Of a stretch of 64,000 nt of DNA, positions 1-64,000 are shown in pieces (positions within the stretch are counted from its first letter, which is position 1; each line of letters starts with the position of its first letter). The stretch is from Catenovulum agarivorans DS-2. Lineage in GTDB: Bacteria; Pseudomonadota; Gammaproteobacteria; Enterobacterales; Alteromonadaceae. The stretch is from the NCBI RefSeq assembly GCF_000568405.1, contig NZ_ARZY01000022.1, positions 1 through 64,000 on the forward strand, in the 5' to 3' direction. The notes under the pieces were generated by a model. It was given only the letters and a program-made list of their open reading frames with translations. It was not told the origin of the DNA and ran no database searches. The translations under genes and the position numbers were made by a program.

Positions 1-460
1 CAATACGATCAAGAGCAAAAATTCAATCGCCACGAGTACATAACCAACAAAGCACAATGTTTAACCAGAACAAGTGTAAGGGATATAATTTAGAGCAAAA
101 CCTCTTTTTCATGGAAGAAAAAGCGGAGCGTACGCGGATGTATTCACAGCGTTTTTTGCGAAAATCATACCCTTGGACTTGTTCGACAACTCCCATCGCG
201 ATAATCATGTTCTAGTGCTTATCCAACAGCACCAAGCCAAAAATCGATAACAACTCAATAGCTCAGAGTTGAATCACACTAGATTCCAACAATAAAAATT
301 GTTTTTAGGTTAGTTGATATTCAAATAAGATGCTAGCAAACTAATTCACAAATTTGCCAACTAAGTCAAAATAATTTTCCATAACTAAGCTACACTTAAG
401 TAACAATAACATCAAACAACAACTGAAAAACGTAGTTTCTACCGTCACGGAGACAATAGA
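1..460. other. AT-rich stretch with no recognised gene
   Basis: I see no convincing coding sequence here; a 61-codon minus-strand reading frame (23-208) has no recognisable protein character. The last 100 bases must hold the promoter of the cytochrome operon that starts at 461; a Shine-Dalgarno GGAG lies 8 nt before its ATG. Confidence 0.5.
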
Positions 461-1654
461 ATGTTTAACAAAGGTCTAAGGACACGGTTCGCCATAGCTC
501 TGGTTGCTTTTGCTCATCTGCCTTCCCCAGTCTACGCAGGTTCGCTAGAACAAGCACAATACATACACAACCGTCTCGCAGGCGTTCCAGCCTCAGCCGA
601 AACTCTGCTGAAAATGCAAAGTTTAATCGAACAAGATGACGTGCAAGGGGCTGCATACTTAGCGGTAGAACACCCAGATTTTTATCGAGTTACACTTAAA
701 TTATTTGCATCCCCTTGGACCAATATCGACCAAGACGTATATGAACCATTAAACGACTACAGTGCAACTGTCATCGGCATGGTAAGAGACGATGTCGATT
801 TTCGCCAAGTACTCCAGGCCGACCTAGTATATACGGCAGATACAACTAAAGTTTCCGTGCCCGCTTATCAAGTCAATAACAACAACCACTACCAAACACT
901 TGATGAACAAGCCATTGACCTAAAAGCAAACCTAGTTGCCCGTACCCAGTCAGAATTAACCGACTTACCCAGCGAAGCAACTGCAGGCATATTAACCTCG
1001 CGTGCAGCCGCTAAAGCCTATTTTTACTTGGGTACAAACCGAGCTATGTTGCGCTTTACCCTAATGAATCATTTATGTACTGATTTAGAAGCGTTAAAAG
1101 ACAATACTCGCCCTGCCGACAGAATTCGCCAAGATGTTAGCCGCAGCCCTGGTGGTGACAGCCGCTTATTTTTAAACAACTGCTTAGCTTGTCATTCAGG
1201 AATGGATCCACTTGCACAAGCCTTTGCCCGCTACGATTATCAATTTAATAGCGACACAGATCCTGAAGGCGAAAACGGCCAAATAATTTATAGCGACACA
1301 GTAGTTAGCAAATACCATATCAACGCCACCACATTCCCATACGGCTACCGCACAGAAAACGACAACTGGGATAATTTTTGGCGCCAAGGCATTAATCAAA
1401 AACTTGGCTGGTCACCTGCGCTGTCTGGCTCTGGCCAAGGTGCAAAATCGTTAGGTGAAGAGTTATCAAATAGCCGCGCATTTGCAACTTGCCAAGTAAA
1501 AAAAGTATTTAATTCTGTATGCTTGCGTCCACCAGCGACCGAAACAGACAATAGCCAAGTAACTAGCTTAACCGACAGTTTTATTAATAACGGATACAAA
1601 CTCAAACAAACCTTTGTTGAAGTAGCCGAATATTGTTCCAAGGAGAGTGAATAA
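461..1654 (+). CDS. exported c-type cytochrome-like protein
   Basis: 397 residues beginning with a Sec signal peptide (about residues 1-26, ending near VYAG). A single haem c-binding motif CLACH lies at residues 241-245 and is followed by SGMDPLAQAF, a context typical of planctomycete-style cytochrome proteins in which the haem sits in a C-terminal domain. The rest resembles no family I can name. The stop overlaps the next start by one base (TAATG), so it is translationally coupled to the LamG/cytochrome lipoprotein. Inference: a periplasmic electron-transfer component working with the two downstream proteins. Start chosen from GGAG 8 nt upstream. The haem motif is seen; substrate and partner are unknown. 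Confidence 0.72.
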   Translation: MFNKGLRTRFAIALVAFAHLPSPVYAGSLEQAQYIHNRLAGVPASAETLLKMQSLIEQDDVQGAAYLAVEHPDFYRVTLKLFASPWTNIDQDVYEPLNDYSATVIGMVRDDVDFRQVLQADLVYTADTTKVSVPAYQVNNNNHYQTLDEQAIDLKANLVARTQSELTDLPSEATAGILTSRAAAKAYFYLGTNRAMLRFTLMNHLCTDLEALKDNTRPADRIRQDVSRSPGGDSRLFLNNCLACHSGMDPLAQAFARYDYQFNSDTDPEGENGQIIYSDTVVSKYHINATTFPYGYRTENDNWDNFWRQGINQKLGWSPALSGSGQGAKSLGEELSNSRAFATCQVKKVFNSVCLRPPATETDNSQVTSLTDSFINNGYKLKQTFVEVAEYCSKESE

Positions 1655-4137
1655 TGTTGTCTCGGGATTATAAAAATGTGCTCTGCGCGGCCAGCTTAGT
1701 CTTGTTGGCCGCTTGTGGTGGCGGAGAAGTAGAAGAAAATCCACCACCAATTAAACAGCCAGACACTACAACCTACCAAGGTCCTGCTCCAATAAATCAA
1801 GAAGTGCAAAACTTTAAGATTGCTGTTTGGGATAATATCTCCAGCGAAAACCGCTGCGGTGGTTGCCATACCCCAGAAACGCAGCAGCCTTATTTTGCAA
1901 GCCGTGAAGATATCAATCAAGCATTTACCCAAGCAAGTTTATTGGTAGATTTAGCCAAACCAGAAGATTCACGACTGGTCGCCAAAGTATCGAACGGTCA
2001 CCATTGTTGGTTAAGTTCAGATCAAGCTTGTGGCGAAACTATGACCCAATGGATTAAACTGTGGTCGGACGATAGAGTTGAACAAAACAACCAGCTAGAC
2101 TTAACCGCACCAGCTGAAAAACTTCCAGGTAGCAGCCTAGCGTTCCCTGACGATGAAACCCTATTTGTTGAACATATTTACCCACTCACCAGCCAATTTT
2201 GTTCAAACTGCCATAGTCCAAGCGCACAATTTCCAGTTTCACCATTTTTTGCCAGTAGTGATGAAACTCAAGCGTATCAAGCAGCACAAAAAGTCATTAA
2301 TTTAGACCAAATAAATCAATCTCGTTTAGTTGTGCGTTTAAGCCAAGAATTCCACAACTGTTGGAGCAACTGTGGTGATAATGCCAATCAAATGCGCAGT
2401 GCAATTGAACAATTTGTTGCCGAACTAGACAGCAATGAAATAGATGAAAACCTGTTAGCTTCACGCGCACTTGCTATGACAGACGGTATAGTGTCAGCTG
2501 CAGAAGGTCGATACGAATCAGACCTTATCGCCTTATACGAATTTAAAGCAGGTGAAGGTTTGCAAGCTTTTGATACCTCAGGCATTGAACCTGCAGCCAA
2601 TTTAACCTTTTATGGTCCAGTTGAATGGCTTGGTGGATGGGGCATAAATTTACAAGGCGGCCGCGCGCAAGCAAGCACTGCAGGCAGTAAAAAATTCCAC
2701 CAGCTTATATCCCTAACTGGTGAGTTTTCAATTGAAACTTGGGTTACCCCAGCGAATGTTGTGCAAGAAGGCCCTGCCCGAATTATTAGCTATTCTGCCA
2801 ATGATGACGAGCGCAATATTAGCCTTGGGCAAACCCAATACAATTACGATTTTATGTTGCGCCACAGCGAATCAGATAACAATGGCTCACCAGCTTTAAG
2901 CACGCCAGACGCTGATGAAATACTGCAAGCAAGCTTGCAGCATGTGGTATTAACTTTTGACCCAATAAACGGGCAAAAAATATACGTTAACAGCCAATTA
3001 GTCGCCGATGGCCATGCCGAACAATTGGCTTTAGGCACATTGTCTAACTGGGATTCAAGTTACGCGCTAATGCTAGGTAATGAAGCGACTAATAATCACC
3101 CTTGGTTAGGACAAGTGCGATTGTTAGCTGTATATAACCGTGCGCTATCAGAAGAAAACATAACAAAAAATTATGATGCAGGCGTTGGTGAAAAATTTGT
3201 CTTGCTGTTTTCAGTCGGCCATTTAATAGATTTAGCCGACAGCTATATTATGTTTGAAGTTAGCCAATTTGATAACTACAGCTACCTGTTTGCTACACCT
3301 AAATTAGTAAATTTATCAGGCGCGAGTTTAACAACCGACCTCAACATACAAGGTTTACGTTTAGCCATAAACGGCCGCGACACCTCAGTTGGGCAAAGCT
3401 TTATAAACTTAGATGTAAACCTAGCTAGTGGCACTAATTTAACTGAACCTGTGAGCTTATCTGGGCAAGCCAGTTTATTGGCTATCGAAAAAGGATTTAC
3501 TCAAGATGAGTTTTTCTTAACTTTCGATAAAATTGCTGAGCATACGTATGCCCGCAGCGAACCTGCAATTACTGAAGAACAAGCAAACACAAGTTCAACC
3601 GAATATTCAAAAATTGCCCTGCGGAATTTCGCTGAAATCAGTGCAAGCATGAGCCAATTAACTGGCGTAAGTGAAAGCACAAGCTCAGTCGCTAATTTGT
3701 ACCAAACCATCAAGCGTCAACTGCCCAATATAGAATCAATTGATATTTTTGTTTCCGCGCAACAAATGGCAATCACTCAATTAGGTATAGCTTACTGTGA
3801 TACTGCATTAAATGATGAACAAATTCGCAGCAATTGGTTTGGCACATTCGATTTTACTCAATCTCCTACTGCAACTTATGCTGACGCAAATAGAACAAAC
3901 TTTATTGATAATTTATTAAGTAAATTAATGCCACTTGCGAATGCAGACCCGCAACCGCTCGACCAACCAAGCAAAAGCGAAGTGGCGGCGGAAATAAATA
4001 ATCTAATCGACAGATTAAGCCAATGTGCAACCAATGGCGCAAACGGCAGCAGCACTTGTGCGGCTGACAGAAGTTTAACCATAGCAAAAGCCAGTTGTAC
4101 CTCTGTGCTTGCTAGTGCAGCGACCTTGCTGCAATAA
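1654..4137 (+). CDS. LamG-domain lipoprotein with two haem-c motifs
   Basis: 827 residues. The N-terminus is a lipoprotein signal with lipobox LAAC (Cys21), then a Pro-rich linker. Two CxxCH motifs are present, CGGCH at 68-72 and CSNCH at 183-187, each in a cytochrome-like module of about 100 residues; the two modules look like a duplication. Residues of about 285-510 form a concanavalin A-like/LamG beta-sandwich (LIALYEFKAGEG, SIETWVTP, LMLGNEA). The C-terminal 300 residues are unassigned. It sits in a three-gene operon between a mono-haem protein and a Tat-exported DUF1501-like protein. Likely anchored to the outer membrane, facing the periplasm or the surface. Function unknown; electron transfer coupled to polymer or ligand binding is an inference. 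Confidence 0.72.
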   Translation: MLSRDYKNVLCAASLVLLAACGGGEVEENPPPIKQPDTTTYQGPAPINQEVQNFKIAVWDNISSENRCGGCHTPETQQPYFASREDINQAFTQASLLVDLAKPEDSRLVAKVSNGHHCWLSSDQACGETMTQWIKLWSDDRVEQNNQLDLTAPAEKLPGSSLAFPDDETLFVEHIYPLTSQFCSNCHSPSAQFPVSPFFASSDETQAYQAAQKVINLDQINQSRLVVRLSQEFHNCWSNCGDNANQMRSAIEQFVAELDSNEIDENLLASRALAMTDGIVSAAEGRYESDLIALYEFKAGEGLQAFDTSGIEPAANLTFYGPVEWLGGWGINLQGGRAQASTAGSKKFHQLISLTGEFSIETWVTPANVVQEGPARIISYSANDDERNISLGQTQYNYDFMLRHSESDNNGSPALSTPDADEILQASLQHVVLTFDPINGQKIYVNSQLVADGHAEQLALGTLSNWDSSYALMLGNEATNNHPWLGQVRLLAVYNRALSEENITKNYDAGVGEKFVLLFSVGHLIDLADSYIMFEVSQFDNYSYLFATPKLVNLSGASLTTDLNIQGLRLAINGRDTSVGQSFINLDVNLASGTNLTEPVSLSGQASLLAIEKGFTQDEFFLTFDKIAEHTYARSEPAITEEQANTSSTEYSKIALRNFAEISASMSQLTGVSESTSSVANLYQTIKRQLPNIESIDIFVSAQQMAITQLGIAYCDTALNDEQIRSNWFGTFDFTQSPTATYADANRTNFIDNLLSKLMPLANADPQPLDQPSKSEVAAEINNLIDRLSQCATNGANGSSTCAADRSLTIAKASCTSVLASAATLLQ

Positions 4138-4161
4138 GCCTGAAGGATAAGGACAAGCAAA

Positions 4162-5733
4162 ATGAAAAAAAGACCCTTTCATGTAGATGCACCCATTTTA
4201 CATTCTAACCATAGCAAACCCGTTTCGCGCCGCGATTTTATCGCCTCAGGGTTAAAAACCGGTGCACATGTTATTGGTGGTCTATCTGTATTTAGTTTAT
4301 TTGCCAACCCAACCAAAGCATTTGCGGAGCTGTCAGGCGATTTACAAACCTTGCGTCAATCGTGCGGCATCAATGTGCAAGGCGCAGGTAAAATTCCGTT
4401 TATCGCATTTGATTTAGCTGGCGGTGCCAATATTGCAGGCTCAAATGTATTAGTTGGCGGATTGCGCGGCCAGCAAGATTTTTTATCAACCGCAGGTTAT
4501 AACAAATTAGGATTACCGGGTGATATGCTGCCAGGGCAAAACCTAACCAACACGGATTTAGGTCTAGCTTTTCATTCAGACTCACAATTTTTACGCGGTA
4601 TTTTAGAACGCTGCAACACCACTACAGTTGAAAATATTAATGGTGCGGTAATCGCAGCGCGCTCAGAAAACGATACCGCGAATAATCCACATAACCCTAT
4701 GTATGCAATAGCCAAAGCAGGTGCGGATGGCTCATTATTGTCACTGATTGGCTCGCGCAATACAGATTCTGGCGCAAACTCTATGGCACCGCTTGATTTT
4801 ATCGACCCAAATAAACGGCCAACTAAAGTAGACAGACCGTCAGATGTGACAGGTTTAGTTGATATTGGTGATTTATTTGCCTTACTCGACCAACAAGATG
4901 CTGTGGCGGTAATGGAAAGTATTCAGCGCATCAGCGCACAAAAACTCAATAAAGTGTCTACTGGTATTAGCCGAGATGAAGTGATTAAAGATCTAATCAA
5001 CTGTGGATATGTAAAAAGCGCTGATTTAGCTGACAGATTTGGCGACAGCTCGACCTTAGATCCAGCAGCCGACCCAGATATTGTTGGCACTGCTGGTGTA
5101 TTTAGTAGTGATGAATTTTTAAATGACAGAGAATTTCAAAAAACCGCCTCTATTATGAAGCTAGTTGTAAATGGTTATGCTGGCGCAGGCACAGTGACTA
5201 TGGGTGGATTTGATTACCACACAGGCGAGCGAGGTACAGGTGAGCTAAGAGATTTACGCGCAGGCCGATGCATGGGCGCATGTTTAGAATATGCCGCACG
5301 TAAAGGCAAACCTTTGATGTTATATGTATACTCTGACGGCTCAGTTGCGAGTAATGGCCGCATAGACGATTCAGAAGAAGGACGCGGCAAAGGCGAATGG
5401 ACTGGCGATAACTCATCAACTGGCGCGGCATTCTTTTTGGTATACAACCCAACAGGCCGTGCAAATTTAATGGGGTCAAGCATTGAAGATCAGTTAAGGC
5501 ACCAACAAATTGGTTTTATGCGCCCTGATGCCTCAGTAGAAACCGCATCAAGCCCAGCTGCCAACAATGTAAATTTATTAGTACAAACTGTATTGCTTAA
5601 TTACATGGCACTGCATGGCGAACAAGCTAATTTTGCTAATGTGGTGACGAATCAAGGTTTAGGCAACGCGGCTATGTTAGATAGATTAACCGTGTTTCAG
5701 CCGTTGGATTTTGGTACCGATGTACAAGGCTAA
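4162..5733 (+). CDS. Tat-exported DUF1501-like protein
   Basis: 523 residues with a twin-arginine signal SRRDFIASGLK (Arg23, Arg24) followed by a hydrophobic stretch and a cleavage region near TKAFA. The fold resembles the DUF1501 group (a sulfatase/alkaline-phosphatase-like family): FDYHTGERGTGELRD matches the conserved Asp-x-His region of that group. It starts 24 nt after the LamG lipoprotein and closes the operon. DUF1501 proteins are usually encoded beside cytochrome-domain proteins in Planctomycetes, and the same pairing recurs here in a gammaproteobacterium. Tat export suggests a cofactor or metal bound before export. Family assignment is moderate; biochemical role is unknown. Confidence 0.65.
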   Translation: MKKRPFHVDAPILHSNHSKPVSRRDFIASGLKTGAHVIGGLSVFSLFANPTKAFAELSGDLQTLRQSCGINVQGAGKIPFIAFDLAGGANIAGSNVLVGGLRGQQDFLSTAGYNKLGLPGDMLPGQNLTNTDLGLAFHSDSQFLRGILERCNTTTVENINGAVIAARSENDTANNPHNPMYAIAKAGADGSLLSLIGSRNTDSGANSMAPLDFIDPNKRPTKVDRPSDVTGLVDIGDLFALLDQQDAVAVMESIQRISAQKLNKVSTGISRDEVIKDLINCGYVKSADLADRFGDSSTLDPAADPDIVGTAGVFSSDEFLNDREFQKTASIMKLVVNGYAGAGTVTMGGFDYHTGERGTGELRDLRAGRCMGACLEYAARKGKPLMLYVYSDGSVASNGRIDDSEEGRGKGEWTGDNSSTGAAFFLVYNPTGRANLMGSSIEDQLRHQQIGFMRPDASVETASSPAANNVNLLVQTVLLNYMALHGEQANFANVVTNQGLGNAAMLDRLTVFQPLDFGTDVQG

Positions 5734-5840
5734 ATATTTCACATAACTCTGTTAACTTTTACATAAATTCGGCTATTTTTAATACAGTGTTAGGCTTAGT
5801 TACACAACAAGCCTGAAGTTTGGATAACAAGGAATAAAAA

Positions 5841-7025
5841 ATGGCTAAACGAATTCTGCTCGGAACACGAAAAGGTACAGTAATTGTTGAACAGAAAGAT
5901 GGGCATTGGAGCGCAAAAAATATTGCCCATGCCGGCATTCCAGTCTGTTATGTAGCTTGTGACAAACGCGACGGCACATTGTGGGCATCGCTTGACCACG
6001 GCCACTGGGGGCCAAAACTATCCCGCTCGAAAGATGGCGGAGAGACATGGCAAGATGTGCTCAGCCTTAAATACCCAGAAGGCGCCAGATACATAGTGAA
6101 ATACCTACCCACTGAAGATTTTGACCCAGACGCCCCAGCAAAAGATCCCGAATATAAAGACGCAACCGTATATAAAATATGGAACTTAACTTTTGGAACG
6201 GCCGAGCAACCAGGCAGAATATACGCTGGTACAATTCCAGGTGGATTATTTGTAAGTGACGATGCAGGTGAAAGTTGGCAACTAAACCGCTCCCTGTGGA
6301 ACCATGAAAGCCGCGGCGGTAATTTATTTGACGGCGATGCAACTAGCGAAAATAAGTGGTTTGGCACACCTGCCAGTATAAATTATGGCGTGTTTGAACC
6401 TGGTATTCATTCCATTATTATTAATCCACAAAATCCTGACCGCCTATATATGGCAGCGTCCTCTGTCGGCGTAATGCAGTCAACCGATGGTGGGAAATCT
6501 TGGACTAGCGCAAACAAAGGTATGTTAATGGATTATTTGCCCAACCCAGAAGCTGAGTGGGGACATGATCCACACTATGTAACCGCCTGCGCTAGCCAAC
6601 CAGAACACATGTGGCAACAAAACCACTGTGGCGTATTTTACAGCGATAATGGCGCAAAAAATTGGCGCAAAGTTAGTAGTGTAAAAGATGGTGTTCATTT
6701 TGGTTTTCCGATAGCCGCTGATAATAAAAATGGTTTATGTGCATGGGTAGTGCCAGCACGCGCTGATTCGGAACGTATGGCGCTAGATGGCGGTTTATTT
6801 GTTGCCCGCACCGAAGACGGTGGCCAAACCTGGCAAAAATTTAATCAGGGTTTACCACAACAAAATGCTTACGATATTGTCTACCGCCATGCGTTAGACG
6901 CAGCAGACGATATGGTTTGTTTTGCCAGCACCACAGGCAACCTGTATCTGTCTGAAGACAGAGGCGAAACATGGCAATGTTTGGGCAATAACTTCCCGCC
7001 GGTTTATTCAGTTAGATTTGCTTAA
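5841..7025 (+). CDS. BNR-repeat beta-propeller (sialidase/VPS10-like fold)
   Basis: 394 residues without a signal peptide, so apparently cytoplasmic. At least five Asp-box (BNR) motifs S/T-x-D-x-G-x-T/S-W are visible: SKDGGETW, SDDAGESW, STDGGKSW, TEDGGQTW and SEDRGETW, which is the signature of a six- or seven-bladed propeller. Such proteins are often labelled glycosyl hydrolase or exo-alpha-sialidase, but the arginine triad of true sialidases is not evident to me and the absence of a signal argues against polysaccharide attack. Only 11 nt separate it from a MoaD/ThiS-like gene, which implies a shared transcript and a linked function. Enzymatic activity is not established. Confidence 0.7.
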   Translation: MAKRILLGTRKGTVIVEQKDGHWSAKNIAHAGIPVCYVACDKRDGTLWASLDHGHWGPKLSRSKDGGETWQDVLSLKYPEGARYIVKYLPTEDFDPDAPAKDPEYKDATVYKIWNLTFGTAEQPGRIYAGTIPGGLFVSDDAGESWQLNRSLWNHESRGGNLFDGDATSENKWFGTPASINYGVFEPGIHSIIINPQNPDRLYMAASSVGVMQSTDGGKSWTSANKGMLMDYLPNPEAEWGHDPHYVTACASQPEHMWQQNHCGVFYSDNGAKNWRKVSSVKDGVHFGFPIAADNKNGLCAWVVPARADSERMALDGGLFVARTEDGGQTWQKFNQGLPQQNAYDIVYRHALDAADDMVCFASTTGNLYLSEDRGETWQCLGNNFPPVYSVRFA

Positions 7026-7036
7026 AGGTAAAGCTA

Positions 7037-7315
7037 GTGCCAAAGGTAAAAATAACCTCAAATCTGCATAGGTTTTTCCCAATACTCGCAGACGATAACT
7101 TAAACCTTGCAGGCCAATCAGTTAGTGAGGTTATTCAAAATATAGAAAAGCTCGCACCGGGTTTTACAAATTACATTATGGACGAGCGCGGAGCTGTGCG
7201 CCGCCATGTTGTTATTTGTATCGACGAAGAATTTATAGTCGACCGGAAAAACTTATCAGATAAAATAACCGAAGCAAATACACTTTATGTATTTCAAGCA
7301 CTGACTGGTGGGTAG
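7037..7315 (+). CDS. MoaD/ThiS-family ubiquitin-like protein
   Basis: 92 residues, GTG start with AAGGTAAAG upstream. The protein is a beta-grasp fold with the family's diagnostic C-terminal Gly-Gly (LTGG), the tail that is adenylated and thiocarboxylated by an E1-like partner. No ThiF/MoeB-like activating enzyme, moaE or thiG lies beside it; its only operon partner is the BNR propeller. Known family members deliver sulfur to molybdopterin or thiazole, or modify proteins. Because no molybdopterin or thiamine gene is nearby, I infer a dedicated role with the propeller rather than a housekeeping MoaD/ThiS. Confidence 0.75.
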   Translation: MPKVKITSNLHRFFPILADDNLNLAGQSVSEVIQNIEKLAPGFTNYIMDERGAVRRHVVICIDEEFIVDRKNLSDKITEANTLYVFQALTGG

Positions 7316-7565
7316 GTTTGTTTTTTCTTTTTTCTTTTTGCCCTAGATGAACTTTTTTCTCAGTAGCAGGTAAAATGTCTATTACACCTTCGGGTTGGGG
7401 TTATGGTTTTTGCGGCTGGCGATGGTGCTCACTCATTTTCTGTCTAAAGCTAATATTTTTCGACCAATGCTCTGAGGTCTTTAATTGATACATCCGCTTG
7501 TTCGCTTTTGCTGTAGACCGTCAAATTGTCTAATTAAACATAACTATAAAAGCTAGGTCAAATAA
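7316..7565. other. convergent intergenic region, pyrimidine tract
   Basis: Between the convergent MoaD-like and ApbE genes. It opens with a T-rich tract (about 7318-7341) that could end plus-strand transcription although I see no strong hairpin before it. No coding potential recognised in the remainder. Confidence 0.4.
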
Positions 7566-8558
7566 CTAATTCGCTACTAACCCAGTTGAAAAATGCATGT
7601 TTAGTTCGTTATCAATGACTATGGCTTCATAACCACTAAATTGTTCTAGTAACTTAAATCCGGCGCTTCTACCGAGTATAAATACAGTAGTTGATAACGC
7701 ATCCGTCATCATTGCGTCAGGGCCAATCACAGAGACACTGACCAATTTTTTGGCAGATTTCCCTGTTCTGGGGTTGAGTATATGGTGGTACCTTTGGCCA
7801 TCCTCAATAAAGTAGCGTTCGTAGTCTCCTGAGGTTGAAATTGCTTCATTCGCTAAGGGTAATAAAGCAGCCTGTTTATCAGGCTGCCTTGGGTGTTTAA
7901 TTGCGACCATCCAATTTTTTCCAAGTTTATCTCCTAACAACCCAGTGTCACCGCCGGCGTTTACCAAAGCATGCTCTACTCCTGCTTGCTCAAGTATTGT
8001 TAAACATTTTTGTACCGCAAAACCTTTGGCGATACCGCCTAAATCTATCTTTGTGCCTTGTTTTAAAAAGTGGATAGTCGAGTTTTTTTCATCCAGTGCA
8101 ATATCTTGATAATTGATAAACTTGCTCGCTTGCGCTAGTTGTAACTCAGTAGGTCTAATGTGCTCACGGTATTGGTATAAGTGTCCTGCGCTAGCAAAGG
8201 TAATATCAAAAATGCCGCCGCTTAATTTGGCAATATATTGCGCTTTGTTAATAACACTCAACAAATCAGCGGATACTTTCAGCGGTTTAGCATGGGCTTC
8301 TTGATTAACCTGTGACAACTCACTGTTGGATTTATATGGACTCATGCTTTCGTCAATCTGGTGCATTACATCAACCAGCTTAACTAACAAACGCTGAGCT
8401 TGTTGCTCAGACATTAGTGCAGGCTGATAAAAGCGAATTTCTGCTGCTGTTCCCATCACGTTAAAATTATGCGCCATCCATTTAGCTTGCAGTGGGCTGG
8501 TTAATAAACAATAGATACAGCAAAGAGATATGGTAAAAAACTGGACAAAATTATTCAT
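7566..8558 (-). CDS. apbE: FAD:protein FMN transferase ApbE
   Basis: 330 residues with a Sec signal (about 1-24, no lipobox), so a periplasmic form. ApbE signatures are visible: the N-terminal MGTAAEIRF segment, IDLGGIAKGFAV in the FAD site, NAGGD (magnesium/FAD binding) and HHILNPRTG. The family moves FMN from FAD onto threonine of flavoproteins such as NqrB/NqrC, RnfG and flavin reductases. The start lies 8 bp inside the end of the upstream UDG-family gene, so the two are translationally coupled. No flavoprotein substrate gene (nqr, rnf) lies nearby, so the target is unknown. Confidence 0.9.
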   Translation of the reverse strand: MNNFVQFFTISLCCIYCLLTSPLQAKWMAHNFNVMGTAAEIRFYQPALMSEQQAQRLLVKLVDVMHQIDESMSPYKSNSELSQVNQEAHAKPLKVSADLLSVINKAQYIAKLSGGIFDITFASAGHLYQYREHIRPTELQLAQASKFINYQDIALDEKNSTIHFLKQGTKIDLGGIAKGFAVQKCLTILEQAGVEHALVNAGGDTGLLGDKLGKNWMVAIKHPRQPDKQAALLPLANEAISTSGDYERYFIEDGQRYHHILNPRTGKSAKKLVSVSVIGPDAMMTDALSTTVFILGRSAGFKLLEQFSGYEAIVIDNELNMHFSTGLVAN

Positions 8559-9171
8559 AAATTATTTGCGCTACCTTGCTACGTAACTGTGGTAAACAGT
8601 TGTGCTCAAACCAAGTATTTTTATGCAGCCAAATATTATTCCGCGGACTAGGATGTGGCAAATTAAACAGTTCAACCGCTGGCATTTTTTCTTCCAACAC
8701 AAGATGCGACATACCGCATTTAACATTTTCTGTGACGCCCAAGTCAGCTTGCTGTAAATAGTATTTTTGTGCGTACTGGCCAACCAATAGTACCAGTTGC
8801 AAGTGCTCAAATGTCGGTATAATTGTTTGGTGCCAAGTCGGTGTGCACGTTTTTAACGGCGCTTTATCACCAGAGCCATTTGCCTGTTTGCCCGGGTAAC
8901 AAAAGGCCATTGGCATAATCGCAAAGTTTTCTGCTTGATAAAATTGCGCATCTGTTACACCTAACCACTCGCGTAAACGCTTGCCACTGGCATCCGCAAA
9001 TGCTTTGCGCTGTTTATGTGCTTGCAAACCAGGCGCTTGACCTATGATAAGTATTTTTGCCATTGCTGATAATTGCACAATCGGCTTGGGCTCTAACGGC
9101 AAATTTGCATGACACAAAGTACATTGACTTACTTGTTGATATACTTTTGCTGTGGAGATGTTTGACTGCAA
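8551..9171 (-). CDS. uracil-DNA glycosylase superfamily protein
   Basis: 206 residues. The pattern of the UDG superfamily is clear: an N-terminal pair CTLCHANLP, the water-activating/uracil-binding loop ILIIGQAPG, and the C-terminal histidine loop NLPHPSPRN. The Cys-x-x-Cys at the N-terminus resembles iron-sulfur UDG families but I can place only that pair with confidence, so cluster binding is open. Start is TTG, supported by GGGAG five bases upstream; no better ATG lies near. It overlaps apbE by 8 bp. Probable role: removal of uracil or a related lesion; substrate range cannot be read from the sequence. Confidence 0.8.
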   Translation of the reverse strand: MQSNISTAKVYQQVSQCTLCHANLPLEPKPIVQLSAMAKILIIGQAPGLQAHKQRKAFADASGKRLREWLGVTDAQFYQAENFAIMPMAFCYPGKQANGSGDKAPLKTCTPTWHQTIIPTFEHLQLVLLVGQYAQKYYLQQADLGVTENVKCGMSHLVLEEKMPAVELFNLPHPSPRNNIWLHKNTWFEHNCLPQLRSKVAQIIYE

Positions 9172-9184
9172 TGCGACTCCCGTA

Positions 9185-9213
9185 AACGAACAAAGCGGCT
9201 GTTTGCCGCTTTG
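9185..9213 (-). terminator. hairpin downstream of the 9239-9751 gene
   Basis: Nine-base arms CAAAGCGGC and GCCGCTTTG around a 5-nt loop; on the minus strand they are followed by TTCGTTT, a weak U-tract. Probably terminates the preceding minus-strand gene. Confidence 0.5.
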
Positions 9214-9238
9214 CTGCTAAAACCTGAGTGATATAAGC

Positions 9239-9751
9239 TCAACTTAACATTAAATCAGTTTTTATTGTATGGTTGTGCAATGCAATGTTACTTTTGCTAT
9301 GACAAAAAGCTCGATGATTTTTAGGATAACGAACAACTAACTCTGTTGCGTGGTTTATCAGCCCAAGTTGGCCTGATTCATTCAACCTATAATGTCCCTT
9401 AGCTAAAACATGCTCTGTTTGCTGCTGGCAAAATACGATTTCTTGAGCACACAGCTCCCTACCGTTAATAAAAACGCCACTGCCACCATTGGAAGCCTTG
9501 GCTGCTAATTTGCTGTTTTTAATAAGTCCTTTTTGCGTTTGCCCTAAGGCGGGTCCGTTTGCTATACCCCACAACCCAGATTCTGCATCATACCAATAAT
9601 GGCCCGACTGTATGTCGTAACCGAGTTTCATTTCTAACTGCTCAATCTGTTGTGCCGACAACACTTTTTGGTTGATCACAATTTCCTTGCTTACACTGTA
9701 AAAACTCAATAAACAAAAAAAGATAAAAAATACACGTTTGAAAATAATCAT
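9239..9751 (-). CDS. small exported protein of unknown function
   Basis: About 170 residues starting at ATG 9751, preferred over an upstream start because GAGG lies five bases before it and the protein then begins with a normal signal peptide (MIIFKRVFFIFFCLLSFYSV). The mature part has the pattern of DUF-type small secreted proteins with LGYDIQSGHYWYDAESGLWG followed by a Gly-rich stretch (SNGGSGVFINGREL); a four-cysteine C-terminal half suggests disulfides. I do not recognise the family with certainty. It is a single gene flanked by a hairpin. Confidence 0.6.
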   Translation of the reverse strand: MIIFKRVFFIFFCLLSFYSVSKEIVINQKVLSAQQIEQLEMKLGYDIQSGHYWYDAESGLWGIANGPALGQTQKGLIKNSKLAAKASNGGSGVFINGRELCAQEIVFCQQQTEHVLAKGHYRLNESGQLGLINHATELVVRYPKNHRAFCHSKSNIALHNHTIKTDLMLS

Positions 9752-9922
9752 AAGAACCTCTACTACTGGAAAATACTGCATAACGTTGCAGCTGTTGGGA
9801 GATTAGGAAAGAGCTTGATTCAAGAAAGGGTTGATTAAATTGTAAGCAACTGCAGGCTAATTACAAGCCTGCGGTAAGTTTGTTTAGTTATATATCAATA
9901 ACTACTAATTCAAAGCTTTTAG

Positions 9923-10075
9923 CTAGAGCGTGTTGATCTTTGTGGGATATTTTTGCAGCTATTTGCTCTTTGTTGCGGCATTTTGACTTAGCCCACTAGG
10001 CCTACAATGCCACGCCGCGATCAAATAGCTTTGGATTTGAACAAAATTTATACCAAAAAGATCAACACGCTCTAG
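9923..10075. mobile_element. 153-bp MITE-like inverted-repeat element
   Basis: The ends are perfect 19-bp inverted repeats: CTAGAGCGTGTTGATCTTT at 9923-9941 and its exact reverse complement at 10057-10075. Inside, a second nested pair (AGCTATTTG 9957-9965 and CAAATAGCT 10022-10030) and GCGGCATT/AATGCC-type complementarity allow the whole element to fold into one long hairpin. It contains no reading frame. The right end abuts the stop codon of the SIMPL gene by one base. Size, terminal repeats and lack of coding content fit a miniature transposable element or large REP-like repeat. No second copy is present in this window. Confidence 0.7.
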
Positions 10076-10076
10076 G

Positions 10077-10796
10077 TTACTGTAAGCTAAAAACAACTTC
10101 TACGCTGGCATTCACATCCGTTGTTCCTGGCTGACTTGCACTATCGCTGCGCATCAACTTCATTTCGGCTGCCGCATAAGGTCGATAGCCACCCTGTTCG
10201 ATGATTTGCTTAACCTGATCCAGTTCAGCACCTGCGGATTCTGCCAATAATTGTGCTTTCTTACGCGCTTGCTCAACGGCGGCGGCTAAAGCTTGATTAT
10301 ATAAAGCTTGGTGATTAGACACGCCAGCCTGTACATTGCCAACTCGAGTCGCCCCTAAAGCGAGTGCGCTATCAATTAACTGATCAAAAGAATCCCAATT
10401 CTCAATTTCAACCGATAAAGTGCGGCTAACTAAAAATCCATCTTGAACTTGTTTGCGAGTTTGTTTTTCATATTCATAAACTGGCTGAATGGACAGATTA
10501 AAACTGCTTACTTGGCTTTCTTTAATCCCTAAGTTAAACCAGCGTTTAAGAATTTTGTCAGTGTTTAAATCAACAATGCGTTTAGCTTGGCTGACACTAT
10601 TGTTTTTTTCTTCAACATAAACTTTTAGTGATAGTTTATCCGGGACGGCAGGTACACTGGCGCTGGCATTTACGCGTACCCAATTTTCAGATTGGGCAGA
10701 TGTGTGATTTTGCGCATTACAAGCTATTAAAAAAGCAGGTAAAACGAGCATTGAGATCCAGTTAAGTGCACATTTCTTGTAAGTTCTGATAACCAT
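10077..10796 (-). CDS. SIMPL-domain (DUF541) lipoprotein
   Basis: 239 residues; the N-terminus carries a lipobox LIAC (Cys26). The remainder is the SIMPL/DUF541 domain: VRVNASASVPAVPDKLSLKV, then the conserved region around GFLVSRTLSVEI, and the C-terminal VNASVEVVFSLQ. Members oligomerise and are found in the periplasm or outer membrane (BP26/OMP28, YggE); YggE has been linked to reduced oxidative stress, but a molecular activity is not settled. Monocistronic; its 3-prime end abuts the MITE-like element, which may supply the transcript's terminal stem. Confidence 0.85.
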   Translation of the reverse strand: MVIRTYKKCALNWISMLVLPAFLIACNAQNHTSAQSENWVRVNASASVPAVPDKLSLKVYVEEKNNSVSQAKRIVDLNTDKILKRWFNLGIKESQVSSFNLSIQPVYEYEKQTRKQVQDGFLVSRTLSVEIENWDSFDQLIDSALALGATRVGNVQAGVSNHQALYNQALAAAVEQARKKAQLLAESAGAELDQVKQIIEQGGYRPYAAAEMKLMRSDSASQPGTTDVNASVEVVFSLQ

Positions 10797-11016
10797 AAAT
10801 TTATTTATCCTGTAAATAGAGCAAGCAACACAAAAGCTGATTTTGGGAGATGGATTGGGATAATTACCTCAAGCCTTCGACCGTACACATTGACCTGCAC
10901 GGGACAGATTACTGCTCACGATCTTGTTAATAAGTCCCCATTAAATCATGCAAAGTTCCATATCCCCCAGCTTAAGTTTGTTATCAATTGTAAATCACAC
11001 GGTTTTATACTAACCG
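10797..11016. other. intergenic region without recognised feature
   Basis: 220 bases between two minus-strand genes. It should hold the SIMPL promoter. No RNA gene or repeat recognised. Confidence 0.35.
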
Positions 11017-12246
11017 CTAAGCAAAAAACCAATAACACACTAAAATTGCGCTAGTGATCCCAGCAACATCAGCGATCAAACCACAGCTTATTGCATGACG
11101 CGTGTATTTAATACCAACACTACCAAAATAAACAGCTAAAACGTAAAAGGTGGTCTCGGTAGAGCCTTGCATAACACTGCTAAGGCGACCCGAAAAAGAA
11201 TCCGCACCATGCGTATTCATGGTTTCAACCATCATGGCTCGAGCACCGCTGCCGGATAATGGTTTTAACAAACCGGTTGGCAATGCATCAACAAACTGAC
11301 TATCACCACCAAATAAAACAACCAGCCAGCGAATGGCCGACAAAATACCATCTAACATACCGCTGGCTCTAACTGCAGCTATCGCCACCAACATCGCGAC
11401 CAAATAAGGAATAATCTGCACTGCCACAGTAAAACCTTCTTTAGCACCTTCAACAAAATAATCAAACGCGGCCAACTTTTTTACACCAGCAACTGCTAAT
11501 ACCAAACAGATAAAAGCCAAAAGTAAAAAATTAGCCCAAAAAGACGAAATATCAGCTAATTGAGTTGCGGACATTGTAAGTAGGTAGCTGACAGCCGCAG
11601 CAGCTAGTGCAAAACCACCAGCAAATATCAACAATGGCTTAAGTTTAAACAGCGGCAACTTTTGTACGGTCGCAACAGCAAGTATACCAGCGAGTGTCGA
11701 AGCTAAGGTTGCCAATAAAATAGGTATAAACACATCCGTTGCCATCGCGGCACCAGCTTGTGCCCGATACATAAAGACTGTAACTGGAAAAATGGTCACT
11801 GATGATGTATTCAACACCAAAAACATAATTTGTGCATCACTCGCTGTGTCTTTATGCGGGTTATGTTGCTGCAAACTCTCCATTGCTTTTAGTCCCAGTG
11901 GTGTGGCGGCATTATCTAACCCCATCATATTGGCAGCTAGATTCATAGAAACATGCCCTTGTGCAGGGCTATTGGCCGGAATGCTCGGCATTAAAACTCT
12001 AAATACCGGCGACATTAAACGCGCGAGCTTTGTTATTAACCCTGCTTTTTCGGCAATTTTGCTTATCCCTAACCAAAAAGCTAGCAACCCAATTAACCCT
12101 AAGGCGATATCAACACTCAGTTTCGCCATATCAAAAATCGCTTCAATTATGCGTTGAAAAATCGCTATGTCCTGACCAAATACAGTACCAACGCATGCAT
12201 AGATAAAAGCAGATAAAATAAATGCCAGCCAAATTCTATTTAACAA
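11017..12246 (-). CDS. SpmA-SpmB fused nucleoside-recognition membrane protein
   Basis: 409 residues, integral membrane with about 8-10 hydrophobic segments. It carries the two Gate/nucleoside-recognition halves that in Bacillus are separate spore maturation proteins SpmA (N-terminal half, with NLAANMMGLDNAATPLGLKA) and SpmB (C-terminal half, with LPTGLLKPLSGSGARAMMVE and MQGSTETTFYVLAVYFGSVG). The fused form is common in non-sporulating gammaproteobacteria; the transported substrate is not known. Start is TTG at 12246 with AGGAG six bases before it; an overlapping ATG one frame away would stop at once. Divergent from rsmF. Confidence 0.85.
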   Translation of the reverse strand: MLNRIWLAFILSAFIYACVGTVFGQDIAIFQRIIEAIFDMAKLSVDIALGLIGLLAFWLGISKIAEKAGLITKLARLMSPVFRVLMPSIPANSPAQGHVSMNLAANMMGLDNAATPLGLKAMESLQQHNPHKDTASDAQIMFLVLNTSSVTIFPVTVFMYRAQAGAAMATDVFIPILLATLASTLAGILAVATVQKLPLFKLKPLLIFAGGFALAAAAVSYLLTMSATQLADISSFWANFLLLAFICLVLAVAGVKKLAAFDYFVEGAKEGFTVAVQIIPYLVAMLVAIAAVRASGMLDGILSAIRWLVVLFGGDSQFVDALPTGLLKPLSGSGARAMMVETMNTHGADSFSGRLSSVMQGSTETTFYVLAVYFGSVGIKYTRHAISCGLIADVAGITSAILVCYWFFA

Positions 12247-12320
12247 TCATGACTCCTTGTTAGGATCAAAAGACAAATTGCGCTATATTTAAGCCACAAC
12301 AGACTAACCGAAAGCTTCTA

Positions 12321-13790
12321 GTGAACAAAGCGCTATTACCCGAACACTTTATCAATTTTATTACCCCATGTTTACCCAGCCACCTGAATTTACAAGATTT
12401 TATTGACTATTGTGCCAAACCGCTGCGCAAGAGCATTCGCGTAAACACACTAAAAGTTTCAACCGAAGATTTCGTTGAAAAAGCGACTCAGCAAGGTTGG
12501 CGACTAACCCCTATCCCTTGGTGTAAAGACGGATTTTGGTTACAAAGACCTGATGAACAAGAACAGCAAATACAACTTGGCAATACACTTTCGCACCTAA
12601 CCGGTGAGTTTTATATTCAAGAAGCGAGCTCAATGCTGCCACCCGTTGCGTTGTTGTATAAACAAACAGACACATTAGATTTAGCTTGTTTAGATGTCGC
12701 TGCCGCGCCTGGTTCAAAAACAACTCAGTTAGCCGCGTTAATGAATAATCAGGGGGTGATAGTCGCTAATGAATTTTCATCTAGCCGGGTCAAAGTTTTA
12801 TCTGCCAATATACAGCGCTGCTCGGTCACTAATACAGCACTCACTCATATGGATGGAAGAATGTTTATCCACCTTAAAGAGCAGTTTGGTGCCATTCTAT
12901 TAGATGCGCCCTGTTCAGGCGAAGGTACGGTGCGCAAAGATGTTGATTCAATGAAAAACTGGACCGAACAAAGCGTACACGATATTGCCTCTGTACAGCG
13001 CGATTTGATCGATGCTGCATTTCACGCATTAAAACCCAACGGCGTAATGATTTATTCAACTTGCACATTAAACCAAATTGAAAATCAGCAAGTTTGTTTG
13101 TGGTTAAAAGAAAAGTATGGAGACGCTGTTGAATTTGAAAGTTTAGCCGATTTATTTGCAGGCGCTGAAAACAGCACCACAACTGAAGGCTTTTTACATG
13201 TGTGGCCACAAATCTACGATTCAGAAGGATTTTTTGTTGCACGTATCCGCAAAAAAGCTTCGGTTGACCACCAACTTGAGAATCCATTTACTAAACTGGG
13301 TCAGTTTCCATTTAAACCGTTAAGTAAAAAAAATAGCCAACAACTACAAAGTTTTTTAGCTTCACAGTTTGGCATGAATGACTTTCCACTGGCAGCTTGT
13401 AGCCAGCGCGAAACGAAAAAAGCGCTAGAGGTCTGGTACTTTCCGCCAAAACTAGAAGCACTTAAAGGTAAAGTAAAATTTGCTCGCGTTGGGATTAAGC
13501 TAGCGGAACTCGCTAAACATGGTTTTAAGCTAGAGCACAATTTAGCCATAAACTTTGCCCAATTAGCTAAACAACAAACTCAGGAGCTTAGCGCTCATCA
13601 ATGCCAAGCCTATTGGCAAGGTAAAGATATCGATGGCGACTTCAACAAGCTTAATAAAGGTGAAGTGATTGTTTGTTACCAAGGGCAAGCGCTCGGTTTT
13701 GCCAAAAAACTGCCCGACAGACTAAAAAACCAATTACCTCGAGAATTAGTCAGAGACAACTTAGACTTTAGCGACCAATATAACCAGTAG
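12321..13790 (+). CDS. rsmF: 16S rRNA (cytosine-1407-C5)-methyltransferase RsmF
   Basis: 489 residues, GTG start. Class I SAM-dependent RNA m5C methyltransferase: the N-terminal ferredoxin-like RNA-binding part (KSIRVNTLKVS), SAM loop DVAAAPGSKTTQLAA, and two catalytic-site motifs, DAPCSGEGTVRKD (general Cys for release) and YSTCTLN (nucleophilic Cys). The C-terminal PUA-like extension and overall length match RsmF (YebU) rather than RsmB (about 430 residues, with NusB domain). It modifies C1407 in the decoding region of the 30S subunit. Followed by a strong intrinsic terminator. Confidence 0.93.
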   Translation: MNKALLPEHFINFITPCLPSHLNLQDFIDYCAKPLRKSIRVNTLKVSTEDFVEKATQQGWRLTPIPWCKDGFWLQRPDEQEQQIQLGNTLSHLTGEFYIQEASSMLPPVALLYKQTDTLDLACLDVAAAPGSKTTQLAALMNNQGVIVANEFSSSRVKVLSANIQRCSVTNTALTHMDGRMFIHLKEQFGAILLDAPCSGEGTVRKDVDSMKNWTEQSVHDIASVQRDLIDAAFHALKPNGVMIYSTCTLNQIENQQVCLWLKEKYGDAVEFESLADLFAGAENSTTTEGFLHVWPQIYDSEGFFVARIRKKASVDHQLENPFTKLGQFPFKPLSKKNSQQLQSFLASQFGMNDFPLAACSQRETKKALEVWYFPPKLEALKGKVKFARVGIKLAELAKHGFKLEHNLAINFAQLAKQQTQELSAHQCQAYWQGKDIDGDFNKLNKGEVIVCYQGQALGFAKKLPDRLKNQLPRELVRDNLDFSDQYNQ

Positions 13791-13903
13791 TTATAAAAAT
13801 ATCCTGTTTAAAGTTAAATGTTCCTTCATTTGGCTAATTCTTGTCTACACTTATTAATACTAAGCTTAAGTGCCATTGCAGTGCGCACTGAGTTAGTTAG
13901 CGC

Positions 13904-13927
13904 AAAAAGGCTCAATCCCTTTGAGCC
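13904..13927 (-). terminator. intrinsic terminator for the DUF4442 gene
   Basis: Arms GGCTCAA (13909-13915) and TTGAGCC (13921-13927); on the minus strand the stem is followed by five U (complement of AAAAA at 13904-13908). It lies just beyond the rsmF terminator, so each convergent gene has its own stop signal. Confidence 0.7.
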
Positions 13928-13938
13928 CTTCCCCTGTA

Positions 13939-13967
13939 CCCGGACAGCCGTTTGTCCGGGCTTTTTT
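13939..13967 (+). terminator. intrinsic terminator of rsmF
   Basis: Perfect 8-bp stem CCCGGACA / TGTCCGGG (13939-13946, 13953-13960) followed by C and six T. It overlaps the last codon of the convergent DUF4442 gene. Confidence 0.85.
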
Positions 13968-14439
13968 ATGTTCGATATTTGGCTTTCAAACGCACGTATA
14001 GAGTCCTCTCAACTTTAGCGACAAGTTTGTGCTGCTTATCAAACACCTGCAAATTGAAAACAGGCAGATGCTTTTCACCAAACTGAGTTCGGTCGAGAAT
14101 CAAATCGATATCTTGTTGCGACAATTCTGCACAAGTATATAAAGTGGATTGCCCAGGCGATATAAAATCAATATATGCCGATTTATCCCACACATGGTAC
14201 TTTTCACCTAAATTAGCCATTAACATTAAGCTATATATAGGGTCTGTCATACTAAAGATACTGCCACCATATTGAGTCCTGTTTGCGTTTAAGTTTAATT
14301 TGCGATATTTCAACTCGACTCTAGTTCTACGGTAATCAGCAGATAATTCAGTTATCTTAATACCTGAATATCTAAACGGAGGCCATATATTCATACCTCG
14401 CCTAATTAAGTTAGGAAATTTAAACAACTTTTGCATCAT
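13966..14439 (-). CDS. DUF4442 hotdog-fold (thioesterase-like) protein
   Basis: About 157 residues from ATG 14439 (a GTG three codons earlier is possible). The sequence has the DUF4442 pattern of the hotdog superfamily: NIWPPFRYSGIKI, then LNANRTQYGGSIFSMTDPIYSLML, which is the helix region that carries the active site in PaaI-type thioesterases, and KSAYIDFISPG. Related proteins hydrolyse acyl-CoA, but the catalytic acid expected in true PaaI enzymes is not obvious here. Single gene between the convergent rsmF and divergent fur. Function beyond the fold is unknown. Confidence 0.75.
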   Translation of the reverse strand: MMQKLFKFPNLIRRGMNIWPPFRYSGIKITELSADYRRTRVELKYRKLNLNANRTQYGGSIFSMTDPIYSLMLMANLGEKYHVWDKSAYIDFISPGQSTLYTCAELSQQDIDLILDRTQFGEKHLPVFNLQVFDKQHKLVAKVERTLYVRLKAKYRT

Positions 14440-14553
14440 ATTTTCCACTAATAAATGTTATAGTGAGGCGTTTTTCGTATCTGGTGGCTTTTTTATTTTA
14501 ATTTTAACCACTGGCTTATATAATCTACACAAACTTAATAAATATTCATCATT

Positions 14554-14982
14554 ATGTCGGATCAAAACACAGAGCTCAAAAAAGCAGGTTTAAAAGTTAC
14601 TCTGCCTAGAATTAAGATATTAGAGATTTTGCAACAACCAGAAAACCAACATATTAGCGCAGAAGATTTATACAAACTATTGTTAGATATGGGCGAAGAG
14701 ATCGGGTTGGCGACTGTGTACAGAGTATTAAACCAATTTGACGACGCTGGTATTGTAAATCGACACCATTTTGAAGGCGGCAAGTCTGTTTTTGAATTGA
14801 GTCAGAAAAAACATCATGATCACTTGGTTTGTTTAAAGTGCGGTAAAGTTGTCGAATTTATTGATGACACAATTGAAGATCGCCAAGAAAAAGTCGCTGA
14901 AGAGCAAGGTATGCGCCTGACCAACCACAGTTTGTATTTGTATGGATACTGTGTCGACGAAGAGAAATGTGGCAACGAATAA
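14554..14982 (+). CDS. fur: ferric uptake regulator Fur
   Basis: 142 residues, the usual Fur length. The N-terminal winged helix contains GLKVTLPRIKILEIL and the recognition helix segment EEIGLATVYRVLNQFDDAGIV; the dimerisation part carries HHDHLVCLKCGKVVEF with the structural-zinc cysteines Cys93 and Cys96 and regulatory histidines. Fur with Fe2+ represses iron-uptake genes. Fur rather than Zur: the length, the HHDHLVCLKCG motif and the C-terminal GYC plus a second Cys fit. Divergent from the DUF4442 gene, and followed by a bidirectional terminator shared with pstS. Confidence 0.95.
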   Translation: MSDQNTELKKAGLKVTLPRIKILEILQQPENQHISAEDLYKLLLDMGEEIGLATVYRVLNQFDDAGIVNRHHFEGGKSVFELSQKKHHDHLVCLKCGKVVEFIDDTIEDRQEKVAEEQGMRLTNHSLYLYGYCVDEEKCGNE

Positions 14983-15010
14983 GTAGCGACTTATTTACTG
15001 CCAAATATAA

Positions 15011-15039
15011 AAAAGCCACACTTTGAGTGTGGCTTTTTT
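15011..15039. terminator. bidirectional terminator between fur and pstS
   Basis: Stem AAAAGCCACACT / AGTGTGGCTTTT with a 3-nt loop (TTG); runs of A and T on both sides make it work in either direction for the convergent fur and pstS genes. Confidence 0.88.
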
Positions 15040-15056
15040 AATGCTAGGAAACAAAC

Positions 15057-16025
15057 TTATTTTAAGCCAAGTCTAGCTAATTCTTTCTCAGCTACCACTG
15101 CTGGTACAGGAATGTAACCGTCTTTTTCAACTATGTACTGACCTGTTTTTGATAGTACCATCTTCAAAAATTCTGCAGTTAATGGATCTAAAGGTTTGTT
15201 TGGGTGCTTGTTGATATAAACATACAAGAAACGTGCTAATGGATATTTACCTCTAACTGCGTTTTCCATTGTTGCTTCAACATATTGAGTACCACTTTTT
15301 GATAAAGGCACAGCTTTAACACCAGACGTGCGATAACCAATACCCGAATAACCAATTGCATTTAACGAAGAAGAGACAGACTGTACGACAGAAGCTGAAC
15401 CAGGTTGCTCATTCACGTTATTTTTAAAATCACCTTTACACAAGCCAACCTTTTTGAAATATCCATAAGTACCTGATACAGAGTTACGGCCAAATAATTG
15501 CACGTCTTTACGAGCCCATTCACCCGTTAAACCAAGGTCGCCCCAGCGTTGAATATCTCTTTCCGCACCACACTTCAAAGTTGAAGAAAAAATTGCGTCA
15601 ACTTGCTGAATTGATAAACCTTGAATTGGATTATCTTTATTAACAAAAACCGCTAATGCGTCAATGGCTACACGCACAGCTGTTGGTTTGTAACCAAAAC
15701 GTTCTTCAAAAGACTCAATCTCTTTTGATTTCATTTTGCGGCTCATTGGGCCAAATTGCGCTGTGCCTTCAGTTAAAGCTGGTGGCGCAGTTGATGAACC
15801 TGCAGCTTGAACCTGAATTGTTACGTTTGGATATACACGCTTGTATTCTTCTGCCCAAAAGGTCATCATATTTGCTAGAGTGTCTGAACCGACAGAAGAA
15901 ATTTTACCCGATACACCACTGGTTTTTTGATATTCAGGTAAGTCTTTATCTATTGCAGAAACATTTGCGCTTAGCAAAACGCCAGCTGCCAAACCAATTA
16001 CCTGAGAGATACGTTTTAACATCAT
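15057..16025 (-). CDS. pstS: phosphate ABC transporter substrate-binding protein PstS
   Basis: 322 residues from ATG 16025, chosen because GGAG lies six bases upstream. A Sec signal (about 1-25, ending NVSA) precedes a periplasmic binding protein of the PstS family: [15 protein letters not shown] and [13 protein letters not shown] line the phosphate site, [11 protein letters not shown] is the other conserved anion-binding loop. It delivers Pi to PstCAB. It is not in the pstCAB-phoU operon: a porin gene and its terminator lie between, and a PhoB-box-like site (16090-16108) sits 65 bp upstream, so it has its own phosphate-starvation promoter. Confidence 0.95.
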
Positions 16026-16089
16026 ATTCAGCTCCAAAAGCTTATTTCTTGATTACTTTATTTCAATGCCGACAAGGTTATTACACATT

Positions 16090-16108
16090 TATGTCAATAA
16101 TATTACAA
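16090..16108 (-). promoter_or_regulatory. putative PhoB box upstream of pstS
   Basis: Minus-strand TTGTAATATTATTGACATA, two TGT-type half-sites 11 bp apart; 12 of 19 positions agree with CTGTCATAAATCTGTCATA by hand count. Weakest of the set, supported by the adjacent pstS. Confidence 0.6.
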
Positions 16109-16161
16109 AGGTGACATTTGCGCTTTTTATAATTTTTTATTGCTTTAAAGTTATTTTTGGC

Positions 16162-16193
16162 AAAAAAAAGCCCTCAACCAAATACGTGAGGGC
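16162..16193 (-). terminator. intrinsic terminator of the porin gene
   Basis: Arms GCCCTCA (16170-16176) and TGAGGGC (16187-16193), followed on the minus strand by eight U. Separates porin and pstS transcripts. Confidence 0.85.
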
Positions 16194-16218
16194 TTAAGAA
16201 GTTAAACTGTTTTATCGA

Positions 16219-17154
16219 TTAGAATTTGTGTTCAATACCAACAGCTAATGTATTTTTATCACCACCCTTTTCTTCAGAGGTGTACCAAGTAAATAGTTTT
16301 GTAGCACTACCTAATTTGTAGTCAACGCCAACTGATACTGTGTCTAGGGTCTGATCATTGGTTTTATCATCAAACGTTTGATATTGCAGTTTGTAAGTGA
16401 GTTTCCCTGCAAAATATGCACCATTCACCATAACGCCTGTATCTGCTTTACCTGTACCATCAGCACTCTCTTCACGCTGGACAAGCGCGCCGAGTTTAAA
16501 CGCACCAAACTTTTGGTTATAAACAGCGCGAATAACGTCGTGATTATCCACATCACTGTCTAACGCTATTGCCGCGTATAAATTCGATTTTTTCAGCTTA
16601 GCATCACCATACATAACCGATGCAGAAACACCAGCGCTGTCAGCTTCTGCGGTATCATTTTCATCATGGGTAATGTAAGTCGCACCGAAAGCAAACCCCG
16701 AGAAACTTGGGGAAATATAAGTTACAGAATCACTCTCGCGGTTGTCACCTTCGAATAACCTTTTAATATCTGCGTTATAGTCATTAAACAGGTCCACCTT
16801 GCCTTGAGCTAACTTTAATGCAGTGTCCATTCGCCCCAATCTGACTTGACCAAATTCACCTTTCAAGCCAACAAATTGATTACGAGCGGTAACGTTCTTT
16901 TCCTTAGACTCATCAGCAAAATCAACACCAAATTCCGCTTGGTAAATAGCAGTCAATCCATTATCTAATTCAACTTCACCTTTTACACCAAAGCGTGAGG
17001 AGTTACTTTTTAAGTCCGTTGCAGTTTCAACAGCATCTACATACTGCAAGCTCAAGTTAGCCTTGCCATAAACTTTCAATGGCTCAGCGGCAAACGCGCT
17101 TGCAGATAGACCCAAAGCAGACAAAACAAAAATGCCCTTAGATAGTGTTTTCAT
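16219..17154 (-). CDS. general porin, PhoE-like by context
   Basis: 311 residues from ATG 17154 (AGGAA six bases upstream). A Sec signal ends at SAFA; the mature protein begins AEPLKVYGKANLSLQYVD and ends IEHKF, the C-terminal phenylalanine that marks outer-membrane beta-barrels. The family is the 16-stranded trimeric porin (Porin_4/OmpC type); the loop-3 constriction region QGKVDLFNDYNADIKRLFEG is seen. Its position between pstS and the pst operon and an upstream PhoB-box-like site suggest an anion-entry porin made in phosphate starvation, as PhoE and OprP are in other species. Ion selectivity cannot be read from the sequence. Confidence 0.88.
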   Translation of the reverse strand: MKTLSKGIFVLSALGLSASAFAAEPLKVYGKANLSLQYVDAVETATDLKSNSSRFGVKGEVELDNGLTAIYQAEFGVDFADESKEKNVTARNQFVGLKGEFGQVRLGRMDTALKLAQGKVDLFNDYNADIKRLFEGDNRESDSVTYISPSFSGFAFGATYITHDENDTAEADSAGVSASVMYGDAKLKKSNLYAAIALDSDVDNHDVIRAVYNQKFGAFKLGALVQREESADGTGKADTGVMVNGAYFAGKLTYKLQYQTFDDKTNDQTLDTVSVGVDYKLGSATKLFTWYTSEEKGGDKNTLAVGIEHKF

Positions 17155-17264
17155 GGAATGTTCCTGTATTAACATCTCAGCTTTTAAAGCCTAGATACAA
17201 CTGGCAAAATATCAAGCTGAGATCAGAGTAAAATTAAAGCTTCATTAAAGTGATGAGTCTATTG

Positions 17265-17283
17265 TATGAATGTTTTATTACAT
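17265..17283 (-). promoter_or_regulatory. putative PhoB box upstream of the porin
   Basis: Minus-strand ATGTAATAAAACATTCATA; 14 of 19 match CTGTCATAAATCTGTCATA by hand count. It lies about 110 bp before the start codon in an otherwise AT-rich leader. Confidence 0.6.
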
Positions 17284-17360
17284 TTTTATTTCAATGAAAT
17301 ATTTTTGCAGTAAAAGTGAAATATAAGAATAATCAGAGGGAGTTGAGGCAAGTCTTGCGC

Positions 17361-17387
17361 AGGTGCGAAACAAACTATTTCGCACCT
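17361..17387 (-). terminator. hairpin after phoU
   Basis: Perfect 10-bp stem AGGTGCGAAA / TTTCGCACCT with a 7-nt loop, directly downstream of the phoU stop. No U-tract follows on the minus strand, so it may stabilise the 3-prime end rather than terminate by itself. Confidence 0.5.
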
Positions 17388-17405
17388 ATTGTAGTCATGC
17401 AAGTT

Positions 17406-18119
17406 TTATTTTTTGGCAGCGAGAATAGCTTCAATACGCTCTGTTGGCGCATGTCGTACATCTTTACCTTTAATTAAATAAATTACATGTTCACTAATAT
17501 TTTGACATCGATCACCAATACGCTCCAACGAACGTGTTGCCCACATGACATCCATGATTTTTGGAATTGAACGAGGGTCTTCCATCATATAGGTCATTAA
17601 CTGACGAGTGATACCTTCATAAGCTTTATCAATTTTTTTATCAAGCTTATAAACATCGTAAGCAGCTTCGCTATCCATTCTAGCTAACGCATCGAGAACA
17701 GCTTTAAACATTTGCAATACTTGCTGTCCCATATGGTCTAAATCAACCAAAAATTGACGTTCGGTCTTATTGAAATGTTCTTGTGCAGCACGCACCATTC
17801 GGCAAGTTTCATCACCAATACGTTCTAGATCAGCAATAATTTTTGCAATAGCTAAAATAATTCTTAAGTCTATTGCAGCAGGCTGCCGCTTAGCGATGAC
17901 TCGGGCACATTCTTCATCAATTAATACTTCATAAGCATTAATTTTTTCGTCTTCTTTAATAATTTTTTGCGCCAACTTTGAGTCAAACTGGCCTATCGCT
18001 TCAAGCGCTTGAGCAATTTGCTGTTCTACAATGCCACCCATGTCTAAAACATGGCTCAACATACCTTCCAATTCTTTGCTAAACTGGCCAGATATATGTT
18101 TATCTATTTTTAAATCCAT
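17406..18119 (-). CDS. phoU: phosphate signalling regulator PhoU
   Basis: 237 residues, all-helical with two PhoU repeats; the conserved E-x-x-x-D metal-binding patterns are seen (ADLERIGDETCRMV in the first repeat, RSLERIGDRCQNISEH in the second). PhoU links PstSCAB to PhoR, repressing the Pho response when phosphate is plentiful. Last gene of the pstC-pstA-pstB-phoU operon; AAGGAG five bases before the ATG. Confidence 0.95.
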   Translation of the reverse strand: MDLKIDKHISGQFSKELEGMLSHVLDMGGIVEQQIAQALEAIGQFDSKLAQKIIKEDEKINAYEVLIDEECARVIAKRQPAAIDLRIILAIAKIIADLERIGDETCRMVRAAQEHFNKTERQFLVDLDHMGQQVLQMFKAVLDALARMDSEAAYDVYKLDKKIDKAYEGITRQLMTYMMEDPRSIPKIMDVMWATRSLERIGDRCQNISEHVIYLIKGKDVRHAPTERIEAILAAKK

Positions 18120-18157
18120 ACTAACTCCTTAAGCTTTAAAATAAGTATAGACACGAG

Positions 18158-18979
18158 TTAACCGTATCGACCAGTAATATAATCTTCGGTTTTCTTTTTC
18201 TCAGGTGCAGTAAACAGCTGGTTTGTATCTGTGTATTCGACTAACTCACCCATAAACATAAACGCCGCATAGTTAGACACACGCGCAGCCTGCTGCATGT
18301 TATGTGTAACGATAACAACAGTATAAGTTTCTTTTAGATCGTTTATTAGCTCTTCTATAGTTAAAGTAGAAATCGGGTCAAGCGCTGACGTTGGCTCATC
18401 CAATAACAAGACCTTTGGCTCAATCGCAATAGCGCGGGCGATGACTAAACGTTGTTGCTGACCACCTGACAAACCAAACGCACTATCATGCAATCGGTCT
18501 TTAACTTCATCCCATAAAGCGGCTTTGCGCAATGAGGTTTCAACCACTTCATCTAAGCGACGTTTATCATTGATACCCTGAATACGTAAACCATATACGA
18601 CATTTTCATAAATTGACTTTGGAAATGGATTTGGGCGCTGGAACACCATGCCCACATTTTGCCGCAAGCTTGCTACGTCAACATCTTTATCGTAAATATT
18701 TTTGCCTTCTAGTAAAATTTCACCCTCGACACGGCAAATATCAACTAAGTCATTCATACGGTTGATACAACGTAACAAAGTTGACTTACCACAACCCGAT
18801 GGGCCAATAAACGCAGTAACCTTTCCTTTAGGTATCTTCATATCAATATTGTACAAAGCTTGTTTATCGCCGTAGAACAAACTTAAGTCATTCATTTGTA
18901 GTGCAGTTTGCTCTGCAGTTAAGTCAGCAGGTGCGACTACATTTTTTATTTTGGCTATATCTGGAGATACTGAAATCAT
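18158..18979 (-). CDS. pstB: phosphate ABC transporter ATPase PstB
   Basis: 273 residues with a complete ABC cassette: Walker [10 protein letters not shown] (about 59-67), Q-loop region [14 protein letters not shown], signature LSGGQQQRL, Walker [13 protein letters not shown] and the switch His in [14 protein letters not shown] is specific to PstB. Cytoplasmic ATPase driving PstCA. It carries a short N-terminal extension relative to E. coli PstB. 17 bp from pstA upstream and 38 bp from phoU downstream. Confidence 0.96.
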
Positions 18980-18996
18980 CTTGTAAACCTTAAATC

Positions 18997-20634
18997 TTAA
19001 TGTTCTAACGACTTATACTTTTCACGTAAATGGTTACGAATACCAATTGCGGTAATATTCAATGCCACAATAACTGTAACCAATAGGAATGCTGTTGCAT
19101 AAACTAACGGTCTAGCAGCTTCTACATTTGGACTTTGGAAACCCACATCATAAATATGGAAACCAAGGTGCATAAATTTTCTATCAACATGTACAAATGG
19201 AAAGTTTCCATCTATTGGTAGTGTTGGTGCCATCTTAACAACACCAACCAACATAAGTGGTGCAACTTCACCAGCAGCGCGAGCGACTGCTAAAATCAAA
19301 CCAGTCATGATAGCTGGGCTTGCCATTGGAAGAATAATTCGCCACAAAGTCTCAGCTTTGGTCGCGCCCAAGGCCAAACTCCCTTGGCGTAACGAGCTTG
19401 GAATGCGCGACATACCTTCCTCAGTGGAGACAATCACAACAGGTAAAGTTAATATTGCTAAGGTCAATGCCGACCAAATCACCCCTGGCGTACCAAAGGT
19501 TGGATTAGGCAAAGCCTCTGGGTAGAATAGTTCATCTATGCTGCCACCCAACATATATACGAAGAAACCTAAACCAAATACACCATAAACAATTGACGGC
19601 ACACCTGCTAAGTTAATTACTGCGATGCGAATAACCTTGGTCACTGTATTTTTAGCGGCATACTCATGTAAATAAATAGCGGCAACCACACCGAATGGCG
19701 TCACAATAACAGCCATTAGCATAACCATAAACACAGTACCAAATATTGCAGGGAAAACACCACCTTCGGTATTAGCTTCACGCGGATCATCTGAAACGAA
19801 TTTGCCCAACTGAATGAAAAAACGACCTAATTTATCCAAGGTGCTCATATCATTTGGGAAATGCACATCTATTACTTCAGCAATACGTAAAGTGACCATT
19901 TCCCCACGCATATCTCTCACGACAACTTCGTCACGATCTAATGCTCGTCTTAGTTGAAACAGCTCTTTTTCAAATTCTTTATAAGCAGCTTTTAATTCCT
20001 CTCGCTCTTGGTCAAATTCGGCGATGCGTTCTTCAGTCAGCTTGTTTTCAAGCTCAAGCGCACGCTGCTCCAAACGCATTTTTTCAAGGCGATAATTTAT
20101 TGAACCAATTTCACCATTTTGTAAATCAACAGCTTTTTCGGAAATATCAACCGCCCGATTAATCAGCTCTTCGAGTCGCTGCGAGTCAACAATTTCGCCA
20201 TCTTGAATCACCTGTTCTACATAACCGTAAAAATTACCGTTGCGGCTGCGCTCAAACACACCTATACCAGCAGGCTTTTCAGTTTTATCTATGTCGGTTT
20301 GTAACAACCAACGGAAGTCCAACTCTACAAATTCTCGGTTACCTGTTTTAACCAATATGCGCTCAACCATTTCTTCTTGGTGATCGCCAAGATCAATGCC
20401 CATATTACGCAATCGCTTAGCTGGTACTTGTTCGCGATCGTAAATTTCACCAATAATAGTTTGAGTTTTACCTTCTTGAGTTACATCAAACTCATACACA
20501 TCAGCTGGCCAAAAGAAACCTAAACCTCTAGCCGCTATCATGACTAACAAGCCAATAACAGAAATCAAGCTGATACTTACTGCTCCGGCAGTCATCCAGA
20601 TCCACGGAGAACCCGATTTAAACCAATCTTTCAT
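18997..20634 (-). CDS. pstA: phosphate ABC transporter permease PstA (long form)
   Basis: About 545 residues, nearly twice the E. coli protein. An N-terminal membrane segment is followed by a large periplasmic insertion (roughly residues 35-290) holding a charged coiled coil ([17 protein letters not shown] and onward), then the canonical permease part with [30 protein letters not shown] (the EAA-type loop contact with Pst[19 protein letters not shown]) and the C-terminal helices. Start at ATG 20634, with GGGA nine bases before it; a TTG two codons earlier is possible. 17 bp after pstC. The long form is known in several gammaproteobacteria; role of the insertion is unknown. Confidence 0.93.
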
Positions 20635-20651
20635 GAACAATATTCCCGCCG

Positions 20652-22892
20652 TTATAATGAACTATATTTATCACGCAAACGCTGACGCACAAACTCAGCA
20701 ATGGTGTTAAATACAAATGTGAAAATAAACAATACAAACGCTGCTAAGAATAGAATGCGATAGTGAGTACTCCCCACTTCAGATTCTGGCATCTCAACCG
20801 CAATATTTGCAGATAATGTCCGCATACCTTGGAAAACTGACCAGTCCATAATCGGTGTGTTACCTGTGGCCATCAGTACGATCATAGTTTCGCCAACTGC
20901 ACGACCTAACCCCATCATCACTGCAGAGAATATCCCTGGGCTAGCAGTTAACAAGACCACACGCACCAAAGTTTGCCATTGGCTTGCGCCTAAAGCTAAA
21001 GAGCCGTGCGACAAGTGTTTTGGCACGGAAAAGACCGCATCTTCAGCGATAGAGAAAATAGTTGGAATAACCGCAAAGCCCATCGCAATCCCGACAACTA
21101 GCGAGTTACGTTGGTCAAACGATATACCTAAACTATCCGTAATGAATAAACGGACGTCGCCATCAAAAAATACATCATTAAACCAAGGACTTAATTCAAT
21201 TAGAACATACGCCATAATTAAAATAACTGGAATCAACAACAGTGAGTCCATACCTGTTGGCAGTCGGTTGAGTATTTTTCGCGGTAAACTGTGCCACATA
21301 AATGCAAAGGCAATAATCGCAACTGGCATCAATATAATTAGAATAGCAATAGCTGCTAAATGCTCTTCGATAATCGGCGCTAACCATAAACCTGCTAAAA
21401 AACCGAGTATTACCGTAGGCAAAGCTTCCATAATCTCAACGGTCGGTTTAACTACGGTTCTAATTTTGGCGGGCATAAAGTATGCGGTATAAATGGCCGC
21501 GGCAAGTGCAATAGGCACAGAAAAAAGCATTGCATAAAAAGCGGCTTTAATGGTACCAAAAGTAATAGGTACTAAAGAGAATTTAGACTCAAAATCGTCA
21601 GAAGCAGAGGTTGATTGCCAAATATAATCTGGCTCACTATACCCCTCATACCAAGTTTCCTGCCAAAGCGCAGACCAAGTAACTTCTGGATGCTCGTTTT
21701 CTACATCAAATAAGTGAATACCTTGAGAAGTTAACGAAATATATGCGTTAGCTCTTGGAGAAATTGCTAAGTCTAAAATCGCTTGATCCAATAACTGTTC
21801 AGCATAGAGATGTGCTTCACTTGTCGTATAGAATACATCTAACGCGCCTGATTGACTGGTTGCAACAAAACTTCTTCGGAAGAATTCTGGGTACAAGCCA
21901 TTAATATCTTTGTTATCACTCTTAAAAGCACGAATTTTAGTAAACTCTCGACCCTGCTCTGTATTAACTTCAAACCACTGCGCGATGTTTCCTTGATTGT
22001 CGGCTATGACAATTGAACTTGCACCCGCTAATAAAGTTGATGCAGTTACTTGAGTACCGTATTCAACTACTCTATTTTGCGAAACTAATTTCACCTTGTT
22101 TGCGTTTCGAACATCAAACACGTACATATAGCCATTTTGCAAAACAAACGCACGTGACAAATCAGCAGTAAGATGCAATTGATCAACTGCGCCTGTGATA
22201 TTTGGCAGTTCAACATTTGATTGAGACCACTCAATCTCATCTGTCATAAAGTTAATTTCACCTAGCAAACGAGAGTAATAGACAGCTTGTTGGGTCTGAG
22301 ATTGATAAACAACCCCTGCGCCATCGTTTTCAGGTGTCGTGGCAAACGCAAATTTATCAATTGGAGCATCACTGTCAATTGATAAGCCCGCCTTGCCAAA
22401 CGGAAAATCAATTCTTGGCTCTATTGTGCGACGATTATTAGCGAAGCCAATTTTAAAACTCGGCTTGATAATCACCACCGAATTATTAGCGAATGCATAA
22501 GCAAACTGCTTAACGTGCGGCATTGCTTTAGCAAACGCGGTAATTTCACTATCATTGTTGATTTCAAACTGCTTAATCAACTTTGTTTTATCAGCACCAT
22601 GCAATTGGTAATACTCCAAAGCTGGTTCACTGGTTAAACGATAAGCGGTTTCTACATGATCATCTGTACCTAAAGCAAGCGTTTTATGCTCATCATCAAG
22701 TGCGATGGTTAAAGTTGGTTCGATAGAGACATCTTCGAATATAGGTTGTACAACATACAACAAATAGAAAAAGATCATCAAAAGTGCGACTAACACCATG
22801 ATACCGCCGGTAGCGACACCATACTTGGCAAAGCGATCTTTAAACTTTCTTATCGCATGCTGTTTGTTTGGTAAAGTGTTTGACTGATACAT
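20652..22892 (-). CDS. pstC: phosphate ABC transporter permease PstC (long form)
   Basis: 746 residues against about 320 in E. coli. One N-terminal transmembrane helix (about 32-52) leads into a periplasmic domain of roughly 400 residues whose repeating pattern (VVYQSQTQQAVYYSR, GYMYVFDVRNANKVKL, QGIHLFDVE) looks like a beta-propeller, then the permease core: FGTIKAAFYAMLFSVPIALAAAIY, the EAA loop HLSHGSLALGASQWQTLVRVVL, and closing helices. First gene of the pst operon, behind tandem PhoB-box-like sites. Pi enters through PstC/PstA; the propeller may sense or scaffold but that is inference. Confidence 0.93.
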   Translation of the reverse strand: MYQSNTLPNKQHAIRKFKDRFAKYGVATGGIMVLVALLMIFFYLLYVVQPIFEDVSIEPTLTIALDDEHKTLALGTDDHVETAYRLTSEPALEYYQLHGADKTKLIKQFEINNDSEITAFAKAMPHVKQFAYAFANNSVVIIKPSFKIGFANNRRTIEPRIDFPFGKAGLSIDSDAPIDKFAFATTPENDGAGVVYQSQTQQAVYYSRLLGEINFMTDEIEWSQSNVELPNITGAVDQLHLTADLSRAFVLQNGYMYVFDVRNANKVKLVSQNRVVEYGTQVTASTLLAGASSIVIADNQGNIAQWFEVNTEQGREFTKIRAFKSDNKDINGLYPEFFRRSFVATSQSGALDVFYTTSEAHLYAEQLLDQAILDLAISPRANAYISLTSQGIHLFDVENEHPEVTWSALWQETWYEGYSEPDYIWQSTSASDDFESKFSLVPITFGTIKAAFYAMLFSVPIALAAAIYTAYFMPAKIRTVVKPTVEIMEALPTVILGFLAGLWLAPIIEEHLAAIAILIILMPVAIIAFAFMWHSLPRKILNRLPTGMDSLLLIPVILIMAYVLIELSPWFNDVFFDGDVRLFITDSLGISFDQRNSLVVGIAMGFAVIPTIFSIAEDAVFSVPKHLSHGSLALGASQWQTLVRVVLLTASPGIFSAVMMGLGRAVGETMIVLMATGNTPIMDWSVFQGMRTLSANIAVEMPESEVGSTHYRILFLAAFVLFIFTFVFNTIAEFVRQRLRDKYSSL

Positions 22893-22926
22893 TGAAAGCC
22901 TTAGCCTAATTGAATTGCGCGCAGTA

Positions 22927-22956
22927 TATGATATTTTTATGACAGTTATGTTACAC
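22927..22956 (-). promoter_or_regulatory. tandem PhoB boxes upstream of pstC
   Basis: Minus-strand CTGTCATAAAAATATCATA (22945 to 22927), 16 of 19 against CTGTCATAAATCTGTCATA by hand count, overlapped by a further 11-bp unit, GTGTAACATAACTGTCATA (22956 to 22938). Three consecutive half-sites with 11-bp periodicity 35-65 bp before the pstC start. Confidence 0.78.
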
Positions 22957-23001
22957 AGGTCGTAATATTACAAAACTGTCATTTATGCAATTTTCGCGTA
23001 C

Positions 23002-23026
23002 AAAAAAGGCTTCCGAAGAAGCCTTT
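23002..23026 (-). terminator. intrinsic terminator of the pit operon
   Basis: Stem GGCTTC / GAAGCC with loop CGAA, extended by A:T pairs; a run of six U follows on the minus strand. It ends the DUF47-pit transcript before the pstC promoter. Confidence 0.85.
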
Positions 23027-23049
23027 TACAGTTCGAAATTCTCAGCGAA

Positions 23050-24327
23050 TTATAGAAGGATACTGGTTAGAATCAAGTAAGCGATTATCGCTAAACCAGC
23101 ACCGGCAGGAAGGGTAACAACCCAAGAAACAACAATATTTCTAACAGTCCCTAAATTCAATGCAGCAATACCACGTGCAAAACCAACACCTAATACAGCG
23201 CCAACTAATGTCTGCGTAGTTGAAATAGGTAAACCTGTGCCCGAAGCGATAACAACGGTAGTCGCCGCTGCTAATTCTGCAGCAAAACCACGGCTAGGTG
23301 TTAAGTGAGTGATACCCTTACCTATGGTTGCCATAACTCGATGACCAAACAAAGCTAAACCAGCAACAATACCAACTGCACCTAAAGGCAATATCCACCA
23401 TGCTAGCGCTGCTTTAGCACCTATCACACCATCATTGTCTACCACACTAACAACAGCAGCTAACGGACCAATGGCGTTAGCGACATCATTTGAACCATGT
23501 GCAAAAGCCATACAACACGCTGTCACAATCATCAAAATTGCAAATATTTTTTCTACATTGTTGAACTGCATTTCTTTGTCTGCTTGCTCATCAATTTTTA
23601 AACGAGCAATAAAGAAACTCCCGATAAACGCAACGATTATTCCAACCAATGCCGCATACATATAAGCTTCGGTTGTGCTTAAGCTAATTGAAGCATCTTT
23701 AAAAACGTGTTTTAACCCTTTTTTAATGGTAACAAGAGCTAAAACAAAACCGCCTAATGCCATATAAACTGGCACATATCTTTTGGCGTTTTTAATCGGG
23801 TTATCTGTGTCAAATATAAACCGCTGCGCGCTCATAAAGATAATATACGCTAGCACACCAGATAGGAGCGGCGTGACCACCCAACTACCAACAATACCAC
23901 CTACTTTTGCCCAGTTAATTGCTTCGGTACCTGCTGCGATCACTGCAAAACCGATAATAGCCCCAACAATCGAGTGCGTTGTTGATACCGGCCAGCCCAT
24001 GTATGAAGCTACAGCTAACCAAGTACCTGCTGCAATCAATGACGAAATCATACCAATTACAAACAATTCTGGAACTTGCATAAAGGGTTCTGAATCGATT
24101 ATCCCCTTACGAATAGTAGAAGTTACTTCGCCACCGGCAAGATACGCACCAGCAAACTCAAAAATCATCGCAATGATAATTGCTTGTTTAATTGTTAAAG
24201 CTTTCGATCCAACTGAAGTGCCCATTGCATTTGCAACGTCGTTGGCGCCAATCCCCCACGCCATAAAAAAGCCGACAACGGCCGCAAAAATAACCAGCAT
24301 TACGCCGTAAGTAGTTAAAATATCCAT
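23050..24327 (-). CDS. pit: inorganic phosphate transporter, Pit family
   Basis: 425 residues, about 10-11 transmembrane segments. The two inverted PHO4 repeats each carry the signature: FFMAWGIGANDVANAMGTSVG near the N-terminus and AFAHGSNDVANAIGPLAAVV in the second half. Pit carriers import metal-phosphate driven by protons and have lower affinity than Pst. Preceded at 28 bp by a DUF47 gene, the usual partner. No PhoB box found upstream of this pair, as expected for a low-affinity system used when phosphate is plentiful. Confidence 0.95.
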   Translation of the reverse strand: MDILTTYGVMLVIFAAVVGFFMAWGIGANDVANAMGTSVGSKALTIKQAIIIAMIFEFAGAYLAGGEVTSTIRKGIIDSEPFMQVPELFVIGMISSLIAAGTWLAVASYMGWPVSTTHSIVGAIIGFAVIAAGTEAINWAKVGGIVGSWVVTPLLSGVLAYIIFMSAQRFIFDTDNPIKNAKRYVPVYMALGGFVLALVTIKKGLKHVFKDASISLSTTEAYMYAALVGIIVAFIGSFFIARLKIDEQADKEMQFNNVEKIFAILMIVTACCMAFAHGSNDVANAIGPLAAVVSVVDNDGVIGAKAALAWWILPLGAVGIVAGLALFGHRVMATIGKGITHLTPSRGFAAELAAATTVVIASGTGLPISTTQTLVGAVLGVGFARGIAALNLGTVRNIVVSWVVTLPAGAGLAIIAYLILTSILL

Positions 24328-24355
24328 TGGATTTCCTGGTATTTATCTGAGTAAT

Positions 24356-25033
24356 TTATTTAGCTAAAAGAAGTTCTAATCGACCACCAACAGACTCAGC
24401 ACGGTCTGCCAAATCGCCTACCCACTCGATTACGTCATACAAGAATATTGCATCAATCGGATTCATTTCTGATTCAGCTGTTCTGACAGATTGACGCAAA
24501 CCAACTTGTAGTTTGTCAGTATCTTCTTCGATTTCTGCTACTTTAGAGATGATTTTTTCGACTAAATCGACTTCACGACCTCTAAATCCAGTTTCGAGCA
24601 ACTCGTCCAATTCGTTAATTGCCTTTGCAGCCAAATCGACAGCGTCGATGCAGCGATTAAGGTAGACCATAAAATCGGTCTGTAACTTTCGCGGAATTGC
24701 TAGCTCTCGTCCTATCACTCGGCCGGCGATATCTTTGGCCTTGTTAGCAATCTTGTCCTGCTGAACTAACAGCTCTAACAAGTCAGCACGATCAACTGGT
24801 AAGAATAGCCCCTTAGGCAACTGAGTACGCAAATCACGCTTAATTGCGTCGGCTTGCTTCTCAGACTTAGAAATTTCATCACGAACCTGCTGAGCAGTTG
24901 TCCAATCTGAATTAAACACAGCTTCAAAGAATACTGGAAGCTTGTCGGCTGTTGCTTTTACAACATCGATATGTGTTTCAAGCGCTTTAAATGGCGACTT
25001 ACCGAATACACCTAAAAAAGAATTTCCTGACAT
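24356..25033 (-). CDS. DUF47/TIGR00153 Pit accessory protein
   Basis: 225 residues, PhoU-like all-helical. It has the TIGR00153 pattern: GVFGKSPFKALETHIDVV at the N-terminus, EISKSEKQADAIKRDLR (a PhoU-type E-x-x-x-D site) and VIEWVGDLADRAES at the C-terminus. Members modulate the Pit carrier encoded beside them. First gene of the DUF47-pit operon. Confidence 0.92.
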   Translation of the reverse strand: MSGNSFLGVFGKSPFKALETHIDVVKATADKLPVFFEAVFNSDWTTAQQVRDEISKSEKQADAIKRDLRTQLPKGLFLPVDRADLLELLVQQDKIANKAKDIAGRVIGRELAIPRKLQTDFMVYLNRCIDAVDLAAKAINELDELLETGFRGREVDLVEKIISKVAEIEEDTDKLQVGLRQSVRTAESEMNPIDAIFLYDVIEWVGDLADRAESVGGRLELLLAK

Positions 25034-25055
25034 AAATAAACCTATTAATTTACTT

Positions 25056-25075
25056 TGCTGGCGCGCGGATTCTAC
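25056..25075 (-). promoter_or_regulatory. possible promoter of the DUF47-pit operon
   Basis: A minus-strand TAGAAT (25074-25069) followed by a GC-rich discriminator CCGCGCGCC, 40 bp before the DUF47 start. No clear -35 element is seen at the ideal distance. Confidence 0.35.
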
Positions 25076-25139
25076 ACTAAATCACAGCTATGTGACCAAG
25101 TTTCCATAAATTTTCTCGACATAAATCATAACCGTGCAT

Positions 25140-27101
25140 CTAGTAAGCCATCTGTATGTCATTATTGCTCGCAAGCGTCTTCATTATGTTTGATGCTTGC
25201 AGCTGAGTACTTTGGCTGACTTTATTGGTTTTTTCTCGGGTCTGCTCTATCTGCAATTGAACTTGAGCAATCGCTTTTTCAAACGCATCAATATGCTGTA
25301 GCTGGTCGCTTGCGTTGTGGACACTCTGCAGGGCTGCACTGGCAGATTCTTGCGCTTGTGCTCTAACCACTTGGGCATTTTCGTAAAGATCTATCGCGGT
25401 CTGTTTTTGGTCACTCGACAAACTGTCTATTTGTTTAACCACATCGACCAGTTCATCAGATGATGAACGCAGCAGTTCTAATATAGAAGAAATATCAGAT
25501 AAAGATTCTTGCGTGCGCTGAGACAGATTGCGAACTTCATCCGCAACCACGGCAAACCCTCGGCCATGCTCACCAGCTCTTGCGGCTTCAATTGCGGCAT
25601 TTAACGCCAATAAATTAGTTTGCTCAGCAACACTGCCGATGGTGTCGACAATCGTGCTCGCTTTGTCTACCGAGTTCAGTAACAACTCAACAGACTTGTA
25701 ACTTGTTTGTGTTGCACTAAAAATTTTCTCGGCGCTGTCGGTCACCAAATTAATTTTCTTGTTACTGTCGGCGATAAAGGTCTCAGTTTGTTGTGCATTT
25801 TTTTGCACTGTCTCAGCACCGGTATAAACTTCTTGAGCTAAGTCAACTAGTTCTTTCATTATGTGTAATTGACCTTGCATCTTGCCGTGAACTTCACCCG
25901 TTTTCGATTCAATATCTTTGCTCTCATGTACTAGGCCATCAAGCGTATTGGAGATTTGCGACAAGGTCTGGTTTTTGTTTTCGTTTTCTTGTTCAATTTG
26001 ATCTATCAATTGATTAAAACATTGAGCCACTTGGTCTATTTCAGTGTTGCTTTTCGAAACAATCAAACGCTCAACTTCACCAGTGGTAACCAAACGACGA
26101 AAACTCTTGCGTAATTTGCGCACTGGTTTAACTATCCAAGCATATTGAAATACCATCAGTACAATCGCCACCAGCATTAGCACAATGGCAGCGCTGTACA
26201 ATACAGTTTTGGTTTGGCTGTCGACTTGGTGTTGATGATCGAGCAACGCCGATTCTAAACGCAGGTAATCTGCCTCAAAATTTTCAACCTGGCGACGCAA
26301 GTCTTGGTATGAGTTTTCAACAAGTCTTAATGAGTTTTGCGTATTGGCAACTTCTTTTGGGTAGCGGTTGATCAGGTTTCGAATTGAAGCAATCACTTCA
26401 TCACCGACTTCATCGTCCGCCACTTCAAGGCCTAATGAAAATTCGTACTCTTCCTCTTCTGATTCTGGATAAATCTCAAAGCGAGGCAATTGATTGAGCT
26501 GCTCAGCAACAGACTTAATTTCTTCAACTTTGCTGTATAGTAAATTTGCATCTGAGCCGCCGTCAGCGCCAAATGTGCGCTCTCGACGATAAGATAATTC
26601 GGCAACAAGATTTGCCAATTCAATTGACAACGGATAATACTGGTTTGCAAGTTCGCCGCGTGTTGAAGCACCTTCATTGATATACTCAGCTAAACTTTGG
26701 CTATCTGACTGTAAGCTTTTTTCCGCAAACTGCAGCAGCGCTTCACTATTGGCCCCAAGCTTACCTGCGGCCCGAACATCTTCTTCAATAAACTGAACCA
26801 ACTGTTCGATTTGACCAACCAAAGCATTATAAGAAGGATTGCTGCTGTTGCGCAGTGTTGTACCGATTGCTTGCAACGTTTCTTTCGAGGCACTCAACTC
26901 TAAAGAGTCGCTGGTCATTAAATAACGATTGACTTGATTCTTGAATATTTGAGTAAGCTGATTCTTAGTCTTTTGGTATTCAGCTAGGTCCTGTTTAACC
27001 TGTTGTTGTTGAACATTAGACCAAATTAAAAGAGAAATAAGCCCTAACCCAATTAATATCAGTACAACAGAGGAAAGAATAGAAAAACGCGAAATGTTCA
27101 T
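25140..27101 (-). CDS. methyl-accepting chemotaxis protein
   Basis: 653 residues. TM1 at about 9-28, a periplasmic sensor of about 270 residues that is helical and acidic ([16 protein letters not shown]), TM2 near 300-320, then HAMP ([15 protein letters not shown] onward) and the signalling domain with the hairpin tip [31 protein letters not shown], which is the invariant contact for CheA/CheW. No pentapeptide tether for CheR/CheB at the C-terminus. The sensor family is not recognised. It sits alone in the phosphate cluster with a PhoB-box-like site 49 bp before its start, so a phosphate-starvation chemoreceptor is a reasonable inference. Confidence 0.9.
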
Positions 27102-27149
27102 TGCAACTTAAATATGTCAATATCTTTGAGCGTCAAGCTAACAGCTTTT

Positions 27150-27168
27150 GATGACATTTTTGTTACAG
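27150..27168 (-). promoter_or_regulatory. putative PhoB box upstream of the chemoreceptor
   Basis: Minus-strand CTGTAACAAAAATGTCATC; 14 of 19 match CTGTCATAAATCTGTCATA by hand count, including an intact TGTCAT second half-site. It lies between the divergent chemoreceptor and ACT-domain genes, closer to the former. Confidence 0.62.
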
Positions 27169-27322
27169 CTGTCATATTTGTTGTTTTTCCGCACGCCCTC
27201 ATTCAATATGTAACGAAAACCACCAGCAAGGGTAAACAAGTCTTGGGGTCGGTTGATCTTTGTAAGATCTGTACCCTATACTGACAATTAACCAGCAAGC
27301 AACTGATATAGCGATTATTTTT

Positions 27323-27835
27323 ATGCAAAACCAACTTATTATTTCGATTATTTCCGCTGACAAGCCAGGCATCATTGAATTGCTATCTAAAACCATAAGA
27401 GCAAACCATGGTAACTGGTTGGGCAGTAATTTTTGCCGTTTATCAGGCCAATTCGCAGGTATTGTTGAAATAGGTGTTGTACATGAACATCAACAAAACC
27501 TAATTGCAGCAATCAAAAACTTAACGCAACACAATATCCAATTGCACATTGCCGAAGGCACCAAAGATAAAGAGCAACAATGTAAGTTAGCCACATTAAC
27601 CGTTGTTGGCAACGACAAGGCTGGCATAATAAATCAAATTTCAACTCGGCTTGCTGAACATCAAGTTAATTTACTTAACTTAAAATCAAGTTGTGAAAGC
27701 GCCCCTAATTGGGGAAGCTTGCTATTTAAAGCTGAAGCCACTTTGGAGCTACCTACCAATATCGATATTGACGACATTCAAGAGGCGCTTGAAGACATAG
27801 CTAACGACCTAGTGGTTGAGATTAACCTTGAATAA
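27323..27835 (+). CDS. GcvR-like double ACT-domain regulator
   Basis: 170 residues made of two ACT domains: LIISIISADKPGIIELLSKTI and ATLTVVGNDKAGIINQISTRL, each with the D-K-x-G-I ligand-binding turn. This is the GcvR layout (glycine cleavage repressor accessory protein). GcvR acts by binding GcvA in E. coli; no gcv gene is near here, and the gene lies in front of ppk, so its partner is uncertain. A gap of 90 bp holding a PhoB box separates it from ppk. Confidence 0.8.
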   Translation: MQNQLIISIISADKPGIIELLSKTIRANHGNWLGSNFCRLSGQFAGIVEIGVVHEHQQNLIAAIKNLTQHNIQLHIAEGTKDKEQQCKLATLTVVGNDKAGIINQISTRLAEHQVNLLNLKSSCESAPNWGSLLFKAEATLELPTNIDIDDIQEALEDIANDLVVEINLE

Positions 27836-27856
27836 TCTATGAATTAAATATGACAA

Positions 27857-27875
27857 CTGTAATATTAATGTCATA
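27857..27875 (+). promoter_or_regulatory. putative PhoB box upstream of ppk
   Basis: CTGTAATATTAATGTCATA; 14 of 19 match CTGTCATAAATCTGTCATA by hand count, with CTGT and TGTCATA half-sites at the correct 11-bp spacing, 50 bp before the ppk ATG. Confidence 0.7.
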
Positions 27876-27925
27876 GATAAATTATCTAATGACTTTAGAT
27901 CAGTATAATAAAGAACTCTAATTTC

Positions 27926-29992
27926 ATGGCAAAAGACAAATTATTTGTTGAAAAAGAACTCAGCTGGCTTTCTTTTAACGAGCGAGTTCTTCAAGAAGCT
28001 GCAGACAAAACCGTTCCTGTTGTTGAACGCGTGCGCTTTTTAGGTATATTTTCCAATAATCAGGATGAGTTTTTTAGAGTGCGCGTAGCAGATGTTCGAC
28101 GCAGATCTTTGCTTGAAAAAGAACACAATGATGAACGCGCCACTAAATTACTCGCGAACATTCAAGAAAAGGTTATTGCACTTCAAACTAAATTTGACGC
28201 TATATACAAAGAAGTTGTACGTGAACTAGCTCGACATAAAATATATTTTGTTGACCATACTAATTTATCCAAGTTTCACGATGAGTGGTTAACCAATTTT
28301 TTTCAACAGCAAGTCATTAAACATGTTAGGCCGCTTATACCGTCTAAAACACGTAAATTGATCGATTTAATCGAAGACAACACAACTTACTTTGCAGTAC
28401 AAATGATTAAAGGCGACTCAGTCGAGTATGCTGTTGTTGAAGTACCAACAAATGAAGTCTCACGCTTTATTTTGCTGCCGCCAGAAAAAAGTAAAGTCAA
28501 AAAAGAAGTCATTCTGCTAGACGACGTCATGCTGCACAATTTGTCAGCCATTTTCAGAGGTTTTTTCGAATTTGACGAAATCAATGCCTATAGCTTCAAA
28601 ATGACCCGAGATGCCGAGTATTACGTCGAAGATGAAATCGATCAAAGCTTGGTTGAGCAAATGTCAGAAAGTTTAAAACAGCGCTTCACAGCCGATCCTA
28701 CTCGCGTTGTTTACGACCGAGACATGCCAAGTGCAATGCTGAAGTTTTTAAAGAAACATCTACAAATATCTGATACCAACGAAGCGCTGCTACCTGGTGG
28801 TAAATACAGAAACTTTAAAGACTTTATTGGCTTTCCAAATTTTGGCAGAAAATACCTAGAAAACCCCAAACTACCTGCGCTGTTTAATGCACAGTTTTCC
28901 TCCTTTGATAGCGCATTTGAAGCGATCCGCCATCAAGATATATTGTTATATTATCCGTACCATACATTTGATCACTTTACTGAGTTGGTCAGACAAGCTG
29001 CGTTTGACCCAGCCGTTACCAGTATTCGTTTAAACATTTATCGAGTAGCAAAAAATTCCCGCATCATCCACTCGTTAATTGACGCGGTAAAAAATGGTAA
29101 AAACGTTCACGTTGTGGTGGAGCTGAAAGCACGTTTTGACGAAGAAAATAACATCGAGTGGTCGCGAGTAATGACGGACGCTGGCATTCGCGTTTCTTTT
29201 GGCATTCCAACCTTAAAAATTCACTCTAAACTGTGTCTCATTCATCGCAAAGAAGGCGATGTCATCAATAGATATGCGCACTTAGGCACAGGTAATTTCC
29301 ACGAAAAAACCGCCAAAATATACACTGATTTTAGTTTATTTACCTGTCATCCAGAAATTACCCGCGAAGTTGAAAACGTATTTGATTTCATAGAGTACAG
29401 CTACAAGCGCTACAAGTTTTACCATTTACTGGTGTCGCCAATTAATACACGTCTGTCTATTACACAAATGATAGACCAAGAAATTCAAAACGCCCGCTCT
29501 GGCCAACCAAGCGGTATCGCAGTTAAAGTAAACAACTTGGTGGATGAGCCTATAATCCAAAAACTTTACGAAGCAAGTCAGGCTGGTGTAAAAATCCGCT
29601 TAATAATTCGTGGCATGTGTAGCTTGGTGCCCGGTATAAAAGGTGTCAGTGAAAACATTAAAATTATCAGCATTGTCGATCGATTTTTAGAGCACCCAAG
29701 GGTAATGGTGTTTGAAAATGGTGGTGACAAAAAAGTATATATTTCATCTGCTGACTGGATGACTCGCAACATTGAGCATAGAATTGAAGTAACTTGTCCA
29801 ATTTACGACGAAAAGTTAAAACAAAGAATCGTTGACATTTTTGAATTACAATTCAAAGATACAACTAAAGCACGTGTTATCGATGCAGAGCAGAAAAACG
29901 ACTACGTCCCGCGTGGTAACCGTAAAAAACTACGCTCACAAGTTGAAACATATAATTATATTAAAAAGTTAGAGGAAAACTATATTCCCTAA
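27926..29992 (+). CDS. ppk: polyphosphate kinase 1
   Basis: 688 residues, typical PPK1 length. N-terminal domain with LFVEKELSWLSFNERVLQEA; the two phospholipase-D-like catalytic halves carry the HKD-type motifs, IHSKLCLIHRK and RYAHLGTGNFHEKTAKIYTD (the phospho-accepting histidine lies in this region), and VDRFLEHPRVMVFENGG further on. It makes polyphosphate from ATP reversibly. First gene of ppk-ppx (20 bp gap), placed behind a PhoB-box-like site. Confidence 0.97.
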   Translation: MAKDKLFVEKELSWLSFNERVLQEAADKTVPVVERVRFLGIFSNNQDEFFRVRVADVRRRSLLEKEHNDERATKLLANIQEKVIALQTKFDAIYKEVVRELARHKIYFVDHTNLSKFHDEWLTNFFQQQVIKHVRPLIPSKTRKLIDLIEDNTTYFAVQMIKGDSVEYAVVEVPTNEVSRFILLPPEKSKVKKEVILLDDVMLHNLSAIFRGFFEFDEINAYSFKMTRDAEYYVEDEIDQSLVEQMSESLKQRFTADPTRVVYDRDMPSAMLKFLKKHLQISDTNEALLPGGKYRNFKDFIGFPNFGRKYLENPKLPALFNAQFSSFDSAFEAIRHQDILLYYPYHTFDHFTELVRQAAFDPAVTSIRLNIYRVAKNSRIIHSLIDAVKNGKNVHVVVELKARFDEENNIEWSRVMTDAGIRVSFGIPTLKIHSKLCLIHRKEGDVINRYAHLGTGNFHEKTAKIYTDFSLFTCHPEITREVENVFDFIEYSYKRYKFYHLLVSPINTRLSITQMIDQEIQNARSGQPSGIAVKVNNLVDEPIIQKLYEASQAGVKIRLIIRGMCSLVPGIKGVSENIKIISIVDRFLEHPRVMVFENGGDKKVYISSADWMTRNIEHRIEVTCPIYDEKLKQRIVDIFELQFKDTTKARVIDAEQKNDYVPRGNRKKLRSQVETYNYIKKLEENYIP

Positions 29993-30012
29993 CCTATTTA
30001 GAAGGTCTATTT

Positions 30013-31515
30013 ATGAATCAAGCCTCAACAAATGAACGTGAAGTAATAGCCGCGTTAGATATAGGCTCAAACAGTTTTCATTTGATTGTGGCTCGCATTG
30101 TCGATGGCTCTTTACAAACCCTGCACAAAGTTAAACAGAGAGTTAGACTCGCGCAGGGATTGTCTGCCGATGGTACCCTGAACCAAGCGGCAATTGATCG
30201 AGCCAAAGACACCCTCAAACAAATGGCGCAAACGCTGCAAGATGTTCCTGAATCAAACGTGCGAGTAGTTGCCACCTATACCCTGCGTAAAGCCAAAAAC
30301 GTCCAAGATTTTCTTAACCAAGTCGAAAGTGTTTTTCCCTACCCGATTGAAATCATTCCAGGCAAAGAAGAAGCGCGTTTAATCTACCAAGGTATCGCAC
30401 ATACTGTCGCTGGAGATGACAATAGACTTGTGGTTGATATTGGTGGTGGTAGTACCGAATTTATTATAGGCCACCATTTTACACCGCTTAAACTCAACTC
30501 CAGATCTATGGGGTGTGTGAGTTTTACCGAACAATACTTTCCGCAAGGTAAAATTACCGAACGTCACTTTCAAAAAGCAATACTGGCAGCAGAGCAAGAG
30601 CTTGAGCATATTGCCGATGAATACAAAGCTGTAGGTTGGAAGCAAGCACATGGCACTTCAGGTACCATCAAGGCGATAAGAGAAGCCATCATCCAAAATG
30701 GCTGGAGTGACGGTGATATTCACGCAAAACACTTAGAAAAACTAAAACAAACACTGATTACATTTGAAAATATTAACAACATTAATATTCCAGGCGTGAG
30801 CGAGCACCGCCGACCCGTTTTAGCAGGCGGTCTAGCAGTGTTAATTGCCGCATTTGACAGTTTAAATATCCGTAGTATGCGTTACGAAGATGCAGCACTG
30901 CGCGAAGGTGTACTGTACGAAATGGAAGATAGATTTCAACACGAAGATATCAGAGAACGTACAGTGGAAAGCCTTAGTCAAAGATATGCAATAGACACAC
31001 AGCAAGCGGCACGAGTGCATACTTCGGCAAATTATATATTTGAACAAGTTGCCAATGAGTGGCAGCTCAACAAAAAGGATTTTCAACAACTATTAGGTTG
31101 GGCTGCGCAATTGCACGAAGTTGGATTACACATTCATTCAACCGGTTACCATAAACACAGTGCATACATTCTAGAACATACTGATATGCCAGGGTTTAAT
31201 GTTGAGCAACAACAGGCAGTCGCGACCCTAGTCCGTTACCATAGAAAAAAATTAAAACCGACTGAATTAACAAACTTTAATTACTACAAAACGCAGAAAA
31301 TCTTACGCTTGGTCCGTATTTTACGTATTGCAACTATGCTTAATTTACGTCGTATTGAAGGGTATTTGCCTAAATATAAAGTCGCTGTGACCAACGAAGC
31401 TTTATCGATTGATTTTCCAAAAGCATTTTTACAACAACACCCTCTACTAGAAGCTGATTTGATGACAGAAGCAACCATGCAAACAGATGCTGGTTTCGAG
31501 TTTACATTTAGCTAG
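30013..31515 (+). CDS. ppx: exopolyphosphatase Ppx/GppA
   Basis: 500 residues. The ASKHA-fold phosphatase domain shows IAALDIGSNSFHLIVARI (phosphate-1 loop), IIPGKEEARLIYQGI and LVVDIGGGSTEFIIG (phosphate-2), followed by HGTSGTIKAI. The C-terminal HD-like helical domain (QLHEVGLHIHSTGYHKHSAYI) is the polyphosphate-binding channel of E. coli Ppx. Cotranscribed with ppk, so synthesis and hydrolysis of polyphosphate are coupled. It could be GppA-type (pppGpp phosphatase); ppk linkage favours Ppx. Convergent with phoR, 8 bp apart. Confidence 0.93.
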   Translation: MNQASTNEREVIAALDIGSNSFHLIVARIVDGSLQTLHKVKQRVRLAQGLSADGTLNQAAIDRAKDTLKQMAQTLQDVPESNVRVVATYTLRKAKNVQDFLNQVESVFPYPIEIIPGKEEARLIYQGIAHTVAGDDNRLVVDIGGGSTEFIIGHHFTPLKLNSRSMGCVSFTEQYFPQGKITERHFQKAILAAEQELEHIADEYKAVGWKQAHGTSGTIKAIREAIIQNGWSDGDIHAKHLEKLKQTLITFENINNINIPGVSEHRRPVLAGGLAVLIAAFDSLNIRSMRYEDAALREGVLYEMEDRFQHEDIRERTVESLSQRYAIDTQQAARVHTSANYIFEQVANEWQLNKKDFQQLLGWAAQLHEVGLHIHSTGYHKHSAYILEHTDMPGFNVEQQQAVATLVRYHRKKLKPTELTNFNYYKTQKILRLVRILRIATMLNLRRIEGYLPKYKVAVTNEALSIDFPKAFLQQHPLLEADLMTEATMQTDAGFEFTFS

Positions 31516-31523
31516 GCGGGTAT

Positions 31524-32870
31524 TTACGCAATCTGCTGAGATTTTCGAGCTCGTCGTTGGCGGGCAACGACTAATTCTGACGGGAAGCTAAACGAAAAAC
31601 AGCTTCCTTCATCCACCTTGCTCTGAATTTCAAGTTGGCTATTGTGATGGGCCAATACATGTTTGACAATTGATAAACCTAAACCAGATCCACCTGTAGT
31701 ACGCGAGCGAGCTTTATCAACTCGGTAGAAACGCTCAGTCAATCGTGATAAATGTTGTGGTTCAATACCGTCACCATCGTCAGTCACACTGAATACAGCA
31801 CAACCACTACGTTTAAACCATTTAACGTCTATAATACCACCCGCGGGTGTGTAACGAATGGCATTTTTAACTAAATTGGTAAAGGCACTGCGCAGTTCAT
31901 CCTCTATCCCATGCATCAGTAAATCATGATCGATGTCAAACCGAATAGTATGATTCACTTGTACATTCAACTGTTCAGCTTCTTTTTCAATAACCAACAT
32001 TATCGCTGGTACATCAACAATGTGATCGTAAATATTTTCTTGATTTGCTTCAATGCGAGACAATACCAATAGCTGATTGACTAAACTGAACATACGTTCA
32101 CACTGCTCAGACATCATCCCAACGGCTTTAGTGTTGGGCACAGCTTGGGCCATATCAGGATCTTGCATCATTTCTAAATATCCCTGCAACACGGTCAATG
32201 GCGTGCGCAGTTCATGCGAAACATTAGCAATAAAGTCTTTGCGCATTTGATTTAAACGCTGAGTTTGTGTGACATCTCGACCCAAAATTAGAACCTGCCC
32301 CAATGCATAAGGCACCATTCTAATTTCGATAATGCTATCGCGTTCAACAGGTGACGGGATCAAAATATAATCGCCCGTCGACTCCTTGTCTTTGGCGTGT
32401 TGGCCGAAATGCTCAATAAAAGCGGGATAACGAATAAGGTTGGTTATCAGCAGGCCTGAATCTTCAGGCCATTTAAGCCCAAACACAAACAATGCAAGCT
32501 TGTTACACCAGATTATTTGCCCAGTATCTTCAACCACAACAGCAGCATCTGGTAGGGCTTCGGCACCGTCCCTAAAGCGTTTTAACACCTGACCCAACTC
32601 TTTTCGGCGTTGGCGGTTTTTTCTTTGTAGTCGATATATCCCATCAAATATTTCAGACCATAAGCCATTACTTGACGGTGGGTATAGATTCTTCTTTGAG
32701 GTCAACCAATCATTGAGTCGGTTTAGATTGTAGGTATACCAAACCAGCAAAGAAAGTAATAAAAGAACAACACATACCGCGATTTCATCAATTAGATATC
32801 CTATCAAAACAGCAACCGACAACAGCAAGATAAATCGACTAATAGCTCTAATGTATTGTTCTTGGATCAT
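31524..32870 (-). CDS. phoR: phosphate regulon sensor kinase PhoR
   Basis: 448 residues. Two N-terminal transmembrane segments (about 12-45) without a large periplasmic loop, a PAS domain (GAEALPDAAVVVEDTGQIIWCN), then HisKA with phospho-acceptor His219 in ANVSHELRTPLTVLQ, and the ATPase with N box LVKNAIRYTPAGG, G1 DDGDGIEP and G2 GGSGLGLSIVKHV. This is the PhoR arrangement; it senses phosphate through PstSCAB-PhoU and phosphorylates PhoB. Three bp after phoB. Confidence 0.95.
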   Translation of the reverse strand: MIQEQYIRAISRFILLLSVAVLIGYLIDEIAVCVVLLLLSLLVWYTYNLNRLNDWLTSKKNLYPPSSNGLWSEIFDGIYRLQRKNRQRRKELGQVLKRFRDGAEALPDAAVVVEDTGQIIWCNKLALFVFGLKWPEDSGLLITNLIRYPAFIEHFGQHAKDKESTGDYILIPSPVERDSIIEIRMVPYALGQVLILGRDVTQTQRLNQMRKDFIANVSHELRTPLTVLQGYLEMMQDPDMAQAVPNTKAVGMMSEQCERMFSLVNQLLVLSRIEANQENIYDHIVDVPAIMLVIEKEAEQLNVQVNHTIRFDIDHDLLMHGIEDELRSAFTNLVKNAIRYTPAGGIIDVKWFKRSGCAVFSVTDDGDGIEPQHLSRLTERFYRVDKARSRTTGGSGLGLSIVKHVLAHHNSQLEIQSKVDEGSCFSFSFPSELVVARQRRARKSQQIA

Positions 32871-32873
32871 ATA

Positions 32874-33563
32874 TTAAACTTTTGCTGAGAATCGGTAGCC
32901 CGCACCACGTACGGTTTGGATCATTTTGTCATGTCCATGCAACGAAATCGCTTTACGCAAACGACGAATGTGTACGTCAACGGTGCGATCTTCTACATAA
33001 ACGTTGGTCCCCCAAACGTGATCAAGCAATTGCTCTCGACTGTATACACGCTCTGGGTGTGACATGAAAAAATGCAGCAATTTAAACTCAGTTGGCCCCA
33101 TATCTAGGCCTTCTTCATTTGCAGTCACTCTGTGCGATACAGGATCGAGCTTAAGCCCTTGAACCTGAATCATTTCTTCAACACTCGTTGGTGCTGAGCG
33201 ACGCATTACAGCTTTAATCCGCGCTAATAATTCTTTTGGTGAAAAAGGCTTAGTCATATAGTCGTCGGCGCCAACTTCTAAACCACGAATTTTATCTTCT
33301 TCTTCACCACGCGCTGTTAGCATAATAATTGGAATTTGGCGAGTGTATTCATTTTGTTTCAGCTGTTTAGCTAATTGAATACCACTACCACCTGGTAACA
33401 TCCAATCTAAAAGGATTAAGTCTGGGTAAGGCTCAACAATTTTTTCAATCGCTTCGCCAAAAGTTTCTGCTTCTAAGGTGTAATAACCTTTTTGCTCTAA
33501 AGCAAATACCAACATATCGCGAATTGGCATTTCGTCTTCAACAACAAGTATACGGCTTGACAT
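32874..33563 (-). CDS. phoB: phosphate regulon response regulator PhoB
   Basis: 229 residues from ATG 33563, the normal PhoB length; upstream in-frame starts at 33590 and 33575 would add an extension that homologues lack. The receiver domain has Asp10, Glu11 acid pocket, phospho-acceptor Asp53 (LLDWMLPGG) and Lys105-type [10 protein letters not shown]; the C-terminal winged helix ([38 protein letters not shown]) binds PhoB boxes. Its own promoter carries a PhoB-box-like site, indicating autoregulation. Confidence 0.96.
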
Positions 33564-33613
33564 ATTTTTGGTTCTCATCTTACTGTCCACTGTAATTGAT
33601 TATCTTGCTTTAA

Positions 33614-33632
33614 TTTGACATTTTTATGAACG
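33614..33632 (-). promoter_or_regulatory. putative PhoB box upstream of phoB
   Basis: Minus-strand CGTTCATAAAAATGTCAAA; 14 of 19 match CTGTCATAAATCTGTCATA by hand count, 50 bp before the phoB start. Points to autoregulation of phoBR. Confidence 0.6.
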
Positions 33633-33785
33633 TCATGCCAAATATAAGACAAATTTGCAATATTTTTGTCACCCAGAAACTTTAAAGCCATTCCAACCCC
33701 TAGAATTACATGACTTTTTAATCGATTAAGCAAAAACACGATTATTACACCAAAACTCATACCGTCACATACTTGTAATAATAGG

Positions 33786-35282
33786 CTATTTTTTCCCTTT
33801 GTAGTACTTCATCATGCGACGACGGTTTCGAACTTGGCTTAGTGTTAATTTATTTCTTCGACCCGCATATGGATTACCACCTTCTCTAAATTCGATTCGA
33901 ATTGGCGTCCCCATCATATCTAACGCTTTGCGGTAATAGTTCATTAAATAACGTTTGTATGAATCTGGTAGGTCATCTACTTGATTACCATGGATTACGA
34001 TAATCGGCGGGTTATGTCCACCTGCGTGAGCATATTTTAGTTTAACGCGGCGACCTTTTACTAATGGCGGCTGATGGTCATCTTGCGCAGCTTCCATAAT
34101 ACGTGTCAACAATGCTGTAGATAATTTGCGTGTCGCTGATTCAAATGCTTCTGTTACAGATTCAAATAAATGGCCAACACCCGTACCGTGTAAAGCAGAA
34201 ATAAAATGTAAACGGGCAAAATCTAAAAAGCCTAAACGACGATCAATTTCAGACTTAATGCGGTCTTTAACATCTGTATCTAGACCGTCCCATTTATTAA
34301 CAGCTAACACAATTGAACGACCTGCATTCAGGGTAAAGCCTAATAAACTTAGATCTTGGTCACTCAAGCCTTCACGTGCATCAATTACAATTAACACAAC
34401 ATGCGCATCTTCGATTGCTTTTAGTGTTTTAATAACCGAGAATTTTTCAACTGTTTCATTGACCTTTTTACGACGACGCACACCAGCTGTATCTATTAAT
34501 ACATATTCTTGGCCATCGCGTTCCATAGGGATATAAATACTGTCACGCGTTGTCCCGGGCATGTCATAAACTATTACCCTGTCTTCGCCTAAAATACGAT
34601 TGGTTAGGGTTGATTTACCCACATTCGGTTTACCAACAATAGCTAACTTAATTTTGTCGGCATATTCATCTGGCGCTTGTTCTTCAGCTTCCGCTTCTTG
34701 TGCTCTTTCTTTTGCTAATAAAGCTTCGTAGTCAAGGTCATCTGTATCATCAACTTCTGCTTCTTGCTCAACGACTGCATCAGGAAATTCAGCTAAAATG
34801 GGTTCGAAGGTTAAATCTAACAATGCACTAACACCACGCCCATGCGCAGCAGCTATTTGATACACAGGCCCTAGTGCTAAACTGTAAAATTCCGCAGTTG
34901 CAGAATCAGCGTCAATGCCGTCAGTTTTATTCGCAACTAAATAAACTGGTTTAGTCAATCGGCGTAAATGGTCCGCCAGTAATTGGTCAGCAGCACATAC
35001 ACCATCACGAGCATCAACCAAAAACATGACAATATCAGCTTCTTCTATTGCCTGCATAGACTGTTGAGCCATTTCAGCATCTATGCCTTGCTCGTCGCCA
35101 GTAATACCGCCAGTGTCAATTACGATAAATTGATAACGACCATACGCAGCTTGGCCATATTGCCTATCTCGAGTTAAACCTGGAAAGTTCGCCACTAACG
35201 CATCGCGACTACGTGTAAAACGGTTGAATAAGGTTGATTTACCAACATTCGGTCTGCCCACAAGAGCTACCACTGGCATCAT
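33786..35282 (-). CDS. der: ribosome-assembly GTPase Der (EngA)
   Basis: About 498 residues with two GTPase domains, G1 motifs GRPNVGKST near the N-terminus and GKPNVGKST at about residue 215, each with DTGG/DTAG and NKxD motifs, and a KH-like C-terminal domain ending in [14 protein letters not shown]. Der is essential for 50S assembly. Start at ATG 35282, with GGAG nine bases upstream; an in-frame GTG at 35297 lies on the Shine-Dalgarno itself and is rejected. The acidic linker between G domains (about 155-205) is longer than in E. coli. Confidence 0.96.
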
Positions 35283-35369
35283 AATTTTGTACTCCACTTA
35301 AGTGCGTTAACGACGGCTGCTAGCATAAAGGGGACTGACTAAACCCTAACTCGGCGCTAGCGGGCGCGG

Positions 35370-35400
35370 ATTATAACACAGCTTTCTTAAAGCTTAATGC
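35370..35400 (-). promoter_or_regulatory. probable sigma-70 promoter of der
   Basis: Minus-strand -10 TATAAT (35375-35370) followed by a GC-rich discriminator CCGCGCCCGC, about 90 bp before the der start. The -35 near 35393-35398 is poor. A GC-rich discriminator would suit stringent control of a ribosome-assembly gene (inference). Confidence 0.5.
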
Positions 35401-35415
35401 TTTATGTTAATACGA

Positions 35416-36150
35416 CTAACTTGTAACTAATGGAAAAGAATTCAGTAAAAAGCCATCTTGATTCACTTCCAATACACTGCCCTGTGTATACCAGTCGCCC
35501 AACACAATGCGCGTGCCTCTGTGCAACCTTCGTGCATTTCTATGGATATTCGGTCTATGGGTATGACCATGTATCATTAAATCCACTTGGTAGGCATCCA
35601 TCAGTTGACTAACCGCAGTTTGCGTTACATCCAAAATTTGCATATCCATCACTTGCTGCTGTTTATGTTTACTTTGCTCACGCCCTTTAGCAAAAATATT
35701 AAAACGCATTTTTAGCGGCAAACATAAGAACACAAATTGCACAAACTTATTACGGACAATTTTTCTAAACTTCTGATAACCTTCATCCTGCGTGCACAAG
35801 CTGTCACCATGTAAAATCACCACACGCTGGTTATTCAATTCAATCACACTGGGTTCTTCTAGAAGCATAACGCCCGTTTCCCGCGCAAACCTTTGACCAA
35901 TCAAAAAATCGCGGTTGCCATGAATAAAGTATATTGGGCAAATATTGTGGCTCGTATTTTTTAATGCAGACTTTATTGGCAAGAGCCACGAAGAGGGGTC
36001 ATCATCTCCCACCCAATACTCAAAGAAATCACCCAAAATATATAAAGCGGTCGTTTGTTCACTTAATGACTGAATAAAGTCGAGAAACGCTTGGGTAATA
36101 TCGGGCCGACTTTCACTTAAATGCAAATCAGCAATAAAAAATACAGACAT
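35416..36150 (-). CDS. lpxH: UDP-2,3-diacylglucosamine diphosphatase LpxH
   Basis: About 244 residues. Calcineurin-like metallophosphoesterase motifs: FIADLHLSESRPD, LGDFFEYWVGDD, YFIHGNRDFLIG, ILHGDSLC and MIHGHTHRPNIH, which together supply the two-manganese site. The ADLHLS and HGNRDFLIG spacing is that of LpxH, the fourth step of lipid A synthesis (UDP-diacyl-GlcN to lipid X). Downstream of ppiB by 87 bp, a pairing found in other gammaproteobacteria. ATG at 36150; a TTG one codon upstream is not needed. Confidence 0.95.
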   Translation of the reverse strand: MSVFFIADLHLSESRPDITQAFLDFIQSLSEQTTALYILGDFFEYWVGDDDPSSWLLPIKSALKNTSHNICPIYFIHGNRDFLIGQRFARETGVMLLEEPSVIELNNQRVVILHGDSLCTQDEGYQKFRKIVRNKFVQFVFLCLPLKMRFNIFAKGREQSKHKQQQVMDMQILDVTQTAVSQLMDAYQVDLMIHGHTHRPNIHRNARRLHRGTRIVLGDWYTQGSVLEVNQDGFLLNSFPLVTS

Positions 36151-36240
36151 CAAATTAGGCTATGGTTGAGGTTTTCAAGATTGAGGTTGGATTTGCTGTA
36201 ACAAGCGACAACAAATCCAAATAATTCAGCCAGCAGAAAA

Positions 36241-36735
36241 TTATTCTTCTACTTTAGTCGCTGTAATCACGATATCTTCAACAGGAACATCTTGATGCAT
36301 ACCATGATTACCTGTTTTAACTTCTTTGATTTTGTTAACTACATCCATGCCTTCAACAACTTCACCAAATACACAATAGCCCCACCCGTCCATCGACTCA
36401 CCGCGGAAATCTAAAAAGGTGTTGTCAGCGACATTGATAAAAAATTGTGCAGTTGCTGAGTGCGGGTCCATCGTACGTGCCATTGCAAGCGTACCCACTT
36501 TATTACTGACACCATTGTTCGCTTCATTCTTGATTGGCGCACGTGTTTGTTTTTCAGCCATACCTGCTTCCATACCGCCGCCTTGGATCATAAAACCATT
36601 AATCACTCGATGGAAAATAGTATTGTTGTAAAAACCATCTTTAGCGTACTGAAGAAAATTTGCTGCGGTTTCTGGTGCTTTGTCAGTTAAAAGATTAATT
36701 TTAATGTCACCAAAATTCGTCGTAAAAGTAATCAT
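36241..36735 (-). CDS. ppiB: peptidyl-prolyl cis-trans isomerase B (cyclophilin)
   Basis: 164 residues, no signal peptide, so the cytoplasmic cyclophilin. Conserved active-site segments: [14 protein letters not shown] (catalytic Arg, Phe), [33 protein letters not shown] and [15 protein letters not shown]. Catalyses X-Pro isomerisation during folding. Divergent from cysS, followed by lpxH. Confidence 0.95.
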
Positions 36736-36896
36736 AATAAATATCTCAATGTGTTGGGATAAAAGATTATTCTATTGTATACCCAGAAGGCCAAGGTATA
36801 AAACAAAAACAAAAGTTTTAACTTTTTCGGCAACAACAGGTAAAATGCCGCCTCAATTTAGATTGTTAACCTCTAAAACGGATAATTAAACGACCT

Positions 36897-38288
36897 ATGA
36901 TACAGATATATAATACGCTCAGTCGCGAAAAACAAACCTTCACACCAATTACTCCAGGAAAAATTGGTTTATATGTCTGCGGCGTAACTGTATATGATCT
37001 GTGCCACATTGGTCATGCCCGAACCTACTTAGCCTTCGACAATATGGTGCGCTATTTTCGCTTCAAGGGTTTTGATGTCAATTATGTGCGCAATATTACC
37101 GATGTTGACGATAAAATTATTGCAAGAGCATTAGAGAATGGTGAATCTTGTGCCGACTTAACCGAACGAACAATAGCAGACATGCATCAAGATTTTGATG
37201 CACTTAATTTATTGCGCCCTGACGTTGAACCACGCGTTACGGCTCATATGCAAGATGTGATCGCTATGGTCGAAAGGTTAATTGAAAAACAACACGCATA
37301 TGTTGCCGAAAATGGCGATGTGATGTTTGATGTTGCCAGCTACCCAGATTACGGCAAGCTAAGCAAACAAGACTTAAGCCAATTGCAAGCGGGAGCTCGC
37401 GTTGAGTTAGACAATAATAAACGCAACCCACTCGACTTCGTATTATGGAAAATGGCTAAATCAGGCGAGCCAAGTTGGTCGTCACCTTGGGGTGAAGGTC
37501 GTCCAGGCTGGCATATTGAATGTTCAGCAATGAACAGCCAAGTATTAGGCGCCCATTTCGACATTCACGGTGGCGGCTCTGACTTAGCGTTTCCACACCA
37601 TGAAAACGAAATTGCGCAGTCGTGCTGCGCACTTGATACGCCATACGTTAACTACTGGATGCACTCTGGTATGGTTCAAGTTGACCAAGTAAAAATGAGT
37701 AAATCATTGGGTAACTTTTTTACTATACGTGATGTGCTAGAAAAATATTCTGGCGAAACCGTTCGTTACTTCTTGGTTTCTGGCCATTATCGCAGCCAAT
37801 TAAATTATTCAGATGAGAACTTAAATCAAGCGCATGCAGCATTAGAGCGTTTATATACTGCTCTGCGTGGTTTAGATGCACAAGCAACCACCGAACTTGA
37901 TTTACAAGATGAAAAAGTTGCCGCTTTCTGCCAAGCAATGGACGATGACTTTAATACGCCCGTTGCATTGTCTGTATTGTTTGAATTGGCGAAAGAAATT
38001 AACGCGATAAAAAATACAGACACTACAGCCGCCAAAGCCAAAGCTCAAGTGCTGGTTAGCCTTGCCAATTTATTAGGTATTTTGCAGCAATCACCTGAAG
38101 ATTTCTTCAAAGGCGGTGTAGATGCTCAAGATGATGAAGTTGCTGAAATCGAAGCACTCATCGAACAAAGACTACAAGCCAGGAAAGACAAGAACTGGGC
38201 GCTTGCCGATGAAGCGCGTGACAAATTAACCGCGATGGGCATTGTATTGGAAGACGGACCATCAGGAACTCAGTGGCGTCGAAAATAA
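36897..38288 (+). CDS. cysS: cysteinyl-tRNA synthetase
   Basis: 463 residues, class I synthetase. HIGH motif in [14 protein letters not shown], zinc ligand Cys of [24 protein letters not shown] and the KMSKS loop ([15 protein letters not shown]) are all present. Charges tRNA-Cys. The 160 bp between it and ppiB hold both divergent promoters. Ends 5 bp before a convergent LysR gene. Confidence 0.97.
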
Positions 38289-38293
38289 CCAAA

Positions 38294-39187
38294 CTACGGC
38301 GCACAGTACATTTGTGCAATTAAATCAAATACTCTGCGCACTCTTAAACTAGTGCGCAGTTCTTGATGGCATACTAACCATACGTCCAATGTCATTATCG
38401 GCCCCATATCTGCAAATGCTTTAACCAGCTCAGTTTCCCGTTGAGCTATATCTTCCGGCATAAACATTAGTCCTAGCCCTTGTTTGCATAACTCCAATTG
38501 CAAAGGTTGAAATGAACTAACCAAGGCAAAATTTTTTGCACTGAGTGACCAGCCCTGGGCATTAAGAATATCGATAACTGTAGTCGAACTATCAAAGCCG
38601 ATAATCTGAATATCCGTTAACTGAGCCAACTTATCAAACCGCGCAAACTGCTGGAGATAATCGGCGGTTCCATATAACCAAATAACTTCTTCGGTGAGCT
38701 TTTTAACAATTAAATCAGGCTGTTTTGGACAAAAACTTCGAATGGCGATATCAGCTTCACGTTTTTTCAAGTCACTCGACTCATTGGTGACGACAACTTC
38801 AATATGTATACCCGGCTCGGCCGTTCGAATTTTTGCAAGTATTTTTGGTAATACATGGGTTGCCGTTAGCTCACTAACTGATAAGGTCACTGTCCCTTCA
38901 AGTTGCTGTGACTGCCCGGTTGCTGCCAATGAAAGATTAAAAGCTTGATCGCCCATGGCTCTAGCATGTTGTAACAATTCAACGCCACTAGCAGTGAGAA
39001 CTAACCGCTGGCCAACACGCTCAAACAGTTTGACCTTAAGTCCTGATTCTAATGCCTGAATTTGCCGACTTAACGTAGGTTGCGTTAAACCCAAAACGTG
39101 AGCCGCAGCTGACAGCGAGCCTTCTTCGGCCGTTGCTAAAAACGAGCGTATATGATTCCAGTCAAACTTTATGGCATTCCAATTCAT
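38294..39187 (-). CDS. LysR-family transcriptional regulator
   Basis: About 297 residues from ATG 39187, taken because homologues begin MNWNxxKFDW; an ATG 21 bp upstream is possible but neither has a convincing Shine-Dalgarno. Winged helix: FLATAEEGSLSAAAHVLGLTQPTLSRQIQALE; the remainder is the periplasmic-binding-like effector domain. It faces an SDR-type gene (39281) across a 93-bp divergent region, the classical LysR arrangement, so that gene is its likely target. Ligand unknown. Confidence 0.9.
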   Translation of the reverse strand: MNWNAIKFDWNHIRSFLATAEEGSLSAAAHVLGLTQPTLSRQIQALESGLKVKLFERVGQRLVLTASGVELLQHARAMGDQAFNLSLAATGQSQQLEGTVTLSVSELTATHVLPKILAKIRTAEPGIHIEVVVTNESSDLKKREADIAIRSFCPKQPDLIVKKLTEEVIWLYGTADYLQQFARFDKLAQLTDIQIIGFDSSTTVIDILNAQGWSLSAKNFALVSSFQPLQLELCKQGLGLMFMPEDIAQRETELVKAFADMGPIMTLDVWLVCHQELRTSLRVRRVFDLIAQMYCAP

Positions 39188-39280
39188 ACGTTTTTGTATA
39201 CCTAACATGCATTTTTAAGCGTATTAATTACATTATTGTATAGGTAAAGTATCCGAAGTAAACAATATAGAGAGACGAAT

Positions 39281-40009
39281 ATGACCACATTAGTTGTTGG
39301 TGCAAGCGGGGCGACCGGCAGATTAGTCGTAGAAAAATTGTTGGCTGACGGTGAAGCAGTTCGAATTATCGTTCGCTCAACAGAGTATCTACCAAACAAA
39401 CTAAAAACGCACCCTAAGTTAAGCATCACACAAGCAAGTTTGCTTGATTTAACCGATAAAGAATTACAGTCACAAGTACTGGGTTGCCGAGCAATCGTTT
39501 GTTGCCTAGGACACAACATGACTTTAAAAGGTATATACGGTCAGCCACGTAAATTGGTTACAGACGCGGTAGCACGCTTGTGCACAGCAATAGAACGCTG
39601 TGACAAAAGCAATCACGACCATACAACAAAATTTATCCTAATGAGCTCATCTGGCGTGCAAAACCCGCAAACAAACGAAAAAGTGCCACTATCTCAAAAA
39701 ATTGCGGTCAAGCTGATTCGCTGCTTAGTGCCGCCCCATAAAGATAATGAAACGGCTGCTGAGTATTTACAATCAAATTACCCAGACCACCAAGATACAA
39801 TAGAATGGGTTGCAGTTCGTCCTGATTCACTCACAAATGAAATTAAAGCCAGTGCGTACGATGTATCGCCAACGCCCGTGCGAAATGTTATTTTTGATGC
39901 TGGCGCTAGCAGCAGAATTAATGTAGCGTATTTTATCGCGTCATTAGTTAACCAAGCAGACCTTTGGAACCACTGGAAAATGCGCATGCCGGTCATCTAT
40001 AACCGCTAA
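39281..40009 (+). CDS. NAD(P)-binding SDR/NmrA-like protein
   Basis: 242 residues. N-terminal Rossmann motif LVVGASGATGRLVVEKLLADG (G-x-x-G-x-x-G) and a typical atypical-SDR order; a Tyr-x-x-x-Lys active site is not visible, and FILMSSSGVQNP occupies the usual Ser position. Members reduce, isomerise or sense redox state. Divergent from a LysR gene and followed at 27 bp by a P-loop kinase-like gene, probably on one transcript. Substrate not known. Confidence 0.8.
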   Translation: MTTLVVGASGATGRLVVEKLLADGEAVRIIVRSTEYLPNKLKTHPKLSITQASLLDLTDKELQSQVLGCRAIVCCLGHNMTLKGIYGQPRKLVTDAVARLCTAIERCDKSNHDHTTKFILMSSSGVQNPQTNEKVPLSQKIAVKLIRCLVPPHKDNETAAEYLQSNYPDHQDTIEWVAVRPDSLTNEIKASAYDVSPTPVRNVIFDAGASSRINVAYFIASLVNQADLWNHWKMRMPVIYNR

Positions 40010-40036
40010 ATCTATAAATGTGAATGGAGAATTCTT

Positions 40037-40525
40037 TTGAATAAAATTATCATTTTTGGCAACTCTGGCTCTGGCAAATCAACGCTTGCTAAACGCTTGT
40101 CCAATTTACATGGCCTAGCAAATTTAGATTTAGACACAATTGCTTGGTTAGATACAAACCCGCCACAGCGTATGCCATTGGAGCAATCAGTTAAAGTTAT
40201 CGATGATTTTTTACAGCAAAATACCCATTGGGTTATTGAAGGCTGCTACGCTGATTTACTTGAATATGTAGCGCCGAAAGCCAGCAAGCTGATATTTTTG
40301 AATTTACCCGTTAATATGTGTATTGATAATGCTAAAAAGCGCCCGTGGGAGCCACATAAATACCCGAGCAAACAAGCACAAGACCAAAATTTATCCATGC
40401 TAATTGATTGGATAAAACAATATCCAACACGTAATGATACATTTTCGCAAAAAGCACACGAAAAACTATATCAAGAGTTTGAAGGCCATAAAGAAATTCT
40501 GGCCGAAAATGCTAGGTTGGAATAA
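40037..40525 (+). CDS. P-loop kinase-like (adenylate kinase/FlaR type) protein
   Basis: 162 residues, TTG start with GGAG seven bases before it. Walker A IFGNSGSGKSTLAKRLS at the N-terminus; no ATP-binding lid domain beyond a short WEPHKYPSKQAQDQN. This is the small P-loop family annotated as adenylate kinase or topology-modulation (FlaR-like) protein. LDLDTIAWL is the family's substrate-strand motif. Phosphoryl acceptor unknown. Confidence 0.75.
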   Translation: MNKIIIFGNSGSGKSTLAKRLSNLHGLANLDLDTIAWLDTNPPQRMPLEQSVKVIDDFLQQNTHWVIEGCYADLLEYVAPKASKLIFLNLPVNMCIDNAKKRPWEPHKYPSKQAQDQNLSMLIDWIKQYPTRNDTFSQKAHEKLYQEFEGHKEILAENARLE

Positions 40526-40547
40526 GCCTAGGTGAATCCCAACGTGG

Positions 40548-40952
40548 TTAAACTTCGGTGCTCATAAGTTTGTTGCTGCCTGAAAAACCAAACTTTTCAT
40601 ACAAACCATGTGCGTCGTCTGTCACTAAAAACTGAAATTTAGTGCGCCAGCGAGCATCACAATGGATAATTTCAAACATCCATTTTCCAATGCCTGCTCC
40701 ACGATGATCTGGATGAATGATTAAATCTGCGATATAAGCGACTGACGCAAAATCTGTGACCACTCTGGCAAATCCAACCTGTACATTTTGATAGAAAAGA
40801 CCAAAACACACGCTGTTATCAATGGATTGCTTAATTGTGTCTACAGGTCTTTCCTTGGCCCAATAAGACAACCTTAAAAGCGCTACGACTTGATCAAACT
40901 GAATGTCAGTTCGGTCATCGCTCAAACGATAATTTCCATTTTTATAATTCAT
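40548..40952 (-). CDS. GNAT-family N-acetyltransferase
   Basis: About 134 residues from ATG 40952, with GAGA six bases upstream; upstream in-frame starts would add a tail unlike the family. GNAT motif A is seen: YIADLIIHPDHRGAGIGKWMFEII (R/Q-x-x-G-x-G/A for acetyl-CoA), and motif B around FGFSGSNKLM. The acceptor is unknown. Convergent with the P-loop gene. It is the last intact gene before the mobile-element scar. Confidence 0.85.
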   Translation of the reverse strand: MNYKNGNYRLSDDRTDIQFDQVVALLRLSYWAKERPVDTIKQSIDNSVCFGLFYQNVQVGFARVVTDFASVAYIADLIIHPDHRGAGIGKWMFEIIHCDARWRTKFQFLVTDDAHGLYEKFGFSGSNKLMSTEV

Positions 40953-41146
40953 ATTTTTCTCATGTAACAATAGATGCTTTGTGCCAAAAGCAGAAACTGG
41001 TTTATCAATTTTCAATGTCAGCTAACTGACGACAAGCTAACATTCAAACAACTCAAATTTTGCATCAGTAGTAGGTCTGGTAAGCCAGAGGCACACCTGA
41101 CAATGTCATTATAAGCCAAAGGCTCACTTGGGTAATCGCCACTGCC

Positions 41147-41416
41147 CTGTCTGTCTGCACCAAACAACACTGGTACTGCCTGCTGGGGCGTTCAACGCAA
41201 AAACTCAGCGATAAAATAAAAACCAAAAGAGACAGCCCACAAGTTCGACGAGAATATAGTAAACGGCAGGGCTGGATTGAACCTGTATTTGACAATATTA
41301 CCAAAAATAAAGGGATGGATTACTTCACTTTACGCGGAAAAACTAAAGTAAATGCACAGTGGCAAATGTATTGTTGAGTTCACAACATCGAAAAACTTAG
41401 AAATAGCCTGCAATGA
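41147..41416 (+). pseudogene. C-terminal remnant of an IS1182-family transposase
   Basis: Read in one frame, the DNA gives a run ending KRQGWIEPVFDNI then FTLRGKTKVNAQWQMYC, which I recognise as the C-terminal end of IS1182-type DDE transposases (EPVFxNI, LRGxxKVxxQWxxYCLVHNIEKL). A TGA (41375-41377) stands where the family has Leu, and after it HNIEKL continues in frame to a TGA at 41414. The N-terminal two thirds is missing and there is no start codon, so it is a decayed fragment. Confidence 0.78.
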
Positions 41417-41591
41417 GGCCAAAAATGCGCCTTTAAGCAAAATAATGCCAATTAGTGGTCATCATTTCATTCTGAACGGATAAACCATCTTAAATATGCG
41501 TGAAAAATGAATAAGATAAAAGTGATAAAAATCAGGTAAGAATATGTGTGTTTTACAGCATAAGTAACTCAAAAAATGAGTAATTCTACAG

Positions 41592-41690
41592 CCTAAACGC
41601 CCTGTTAATGGGCTTAGTAAGCTTGGCTAAACTTTGCGACGAAGGAGCGTAAGCCAAGCGTGATACGTCCTTTTAAGCAACTTGTTATAT
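41592..41690 (-). other. integron attC recombination site
   Basis: On the minus strand it runs from ATATAAC (41690-41684) to GTTTAGG (41598-41592) with TTGCTTAAAAGG / CCCATTAACAGGGCG imperfect L-type arms and a perfect internal 8-bp stem GCTTGGCT / AGCCAAGC (41652-41659, 41621-41628) around a 23-nt variable loop. This is the folded-attC layout of marine gammaproteobacterial integron cassettes. The stop codon of the cassette gene lies inside the left end, as in most cassettes. No intI or attI is in the window. Confidence 0.75.
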
Positions 41691-41983
41691 TTCGGGAGGC
41701 TTTTTGAACAATATGCCATTATCTTCTAGCTCACCTAGTTTTATAGATTTCCACGTAGCCCAATAAATAACGCCATAACATAGTAACCCTATAGAAATGA
41801 CTATGAAAGAAACGCCTTTTATAATATTTACTAATTCAAAATCACTCCCGCGAAAAAATGAAGCTATAAAAACAACAACGATCGTAAAACAGGACAAGTA
41901 CCGCCATGTTTCAAATGAGCTTTTTAGATACAATTCATGGCTTGTTTTAATACTTTTTTTCATATTACTTCAAAGAAATATAA
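41598..41983 (-). mobile_element. integron-type gene cassette (386 bp)
   Basis: On the minus strand the upstream flank of the gene reads G then TTATAT (41984, 41983-41978), exactly complementary to the attC left end ATATAAC. That pairing of a cassette's first bases with its own R-double-prime site is diagnostic of an excisable cassette, with crossover between G and TT at each end. The unit comprises one 92-codon gene plus its attC and has almost no 5-prime leader. Confidence 0.72.
41685..41963 (-). CDS. small membrane protein carried by the integron cassette
   Basis: 92 residues with two strongly hydrophobic segments, about residues 23-38 (FTIVVVFIASFF) and 50-72 (GVSFIVISIGLLCYGVIYWATW), charged tails, and a C-terminal KKPPEI. 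I do not recognise the family. The ATG lies 15-20 bases after the cassette boundary, leaving no room for a promoter, so expression would depend on upstream flanking DNA. Likely an inner-membrane protein; anything more is speculation. Confidence 0.6.
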   Translation of the reverse strand: MKKSIKTSHELYLKSSFETWRYLSCFTIVVVFIASFFRGSDFELVNIIKGVSFIVISIGLLCYGVIYWATWKSIKLGELEDNGILFKKPPEI

Positions 41984-41984
41984 C

Positions 41985-42296
41985 AGCTTATTGATCAGGA
42001 TTCACAGTATCCAAATTGATTTCGAACCGTAAACCCATCAATAAAAAATAATTAATTTCAGAAACTTAATTTAATTAAAATTTATGTCAACCTCAATATT
42101 TTACTGTAGAAAGCAAGACAGTAATTAATCGTAAATCGACTGGCCTATTATGTATTTTCTTAAATTGAATAAAATCACACCCTTAGTGTAATAATTGTAT
42201 AAACCGTCAGAGCTGTAATTAGAACTCGACATTACAGTGACCAAACTGAAAATCGCATTTGTACTGGATTAGATTATTTATCTATTCACCGCGTAG
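41985..42296. other. AT-rich intergenic stretch, no gene seen
   Basis: About 310 bases between the integron cassette and the next gene. I looked for a second attC or an attI site to the right of the cassette boundary and found none; the sequence has no recognisable gene. Confidence 0.5.
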
Positions 42297-43211
42297 TTAA
42301 CCAGCATCAATTTCAGCAAACAACACTTTCAGCCACCTCAAATCTTCTGGCCCTAGCTGGGCAGCTTGGTGCTTTTTGGGGTCGTTTATAATATCTGCGT
42401 ATAAATGAGCTAATGCAGTTATCGTTAGCTTACGCCAACTGCCACCGTCTTCTTCACTAATAGCCAATGCAGACAAATCAAAATCAAATAAGGGGTCATG
42501 CTCTGCTTCATTAGTATTAAGCGCTAAGTTTAGTTCTTGTAATATTGGGTTGTAAATTTTCAGAGTATTGCCCGCTGCAAAATCACGCTGTACATTCGTT
42601 TTGGCTTGGTCTATTTGCGATTTTAACTGTGCTTGAGTAAGTTTTTCGCCTATTGGCCTTAGCCCATTTTTATTGAGCAAACCTGAAGCACTCGGTAGTA
42701 AAGCTTTGGCAGCTATTGAAGCGCCCAATAAAGGGTTAACTAATGCAGACAATCCACCCACCAACAAAAGCCCATAGGTTAATTTATTGTCTAATTTATC
42801 AATATCATTGGCTAATTTTTCTAAACTGCTTACCTGTCCTTGGTGTTGATTTTTCACTGTATCTTCTACTTGGGCTAGCAGTAGATGTTTTAGTTGATGC
42901 TCGCTGTGCTCATCAACAAAGTGAAATACGCGTCTTTTAGGCAGGTCGTTAATTTCTGGCACACCGTCAGGTAAACAACGCATTGTATGCAAAGCAATGC
43001 CATGTTCAGAAAGTTTATAGGGTACGACAAAATAGTGTTTTTCGTCATACTGACAGTTCGCTGATTTTTCTGCAGAAGCAATAAATGGCATACCATTTAC
43101 GACCTCGGTTACTACAGATAATTTAGCGCTAATTTCTGAGACTAGCTCGGCGTAGCTTTGAGCTGTTTGCGTTTGAATAGCATTAATTTTTTGCTTGATA
43201 AAATCTTTCAT
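42297..43211 (-). CDS. hypothetical protein with a hydrophobic central segment
   Basis: About 304 residues from ATG 43211 (MKDFIKQKINAIQTQ). An upstream TTG start is possible, and the ribosome site for either is weak. The N-terminal part is amphipathic; near residue 155 begins a Gly/Ala/Leu-rich hydrophobic stretch (YGLLLVGGLSALVNPLLGASIAAKALLP) suggestive of membrane insertion, followed by a charged helical C-terminus. I do not recognise the family. It is 66 bp downstream of a lipoprotein gene and may share its transcript. Confidence 0.55.
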   Translation of the reverse strand: MKDFIKQKINAIQTQTAQSYAELVSEISAKLSVVTEVVNGMPFIASAEKSANCQYDEKHYFVVPYKLSEHGIALHTMRCLPDGVPEINDLPKRRVFHFVDEHSEHQLKHLLLAQVEDTVKNQHQGQVSSLEKLANDIDKLDNKLTYGLLLVGGLSALVNPLLGASIAAKALLPSASGLLNKNGLRPIGEKLTQAQLKSQIDQAKTNVQRDFAAGNTLKIYNPILQELNLALNTNEAEHDPLFDFDLSALAISEEDGGSWRKLTITALAHLYADIINDPKKHQAAQLGPEDLRWLKVLFAEIDAG

Positions 43212-43276
43212 GATTGACCAACCGAAACAATTAAGCGCCTGCAATAAGATACATACAAGCGCTTAATCAATTTAAT

Positions 43277-43822
43277 TTATAGCGCGTGACCATCCACTAT
43301 TTGTGTAACATTAGCTTGGCCATTTTCAACACGAGTTAAGATTTTTCTAGCAGCTTGGATGTACTTCTCTGGTACTTCCTTAGTTGCAGCTTTATCAATG
43401 GTGATTGTTTTCATGGTTTTCCATTCGGCAATTCGAGGATCGTTTGAATCAGCTACACCTAAGCTAATTGGGCCAAAACCAGACATATTAAATTTCAAGA
43501 AATACGACTTGCCTGCTTTTAATTCACCTTTGGCAACGCCCCATGAACCTTGTACATAAACCATAAATGTGTGTACCCCAGGCTCTGCTTCGTATTGGAG
43601 CAGTTCACCTGCACCTAAAGTGCCAATAAATTGGTCACCGTCCCATACTTCTACTTTTGCACCATCGCCCATAAATACCGCACGGCGAACAATATTAACC
43701 ATTGCTGTATCGGGTTTAGCGTTATCTTGAAACTGCACTTGTTTCATTGCACCTAAACCAGCACAACCACTCATCATAATGGCAGCAAACAAAACTGCCA
43801 CAACTTTTATGTGTTTAATCAT
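43277..43822 (-). CDS. DUF2846-like lipoprotein
   Basis: 181 residues with lipobox MSGC (Cys20). The domain looks like DUF2846: AMVNIVRRAVFMGDGAKVEVWDGDQFIGTLGAGELLQYEAEPGVHTF has the beta-strand pattern with the GxxxGxxxxxxxxxPGxH turn of that family, known for small membrane-anchored proteins of uncertain role. Upstream of the hypothetical gene at 42297. Its promoter region contains a 10-bp inverted repeat at 43882-43937. Confidence 0.7.
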   Translation of the reverse strand: MIKHIKVVAVLFAAIMMSGCAGLGAMKQVQFQDNAKPDTAMVNIVRRAVFMGDGAKVEVWDGDQFIGTLGAGELLQYEAEPGVHTFMVYVQGSWGVAKGELKAGKSYFLKFNMSGFGPISLGVADSNDPRIAEWKTMKTITIDKAATKEVPEKYIQAARKILTRVENGQANVTQIVDGHAL

Positions 43823-43881
43823 CTAACTTTCCTTACTAAATTATTATTAATATATCCTGTCACTTTATTATTGTGTGACCA

Positions 43882-43937
43882 CCAACTTTTGCCAAAACTG
43901 TCTACTTTGTGTGTATATGCTTACGGTCAAAAGTTGG
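43882..43937. repeat. 10-bp inverted repeat in the lipoprotein upstream region
   Basis: CCAACTTTTG (43882-43891) and CAAAAGTTGG (43928-43937) are perfect reverse complements, 36 bp apart, 60-115 bp before the DUF2846-like gene. Either two regulator half-sites that could loop or a remnant of mobile DNA. Confidence 0.5.
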
Positions 43938-44031
43938 ATAAAGGTATTCTGTTCGATGGCAAAAATCAAACATAATCACGCTCGAAACACTCTCTAGAAG
44001 GTAAGTGGTTGTCCAGAGTTCTGGTTAAATA

Positions 44032-44055
44032 GCAAGGGCTACTTACTGCCCTTGC
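44032..44055 (-). terminator. hairpin after the GH82-like gene
   Basis: Arms GCAAGGGC and GCCCTTGC, 8-nt loop, 40 bp after the stop codon. It lacks a strong U-tract. Confidence 0.45.
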
Positions 44056-44094
44056 TGAGATGATTGGCTATAAAAACATCGCTATATTTTGTCG

Positions 44095-46221
44095 TTATTT
44101 ATAGATAAAGCTTGATGCATCACCTCCGTTTGGTAGTTGCATATCGCCTCTATACAAAATATTCGCCCTTTTGGTTTCACTTGCGCCCAAAGCTAAGCCG
44201 TCTTGCACTATGTTGGCTTGGCTATAGTCAACACCAAAGAACCCTTCTACTGCTGATTCATCCCCTATTTCTGTAGCAGAGAGTTGCGACAAAGCCAATA
44301 CGGGTGCAACTGGGAATATGTAGTACCAACGTTCACCAGATTTATCTGTCGTTTTTGCAATATCGTTACGCGATATCTGTGTAATGCTCTTATTGGTTTG
44401 CGCCGCTAAATACTCACGGTTGGACAAACTCAATAAATAAGTTGAGAGGTTGCCCACTTCTGCAACCGGTTGGTCGAATATGGTTTGGCGTAAAATTATA
44501 TCGCCTTTAATCGACACATTATTGATGCGCCCTCGGGTTAAATCTCGACATTCGCGCCCTTTACAGTCGTATGACCCTTTACCGATTAACAGTGCACTGC
44601 CACTATCAATTGCTTCAACATTTTCGACACTAATATCTTTCATTATTTTACTGTGGGTTTTCAGCCAAACTGCAGTAAAGCCTTTTGTCAGTTTAATGTT
44701 AGATATTTTAATTTTATTGGCTGATGAATAATAAGGTCCAGAACGGTTTACTTTATCATTGGTTGTACCATTGCCAGCTTCTATGCGCACACCAACACCG
44801 TGAACGGCTTCAATATTGTCTATTTCCACCCAGTCGCCACCATATACCTGAACCGCACCATAACCAGTATGCACATTAATGGCTTTGATGTTTTTAATAC
44901 TGCCTTTGATTGGTGTGCGACCATAGGTTGGATTGCGCTGTATAGCAAACATATCTGGGACTATATTGCCATCGTCGTCAATAAAATCACCATTGCTGTT
45001 GGTTGCTAGTGGAATATTTATTGGATTCATTGGGTTGTTTGCGCCGCCTTGATTGTCGTATCTATCTTGTAAAAACACAGGCTTTGAACCAAAACGCCAG
45101 GCGAATGCACCGTCTTTATTATCGTGGTCGGCTGCCAATTGCACTGATACGTTTTCTGTATAGTTGTCTTGAATCACCACGTTAGAAACAGCAAAGTTGC
45201 GCGCATAACCAATTGCAAAAGAAACAGCTCGGGTTAGGTTGACTAAACCACCACCGTTGCCACCAGTCATATTGCCATATTCAATTGGGTTATTGGTGGT
45301 TGCATCAATGGTGAAACTGCGGCTTGGGTCGGTTGAGGTTATTTCAACATTTTCCACGCGCTCGTCCAACAAATTGCCTGGGCCATTACTGCGGCCAATA
45401 CTAAACAATATGTTTCTATTCACATTGCTGGTTTCTTTGTTGCCGCGCATTTCCAAAACAACTTCTGGCTCTATTTCAATGCGCACATTGGCGGGTACTG
45501 GAATATGTGCAAGGCTAAATCTGTTATTCGCTGTGCCTGTAGTTGCATCTGTGTTTTGTGCAACTCGCAGTATTACTACACCACCATTTTCTTCTTTACG
45601 TGCGCGGTTTAATGCACCGCTCACTCTTGCACTGTCGTCGGTATCGGCAGTAAAAGTGTGCTCTGCATATACAATTTCTGGTTCGTCATCAAATACCTTA
45701 TTTTCAAAAAAACCAACTTCTTCACCTTGATAGGCTGAAAAATCTGTATCCATTGGCCGCTCATCAGCGGGCGGTGTTGGTGTTGGTGTTGGTGTTGGTG
45801 TTGGTGTTGGTGTTGGTGTTGGTGTTGGTGTTGGTGTTGGTGTTGGTGTTGGTGTTGGTGTTGGTGTTGGTGTTGGTGTTGGTGTTGGTGTTGGTGTTGG
45901 TGTTGGTGTTGGTGTTGGTGTTGGTGTTGGTGTTGGTGTTGGTGTTGGTGTTGGTGTTGGTGTTGGTGTTGGTGTTGGTGTTGGTGTTGGTGTTGGTGTT
46001 GGTGTTGGTGTTGGTGTTGGTGTTGGTGTTGGTGTTGGTGTTGGTGTTGGTGTTGGTGTTGGTGTTGGTGTTGGTGTTGGTGTTGGTGTTGGTGTTGGTG
46101 TTGGTGTTGGTGTTGGTGTTTCAACACCAGTATTGTCGTCGGCATTTGTTGTGTCAACATCGCTACCACATGCCGTTAATAACGTAGCTGCAACTAAATA
46201 AGCTAAATATTTTTTAGACAT
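44095..46221 (-). CDS. divergent GH82-like beta-helix lipoprotein with (Thr-Pro) linker
   Basis: 708 residues. Lipobox LTAC (Cys18), then a linker of 58 Thr-Pro dipeptides (positions 45773-46120), then a right-handed parallel beta-helix. Its coil [20 protein letters not shown] followed by [10 protein letters not shown] resembles the GH82 iota-carrageenase coil GYGLVQMYGADN and LRMETDN in the next gene; at the catalytic pair the acid Glu is kept (Glu481) but the base Asp is Gly483. So it may be a GH82 relative with altered chemistry, an inactive binder, or a lyase of another family. Second gene after the GH82 gene, same strand. Confidence 0.7.
45773..46120. repeat. 58 perfect tandem GGTGTT hexamers
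   Basis: 348 bp of exact hexanucleotide repeat (58 x 6) on the plus strand, ACACCA on the coding strand, encoding (Thr-Pro)n in the GH82-like lipoprotein. No interruptions. All reading frames are open across it. Copy number should vary by slippage without frameshift, changing linker length by two residues per unit. Confidence 0.97.
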
Positions 46222-46250
46222 AAATTACTTCTTAATTTTTAAATCGAAGG

Positions 46251-46278
46251 AAGAGCGATTGTTACAACAACCGCTCTT
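46251..46278 (-). terminator. hairpin between the two GH82-type genes
   Basis: Thirteen-base arms (one G:U pair) AAGAGCGATTGTT / AACAACCGCTCTT, 2-nt loop, between the stop of the upstream GH82 gene and the start of the next. Possible attenuator or weak terminator that would reduce readthrough. Confidence 0.5.
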
Positions 46279-46296
46279 TAAGCTGAATGAAGTGAC

Positions 46297-49200
46297 TTAC
46301 CAGCGACTATCTGGGCAAGCTTGCATACCGTAGTAATTACACACTCGAGATGTGGCGGTATCACCATTAACGAAATCTAGTTTAGGTGTTGCAAAATCAA
46401 CCATATTTAAATTGTAAATATTGATATTGAAGTTGTAATCAACACCCAATTTATTTTCATCAAGCACACCACCAATTGACGGACCAATATAAATTTGCCC
46501 TTGTCGTGACCATTGCTCGTTTGTTGGTAAACAAACATTGGCACAGGTTTGGTTAGTGGTTGTGAAATAATCTAACTGATCTTGTTTTAAGTGCGCATCA
46601 ATACCATTAATGGCTGTTACGTTGTACACGTGCGATTCAGCAAACCAACCTGGTTTTAAACCGTATCTTCGGTGCGCTTCATCTAAACAGGCTTTAGTTG
46701 GGGTAATACGTGATGCCCATTGGTTGTTGCCACGCGCGTATGGTTGCTGAGCACAACCTTCACCTATTTCTGCATTAACAGCATCTCTCCAACTTTGGCG
46801 TGTATGCGTTTCACCAGCAGGACTAAACAATTCGACAAAGCCGCCGTCTACACGTACAGCAAAACCACAACCATTAGACACAACACCATTAACCTGAACC
46901 GAACCATTTTGTTGGAAATGTGGCCCAAACATCACAGGAGATAAACAATCTGTACCGCGAATATCTTCTGCAAATATGTTGCGAATCCCCCCTTTGCCAT
47001 AGTCTTTCATGGTCAGGTTATCGGTTTCCATACGTAAGGTGATACCACCTTCACTATGTAAGTTGCGGAATAAGATATTGTCTGCACCGTACATTTGTAC
47101 TAAACCATAACCAAACAATGAATTGCTCTGGTCAATGTTTTCGATAATGCCGTTCACAGGCCAGAAAATATCATTATCGCGTTCAACAATCCCGACTAGG
47201 AAAGATGCAAAAATGGTTTTGTTATCTTCAATTTTGAAGTTAGAGAACTTAAAGTTTTCAATATCACCCATTTTGAATACCGCAGTTCTTTCGTTTGGTG
47301 CATCGCGTAAATCAACTGTAAAACCATTGCCTAAACCAACTAAGCTGAAGTTTTCTGCTTTGCTTTGGTTGCCCATTTCAAACATCCACACGTTATAGCC
47401 ACCACCTGGTGTAATGTGGAATACTGCACCTTCGTCAACTTCTAAATGTACGTTTGAACGCATATGCAAACTTCTAAAGTAGTAATGGCCAGCAGGCATA
47501 TACAGTTTACCACCGTTTTGCTCGGCACTGATTTGGTCTAATGCTAACTGCATAGACGCAGTATCATCTTCAGTATCCGTGTTATTAACCGCAAAGTCAG
47601 TTACGGCATTTTTCTCAACACCATATTGAGTTGGAGGAATATAAAAATCAGTATCCACTACAGGTAAAGGTGTTGGACGAGGGTTACTTGTGTAAGTGCC
47701 GCTACCATCATGTAAACCATAGTCGTGCTCTGGCTCTTCGTTAACAATAGCGCCGCTGCGTGCAAGTGCGTTATCACCAGTTAATACATAATCGTCAATA
47801 ATAACTTTGTCGCCTACTTCCAAACCACCAAAGAAGAACGAAGGTAATACATCTACTATGTCGCTGCCATTGGTTAAAATCCAACTATCAGGAATCGAGA
47901 ATGATTGAGCGTTAGTATTAGCGTCAACAAAAGTCACCTCGACCCAATTTTCAAAATCAGCCGAATTAATACTTGCTGTATAGTCTGCGGTTACCGCTTT
48001 AGCAGCTTCAACTTTACCAAATTTACCGCCATCCAATGTGACGTTCCAAGGCAATAAATGATGTTTAATCGTTACCGGCTCGGTACCAAGATTACCCTCA
48101 CCCTTTTCAACTTTTATTAGCAAGGTCACAGATTGAATTTCAGTTTCAATTTTACCGCCGCCAAATGCTTGGCTCCATGGGTTGGCATTGCCCCATTTGT
48201 GCCATAACAATGACTGGTTATCTATGTTGGTTGCAGCATTGCTGTCTGTATAAGAAATTGCATTGCTGTTTTGATACCCACTGCCTTCTTCAAGACCAAT
48301 GGTGCCGAAACCTGCTAAAACAAAACCCCAACCGCCATTTTGTGCAACGGTTGCATCATTAAAATCATATTCGATGGTGAAGTCAGTTGGAATAGGCAGT
48401 GGTTCGCCTACTTCGGTTAACACTTCATAATCGTCAAGGTAGATTTTGTCACCAACTTCAGTGTTGCCGAATTTAAATTCAGGGTAGATATTTAAATCGC
48501 CATTGTTATAACCAAACCAAGTTGAAGGAATAATAAACTGATTTGACTCTTGGTCTTGTAATTCTAGATTAATCTCAACCCAACCGGTTGAACCCGCTGG
48601 CACTACACCTACATATTTAGGCGCTGCAGCAACGGCCGCAGGATAGTTATTGCGCTTATTACCACTGACTAAACCATAAGGTAATAAGTAGTGAATAACT
48701 TCAATGTCTTTTTCTGTTGTGAGCTCTGTTTTAACCCAAACTTTGACACTTTTAATAATATGTCCATGATTAGCAAACCTCGCGGTGAATTCGCTGTCAC
48801 GCCATTTTTGTAAATAAATACCGTTTTGTTCTGGATTAACATTAACGCTGGTATCTGTATATGAAAGTGCTGCACCACTGCGGCCTAACCCATCTTCAAA
48901 TGCCATAGCTCCACGATCAATTACGCTATAAATCCAACCTTGACTACCTTGGTTTTCTGCCACTTCATTGCTGTCAAAACTGTAGTTAAACACCAATTGG
49001 TCGCCTAGATTATATTCAGGTTCTTCAACCCCGCTGTTGTTGCCACTTCCGCCAGTGTCGTCGCCAGTATTTCCATCAGAGCCACCGCCTGTACCAGTGT
49101 CATCTTCTACTGGCTCACAGCACGCATTTTCTAGTGGCGCGCCAATTTTATAGTTATCAACATATACTTTGTCGCCTATCTCTAAACCATCAAATAAAAA

Positions 49201-50151
49201 TTGTGGATATACCTGAATGTCAGATTCACCATCGTAGTGAACCCAAGTTTCAGGAATGGTGAATTGTTTTAAGCCTGTTTTAGTATCAACAAACTCAACT
49301 TGTACCCAAGTATTATTGGCTGATGCTGGAATAACCATTTCATATTGCGGGCCTAAGTCGATACCCGCATTTATAGTTGGGCCTTTTTTGTCGTCAATTA
49401 CAGGAAAAGGCACTAGGTTGTGGCGCACAGTTACATTGCCTGCCACCGCTTTTTCAACTTTAACCCACAGTGAAACAGACTCTAAGGTTTCGCCATATGC
49501 TGTCGCTAGTGCATCAGTCCATGGGTTAATATTTTTTTTATTGGTACGGTTATTAAATCGAATACCATTTTGTGTAATGTTGGTATTAGTGCTGGTATCC
49601 GTGTATGAAAATGCAGCACTACCATCAGCGCCAGCAGTGTCTTCAAATGCCATCACACCACGATTTCTGGTGGGGTAAACCCAACCTTCCCAGTTGTTAT
49701 TTTCTGTTTGAATATCTTCGATAGAATTAAAATCGTAACCAAAGCTAAACACTTCGGGTTCAGCTAATACGTATTGTTGTAATTCTGCGTTATAAGAAAA
49801 TGCGGCACGTTTCATTGCGAAGTTGATTTGCAATGAATCGGTTATCTTGTTTAGGTTGAAATAAGGTTGATTACTGGCGGTTAAGCCGTCTGCGTCTAAT
49901 ACATTGTGGCTTGAATCAGTTACAACTATACGCAACTGCTCTGACAATTCGGTATTTTCAGGTACTGATACAGTATTAAAAGTATAATAACCAACCCGGC
50001 GTTTAGTATATCGAGCACTTTGTTCAATAGTTGCTGAGTCTACCGTTACCCAAGAACCATCCTCTTGAGCATAAGCATAATTTACCGAACCGCAAGCAAG
50101 TGTTAGCGCAGCAAATTTTGCTAATTTAGGGATTAAATTGGATATACCCAT
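46297..50151 (-). CDS. cgiA: iota-carrageenase (GH82) with three repeated N-terminal modules
   Basis: 1284 residues. A Sec signal ends near AYA. Three copies of a module of about 200 residues follow (about 150-345, 390-585, 595-795), each with an F/Y-D-x-N/S start, LxSVxLxVKVEK-type strand, HxLLPxxx, Ile-Pro-x-x-W and a terminal GDKxYxDxY. The C-terminal 450 residues match iota-carrageenases of Alteromonas fortis type: SNVHLEVDEGAVFHIT, NLHSEGG, LRMETDN with catalytic Glu1042 and Asp1044, ELFSPAGETHTRQSW, and the ending CNYYGMQACPDSRW. GH82 cleaves beta-1,4 bonds of iota-carrageenan. Known enzymes are about 490 residues without these modules. Gly/Ser/Asp linker at about 350-385. Confidence 0.88.
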   Translation of the reverse strand: MGISNLIPKLAKFAALTLACGSVNYAYAQEDGSWVTVDSATIEQSARYTKRRVGYYTFNTVSVPENTELSEQLRIVVTDSSHNVLDADGLTASNQPYFNLNKITDSLQINFAMKRAAFSYNAELQQYVLAEPEVFSFGYDFNSIEDIQTENNNWEGWVYPTRNRGVMAFEDTAGADGSAAFSYTDTSTNTNITQNGIRFNNRTNKKNINPWTDALATAYGETLESVSLWVKVEKAVAGNVTVRHNLVPFPVIDDKKGPTINAGIDLGPQYEMVIPASANNTWVQVEFVDTKTGLKQFTIPETWVHYDGESDIQVYPQFLFDGLEIGDKVYVDNYKIGAPLENACCEPVEDDTGTGGGSDGNTGDDTGGSGNNSGVEEPEYNLGDQLVFNYSFDSNEVAENQGSQGWIYSVIDRGAMAFEDGLGRSGAALSYTDTSVNVNPEQNGIYLQKWRDSEFTARFANHGHIIKSVKVWVKTELTTEKDIEVIHYLLPYGLVSGNKRNNYPAAVAAAPKYVGVVPAGSTGWVEINLELQDQESNQFIIPSTWFGYNNGDLNIYPEFKFGNTEVGDKIYLDDYEVLTEVGEPLPIPTDFTIEYDFNDATVAQNGGWGFVLAGFGTIGLEEGSGYQNSNAISYTDSNAATNIDNQSLLWHKWGNANPWSQAFGGGKIETEIQSVTLLIKVEKGEGNLGTEPVTIKHHLLPWNVTLDGGKFGKVEAAKAVTADYTASINSADFENWVEVTFVDANTNAQSFSIPDSWILTNGSDIVDVLPSFFFGGLEVGDKVIIDDYVLTGDNALARSGAIVNEEPEHDYGLHDGSGTYTSNPRPTPLPVVDTDFYIPPTQYGVEKNAVTDFAVNNTDTEDDTASMQLALDQISAEQNGGKLYMPAGHYYFRSLHMRSNVHLEVDEGAVFHITPGGGYNVWMFEMGNQSKAENFSLVGLGNGFTVDLRDAPNERTAVFKMGDIENFKFSNFKIEDNKTIFASFLVGIVERDNDIFWPVNGIIENIDQSNSLFGYGLVQMYGADNILFRNLHSEGGITLRMETDNLTMKDYGKGGIRNIFAEDIRGTDCLSPVMFGPHFQQNGSVQVNGVVSNGCGFAVRVDGGFVELFSPAGETHTRQSWRDAVNAEIGEGCAQQPYARGNNQWASRITPTKACLDEAHRRYGLKPGWFAESHVYNVTAINGIDAHLKQDQLDYFTTTNQTCANVCLPTNEQWSRQGQIYIGPSIGGVLDENKLGVDYNFNINIYNLNMVDFATPKLDFVNGDTATSRVCNYYGMQACPDSRW

Positions 50152-50252
50152 TTATCCTCTCCAAATTTTAATAAGTTGTGTTTTCAACAATGTGGCGATT
50201 GTTAAATGTGTTTGATTAGAAAATGCGCTGTGGCATGCGCACCGTCAACCTG

Positions 50253-50885
50253 TTAGGCAGCGCTCAATTTTTTACGTACGCTTAAACCTGCAAGTCCCAA
50301 TGCAAAAATGGCAAAAGTTGTTGGTTCGGGTACAGGTACACTGCTAATAGAAATGTTAGAAACGGTAAGACTGTCGCCTAAGCTAAAATCACCATCTAGC
50401 ACTCCAAAATAAAGTGCAATTTCAGAACCTGCGTAGGCGCTAATATCAGTACTTAACCCGTCGATGGTAAAGTCGTGTAATAAGTCAAAGTTTTGATCAA
50501 CCAAAGACACTTGAAAAAGGTCGTCTAGTGGCTCTGTTAGAAAAGTTGAGTATTCCAATGACAATACTGCAGAGTTTGCTGCAACTTCAAATTGCTGGAA
50601 AAGATAAATACCATAGTATTCGTTATCTTGGTCAGCAGATGTTGTTAAAGTAACGCTATTGCCCGCTGTTGCAAAATTAGCTGTATAGTCACCAACATTA
50701 ACGTTATATTCTTCAAAAGTGCTGTCTGTCGCATATTCATAAATGAATACGTCACCTTCCCAGCCATTCAGATCATTACTGAAATCTGCATTGATTAAGC
50801 CAGCAAACGCGGTTGAACTAAGTGCCATACCAGCCATGAACACGACCGATTTAAAGTAGGTTGTAAATTTCTGTTGTAGTTTCAT
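50253..50885 (-). CDS. PEP-CTERM sorted exported protein
   Basis: 210 residues from ATG 50885 (GAGG nine bases upstream). A Sec signal ends at AFA; the mature part begins GLINADFSNDLNGWEGD, a beta-sandwich of the kind found in extracellular carbohydrate-binding proteins. The C-terminus is a canonical PEP-CTERM: VPEPTTFAIFALGLAGLSVRKK, motif, membrane helix, basic tail, to be processed by exosortase. Immediately upstream of the GH82 gene on the same strand, so it may be surface-attached and bind substrate or display it; function not known. Confidence 0.8.
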   Translation of the reverse strand: MKLQQKFTTYFKSVVFMAGMALSSTAFAGLINADFSNDLNGWEGDVFIYEYATDSTFEEYNVNVGDYTANFATAGNSVTLTTSADQDNEYYGIYLFQQFEVAANSAVLSLEYSTFLTEPLDDLFQVSLVDQNFDLLHDFTIDGLSTDISAYAGSEIALYFGVLDGDFSLGDSLTVSNISISSVPVPEPTTFAIFALGLAGLSVRKKLSAA

Positions 50886-51132
50886 CTTGTAGTGCCTCAA
50901 TTATTAGAAACAAAGTTTAAGTTGGTGCGTTTATCCCTAACGAATCCAACTAAAAACATATATAATCTACTATATTGTTTAACTTGTGTAAACATCATAC
51001 GTTTTAATTATTAACGATTATTTTACTTTTAACACTTAAGGTTAATAAATCGAAGCGGCCGCAACAGAAGTTGCATTCTAGTATTGGCTGGGGTTAAATT
51101 CGCGCTTTAGAATACTTGCAGGCATTTAAACC
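50886..51132. other. divergent promoter region
   Basis: About 245 bases between the PEP-CTERM gene (minus) and the TrmH-like gene (plus), AT-rich near 50940-51050. It should hold both promoters; I cannot pick exact elements with confidence. Confidence 0.35.
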
Positions 51133-51675
51133 ATGGTGTGTAACTTTGTTTTATTAAACCCGAGAAACCGTGAAAATTTAGCCACGGTTATGCGCAGTGG
51201 ACAAAATTTTGCAGTGTCTTCAGTTATTGTAATTGGTGGATTTATTGCGGATAAATATAAAGGCAACATTCATAAATTTACCCACCAAATGGACACGCAA
51301 GATGGTATGTCTAATTTAACGGTGTTGTATTTCGAAACTCTTGCAGACTTTTTAAAACACTTGCCTGCTAAAACCACTTTAGTGGTGGTTGAAATGGAAA
51401 AAGATGCCAAATATCTAGAAACTTACCAACACCCAGAAAACGCCACATATATTTTTGGCCCTGAGCTTAAAGGTTTTAGCCAAGCTGAACTTAGCACAAT
51501 AAAACACCACTTTGCTGAGCTAAACAAGGATATACCGGCAGAGCATTTGGCCGGCAATAAACACACAGCCCATTTAGATTTTGTAAAAATTGCTATGGAT
51601 AATTCGTTAAACGTCGGTGTGTGTAGCTCGATAGTCATGTATGACAGGCATGCAAAAACTTTCAAATCTATATAG
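51133..51675 (+). CDS. SpoU/TrmH-family RNA methyltransferase
   Basis: 180 residues, SPOUT fold. VLLNPRNRENLATVMRSGQNFAV is the N-terminal motif; YIFGPELKGFS stands for motif 2 (usually G-S-E-x-x-G) and SLNVGVCSSIVMYDR for motif 3 (usually L-N-V-S-V-A). Departures are FGPE for FGSE and V-C-S-S for the A-A-G/S region, so substrate cannot be assigned. Isolated gene on the plus strand that interrupts the carrageenan region; a housekeeping origin is likely. Confidence 0.82.
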   Translation: MVCNFVLLNPRNRENLATVMRSGQNFAVSSVIVIGGFIADKYKGNIHKFTHQMDTQDGMSNLTVLYFETLADFLKHLPAKTTLVVVEMEKDAKYLETYQHPENATYIFGPELKGFSQAELSTIKHHFAELNKDIPAEHLAGNKHTAHLDFVKIAMDNSLNVGVCSSIVMYDRHAKTFKSI

Positions 51676-51726
51676 CTAAATTAGTTTCAGCTGATTAGGT
51701 CAATTTATACTTGTCTAGCGATAGGG

Positions 51727-51739
51727 TATAATCCAGCAC
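51727..51739 (+). promoter_or_regulatory. -10 element very close to the DUF1186 start
   Basis: TATAAT at 51727-51732 lies only 7 bp before the ATG at 51740, too close for a normal 5-prime leader. Either the mRNA is leaderless or translation starts at the in-frame ATG 51764. The -35 is not clear. Confidence 0.45.
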
Positions 51740-52741
51740 ATGAATGCCCACCAGACTAAACAGATGAACTTAGAACAAATTTTACAGGCCTTGGCAAGTA
51801 CAGAAAACGACTCATTGCCATTAGATGGCATCAAACAAGCAAAGGCGCATTGGTCTGTCGTCTGTCCTGAGATCCTCAATACAATTGATAAATTTATTGC
51901 AGATCCTGCTCAGTTAACCCCACAACAACAAAGCACGTTATTTTATGGTACGTTTTTGCTGGCTGAAATGAAGCATAGTCAAGCGTTTGATAAGATTCTT
52001 GAGTTATTCTCCTGCCAAGACACTTTTTTAACCCCTATTGAAAGTGTTTTTGGCGATACACTGACAGAATTGATCCCAAGCGTATTTTATATCTTAGCCG
52101 ACGGAAACCCCGAAATACTCTCTGACTACATTTTAGATAGTCACTCGGCTATGTATGGCAAAGGTTCGGCAATTGAGGTGGTATTTGCCCAGTATGAAGC
52201 AGGTGCTGTTTCAAGAGCTCAATTGTTTGAATATGTCTCTTACTGGAAAAGCACCTTTTTAACAAACCTGAGCTTAAGTAATCGTTATTTGCTTAGCGTT
52301 CTGGCAACATCATGTATTGATTACCAACTGGATGAATTTAAAAACGAGTTTATTGCCCTTTGCAGCAAAGATGTGTTTGATGAAGATCGCGCACCTAAAG
52401 ACGAAATTAAAGCATGGGATCATGCCAAAGGTATCAAACAAATAGAATCCGGCTTAATTTATACAGAGTTTAACTTAGCTGAGGTTTTTGCGACTTGGCA
52501 AACAGCTGATAATGTTGCTGGCGACGGCCATCAGCAACAGCAGCACCAACAGCAAATGGATGACGAAATAAATCAGCTTATGGCGCAAGCAACAGATCAG
52601 TTGCGCAGCAATACTTTATTTGGTGAAGAATACATTTTGCAAAACAGTGTACCTGTTAGCAGCTTAACCGCCAAGGTTGGCCGTAATGATCCTTGCCCTT
52701 GTGGTAGCGGCAAAAAATATAAAAAATGTTGTTTGCATTAA
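51740..52741 (+). CDS. DUF1186 protein with SEC-C motif
   Basis: 333 residues. The bulk is DUF1186 (a helical repeat-like domain: [40 protein letters not shown]). A Gln/His-rich linker (residues about 270-285) leads to the SEC-C zinc motif [16 protein letters not shown] at the end, known from SecA and from many DUF1186-type proteins. Role unknown; the motif binds zinc and can contact ribosomes or SecB in SecA. Followed by a terminator. Confidence 0.85.
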
Positions 52742-52756
52742 AATTGTTAATTGAAG

Positions 52757-52786
52757 AAAGGCCAGCGCTTACGCAACTGGCCTTTT
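52757..52786 (+). terminator. intrinsic terminator after the DUF1186 gene
   Basis: Stem AAAGGCCAG / CTGGCCTTT (52757-52765, 52777-52785) ending in T. Good stem; the T tract is part of the stem's edge. Confidence 0.75.
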
Positions 52787-52824
52787 GGTAAACAAGCAGG
52801 TTCAACGAGTCAACAAACTCTCGC

Positions 52825-54321
52825 CTAATTCGCCCTGTCTATTGCGAAAGTTTCGTGAAATCTTGGCATTGATTTTTCACGCCAATCAAAACCTTCTTTG
52901 TGAATATGGAACCATTTCGGCTTAGCATGCTGCCAGCTCCATATTTCACCATCTTCAACTAACTCACGTAATAAGATGGGATATTGTGCAGCCAAGTCAG
53001 TGGTTTCTGCAGGGTCGTTATGTACATCAAACAACTTCCATTGGCCATTTCCGTACAATTGCGCTTTAAAGTTGTCACGACGAATAGATACATCGCTGTA
53101 ACCGTATCTATGGCGCATCGCAAACAAGCTTTTACCTGGTCGCGCACTTTCACCTTTAGTAAAGGCAGGCCACAAGTTAACGCCGTCCACTTTCTTTTCT
53201 GCTGGAATTGCTGCGTTGGCTAAATGAGCAAACGTTGGGTAGAAATCTAGTGCAGAAATAACATGATGATAAGTATCACCACCTTTAATTTGCTGAGGCC
53301 AGTGGAAAAACATAGGTGTTCTAAATCCACCTTCTAATGTATCACCTTTACTACCTTTTAGCGGGTGGTTATTGGCACCAGCTTTGGTTTTACCACCATT
53401 GTCACTGAAAAATACAATTAAGGTATTTTCATATTGGCCTGTTTGTTTTAACGTTTCAACAATTTGCCCAACACCACGGTCTACAGCGTACACCATACCT
53501 GCATAGATTTTACGTTTTTTGTTTTTAATATGAGGAAACTGAGCCATATCTTCTTCGGTTGCTTCTAACGGTGTATGCGGCGCGTTATAAGCTAGATATA
53601 AGAAGAATGGTTTATCAACTTTACTCGATTCAGTAATAAAACGTGACGCCTTATCTGACAAGTCATCTGTTAAGTATTTAGTTACCTCGACTTCTTTACC
53701 ATTATGCTCCAAAGGGCGTAAATACTGAAAAATCGTATTGTCGCGACCTTGAGCTCGCAGGTTGTTATACGTTTTGACAAACTTTTCTGGAAAGTAAGAA
53801 TGGCCGCCATTTAAGAAACCATAAAAATCGTCAAACCCACGATTGTTTGGATGATACTCAGGCGCTTCACCTAAATGCCATTTACCAACTAAACCAGTTC
53901 GATAACCCGCAGATTGCAACACGCTACTCATATAGGTTTCTTCAACTGGAATACCTAAACCAGCGGAATCTTTATTGGTTGGTAAATTAAATTGCGAACC
54001 AAACATATGTGGATAACGACCTGTCATTAACCCTGCTCGGCTAGGCCCACAGAATGGATGTGCCGTATAAGCAGAAGTCATTACCGTGCCGCCTGCTGCC
54101 AATTGGTCTAAATTAGGCGTTTTAATATCTGGTGAACCGTTAAAACCAACATCGGCATAACCCATATCGTCGGTTAAGATCACCAATATATTGGGTCTTT
54201 CATCTACGCGTTTCGCAGTTTTAGCAGTTGTTTCAGCACAACTGCTAAGTGTTGCCGCCATAACAGTTAAAGCTATGGCACTTTTAATCATTTGTGTAAC
54301 TTTGTGGCTTAAAGTTTTCAT
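52825..54321 (-). CDS. S1 sulfatase, probably carrageenan-acting
   Basis: About 498 residues from ATG 54321; lipobox-like SSCA after the signal (Cys28). Formylglycine site Cys91 in HPFCGPSRAGLMTGRYP (C-x-P-S-R), metal ligands ILTDDMGYADVGFNG, and DNGGKTKAGANNHPLKGSKGDTLEGGFRTP, typical of S1 arylsulfatases. It is last in the enolase-ALDH-sulfatase operon. Sulfatases remove 2-, 4- or 6-sulfates from carrageenan oligosaccharides, so the context says desulfation, but the subfamily and position cannot be set by eye. Requires a formylglycine-generating enzyme not in this window. Confidence 0.88.
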   Translation of the reverse strand: MKTLSHKVTQMIKSAIALTVMAATLSSCAETTAKTAKRVDERPNILVILTDDMGYADVGFNGSPDIKTPNLDQLAAGGTVMTSAYTAHPFCGPSRAGLMTGRYPHMFGSQFNLPTNKDSAGLGIPVEETYMSSVLQSAGYRTGLVGKWHLGEAPEYHPNNRGFDDFYGFLNGGHSYFPEKFVKTYNNLRAQGRDNTIFQYLRPLEHNGKEVEVTKYLTDDLSDKASRFITESSKVDKPFFLYLAYNAPHTPLEATEEDMAQFPHIKNKKRKIYAGMVYAVDRGVGQIVETLKQTGQYENTLIVFFSDNGGKTKAGANNHPLKGSKGDTLEGGFRTPMFFHWPQQIKGGDTYHHVISALDFYPTFAHLANAAIPAEKKVDGVNLWPAFTKGESARPGKSLFAMRHRYGYSDVSIRRDNFKAQLYGNGQWKLFDVHNDPAETTDLAAQYPILLRELVEDGEIWSWQHAKPKWFHIHKEGFDWREKSMPRFHETFAIDRAN

Positions 54322-54360
54322 AGTTAATTTCCATGCGGGATTTGCACACCCCGCCAAAAC

Positions 54361-55788
54361 CTAATCGTTAACCAATACAGAAACACGTTTAAGGGTTAAA
54401 TATTCCTGCAAGCTATATCGAGAACAATCTTTACCCACACCACTTTGTTTCAAACCGCCGTGTGGTAATTGCACAGAATAATGCGCTTCATTAATACACA
54501 CACTACCCGCTTCAATTTGCTGTGCAGCCTGCATACCACGTTGTAAATTAGTGGTATAAACATAAGCAGACAAGCCATATTCATTATCATTTGCCAATGC
54601 GATAATGTCGTCGCTGTCATCAAACGGAATAACCGCCATTACTGGGCCAAAGATTTCATCAGCAACAATCTTCATATCTAAATTAACGTTAGACAAAATT
54701 GTCGGTTGTAAATAATAACCGGCTTGCTCCGGCTTCTTGCCACCAGTTTCTAATTGAGCACCGTTGGCAACGGCGTCTTCAATTAATCCGATAACACGCT
54801 CACGTTCTTTCGGGCTCATCATAGGGCCCATAGTATGACCTTCAGCATAACCCGGTGCTAATTTGATACCACCTGCGATATCTTTCGCTTTGGCTAAGAA
54901 AGATTCATATACTGATTTATGCACAAATACACGGTTTGGTGATACACACACCTGCCCTGTATTAGCAAATTTTAAGTTAGTAATGTCAGTAGCTGCTTTT
55001 TCAACATCTGCATCGTCATAAACAATCACTGGTGCGTTGCCACCCAACTCCACAGAGAAATGTTTAACATTAGTACAAGCGGTGCGCATTGCGCCAACAC
55101 CTGCGCGGGTTGAACCTATCATGGTGAATAATTTAGTTTTGTCTGATGTTAATAATGGATCAGTAATGTCATAGTTATTACTGCTTATTACGTTTAAAAC
55201 ACCCGCTGGTACACCCGCTTCAATCGCTAATTCAGCAACTTTTAAAGATGCTAACGGTGTTACTTGAGATGGCTTAATAATCGCAGCACAACCAGCAGCT
55301 AATGATGGGCCAATTTTGTAACCCACGTTTAATAACGGGAAGTTCCATGCCAAATAACCCACAACAACACCTAAAGGTTGGCGAGAAATAAAGTGGTGGA
55401 AACGTCCATCAGGATCATTAATTACCGGTTGGTCTAAACGCTTGGCTTCTTCAATGAAAAATTTTAAGCAAGTGGTTAACATACCAAAGTCGTATTCTGC
55501 ATTGTCGGCAGGTTTACCTGTCTCAGCGATTAAAATATCGATAATTTCTTTTTTATTCGCTTCTAAAACATCTACATACTTTAAGATGATTGCTTCACGC
55601 TTAGCCAAAGACATTTTCGACCAAGATTGAAACGCTGTGTCTGCAGATTCTAAAGCAAGCTCAATGTGCTTAGGTTCAGCATCTGGAACATGAGCGATGA
55701 CTTCTTCAGTTGCAGGGTTAACTACAGGAAAAGTCGTTTCGGCGCCAACAAGCTCGCCATTAATTAACATTTTAAATTCAGTCGTCAT
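54361..55788 (-). CDS. dauA: aldehyde dehydrogenase, likely 3,6-anhydro-D-galactose dehydrogenase
   Basis: 475 residues, NAD(P)-dependent ALDH fold: cofactor loop GSTRAGVGAM, catalytic Glu in SVELGGNAP, nucleophile Cys281 in NTGQVCVSPNRVFV, EIFGPVMAV near the C-terminus. Its start overlaps the stop of the enolase-superfamily gene (TAATG), so they are coupled. In carrageenan catabolism (Zobellia, Pseudoalteromonas) DauA oxidises 3,6-anhydro-D-galactose to anhydrogalactonate and DauB then opens it. The pairing with GH82, GH16, GH127 and sulfatases makes that the best reading; an L-isomer (agar) enzyme is the alternative. Symbol used by context. Confidence 0.75.
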   Translation of the reverse strand: MTTEFKMLINGELVGAETTFPVVNPATEEVIAHVPDAEPKHIELALESADTAFQSWSKMSLAKREAIILKYVDVLEANKKEIIDILIAETGKPADNAEYDFGMLTTCLKFFIEEAKRLDQPVINDPDGRFHHFISRQPLGVVVGYLAWNFPLLNVGYKIGPSLAAGCAAIIKPSQVTPLASLKVAELAIEAGVPAGVLNVISSNNYDITDPLLTSDKTKLFTMIGSTRAGVGAMRTACTNVKHFSVELGGNAPVIVYDDADVEKAATDITNLKFANTGQVCVSPNRVFVHKSVYESFLAKAKDIAGGIKLAPGYAEGHTMGPMMSPKERERVIGLIEDAVANGAQLETGGKKPEQAGYYLQPTILSNVNLDMKIVADEIFGPVMAVIPFDDSDDIIALANDNEYGLSAYVYTTNLQRGMQAAQQIEAGSVCINEAHYSVQLPHGGLKQSGVGKDCSRYSLQEYLTLKRVSVLVND

Positions 55789-56939
55789 TACTTAGTTTCC
55801 GTTTGTTTAACAGTAAATTTCTTCAACGCGTCGCGATTAATTTCGACACCTAAACCAGCTGCAGTTGGTACATTTGCTTTACCTTGCTCTACCTTAACCA
55901 TGACATCGTACATTTCATCGCGTAATGGATTTTCAGTGCGATCATATTCTAATAATAGCTTTTTAGGTTCGGCTCTGCCTGGCTCGTGATAGGCACTGGC
56001 CAAAAAGTGTGTTGCAGCAGCTAGGTTTAGCTGGGTGCCCCAAACGTGTGGGATAACATTTACACCATTAGCAGAGGCCATAGCACGAATTTTTAGTGCT
56101 TCAGATGGGCCACCACAATAAGCCAAATCAGGTTGCAATAAATGCACTGAGTTAGATTGAATTAAGCCGTTGTAAGCAAAACGAGTTTGCACGCACTCAC
56201 CTGTTGCCAAACAAATATCCAACTTGTCGTGCAAGTTTTTGAATAAGTGCAAATGCTCTGGGGCCAACGGCTCTTCAAACCAATCGTATTTATATTCTTC
56301 CAAAACTCGACCAACTCTAATCGCCTCTGGTAAATCAAACGCATGGTTTGAATCAGCCATCAAAGCAGTTTCAGGCAATGCTTCGCGTAAAGCTTTGATA
56401 AACCGCTCATCAAATGGCACGTTTTTGCCCACTTTAATTTTCATGGCTTCAAAACCTTGATTGGCGTAACCAACACCTTCCTCAACTAAAGATTCAAGCA
56501 ATTGTTCTTCTGGTAAATCAGTGTAGTACATACCTGTTGCATAACACGGAACTTGGTCTCGGTTGCGTCCACCCATCAACTCTGAAACACTTAAACCCAA
56601 AGCTTTACCTTTTAAGTCCCATAGTGCCATGTCAATACCAGACATAGCCGACATCATTACGCCAGAGCGAGCAAAATCTAGTGATGAGCGCCACATGTGC
56701 TGCCAAATCGCATCTGTAGATAACGCATGCATCTTCAAAATACGCGGTGCATAAAACTTCTCGACAGCCCCTTGGATTACATCAGCCGGGCCATAACACT
56801 CACCCCAACCAGTTACACCACATTCGGTTACGACCTCAATAAGCAACACATTGCGTTGGTCATAAAACCATTGTGAAAATCCAAATGGTGTATCTAATTG
56901 GCATCTTACATGATGGGTTCTTACACATGCTATTCTCAT
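55788..56939 (-). CDS. dauB: enolase-superfamily cycloisomerase, likely anhydrogalactonate cycloisomerase
   Basis: 383 residues of the mandelate racemase/muconate cycloisomerase group. KIKVG carries the acid/base lysines (K-x-K), DSNHAF and EEPLAPEH and ATGECV provide the metal-binding Asp-Glu-Glu, and VIPHVWGTQ holds the catalytic His. The gene heads an operon enolase-ALDH-sulfatase and is preceded by a terminator for the gene upstream. In galactan catabolism the enzyme opens 3,6-anhydrogalactonate to 2-keto-3-deoxy-galactonate. Substrate is inferred from neighbours; dehydratases of galactonate or fuconate share the fold. Confidence 0.75.
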   Translation of the reverse strand: MRIACVRTHHVRCQLDTPFGFSQWFYDQRNVLLIEVVTECGVTGWGECYGPADVIQGAVEKFYAPRILKMHALSTDAIWQHMWRSSLDFARSGVMMSAMSGIDMALWDLKGKALGLSVSELMGGRNRDQVPCYATGMYYTDLPEEQLLESLVEEGVGYANQGFEAMKIKVGKNVPFDERFIKALREALPETALMADSNHAFDLPEAIRVGRVLEEYKYDWFEEPLAPEHLHLFKNLHDKLDICLATGECVQTRFAYNGLIQSNSVHLLQPDLAYCGGPSEALKIRAMASANGVNVIPHVWGTQLNLAAATHFLASAYHEPGRAEPKKLLLEYDRTENPLRDEMYDVMVKVEQGKANVPTAAGLGVEINRDALKKFTVKQTETK

Positions 56940-56983
56940 ACTAATATCACTTATTGTTACATACTACGTTAAGACCAAAAGAT

Positions 56984-57007
56984 AAAAACAGGCGGCATCG
57001 GGCCGCC
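56984..57007 (-). terminator. intrinsic terminator of the upstream sulfatase
   Basis: Stem GGCGGC / GCCGCC with five-base loop, then on the minus strand TGTTTTTATC. It separates the sulfatase at 57017 from the enolase-led operon. Confidence 0.82.
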
Positions 57008-57016
57008 TTTGCGTTT

Positions 57017-58576
57017 TTACTTCAAAATATCACGAAAATGAATGCGGAACTTCTCTAAAGACGGGTCTTCAGTCCTAGCTAATTCTGCATCTAACATTTT
57101 CACGTGCTCAGCAATTTGAGCTTTGTGTTTTTCACTTTTTATTAAGTTAGTCATTTCATACGGGTCGTTTTTAAGGTCGTAGAATTCATCTACCGATTCA
57201 CCCGGATTCCAGACAAATTTAAATTCAGGCGTACGCAACGCTTTAATCCCATACCAAGCGCCGTTATACCACTCATAAGCGTATAGTGCTGTATCAGGTT
57301 GACCTGCTTCCGCTACGTCACCTTTTTCCATCAGTGGTAACAAACTATGACCGTCTACGTCACCGTCATTGGGTAAACTCAATAATTCACCTAAAGTCGG
57401 CGCGACATCGATCAAAGAGACTTGGCGCGTGACAATTTTAGGCTCAGTGCCAGGCGCTTTGATTAACAATGGAATTCGCATCAATTCATCATACGCATAT
57501 GGCATTTTGTCAAATAAACCATGCTCACCAAGCATGCTCCCTTGGTCGCCGACCAACACTATGGTTAAATCTTCGTATAAACCGTTTTCTTTAGCTGATT
57601 GAATAAGTTCACCCACTACGCGGTCAACCATAGCAATCGCGCCGTAATAAAATGAATGCGCTTTACGCCAATCCATTTCTGTCATGTGAGAAACATCGTG
57701 CCATGGCCATAAAACTCGGTTTTGCCCCAACGGTTTACCTTCGTTTGATGCCATAAAGTTAGGTGGCAACTTAATTTTATTCGGATCAAACATGCTCGCA
57801 TACGGTTCAGGTACACGATACGGTGGATGAGGCTGGTGGAAACTTGCTACACCAAAAAATGGTTTACCGCTGTTTTTAGCTTGTTTCATCATTTCTTCAG
57901 CTTGATGAACTAAGTGAGCTGTATGCGAAGTTTCGTAAGTGCCAGGTAAGGTTTGGTAATATGAGGTCTTTTCACCATTTTTACCTAATTTACCTTCTTT
58001 ATAGGCTAAAATATCGCTTTCAGTTGAATAAGGTACCCAAGTACGTTGAAATCTTTTTGCGTGATGCTCGTGATCATCGCTAATATAATCTGCACCACGT
58101 AACGCCACACCTTGATGGCCTAAATGCCATTTACCAACAAAACCAGTATAAAAACCAGCATCTTTCGCACGGCGAATCAGACCACCTTCGTTTGGGTTAA
58201 GCTCAAATAAACGTGTACGATAAATATCTAAGTTGTCGTCTAAACCCGTTTTGTGACCCCAGCGACCAGTAAAAAATGCCGCGCGTGACGGCGAACACAA
58301 ACCCGTGGTCGTCATTGCATTATCAAAACGAACTGACTGTGCTGCTAAATTATCAATGTTCGGCGTATTAACAGGACCATTTCGGTACGAGAAGGTATCA
58401 AAACGCATATCATCAAACATGATGATCAACACATTCGACTGCTTTTTGTCTGAGTTAACTTGAGCTTGTTTGTTACTCACAGACGATGTATCCGTAAGGC
58501 TACATGCTGTAAGTGCGAGCGCCCCAGCTAATGCAGCAAAAAACTTTTTAATTTTTCTGTTGTGATTTAATAACAT
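57017..58576 (-). CDS. S1 sulfatase lipoprotein
   Basis: 519 residues; lipobox LTAC (Cys25), GAGG six bases before the ATG. Formylglycine site Cys94 in GLCSPSRAAFFTGRWG; metal ligands IIMFDDMRFD and LVGDQGSMLGEHGLFDKMPYAYDELMRIPL, WHLGHQG binding His. Different sulfatase subgroup from the one at 52.8 kb (FDDMRF and GDQGSMLGEH against TDDMGY and DNGGKT), so the two probably attack different sulfate positions. Between GH127 and the enolase operon, with its own terminator. Confidence 0.88.
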   Translation of the reverse strand: MLLNHNRKIKKFFAALAGALALTACSLTDTSSVSNKQAQVNSDKKQSNVLIIMFDDMRFDTFSYRNGPVNTPNIDNLAAQSVRFDNAMTTTGLCSPSRAAFFTGRWGHKTGLDDNLDIYRTRLFELNPNEGGLIRRAKDAGFYTGFVGKWHLGHQGVALRGADYISDDHEHHAKRFQRTWVPYSTESDILAYKEGKLGKNGEKTSYYQTLPGTYETSHTAHLVHQAEEMMKQAKNSGKPFFGVASFHQPHPPYRVPEPYASMFDPNKIKLPPNFMASNEGKPLGQNRVLWPWHDVSHMTEMDWRKAHSFYYGAIAMVDRVVGELIQSAKENGLYEDLTIVLVGDQGSMLGEHGLFDKMPYAYDELMRIPLLIKAPGTEPKIVTRQVSLIDVAPTLGELLSLPNDGDVDGHSLLPLMEKGDVAEAGQPDTALYAYEWYNGAWYGIKALRTPEFKFVWNPGESVDEFYDLKNDPYEMTNLIKSEKHKAQIAEHVKMLDAELARTEDPSLEKFRIHFRDILK

Positions 58577-58627
58577 TGTTTACCTCAAAAAAAACAGGCA
58601 CCATCCTTGGCTTCCGTCAAACAACAA

Positions 58628-60700
58628 CTAGTGGATATGAGCCGCAGGTGATTGCCACAAAATGGGTAAAAATACCGACATTTCATTATGTTCATCACCT
58701 CTGTTAGCCCATGCGAAATAAGGGACAAATCGTGTATCAACCGATTTAAATTCTGGTTGGGTAAGGGCACGATACATACCTTGCTTTTTGTCAGTACGAA
58801 TAAACACTTGCGTATTGATGGTGTTCACTCCGCCTAAAAAACTCGTTACTTTTTCAACTTTTAGATCAGCATTGGTTGGTAAATACACATCTAATATGTC
58901 TGTATCTTTTGGGAGATCGACACTTTCCAACGCATACACAATTGGACCGCGCTTTATCGCAGCATGGTTGCGGACTTCCTCAATGCGAGGATGCCCTTCA
59001 ATGAGTTGAGTTTGCATAGGCAAGCTAATTTCAATTAGATCACCTTTTTTCCAACTTCTATTTAATACCGCATACTGCCCAGCAAGCACTTGACTAGCGA
59101 CAGGTTTGCCATTCACTAAGATAGAAGGTTGCTGTGCCCAACTTGGAATGCGAATGCGCATATCAAACGGTTCAGCTTTTGCTTCATCCACTTTTATTAG
59201 AATGTCACCTTGCCAAGGGTAATCGGTTGATTGAATAAGTTTTAGTGCGCTACCGTCTAACAATTTAGTATTGAGTTTATTGCCACCAAACAAGTTAACC
59301 ACTACGCCATTTTCTGACAGGCTGTATGCCCATGTAGATAAATAAGCGAGTATTTTGGCTAAATTTGGTGGACAACAAAAACTGCTAAAGTACCTTTTAC
59401 GCACAGGCGTTTCATTTAAAAGATTATCGTAATCCAGCACGCCGTTTACCTTGCGTAAGGGGTTGGTGTAAAAGAATTTAGTACCATCTAAACTAACGGC
59501 AGACAACATACTGTTGTATAAAACCAGTTCGGCGTTATCAATAAATTTTGAATCGCCCAAAATACTCATCAATTTGTAGTTGAATAACGCATTGGCAATG
59601 TTTGCACATGTTTCTGCGTAACCACGCGCATTTGGCATCATGTAGTCGTAGATGAAACCTTCGTGTATAAAGTCGAAGTTTTCCGCAGCACCTTTGTCAA
59701 TTTGGCCAATTCCGCCATGAACGAACATCTTGCGATTATTCGCGCTGTCCCAAATTCGCGTCAGCGCCTCAATTAAACTTTTGTCACCTGTTTCAGCATA
59801 TATATCTGCCGCACCTGCCCATAAATACATACCTAAGACGGCATGCCCTACCGCATCATGTTCTTCACGCAAAGGTGTACGCTCTTGTACCATGTCTCCT
59901 TGATGTATATGGAGCACAGTTGGATCATAGTCTCCAAACCAATCTTTCTTTTCCGGCGCTCTTAGCTCAACAAAATGGATTGCTAACTCAAGATATTTTT
60001 GTTGTTTGCTTTGGCGATACAATTCGACCAAAGCCATTATGTGAGATGGATTAAAGCCAAAGCGAGCCAGTTTTTTCGGCGTAGGCATAAAAGTCTTGTA
60101 CAAGTAATCGGCATTTTTAACCGCAATATTGTAAAAATTACTTTTTCCAGTAATACGCTTATGTAAAACACCAGCAGATATTAAGTGACCACTGTTATAT
60201 AACTCATGATCATTTCGGCGAGTCCAAGGGGCTTTCCCTTTGTTTTGAATAAAACTAGACAAATAGCCATTCGGTTGTTGCGCTTTGCCAATAACTTGAA
60301 TGATTTCATCTAATTCAGTAAGAATTTCTGGGTCTTTGTTAATCGCATAAAGATATAAATTCGCTTCCATCCATTTGTAAAAGTCGCCATCTTGCCAAGC
60401 TGTGCCTTTATGTTCTCCATCTATTAAACCAGCAGCAATTTTTAAGTCAGCATACGCATGACTAATATCACTTTTTAACGTTTCCCCCATTGATGGCACA
60501 ACAGCAGTTTCAGCCAAGTGAAATTTGTCAGCCCAAAAACCCTCGGTCCAAACACTATCGCCAACCTTAATCGGATGGAATTGATTAAAAGGACTAATAT
60601 GGGAATGGGCATGCGCGCGCGCAGTCAAGATGACCGAAAAAGTCACTAAAACCATGAATGTTTTTGTAAACCAACGTATTGTCACTTCACTGATGCCCAT
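58628..60700 (-). CDS. GH127-family exported glycosidase, likely anhydrogalactosidase
   Basis: 690 residues with a signal peptide (about 1-33, ending ARAHAHS). Domain DUF1680/GH127: an alpha/alpha barrel with HGGIGQIDKGAAENFDF, EGFIYDYMMPNARGYAETCANIA and FSSFCCPPNLAKILAYLSTWAY; the E-T-C and F-C-C-P-P-N cysteines that bind zinc and act as nucleophile in GH127 arabinofuranosidases are present. C-terminal beta-sandwich (AEPFDMRIRIPSWAQ). In carrageenan loci, GH127 enzymes release 3,6-anhydro-D-galactose, feeding DauA. A plant-type beta-L-arabinofuranosidase is the alternative, disfavoured by the neighbours. Confidence 0.82.
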   Translation of the reverse strand: MGISEVTIRWFTKTFMVLVTFSVILTARAHAHSHISPFNQFHPIKVGDSVWTEGFWADKFHLAETAVVPSMGETLKSDISHAYADLKIAAGLIDGEHKGTAWQDGDFYKWMEANLYLYAINKDPEILTELDEIIQVIGKAQQPNGYLSSFIQNKGKAPWTRRNDHELYNSGHLISAGVLHKRITGKSNFYNIAVKNADYLYKTFMPTPKKLARFGFNPSHIMALVELYRQSKQQKYLELAIHFVELRAPEKKDWFGDYDPTVLHIHQGDMVQERTPLREEHDAVGHAVLGMYLWAGAADIYAETGDKSLIEALTRIWDSANNRKMFVHGGIGQIDKGAAENFDFIHEGFIYDYMMPNARGYAETCANIANALFNYKLMSILGDSKFIDNAELVLYNSMLSAVSLDGTKFFYTNPLRKVNGVLDYDNLLNETPVRKRYFSSFCCPPNLAKILAYLSTWAYSLSENGVVVNLFGGNKLNTKLLDGSALKLIQSTDYPWQGDILIKVDEAKAEPFDMRIRIPSWAQQPSILVNGKPVASQVLAGQYAVLNRSWKKGDLIEISLPMQTQLIEGHPRIEEVRNHAAIKRGPIVYALESVDLPKDTDILDVYLPTNADLKVEKVTSFLGGVNTINTQVFIRTDKKQGMYRALTQPEFKSVDTRFVPYFAWANRGDEHNEMSVFLPILWQSPAAHIH

Positions 60701-60765
60701 ATAAAAGTTTCAAGCCCTACCAAACTAATAGTTTAGCTCAAACAAATTTACCAATTATAAGATAC

Positions 60766-60788
60766 ATATAAACATATGATGTTTATAT
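60766..60788. promoter_or_regulatory. palindromic operator candidate upstream of GH127
   Basis: Perfect 10-bp inverted repeat ATATAAACAT / ATGTTTATAT around ATG, 66 bp before the GH127 start and 93 bp after the MFS gene's end. Placement and symmetry fit a dimeric repressor such as a GntR- or LacI-type protein; no such gene lies in the window. Confidence 0.55.
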
Positions 60789-60880
60789 AGTCAATAAAAA
60801 GCACCATATGAAATTAAATTGTTGTTAACAAAGATACATGTATATCAACACAATCCATACATAGCGCTAGGCTCTGAAGG

Positions 60881-62227
60881 TTACACCTTGGTTATTGCTA
60901 GGCGCTTAAACATGATTAACGCACTACCAGCTAACAATGCCGAAATCATGGTGCCACCCGCAAGAATCATACGCATATCTAAAATAGATGCTGCGCTTTG
61001 ATTGGCACCCATTTCTGCATTAAAACCAATAAAATTGAGCGATAAACCAGAGGTCAACATGGCTAAACTAATACAAAGCTGCATAACCATATTGTGGATT
61101 GAGACATAGACACCATTATGATTGCCATGTTGGGCGTTTTGCTCAGCCGCTACATCTGCAATCAAAGAATGAAGTAAAATTGCCATAGAAGCCCACGCAA
61201 AACAGCCTAACGCAGCGTCTATTACTAGTAAGTATTGTCCCCCTGGCACAAATATAAACCACTTGCTCAAGCCACCAATAAATGTAATTAAGTAAACGAG
61301 TAAAAAACAATTCACGCGGCCAAATTTGGCATTTGTTTTCAATATGATAGGTACTGCGATCAAGCCACACAATGCGTAAGCAGTCGAAAGCACACCTTTC
61401 CAGTTAGCACCAGAAACTAAATCACCTCCCTGCATATAATAAACAATCAGGTAGTAGTCCATGCTTGCCGAATAGACTACGCCGAAAAACTGTGCGAATG
61501 TCACTACCAATAAGAGATTAAACGCTCGGTTAGACAAAACGTGACGGATATTGCTTAATAATTTTGTCGATTGAATTTGCTTAGGTTTAGCTGTGTGGTT
61601 AGTTTTATGTTGATACATCAATGCGGGCAAGACACCTGCAATGGCGATTGCAACAATTGCAATCAACCATCCGACCCATTTTACCCCAACATATAAGCTG
61701 CTAAATATCGACAGTTGGGCGAGCGGGAACGCCCATTGGTGGAATAGCGAACAGACTTTACTAATAACTGAATTAAGTGCAAACAAACTCACACGTTCAC
61801 AGCTGTCTTCCGTCGCTTCATAAACTAAGCAAGTATACGGAATAAGAAAAAACTCAGCCGCGATACAAAACGCCGTATATACCACCGCGAAATAGAGAAG
61901 CTGCATATTCGTTTGCCAGTCGACTGGCACTTGCCATATGCAACCATAAAAAACAGCGGAAATTAACGCGCCAAGCAATATAAATATTTTACGATTACCA
62001 AACTTTTGCAGGTATATATCACTTAGCTGCCCTACCCAAGGGCCAATCATTGACGCTAGGATAAGTGGCACCATCATAGCTGCAGCCAATAAGAAAGGAT
62101 CGACCGCTAAACTCATTTGATAGTAGGGGATTGCCAATATGCCGACACCTTGGCGCATAAAAAATGCGCTAAAAGTGCCGGACGAAATGGCAAATTTGCT
62201 TTTGATCGATAATGAATTTTTTGTCAA
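60881..62227 (-). CDS. MFS (glycoside-pentoside-hexuronide type) sugar transporter
   Basis: 448 residues, 11-12 hydrophobic segments, no signal. Pattern of the GPH/MFS_2 group: GVGILAIPYYQMSL, a conserved D-x-x-x-G/P near WVGQLSDIYLQKFGNRKIF between TM2 and TM3, and Ala/Gly-rich TM7-8. It would import mono- or disaccharides released in the periplasm. Start TTG at 62227 with no clear Shine-Dalgarno; a stop lies immediately upstream in frame, so it is the only start before TM1. A palindrome sits 22 bp upstream. Confidence 0.82.
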   Translation of the reverse strand: MTKNSLSIKSKFAISSGTFSAFFMRQGVGILAIPYYQMSLAVDPFLLAAAMMVPLILASMIGPWVGQLSDIYLQKFGNRKIFILLGALISAVFYGCIWQVPVDWQTNMQLLYFAVVYTAFCIAAEFFLIPYTCLVYEATEDSCERVSLFALNSVISKVCSLFHQWAFPLAQLSIFSSLYVGVKWVGWLIAIVAIAIAGVLPALMYQHKTNHTAKPKQIQSTKLLSNIRHVLSNRAFNLLLVVTFAQFFGVVYSASMDYYLIVYYMQGGDLVSGANWKGVLSTAYALCGLIAVPIILKTNAKFGRVNCFLLVYLITFIGGLSKWFIFVPGGQYLLVIDAALGCFAWASMAILLHSLIADVAAEQNAQHGNHNGVYVSIHNMVMQLCISLAMLTSGLSLNFIGFNAEMGANQSAASILDMRMILAGGTMISALLAGSALIMFKRLAITKV

Positions 62228-62248
62228 GTGTGTTTAGCCACGTTTGTC

Positions 62249-62271
62249 GGTTACAATTTTAAATTGTAACC
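62249..62271. promoter_or_regulatory. 23-bp perfect palindrome at the MFS start
   Basis: Arms GGTTACAATTT (62249-62259) and AAATTGTAACC (62261-62271) with one central T. It starts 22 bp before the MFS start codon, where a bound repressor would block transcription or the ribosome. It could also be read as a stem, but no U-tract follows on the minus strand. Confidence 0.6.
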
Positions 62272-62334
62272 TAAATTCAACACAACATAACAAATCACCT
62301 TTAAAAAGATAATACAAATAAAAAAGTAACAGAT

Positions 62335-63450
62335 CTAATCCACTTTACGATATGAACGGATCCAATCTACTTCCATATCATTCGGATAACCTTCGCCCGT
62401 CGCTTCGCTGCGAACTGGACAACGATTAAACCCTTCATATTCACCAGTACAGTCATAAGTTACATGTGGCGAACGCAACCCAAGTGATAAGGTAACCCGC
62501 ATTGGTAAATGCCAATACTTGTTTGGTTTTTGAAATACCTGTTTGCCATCTAAAAACCAAGTTATGGTTTCTGGGGTAATCTCTGCAGCGTAAATATGAA
62601 AGTCTTCTCTTGGATCAAAATCAACTAATAGTTTATTTTGTGCCAAATCAGAAAAATCATTGTGTGGTCGAACTTGAATTTGCTCACCATTTTCACCACG
62701 TACCACAGCATGCAAATTCATATCCATTACTTTTTCATCATCCCATTTTGCCGTACCTGTAATACTGCTCCACTCTCGTTGCTGTAGTTCAACTATGTCT
62801 ACTTCAGAATAAAATGGCTGTTCTGCTTCAGTCGGCTTCATGCCTGCCGCATCTCTATCAGCTGCATTGCTATACAACCAAAATGCTGGGCTTGCCCCTG
62901 GAAAAGTTGGATTACCCTTGATACGGGCTTCAAAATAACCATAAGTAATGGTTTCGCGTGCGCGGACTATGCCTGATTTATAAAACATATCGTTTGATAT
63001 TAGTTCGCTCGTACCATTACGCGTGCCCCAACGGGTATCAGTATGAGGCTCATATCGCATGGTTAGATGCAAATGACCTTCCGCGTCTATCGATGTATTA
63101 TCAGGCTCCCATGACCACGGGCCCCAATCATTAATATCGTTGTCCCATTTATTTAAATTAATCGTGGCATCATTAAACTCATCCGATAAATTCTCAACCA
63201 GCTGCCATTGTGATTTATCGACATTCTCTCTTGTCGGGAATAAATCCTCACCCGCTTGTGGAGTATCAATTTCAGGTTCTTGTTCCTGTTCCTGCTCTTG
63301 TTCCTGTTCTTGCTCTTGTTCTTGCTCTTGCTCTTGCTCTTGCTCTTGCTCTTGCTCAGACGATGATAAATTTGGCGAATCTGACGAGCCACCACAGCTG
63401 ATTAATACACTAGCTAAAGCACAAAGGATTAAATTGTATTGAAATTTCAT
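62335..63450 (-). CDS. cgkA: kappa-carrageenase-like GH16 lipoprotein
   Basis: 371 residues from ATG 63450 (AGGAG five bases upstream). Lipobox LISC, then 13 Glu-Gln repeats (63277-63357), then a GH16 jellyroll. FPGASPAFWLYS, YSEVDIVELQQ with nucleophile Glu216, Asp218 and acid/base Glu221, FDPREDFHIYAAEITPETITWFLDG, YWHLPMRVTLSLGLRSPHVTY and EGYPNDMEVDWIRS match Pseudoalteromonas kappa-carrageenase (GH16_17) rather than agarase or laminarinase. Hydrolyses beta-1,4 bonds of kappa-carrageenan or a related galactan, tethered to the outer membrane. A furcellaran-type GH16 is the nearest alternative. Confidence 0.82.
   Translation of the reverse strand: MKFQYNLILCALASVLISCGGSSDSPNLSSSEQEQEQEQEQEQEQEQEQEQEQEQEQEPEIDTPQAGEDLFPTRENVDKSQWQLVENLSDEFNDATINLNKWDNDINDWGPWSWEPDNTSIDAEGHLHLTMRYEPHTDTRWGTRNGTSELISNDMFYKSGIVRARETITYGYFEARIKGNPTFPGASPAFWLYSNAADRDAAGMKPTEAEQPFYSEVDIVELQQREWSSITGTAKWDDEKVMDMNLHAVVRGENGEQIQVRPHNDFSDLAQNKLLVDFDPREDFHIYAAEITPETITWFLDGKQVFQKPNKYWHLPMRVTLSLGLRSPHVTYDCTGEYEGFNRCPVRSEATGEGYPNDMEVDWIRSYRKVD
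63277..63357. repeat. hexanucleotide repeat coding (Glu-Gln)13
   Basis: Thirteen units of YTCYTG on the plus strand plus a final CTC, imperfect at the third base of codons. It makes the acidic linker of the GH16 lipoprotein. Degenerate codons suggest an older repeat than the perfect GGTGTT tract at 45.8-46.1 kb. Confidence 0.9.
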
Positions 63451-63509
63451 TAGCACTCCTATTGGGTGTTAATTATGTTTTAACAAGGGGAAAAAATGGC
63501 ATAAATTGG

Positions 63510-63530
63510 GCCACCCAAGATTAGGGTGGC
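63510..63530 (-). terminator. hairpin after the partial gene at the window end
   Basis: Arms GCCACCC and GGGTGGC, 7-nt loop, 17 bp after the stop. No U-tract directly follows, so termination strength is uncertain. Confidence 0.45.
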
Positions 63531-63546
63531 TCTGCTATGAAAGGGG

Positions 63547-64000
63547 TTATTCGGTTACTTCAACAATTGCATAATCGTCTAATAACAATACGTCACCAGG
63601 CTGCAAGCCTTCGATGTCAAAGAATGGGAATACATGGTCGCGAATAGTCCAATTTGCAGGCACTGTCCATGCCGCTTGCAAGTCAGAGAATTTAAACTCT
63701 ACAAGCTGCCAGTCTGTTGTCGCTTTTAACTCAGCTGACACTATACCTTGAGCTTCAAAACGCTTGTCAAAACCTGGGCCTGAAGGGCCATCTTGGTATG
63801 ACCAAGGCAATAATCTATGGGTCAACTTAGCGCCTGAATTAACATCGCCAGTTGCATCAGCTGGCTTCACTTTAGCCCAAACATAAAACTTAAACTTTTT
63901 ACCAATTGCGCTACCAGCGTTTGCAAGTAACTCTGTGTGGTAGTTTCTTAAGTTATTCCAGACTTGGCGAACAATGGTCGTTTTGTTGCTTGGGTCGGCT
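63547..64000 (-). CDS. partial gene carrying the GH82-associated module
   Basis: The last 150 codons of a gene that runs off the right edge; its N-terminus is outside the window. The visible part, from VRQVWNNLRNYHTELL to the end, has VKPADATG, LTHRLLPWSYQD, WQLVEFKFSDL, IPANW-type VPANWTIRD, then LQPGDVLLLDDYAIVEVTE. These line up with the LxHxLLP, IPxxW and GDKxYxDxY marks of the three repeats in the 1284-residue iota-carrageenase. It is therefore likely another large carrageenan-active or -binding protein. Its N-terminal domain cannot be seen. Confidence 0.72.
   Translation of the reverse strand, partial: ADPSNKTTIVRQVWNNLRNYHTELLANAGSAIGKKFKFYVWAKVKPADATGDVNSGAKLTHRLLPWSYQDGPSGPGFDKRFEAQGIVSAELKATTDWQLVEFKFSDLQAAWTVPANWTIRDHVFPFFDIEGLQPGDVLLLDDYAIVEVTE

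What the first reader, a model, noticed from the sequence alone, without database searches (positions are those of the whole stretch)
46297..50151. Iota-carrageenase with a triplicated, unassigned accessory module; a fourth copy ends the window
The catalytic C-terminus is recognisably GH82, but it is joined to three repeats of a beta-rich module that I cannot match to a named carbohydrate-binding family. A fourth copy forms the C-terminus of the gene cut at 64 kb, next to the GH16 gene. Repetition inside a secreted galactanase and recurrence in the same locus suggest a carrageenan-binding module, possibly undescribed. Sequence shows the repeats and the GH82 signatures; binding is inference.
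Basis: partly seen in the sequence, partly recalled or inferred. Interest (0 to 1): 0.85.

Follow-up and report, generated by a model that had tools for sequence, protein, structure and literature searches.

The report
Carrageenase's triple binding-module array, receptor-linked
A seaweed-degrading marine bacterium makes a carrageenan-cutting enzyme that carries three copies of an unnamed sugar-binding-type module, and a divergent copy of the same module sits on a lipoprotein encoded beside an outer-membrane import receptor, so enzyme and importer probably grip the same seaweed sugar.

Summary
ORF 46297-50151(-) is a GH82 iota-carrageenase (E 1.6e-166 to CgiA) preceded by three ~200-residue repeats (32-36% identical); a fourth, divergent copy ends the gene cut at 64 kb. 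No Pfam, NCBIfam or PDB sequence family matches the module; its predicted fold is a beta-sandwich close to CBM4/22/11/30. The array R1-R2-R3 is old: in 13 of 13 GH82 genes compared, from four bacterial families, each position forms its own clade.

The fourth copy is not in an enzyme. The whole gene is a 620-aa lipoprotein with a Big_2 domain, directly after a TonB-dependent receptor (TBDR). I examined 38 such lipoproteins: 38 of 38 follow a TBDR directly, 29 of 38 carry this module. Of 395 sampled genomes, 25 carry the module, among them all 20 with a kappa-carrageenase of 200 bits or more.

Best reading: a carrageenan-binding CBM-like module shared by a secreted carrageenase and a TBDR-partner lipoprotein that works like SusD/SGBP. 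Binding is inferred, not shown; CAZy/dbCAN could not be consulted; the modules are net acidic.

The parts
46297..50151 (-). GH82 iota-carrageenase with three N-terminal modules, 1284 aa
50068..50151 (-). Probable Sec signal peptide (residues 1-28, ...NYAYA/QED), read by eye
   Evidence: sequence inspection; no signal-peptide predictor was run
49765..50067 (-). Small N-terminal domain (residues 29-129), unassigned; recurs in some, not all, of the other GH82 array genes and in one GH82-like gene (L054)
   Evidence: GH82Nterm hits; no Pfam match there
49144..49749 (-). Module R1
   Evidence: R1 clade, 16 rows, support 99/97
48403..48990 (-). Module R2
   Evidence: R2 clade, 13 rows, support 100/99
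47779..48381 (-). Module R3, the one modelled (pLDDT 85, pTM 0.83)
   Evidence: R3 clade, 13 rows, support 100/99
46300..47673 (-). GH82 catalytic domain, aligned over its length with CgiA; motif LRMETDNL kept
   Evidence: METDN at residue 1041
63547..64000 (-). C-terminal part of a 620-aa lipoprotein (whole gene 63547-65409 of the contig) holding module copy R4; a TonB-dependent receptor lies directly upstream at 65442-69056 of the contig, outside the window
62335..63456 (-). GH16 gene nearest to kappa-carrageenase (299 bits, below the NCBIfam cut-off of 350)
44095..46221 (-). GH82-like gene with a lipobox and a ~120-residue TP linker; IEAGN where GH82 has METDN

Best explanation
The repeat is a carbohydrate-binding beta-sandwich module specialised on sulfated red-algal galactan, most likely carrageenan. 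In the secreted GH82 enzyme three diverged copies hold the iota-carrageenase on carrageenan, each probably reading a somewhat different motif. A divergent copy ends a lipoprotein encoded directly behind a TonB-dependent receptor, where it would catch chains or oligosaccharides at the cell surface and hand them to the receptor, as SusD/SGBP proteins do for SusC. Shown: GH82 identity, repeats, receptor pairing, conservation of each array position, co-occurrence with carrageenases; the fold class by prediction only. Inferred: ligand, surface exposure, hand-over.
For: GH82 by strong homology. Predicted beta-sandwich with Foldseek neighbours BT_4411, CBM22/4/11/30/27 and SGBP-B; the lipoprotein-type module model points to CBM16/CBM4 (low confidence). 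Array positions R1/R2/R3 each monophyletic in 13 of 13 genes compared; 64-71% mean identity within a position against 32-38% between positions, on 29 modules of 9 genes. 38 of 38 lipoproteins examined lie directly after a TBDR, ORF-end distances -82 to +102 nt; 19 of the 29 that carry the module have a GH82-type or kappa-carrageenase-like GH16 hit in the fetched stretch, 25 of 29 have one of these or a related sulfatase, GH127, GH16 or dehydratase. Module in 25 of 395 genomes, holding all 20 of 395 with a kappa-carrageenase of 200 bits or more; Fisher p 2.5e-29. In the P. carrageenovora plasmid that bears its carrageenan genes, a lipoprotein with this module (E 6e-32) sits between a TBDR and a GH82-like gene.
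Against: No binding data. Modules are net acidic (-7 to -20), odd for a polyanion unless the site is local and basic. Two module-bearing lipoproteins (L067, L072) lie in 17-kb stretches with no carrageenan-type hit at my thresholds, so the module family need not be carrageenan-only. Two of two Microbulbifer genomes have the array but no match to the lipoprotein profile. The genome's second GH82 lacks the array. Foldseek TM-scores are modest (0.41-0.51, query-normalised, for CBM entries in the top 50), and Eph receptors, Cry toxins and gingipain adhesins are in the same list. In the tree the lipoprotein modules are not one clade: 4 of the 27 rows so labelled (one of them, L062, not a lipoprotein of the family) fall on the array side, and long branches make the deep joins unsure. 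The co-occurrence test ignores shared ancestry, only the best 6 or 8 candidates per genome were scored, and I set the 200-bit line after seeing the gap between 201 and 85 bits.
Confidence: 0.7

Rival explanations
1. The modules bind another cell-wall polymer or the cell's own envelope, so they place the enzyme near its substrate but do not recognise carrageenan.
For: The nearest predicted folds are titled as CBMs for xylan, cellulosomal cellulases, mixed-linkage glucan or mannan. Net acidic modules. Module also in stretches without a carrageenan-type hit (L067, L072).
Against: All 20 genomes with a kappa-carrageenase of 200 bits or more are among the 25 module carriers, and 25 of 29 module lipoproteins have carrageenan-type genes in the fetched stretch.
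Confidence: 0.17
2. The repeats are beta-rich spacers or protein-contact domains (for secretion, stability, or docking enzyme to lipoprotein) without sugar binding.
For: Multiplication in tandem and modest fold scores allow it; no ligand data.
Against: Each position keeps its own invariant aromatic and polar set (R1: 11 rows, R2: 9, R3: 9) over four bacterial families, which I would not expect of spacers. The CBM-like predicted fold and the receptor partner point to sugar.
Confidence: 0.1
3. The module is already a catalogued CBM family in CAZy that Pfam, NCBIfam and the PDB copy lack.
For: CAZy/dbCAN was not searchable here. The only family list I saw is one passage of an appendix table of 2024 that ends at CBM101; the part shown (CBM84 to CBM101) names no carrageenan.
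Against: No credible Pfam model for 30 of 30 modules (best E 0.027), no PDB chain at E up to 10; paper searches listed no title or abstract that describes it (listings of 10, 22 and 76 were capped).
Confidence: 0.15

Closest known systems
GH82 iota-carrageenase (CgiA; PDB 1h80, 3lmw)
   Same: Catalytic domain aligned over the chain, E 1.6e-166, motif LRMETDNL kept.
   Different: The window protein has ~800 extra residues: an N-terminal domain and three modules absent from the PDB chains of 464-473 residues.
CBM families 4, 22, 16, 11, 30 (beta-sandwich CBMs)
   Same: Predicted fold and secreted-enzyme context.
   Different: No sequence match to Pfam or PDB members; 7-16% identity in the 50 listed structural alignments of R3; about 200 aa long.
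SusC/SusD and surface glycan-binding proteins of Bacteroidota (e.g. CgtA/CgtB of Zobellia, PMC5698469, passages seen)
   Same: Lipoprotein encoded beside an outer-membrane TonB-dependent receptor in a carrageenan setting.
   Different: No SusD domain in Pfam scans of the ten lipoproteins given, only Big_2 and weak Ig-like hits; the window's receptor is of the TIGR01782 type; gene order receptor then lipoprotein.
Gammaproteobacterial carrageenan loci (Paraglaciecola hydrolytica PMC5943477, Colwellia echini PMC6952198, P. carrageenovora PMC6262041; passages, and for the last also section 14)
   Same: Same kinds of genes: GH16, GH82, sulfatases, TBDR.
   Different: No passage seen names the lipoprotein beside the TBDR or the module; 'p0027' and 'Ig-like' occur 0 times in the main text of PMC6262041. 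Figures and supplements were not seen.

Membership tests
GH82 iota-carrageenase | Full-length homology to a characterised GH82 | tested here: met
   E 1.6e-166, residues 827-1283 to chain positions 3-462
GH82 iota-carrageenase | Catalytic Glu/Asp pair (E245/D247 of CgiA as I recall it) kept | tested here: met
   LRMETDNL identical in the alignment; the assignment of the two residues is recalled and was not found in the paper looked at
GH82 iota-carrageenase | Activity on iota-carrageenan | not testable with these tools
   needs expression
Beta-sandwich CBM (families 4, 22, 16 and the like) | Sequence match to a named CBM family in Pfam/NCBIfam | tested here: not met
   no CBM model on the whole protein; none for any of 30 modules in Pfam
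Beta-sandwich CBM (families 4, 22, 16 and the like) | Beta-sandwich fold | tested here: met
   pLDDT 85, 64 PDB hits at E up to 1e-3, CBMs prominent; modest TM-scores; a prediction, not a structure
Beta-sandwich CBM (families 4, 22, 16 and the like) | Carbohydrate binding | not testable with these tools
   needs binding assay
Any CAZy CBM family | Match in dbCAN/CAZy | not tested
   library not on hand
SusD / SGBP (Bacteroidota) | Lipoprotein adjacent to an outer-membrane TBDR | tested here: met
   38 of 38 directly after a TBDR; lipobox by pattern in 23 of the 27 checked, and in 2 of the other 4 an L-x-G-C box by eye in the printed start
SusD / SGBP (Bacteroidota) | SusD domain in Pfam | tested here: not met
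   ten lipoproteins scanned (3 and 7), only Big_2 and weak Ig-like or unrelated hits
SusD / SGBP (Bacteroidota) | Receptor of SusC type | tested here: not met
   one receptor: TIGR01782 (TonB-Xanth-Caul) 512 bits against a cut-off of 310; no SusC model among its two hits
SusD / SGBP (Bacteroidota) | Surface exposure and glycan capture | not testable with these tools
   needs proteinase shaving and binding assays

The most novel reading that the evidence does not exclude
Gammaproteobacterial sugar TBDRs have their own, so far unnamed, lipoprotein partner: a constant N-terminal part with Big_2 and an exchangeable C-terminal glycan-binding module that suits the locus, an independent counterpart of SusD/SGBP. 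In carrageenan loci the exchangeable part is drawn from the same module family as the array on the secreted iota-carrageenase, so enzyme and importer read the same polymer.
Probability: 0.5. Interest if true: 0.78.

Novelty: new variant of a known kind. Interest (0 to 1): 0.63.

Why it matters
Passages seen here say that gammaproteobacterial polysaccharide loci lack SusC/SusD pairs or have standalone TBDRs (PMC5943477; PMC10100682; PMC6262041). A receptor-partner lipoprotein with a varying binding module would fill that gap, can be found by profile, and could help to predict which receptor takes which polymer. For enzymology, three separately conserved modules on a GH82 are candidate carrageenan probes and account for array enzymes (1284-1802-residue frames) about three to four times as long as the CgiA chains in the PDB.

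Tried and rejected
Rejected: (1) the fourth copy as part of a second enzyme: the complete gene shows only Big_2 in Pfam and nothing in NCBIfam. (2) A recent tandem duplication: positions are 32-38% identical between and 64-71% within positions, with 13 of 13 genes in the same order. (3) A module spread over the class: 1 of 369 class genomes matched, the own one; but one search shows it in Microbulbifer, Neiella and Thalassotalea too, so that sample misses carriers. (4) A known sequence family: none at E up to 10 in PDB, none credible in Pfam.

Led nowhere or weak: the AlphaFold model of the lipoprotein-type module has mean pLDDT 64 with its first ~40 residues and residues 60-79 under 50, so its Foldseek list is only suggestive. 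The plasmid collection gave one record for the lipoprotein and none for the array. PHROGs and PADLOC were not used. Neighbour scans of divergent pairs gave a GLAA-B-type (GH110-like) gene at L118, tryptophan-halogenase-family genes at L119, L120, L121 and L067, and sulfatases plus a GH2-type gene at L116; the glycans of those loci remain open. Paper search returned nothing.

Limits and dropped rows: one search used one peptide pattern, so its eight loci are no census. L011, L014 and L017 were left out of the tree as the same genomes as L077, L080 and L078; L012's GH82 domain is cut by its contig end but its array is counted. A3 holds 22 and A4 23 of the 27 lipoproteins.
Full report
1. The observation. 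ORF 46297-50151(-) encodes 1284 residues. Residues 827-1283 align with the iota-carrageenase CgiA (PDB 1h80, 3lmw) over the chain at E 1.6e-166, including the stretch LRMETDNL, which holds the catalytic Glu and Asp as I recall them. Before it lie three modules at about residues 135-336, 388-583 and 591-791, 32-36% identical to each other with E from about 1e-39 to 1e-21. A fourth copy at the C-terminus of the gene cut at 64000 is much more distant: 24-29%, E 5e-8 to 1e-4, and E 4.3e-13 by a profile of 30 modules without this copy. A search of the own genome (4,572,425 bases, 143 contigs) with R3 at E up to 10 gave only these four places.

2. What the cut gene is. The contig runs on to 86,225 bases. 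The complete gene (63547-65409 of the contig) is a 620-aa protein with the lipobox LAGC, a Big_2 domain (E 2.4e-5) and the module at its end. It is preceded on the same strand by a 1204-aa TonB-dependent receptor, TIGR01782 at 512 bits over a cut-off of 310. A second, related pair of receptor and lipoprotein lies on contig 27, some 4 kb from a second GH82 gene, which lacks the array.

3. The module has no named family here. Pfam and NCBIfam gave no CBM for the whole protein; their hits lie in the GH82 part. Pfam gave nothing credible for 30 of 30 modules (best E 0.027). A profile of the 30 modules found no PDB chain at E up to 10. AlphaFold2 predicts a beta-rich fold for R3 (pLDDT 85, pTM 0.83). 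Foldseek's best PDB hit is BT_4411, a putative sugar-binding protein (E 2e-6), followed by CBM22, CBM4, CBM11, CBM30 and CBM27 entries among others; SGBP-B of B. thetaiotaomicron is at rank 41. TM-scores go up to about 0.5 and identity is 7-16% in the 50 rows shown; Eph receptors, Cry toxins and gingipain adhesins are in the list too. A model of the lipoprotein-type module (Thalassotalea, L012) is poor (mean pLDDT 64) but repeats the strand and helix order of R3 from about residue 85 on, and its best hits are CBM16 and CBM4 entries.

4. The array is old and each place in it is kept. One scan of genome contigs, with a single peptide pattern, gave eight loci, each with a gene holding three or four modules before GH82, in Paraglaciecola, Thalassotalea, Neiella, Alteromonas, Microbulbifer and Catenovulum (in the Thalassotalea locus GH82 is cut by the contig end). 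With those, 13 distinct array genes were compared (three loci that repeat genomes were left out). In the maximum-likelihood tree of 70 modules, the R1 rows (16), the R2 rows (13) and the R3 rows (13) each form one clade (99/97, 100/99, 100/99), so 13 of 13 genes keep the order R1-R2-R3; three genes have R1 twice. The lipoprotein modules are not one clade: 23 of the 27 rows so labelled lie together and 4 fall on the array side, and the program warns of long branches. On the 29 array modules of alignment A2 (9 genes), mean identity is 64-71% within a position and 32-38% between positions, and each position has its own invariant aromatic and polar residues. I read this as three binding sites with different tasks; that reading is inference.

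5. The lipoprotein family. A profile of the lipoproteins' N-terminal part without the module (A3, 22 rows) was searched in 395 family genomes; it rings in 70, but many of these hits cover only the Big_2 part. I examined 38 lipoproteins: the 35 places with E up to 2.3e-23 (most already found through the module), one in Thalassotalea (L012) and two in Neiella. The one on contig 27 (L006) came in with a stretch fetched around the second GH82; no other was picked for its neighbour. In 38 of 38 a TBDR homologous to the window's lies directly upstream on the same strand, with ORF ends -82 to +102 nt apart. 29 of 38 carry the module by profile A2; six more match only profile A4 (one of them, L006, is part of A4), three of these weakly (3e-5, 5e-5, 0.004); three (L119-L121) match neither, although their C-terminal regions end in a similar DN-x-x-x-E pattern by eye. 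So the N-terminal part stays and the end varies. Ten lipoproteins were scanned in Pfam; Big_2 is the only family above its cut-off in eight of them, in a ninth (L113) HL_N-beta (a beta-sheet domain) passes as well, and one (L117) has no match above a cut-off.

6. Link to carrageenan. In 395 family genomes the module is in 25. NCBIfam kappa-carrageenase NF041449 at 200 bits or more is in 20 of the same 395, and all 20 are among the 25; Fisher's exact p is 2.5e-29. That test ignores shared ancestry, only the best candidates per genome were scored, and the 200-bit line was set after seeing the gap between 201 and 85 bits; at E up to 1e-3 the model rings in 284 of 395 genomes and passes its curated cut-off in 2, so the cut matters. 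The five other carriers (G117, G141, G161, G180, G267) have GH82-type, GH16 or sulfatase hits near their module genes in the stretches fetched. Of the 29 module lipoproteins, 19 have a GH82-type or kappa-carrageenase-like GH16 hit in the fetched stretch and 25 have one of these or a related sulfatase, GH127, GH16 or dehydratase; the four without are L012 (whose array gene is next to it but cut), L079 (a 6-kb contig), L067 and L072. In the class sample 1 of 369 genomes matches, the own one. The P. carrageenovora plasmid NZ_CP027525 holds TBDR, 'Ig-like domain-containing protein' and a 544-aa 'hypothetical protein' in a row; the second is a lipoprotein of this family with the module (E 5.7e-32), the third hits the window's GH82-like gene at 4e-36 and GH82 at 7e-15. 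By gene order these would be PCAR9_p0026, p0027 and p0028 of PMC6262041 (inference), of which p0026 (TBDR) and p0028 (GH82) are named in the section I read and p0027 occurs 0 times in the main text.

7. Mechanism proposed. The secreted enzyme is held on carrageenan by three modules while its GH82 domain cuts; the lipoprotein catches chains at the outer membrane with the same kind of module and passes them to the TBDR; sulfatases, a GH127-family enzyme and a dehydratase of the locus work further in. Steps shown: genes, families, pairing, conservation, co-occurrence. Steps inferred: ligand, exposure, hand-over.

8. Against. No binding data exist. The modules are net acidic. Two module lipoproteins (L067, L072) sit in 17-kb stretches without a carrageenan-type hit, so the family may be wider than carrageenan. 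Two of two Microbulbifer genomes have the array but no such lipoprotein. GH82 activity should not need the array, since the CgiA chains in the PDB lack it (that CgiA is active is recalled). CAZy could not be consulted.

9. Known and new. Passages of PMC5943477, PMC10100682 and PMC6262041 say that gammaproteobacterial loci lack SusC/SusD pairs or have standalone TBDRs. Searches for carrageenan-binding modules and GH82, and 21, 44, 59 and 83 for TBDR partners, listed no paper that by title or start of abstract describes this module or this lipoprotein; several listings were capped (10: 30 of 97; 22: 25 of 63; 21: 20 of 24; 76: 15 of 17) and the library holds open-licence papers only. An appendix table in PMC11122601 (one passage seen) gives porphyran for CBM99, chondroitin sulfate for CBM100 and agarose for CBM101; the part I saw (from CBM84) shows no carrageenan. 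CBM92 and a CBM on a kappa-carrageenase appear in listings only. Passages of PMC6923384, PMC12549532, PMC3669377 and PMC9788395 mention neither the module nor the lipoprotein. I file the module as an unnamed CBM-like family and the lipoprotein as a counterpart, not a member, of SusD/SGBP.

Noticed in passing
window 44095-46221 (-): GH82-like gene with a lipobox (LTAC) and a TP repeat of ~120 residues. Its core matches CgiA at E 3e-9, but METDN is IEAGN, so one of the two catalytic acids as recalled is lost; a homologue lies on contig 27 (L006:5636-7603).
   Followed up: partly
window 62335-63456 (-): GH16 gene with a lipobox (LISC) and an EQEQ repeat linker; 299 bits to kappa-carrageenase, under the NCBIfam cut-off of 350, so its substrate may be a hybrid such as furcellaran.
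   Followed up: no
window 50253-50900 (-): PEP-CTERM protein next to the GH82 gene; no link to the locus was tested.
   Followed up: no
L070:5909-9574: 1222-residue frame with one module at residues 274-434 and a GH82-like C-terminal part: the module is also fused to the GH82-like relative.
   Followed up: partly
L062:7878-9461: 528-residue frame with the module at residues 197-360 and a phosphatidylethanolamine-binding-protein-like domain (PF01161) at its end; no TBDR beside it in the stretch.
   Followed up: no
L119, L120, L121, L067: Tryptophan-halogenase-family genes near TBDR-lipoprotein pairs; in L119-L121 the lipoprotein end does not match the module. The role of these flavoproteins beside such receptors is unclear to me.
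   Followed up: no
L005:10237-15183 (contig positions 73636-78582): Two adjacent homologous GH42-like genes of 811 aa each, a tandem duplication in the carrageenan locus; 'GH42-like' is my own label, not from a family scan of these two genes.
   Followed up: no
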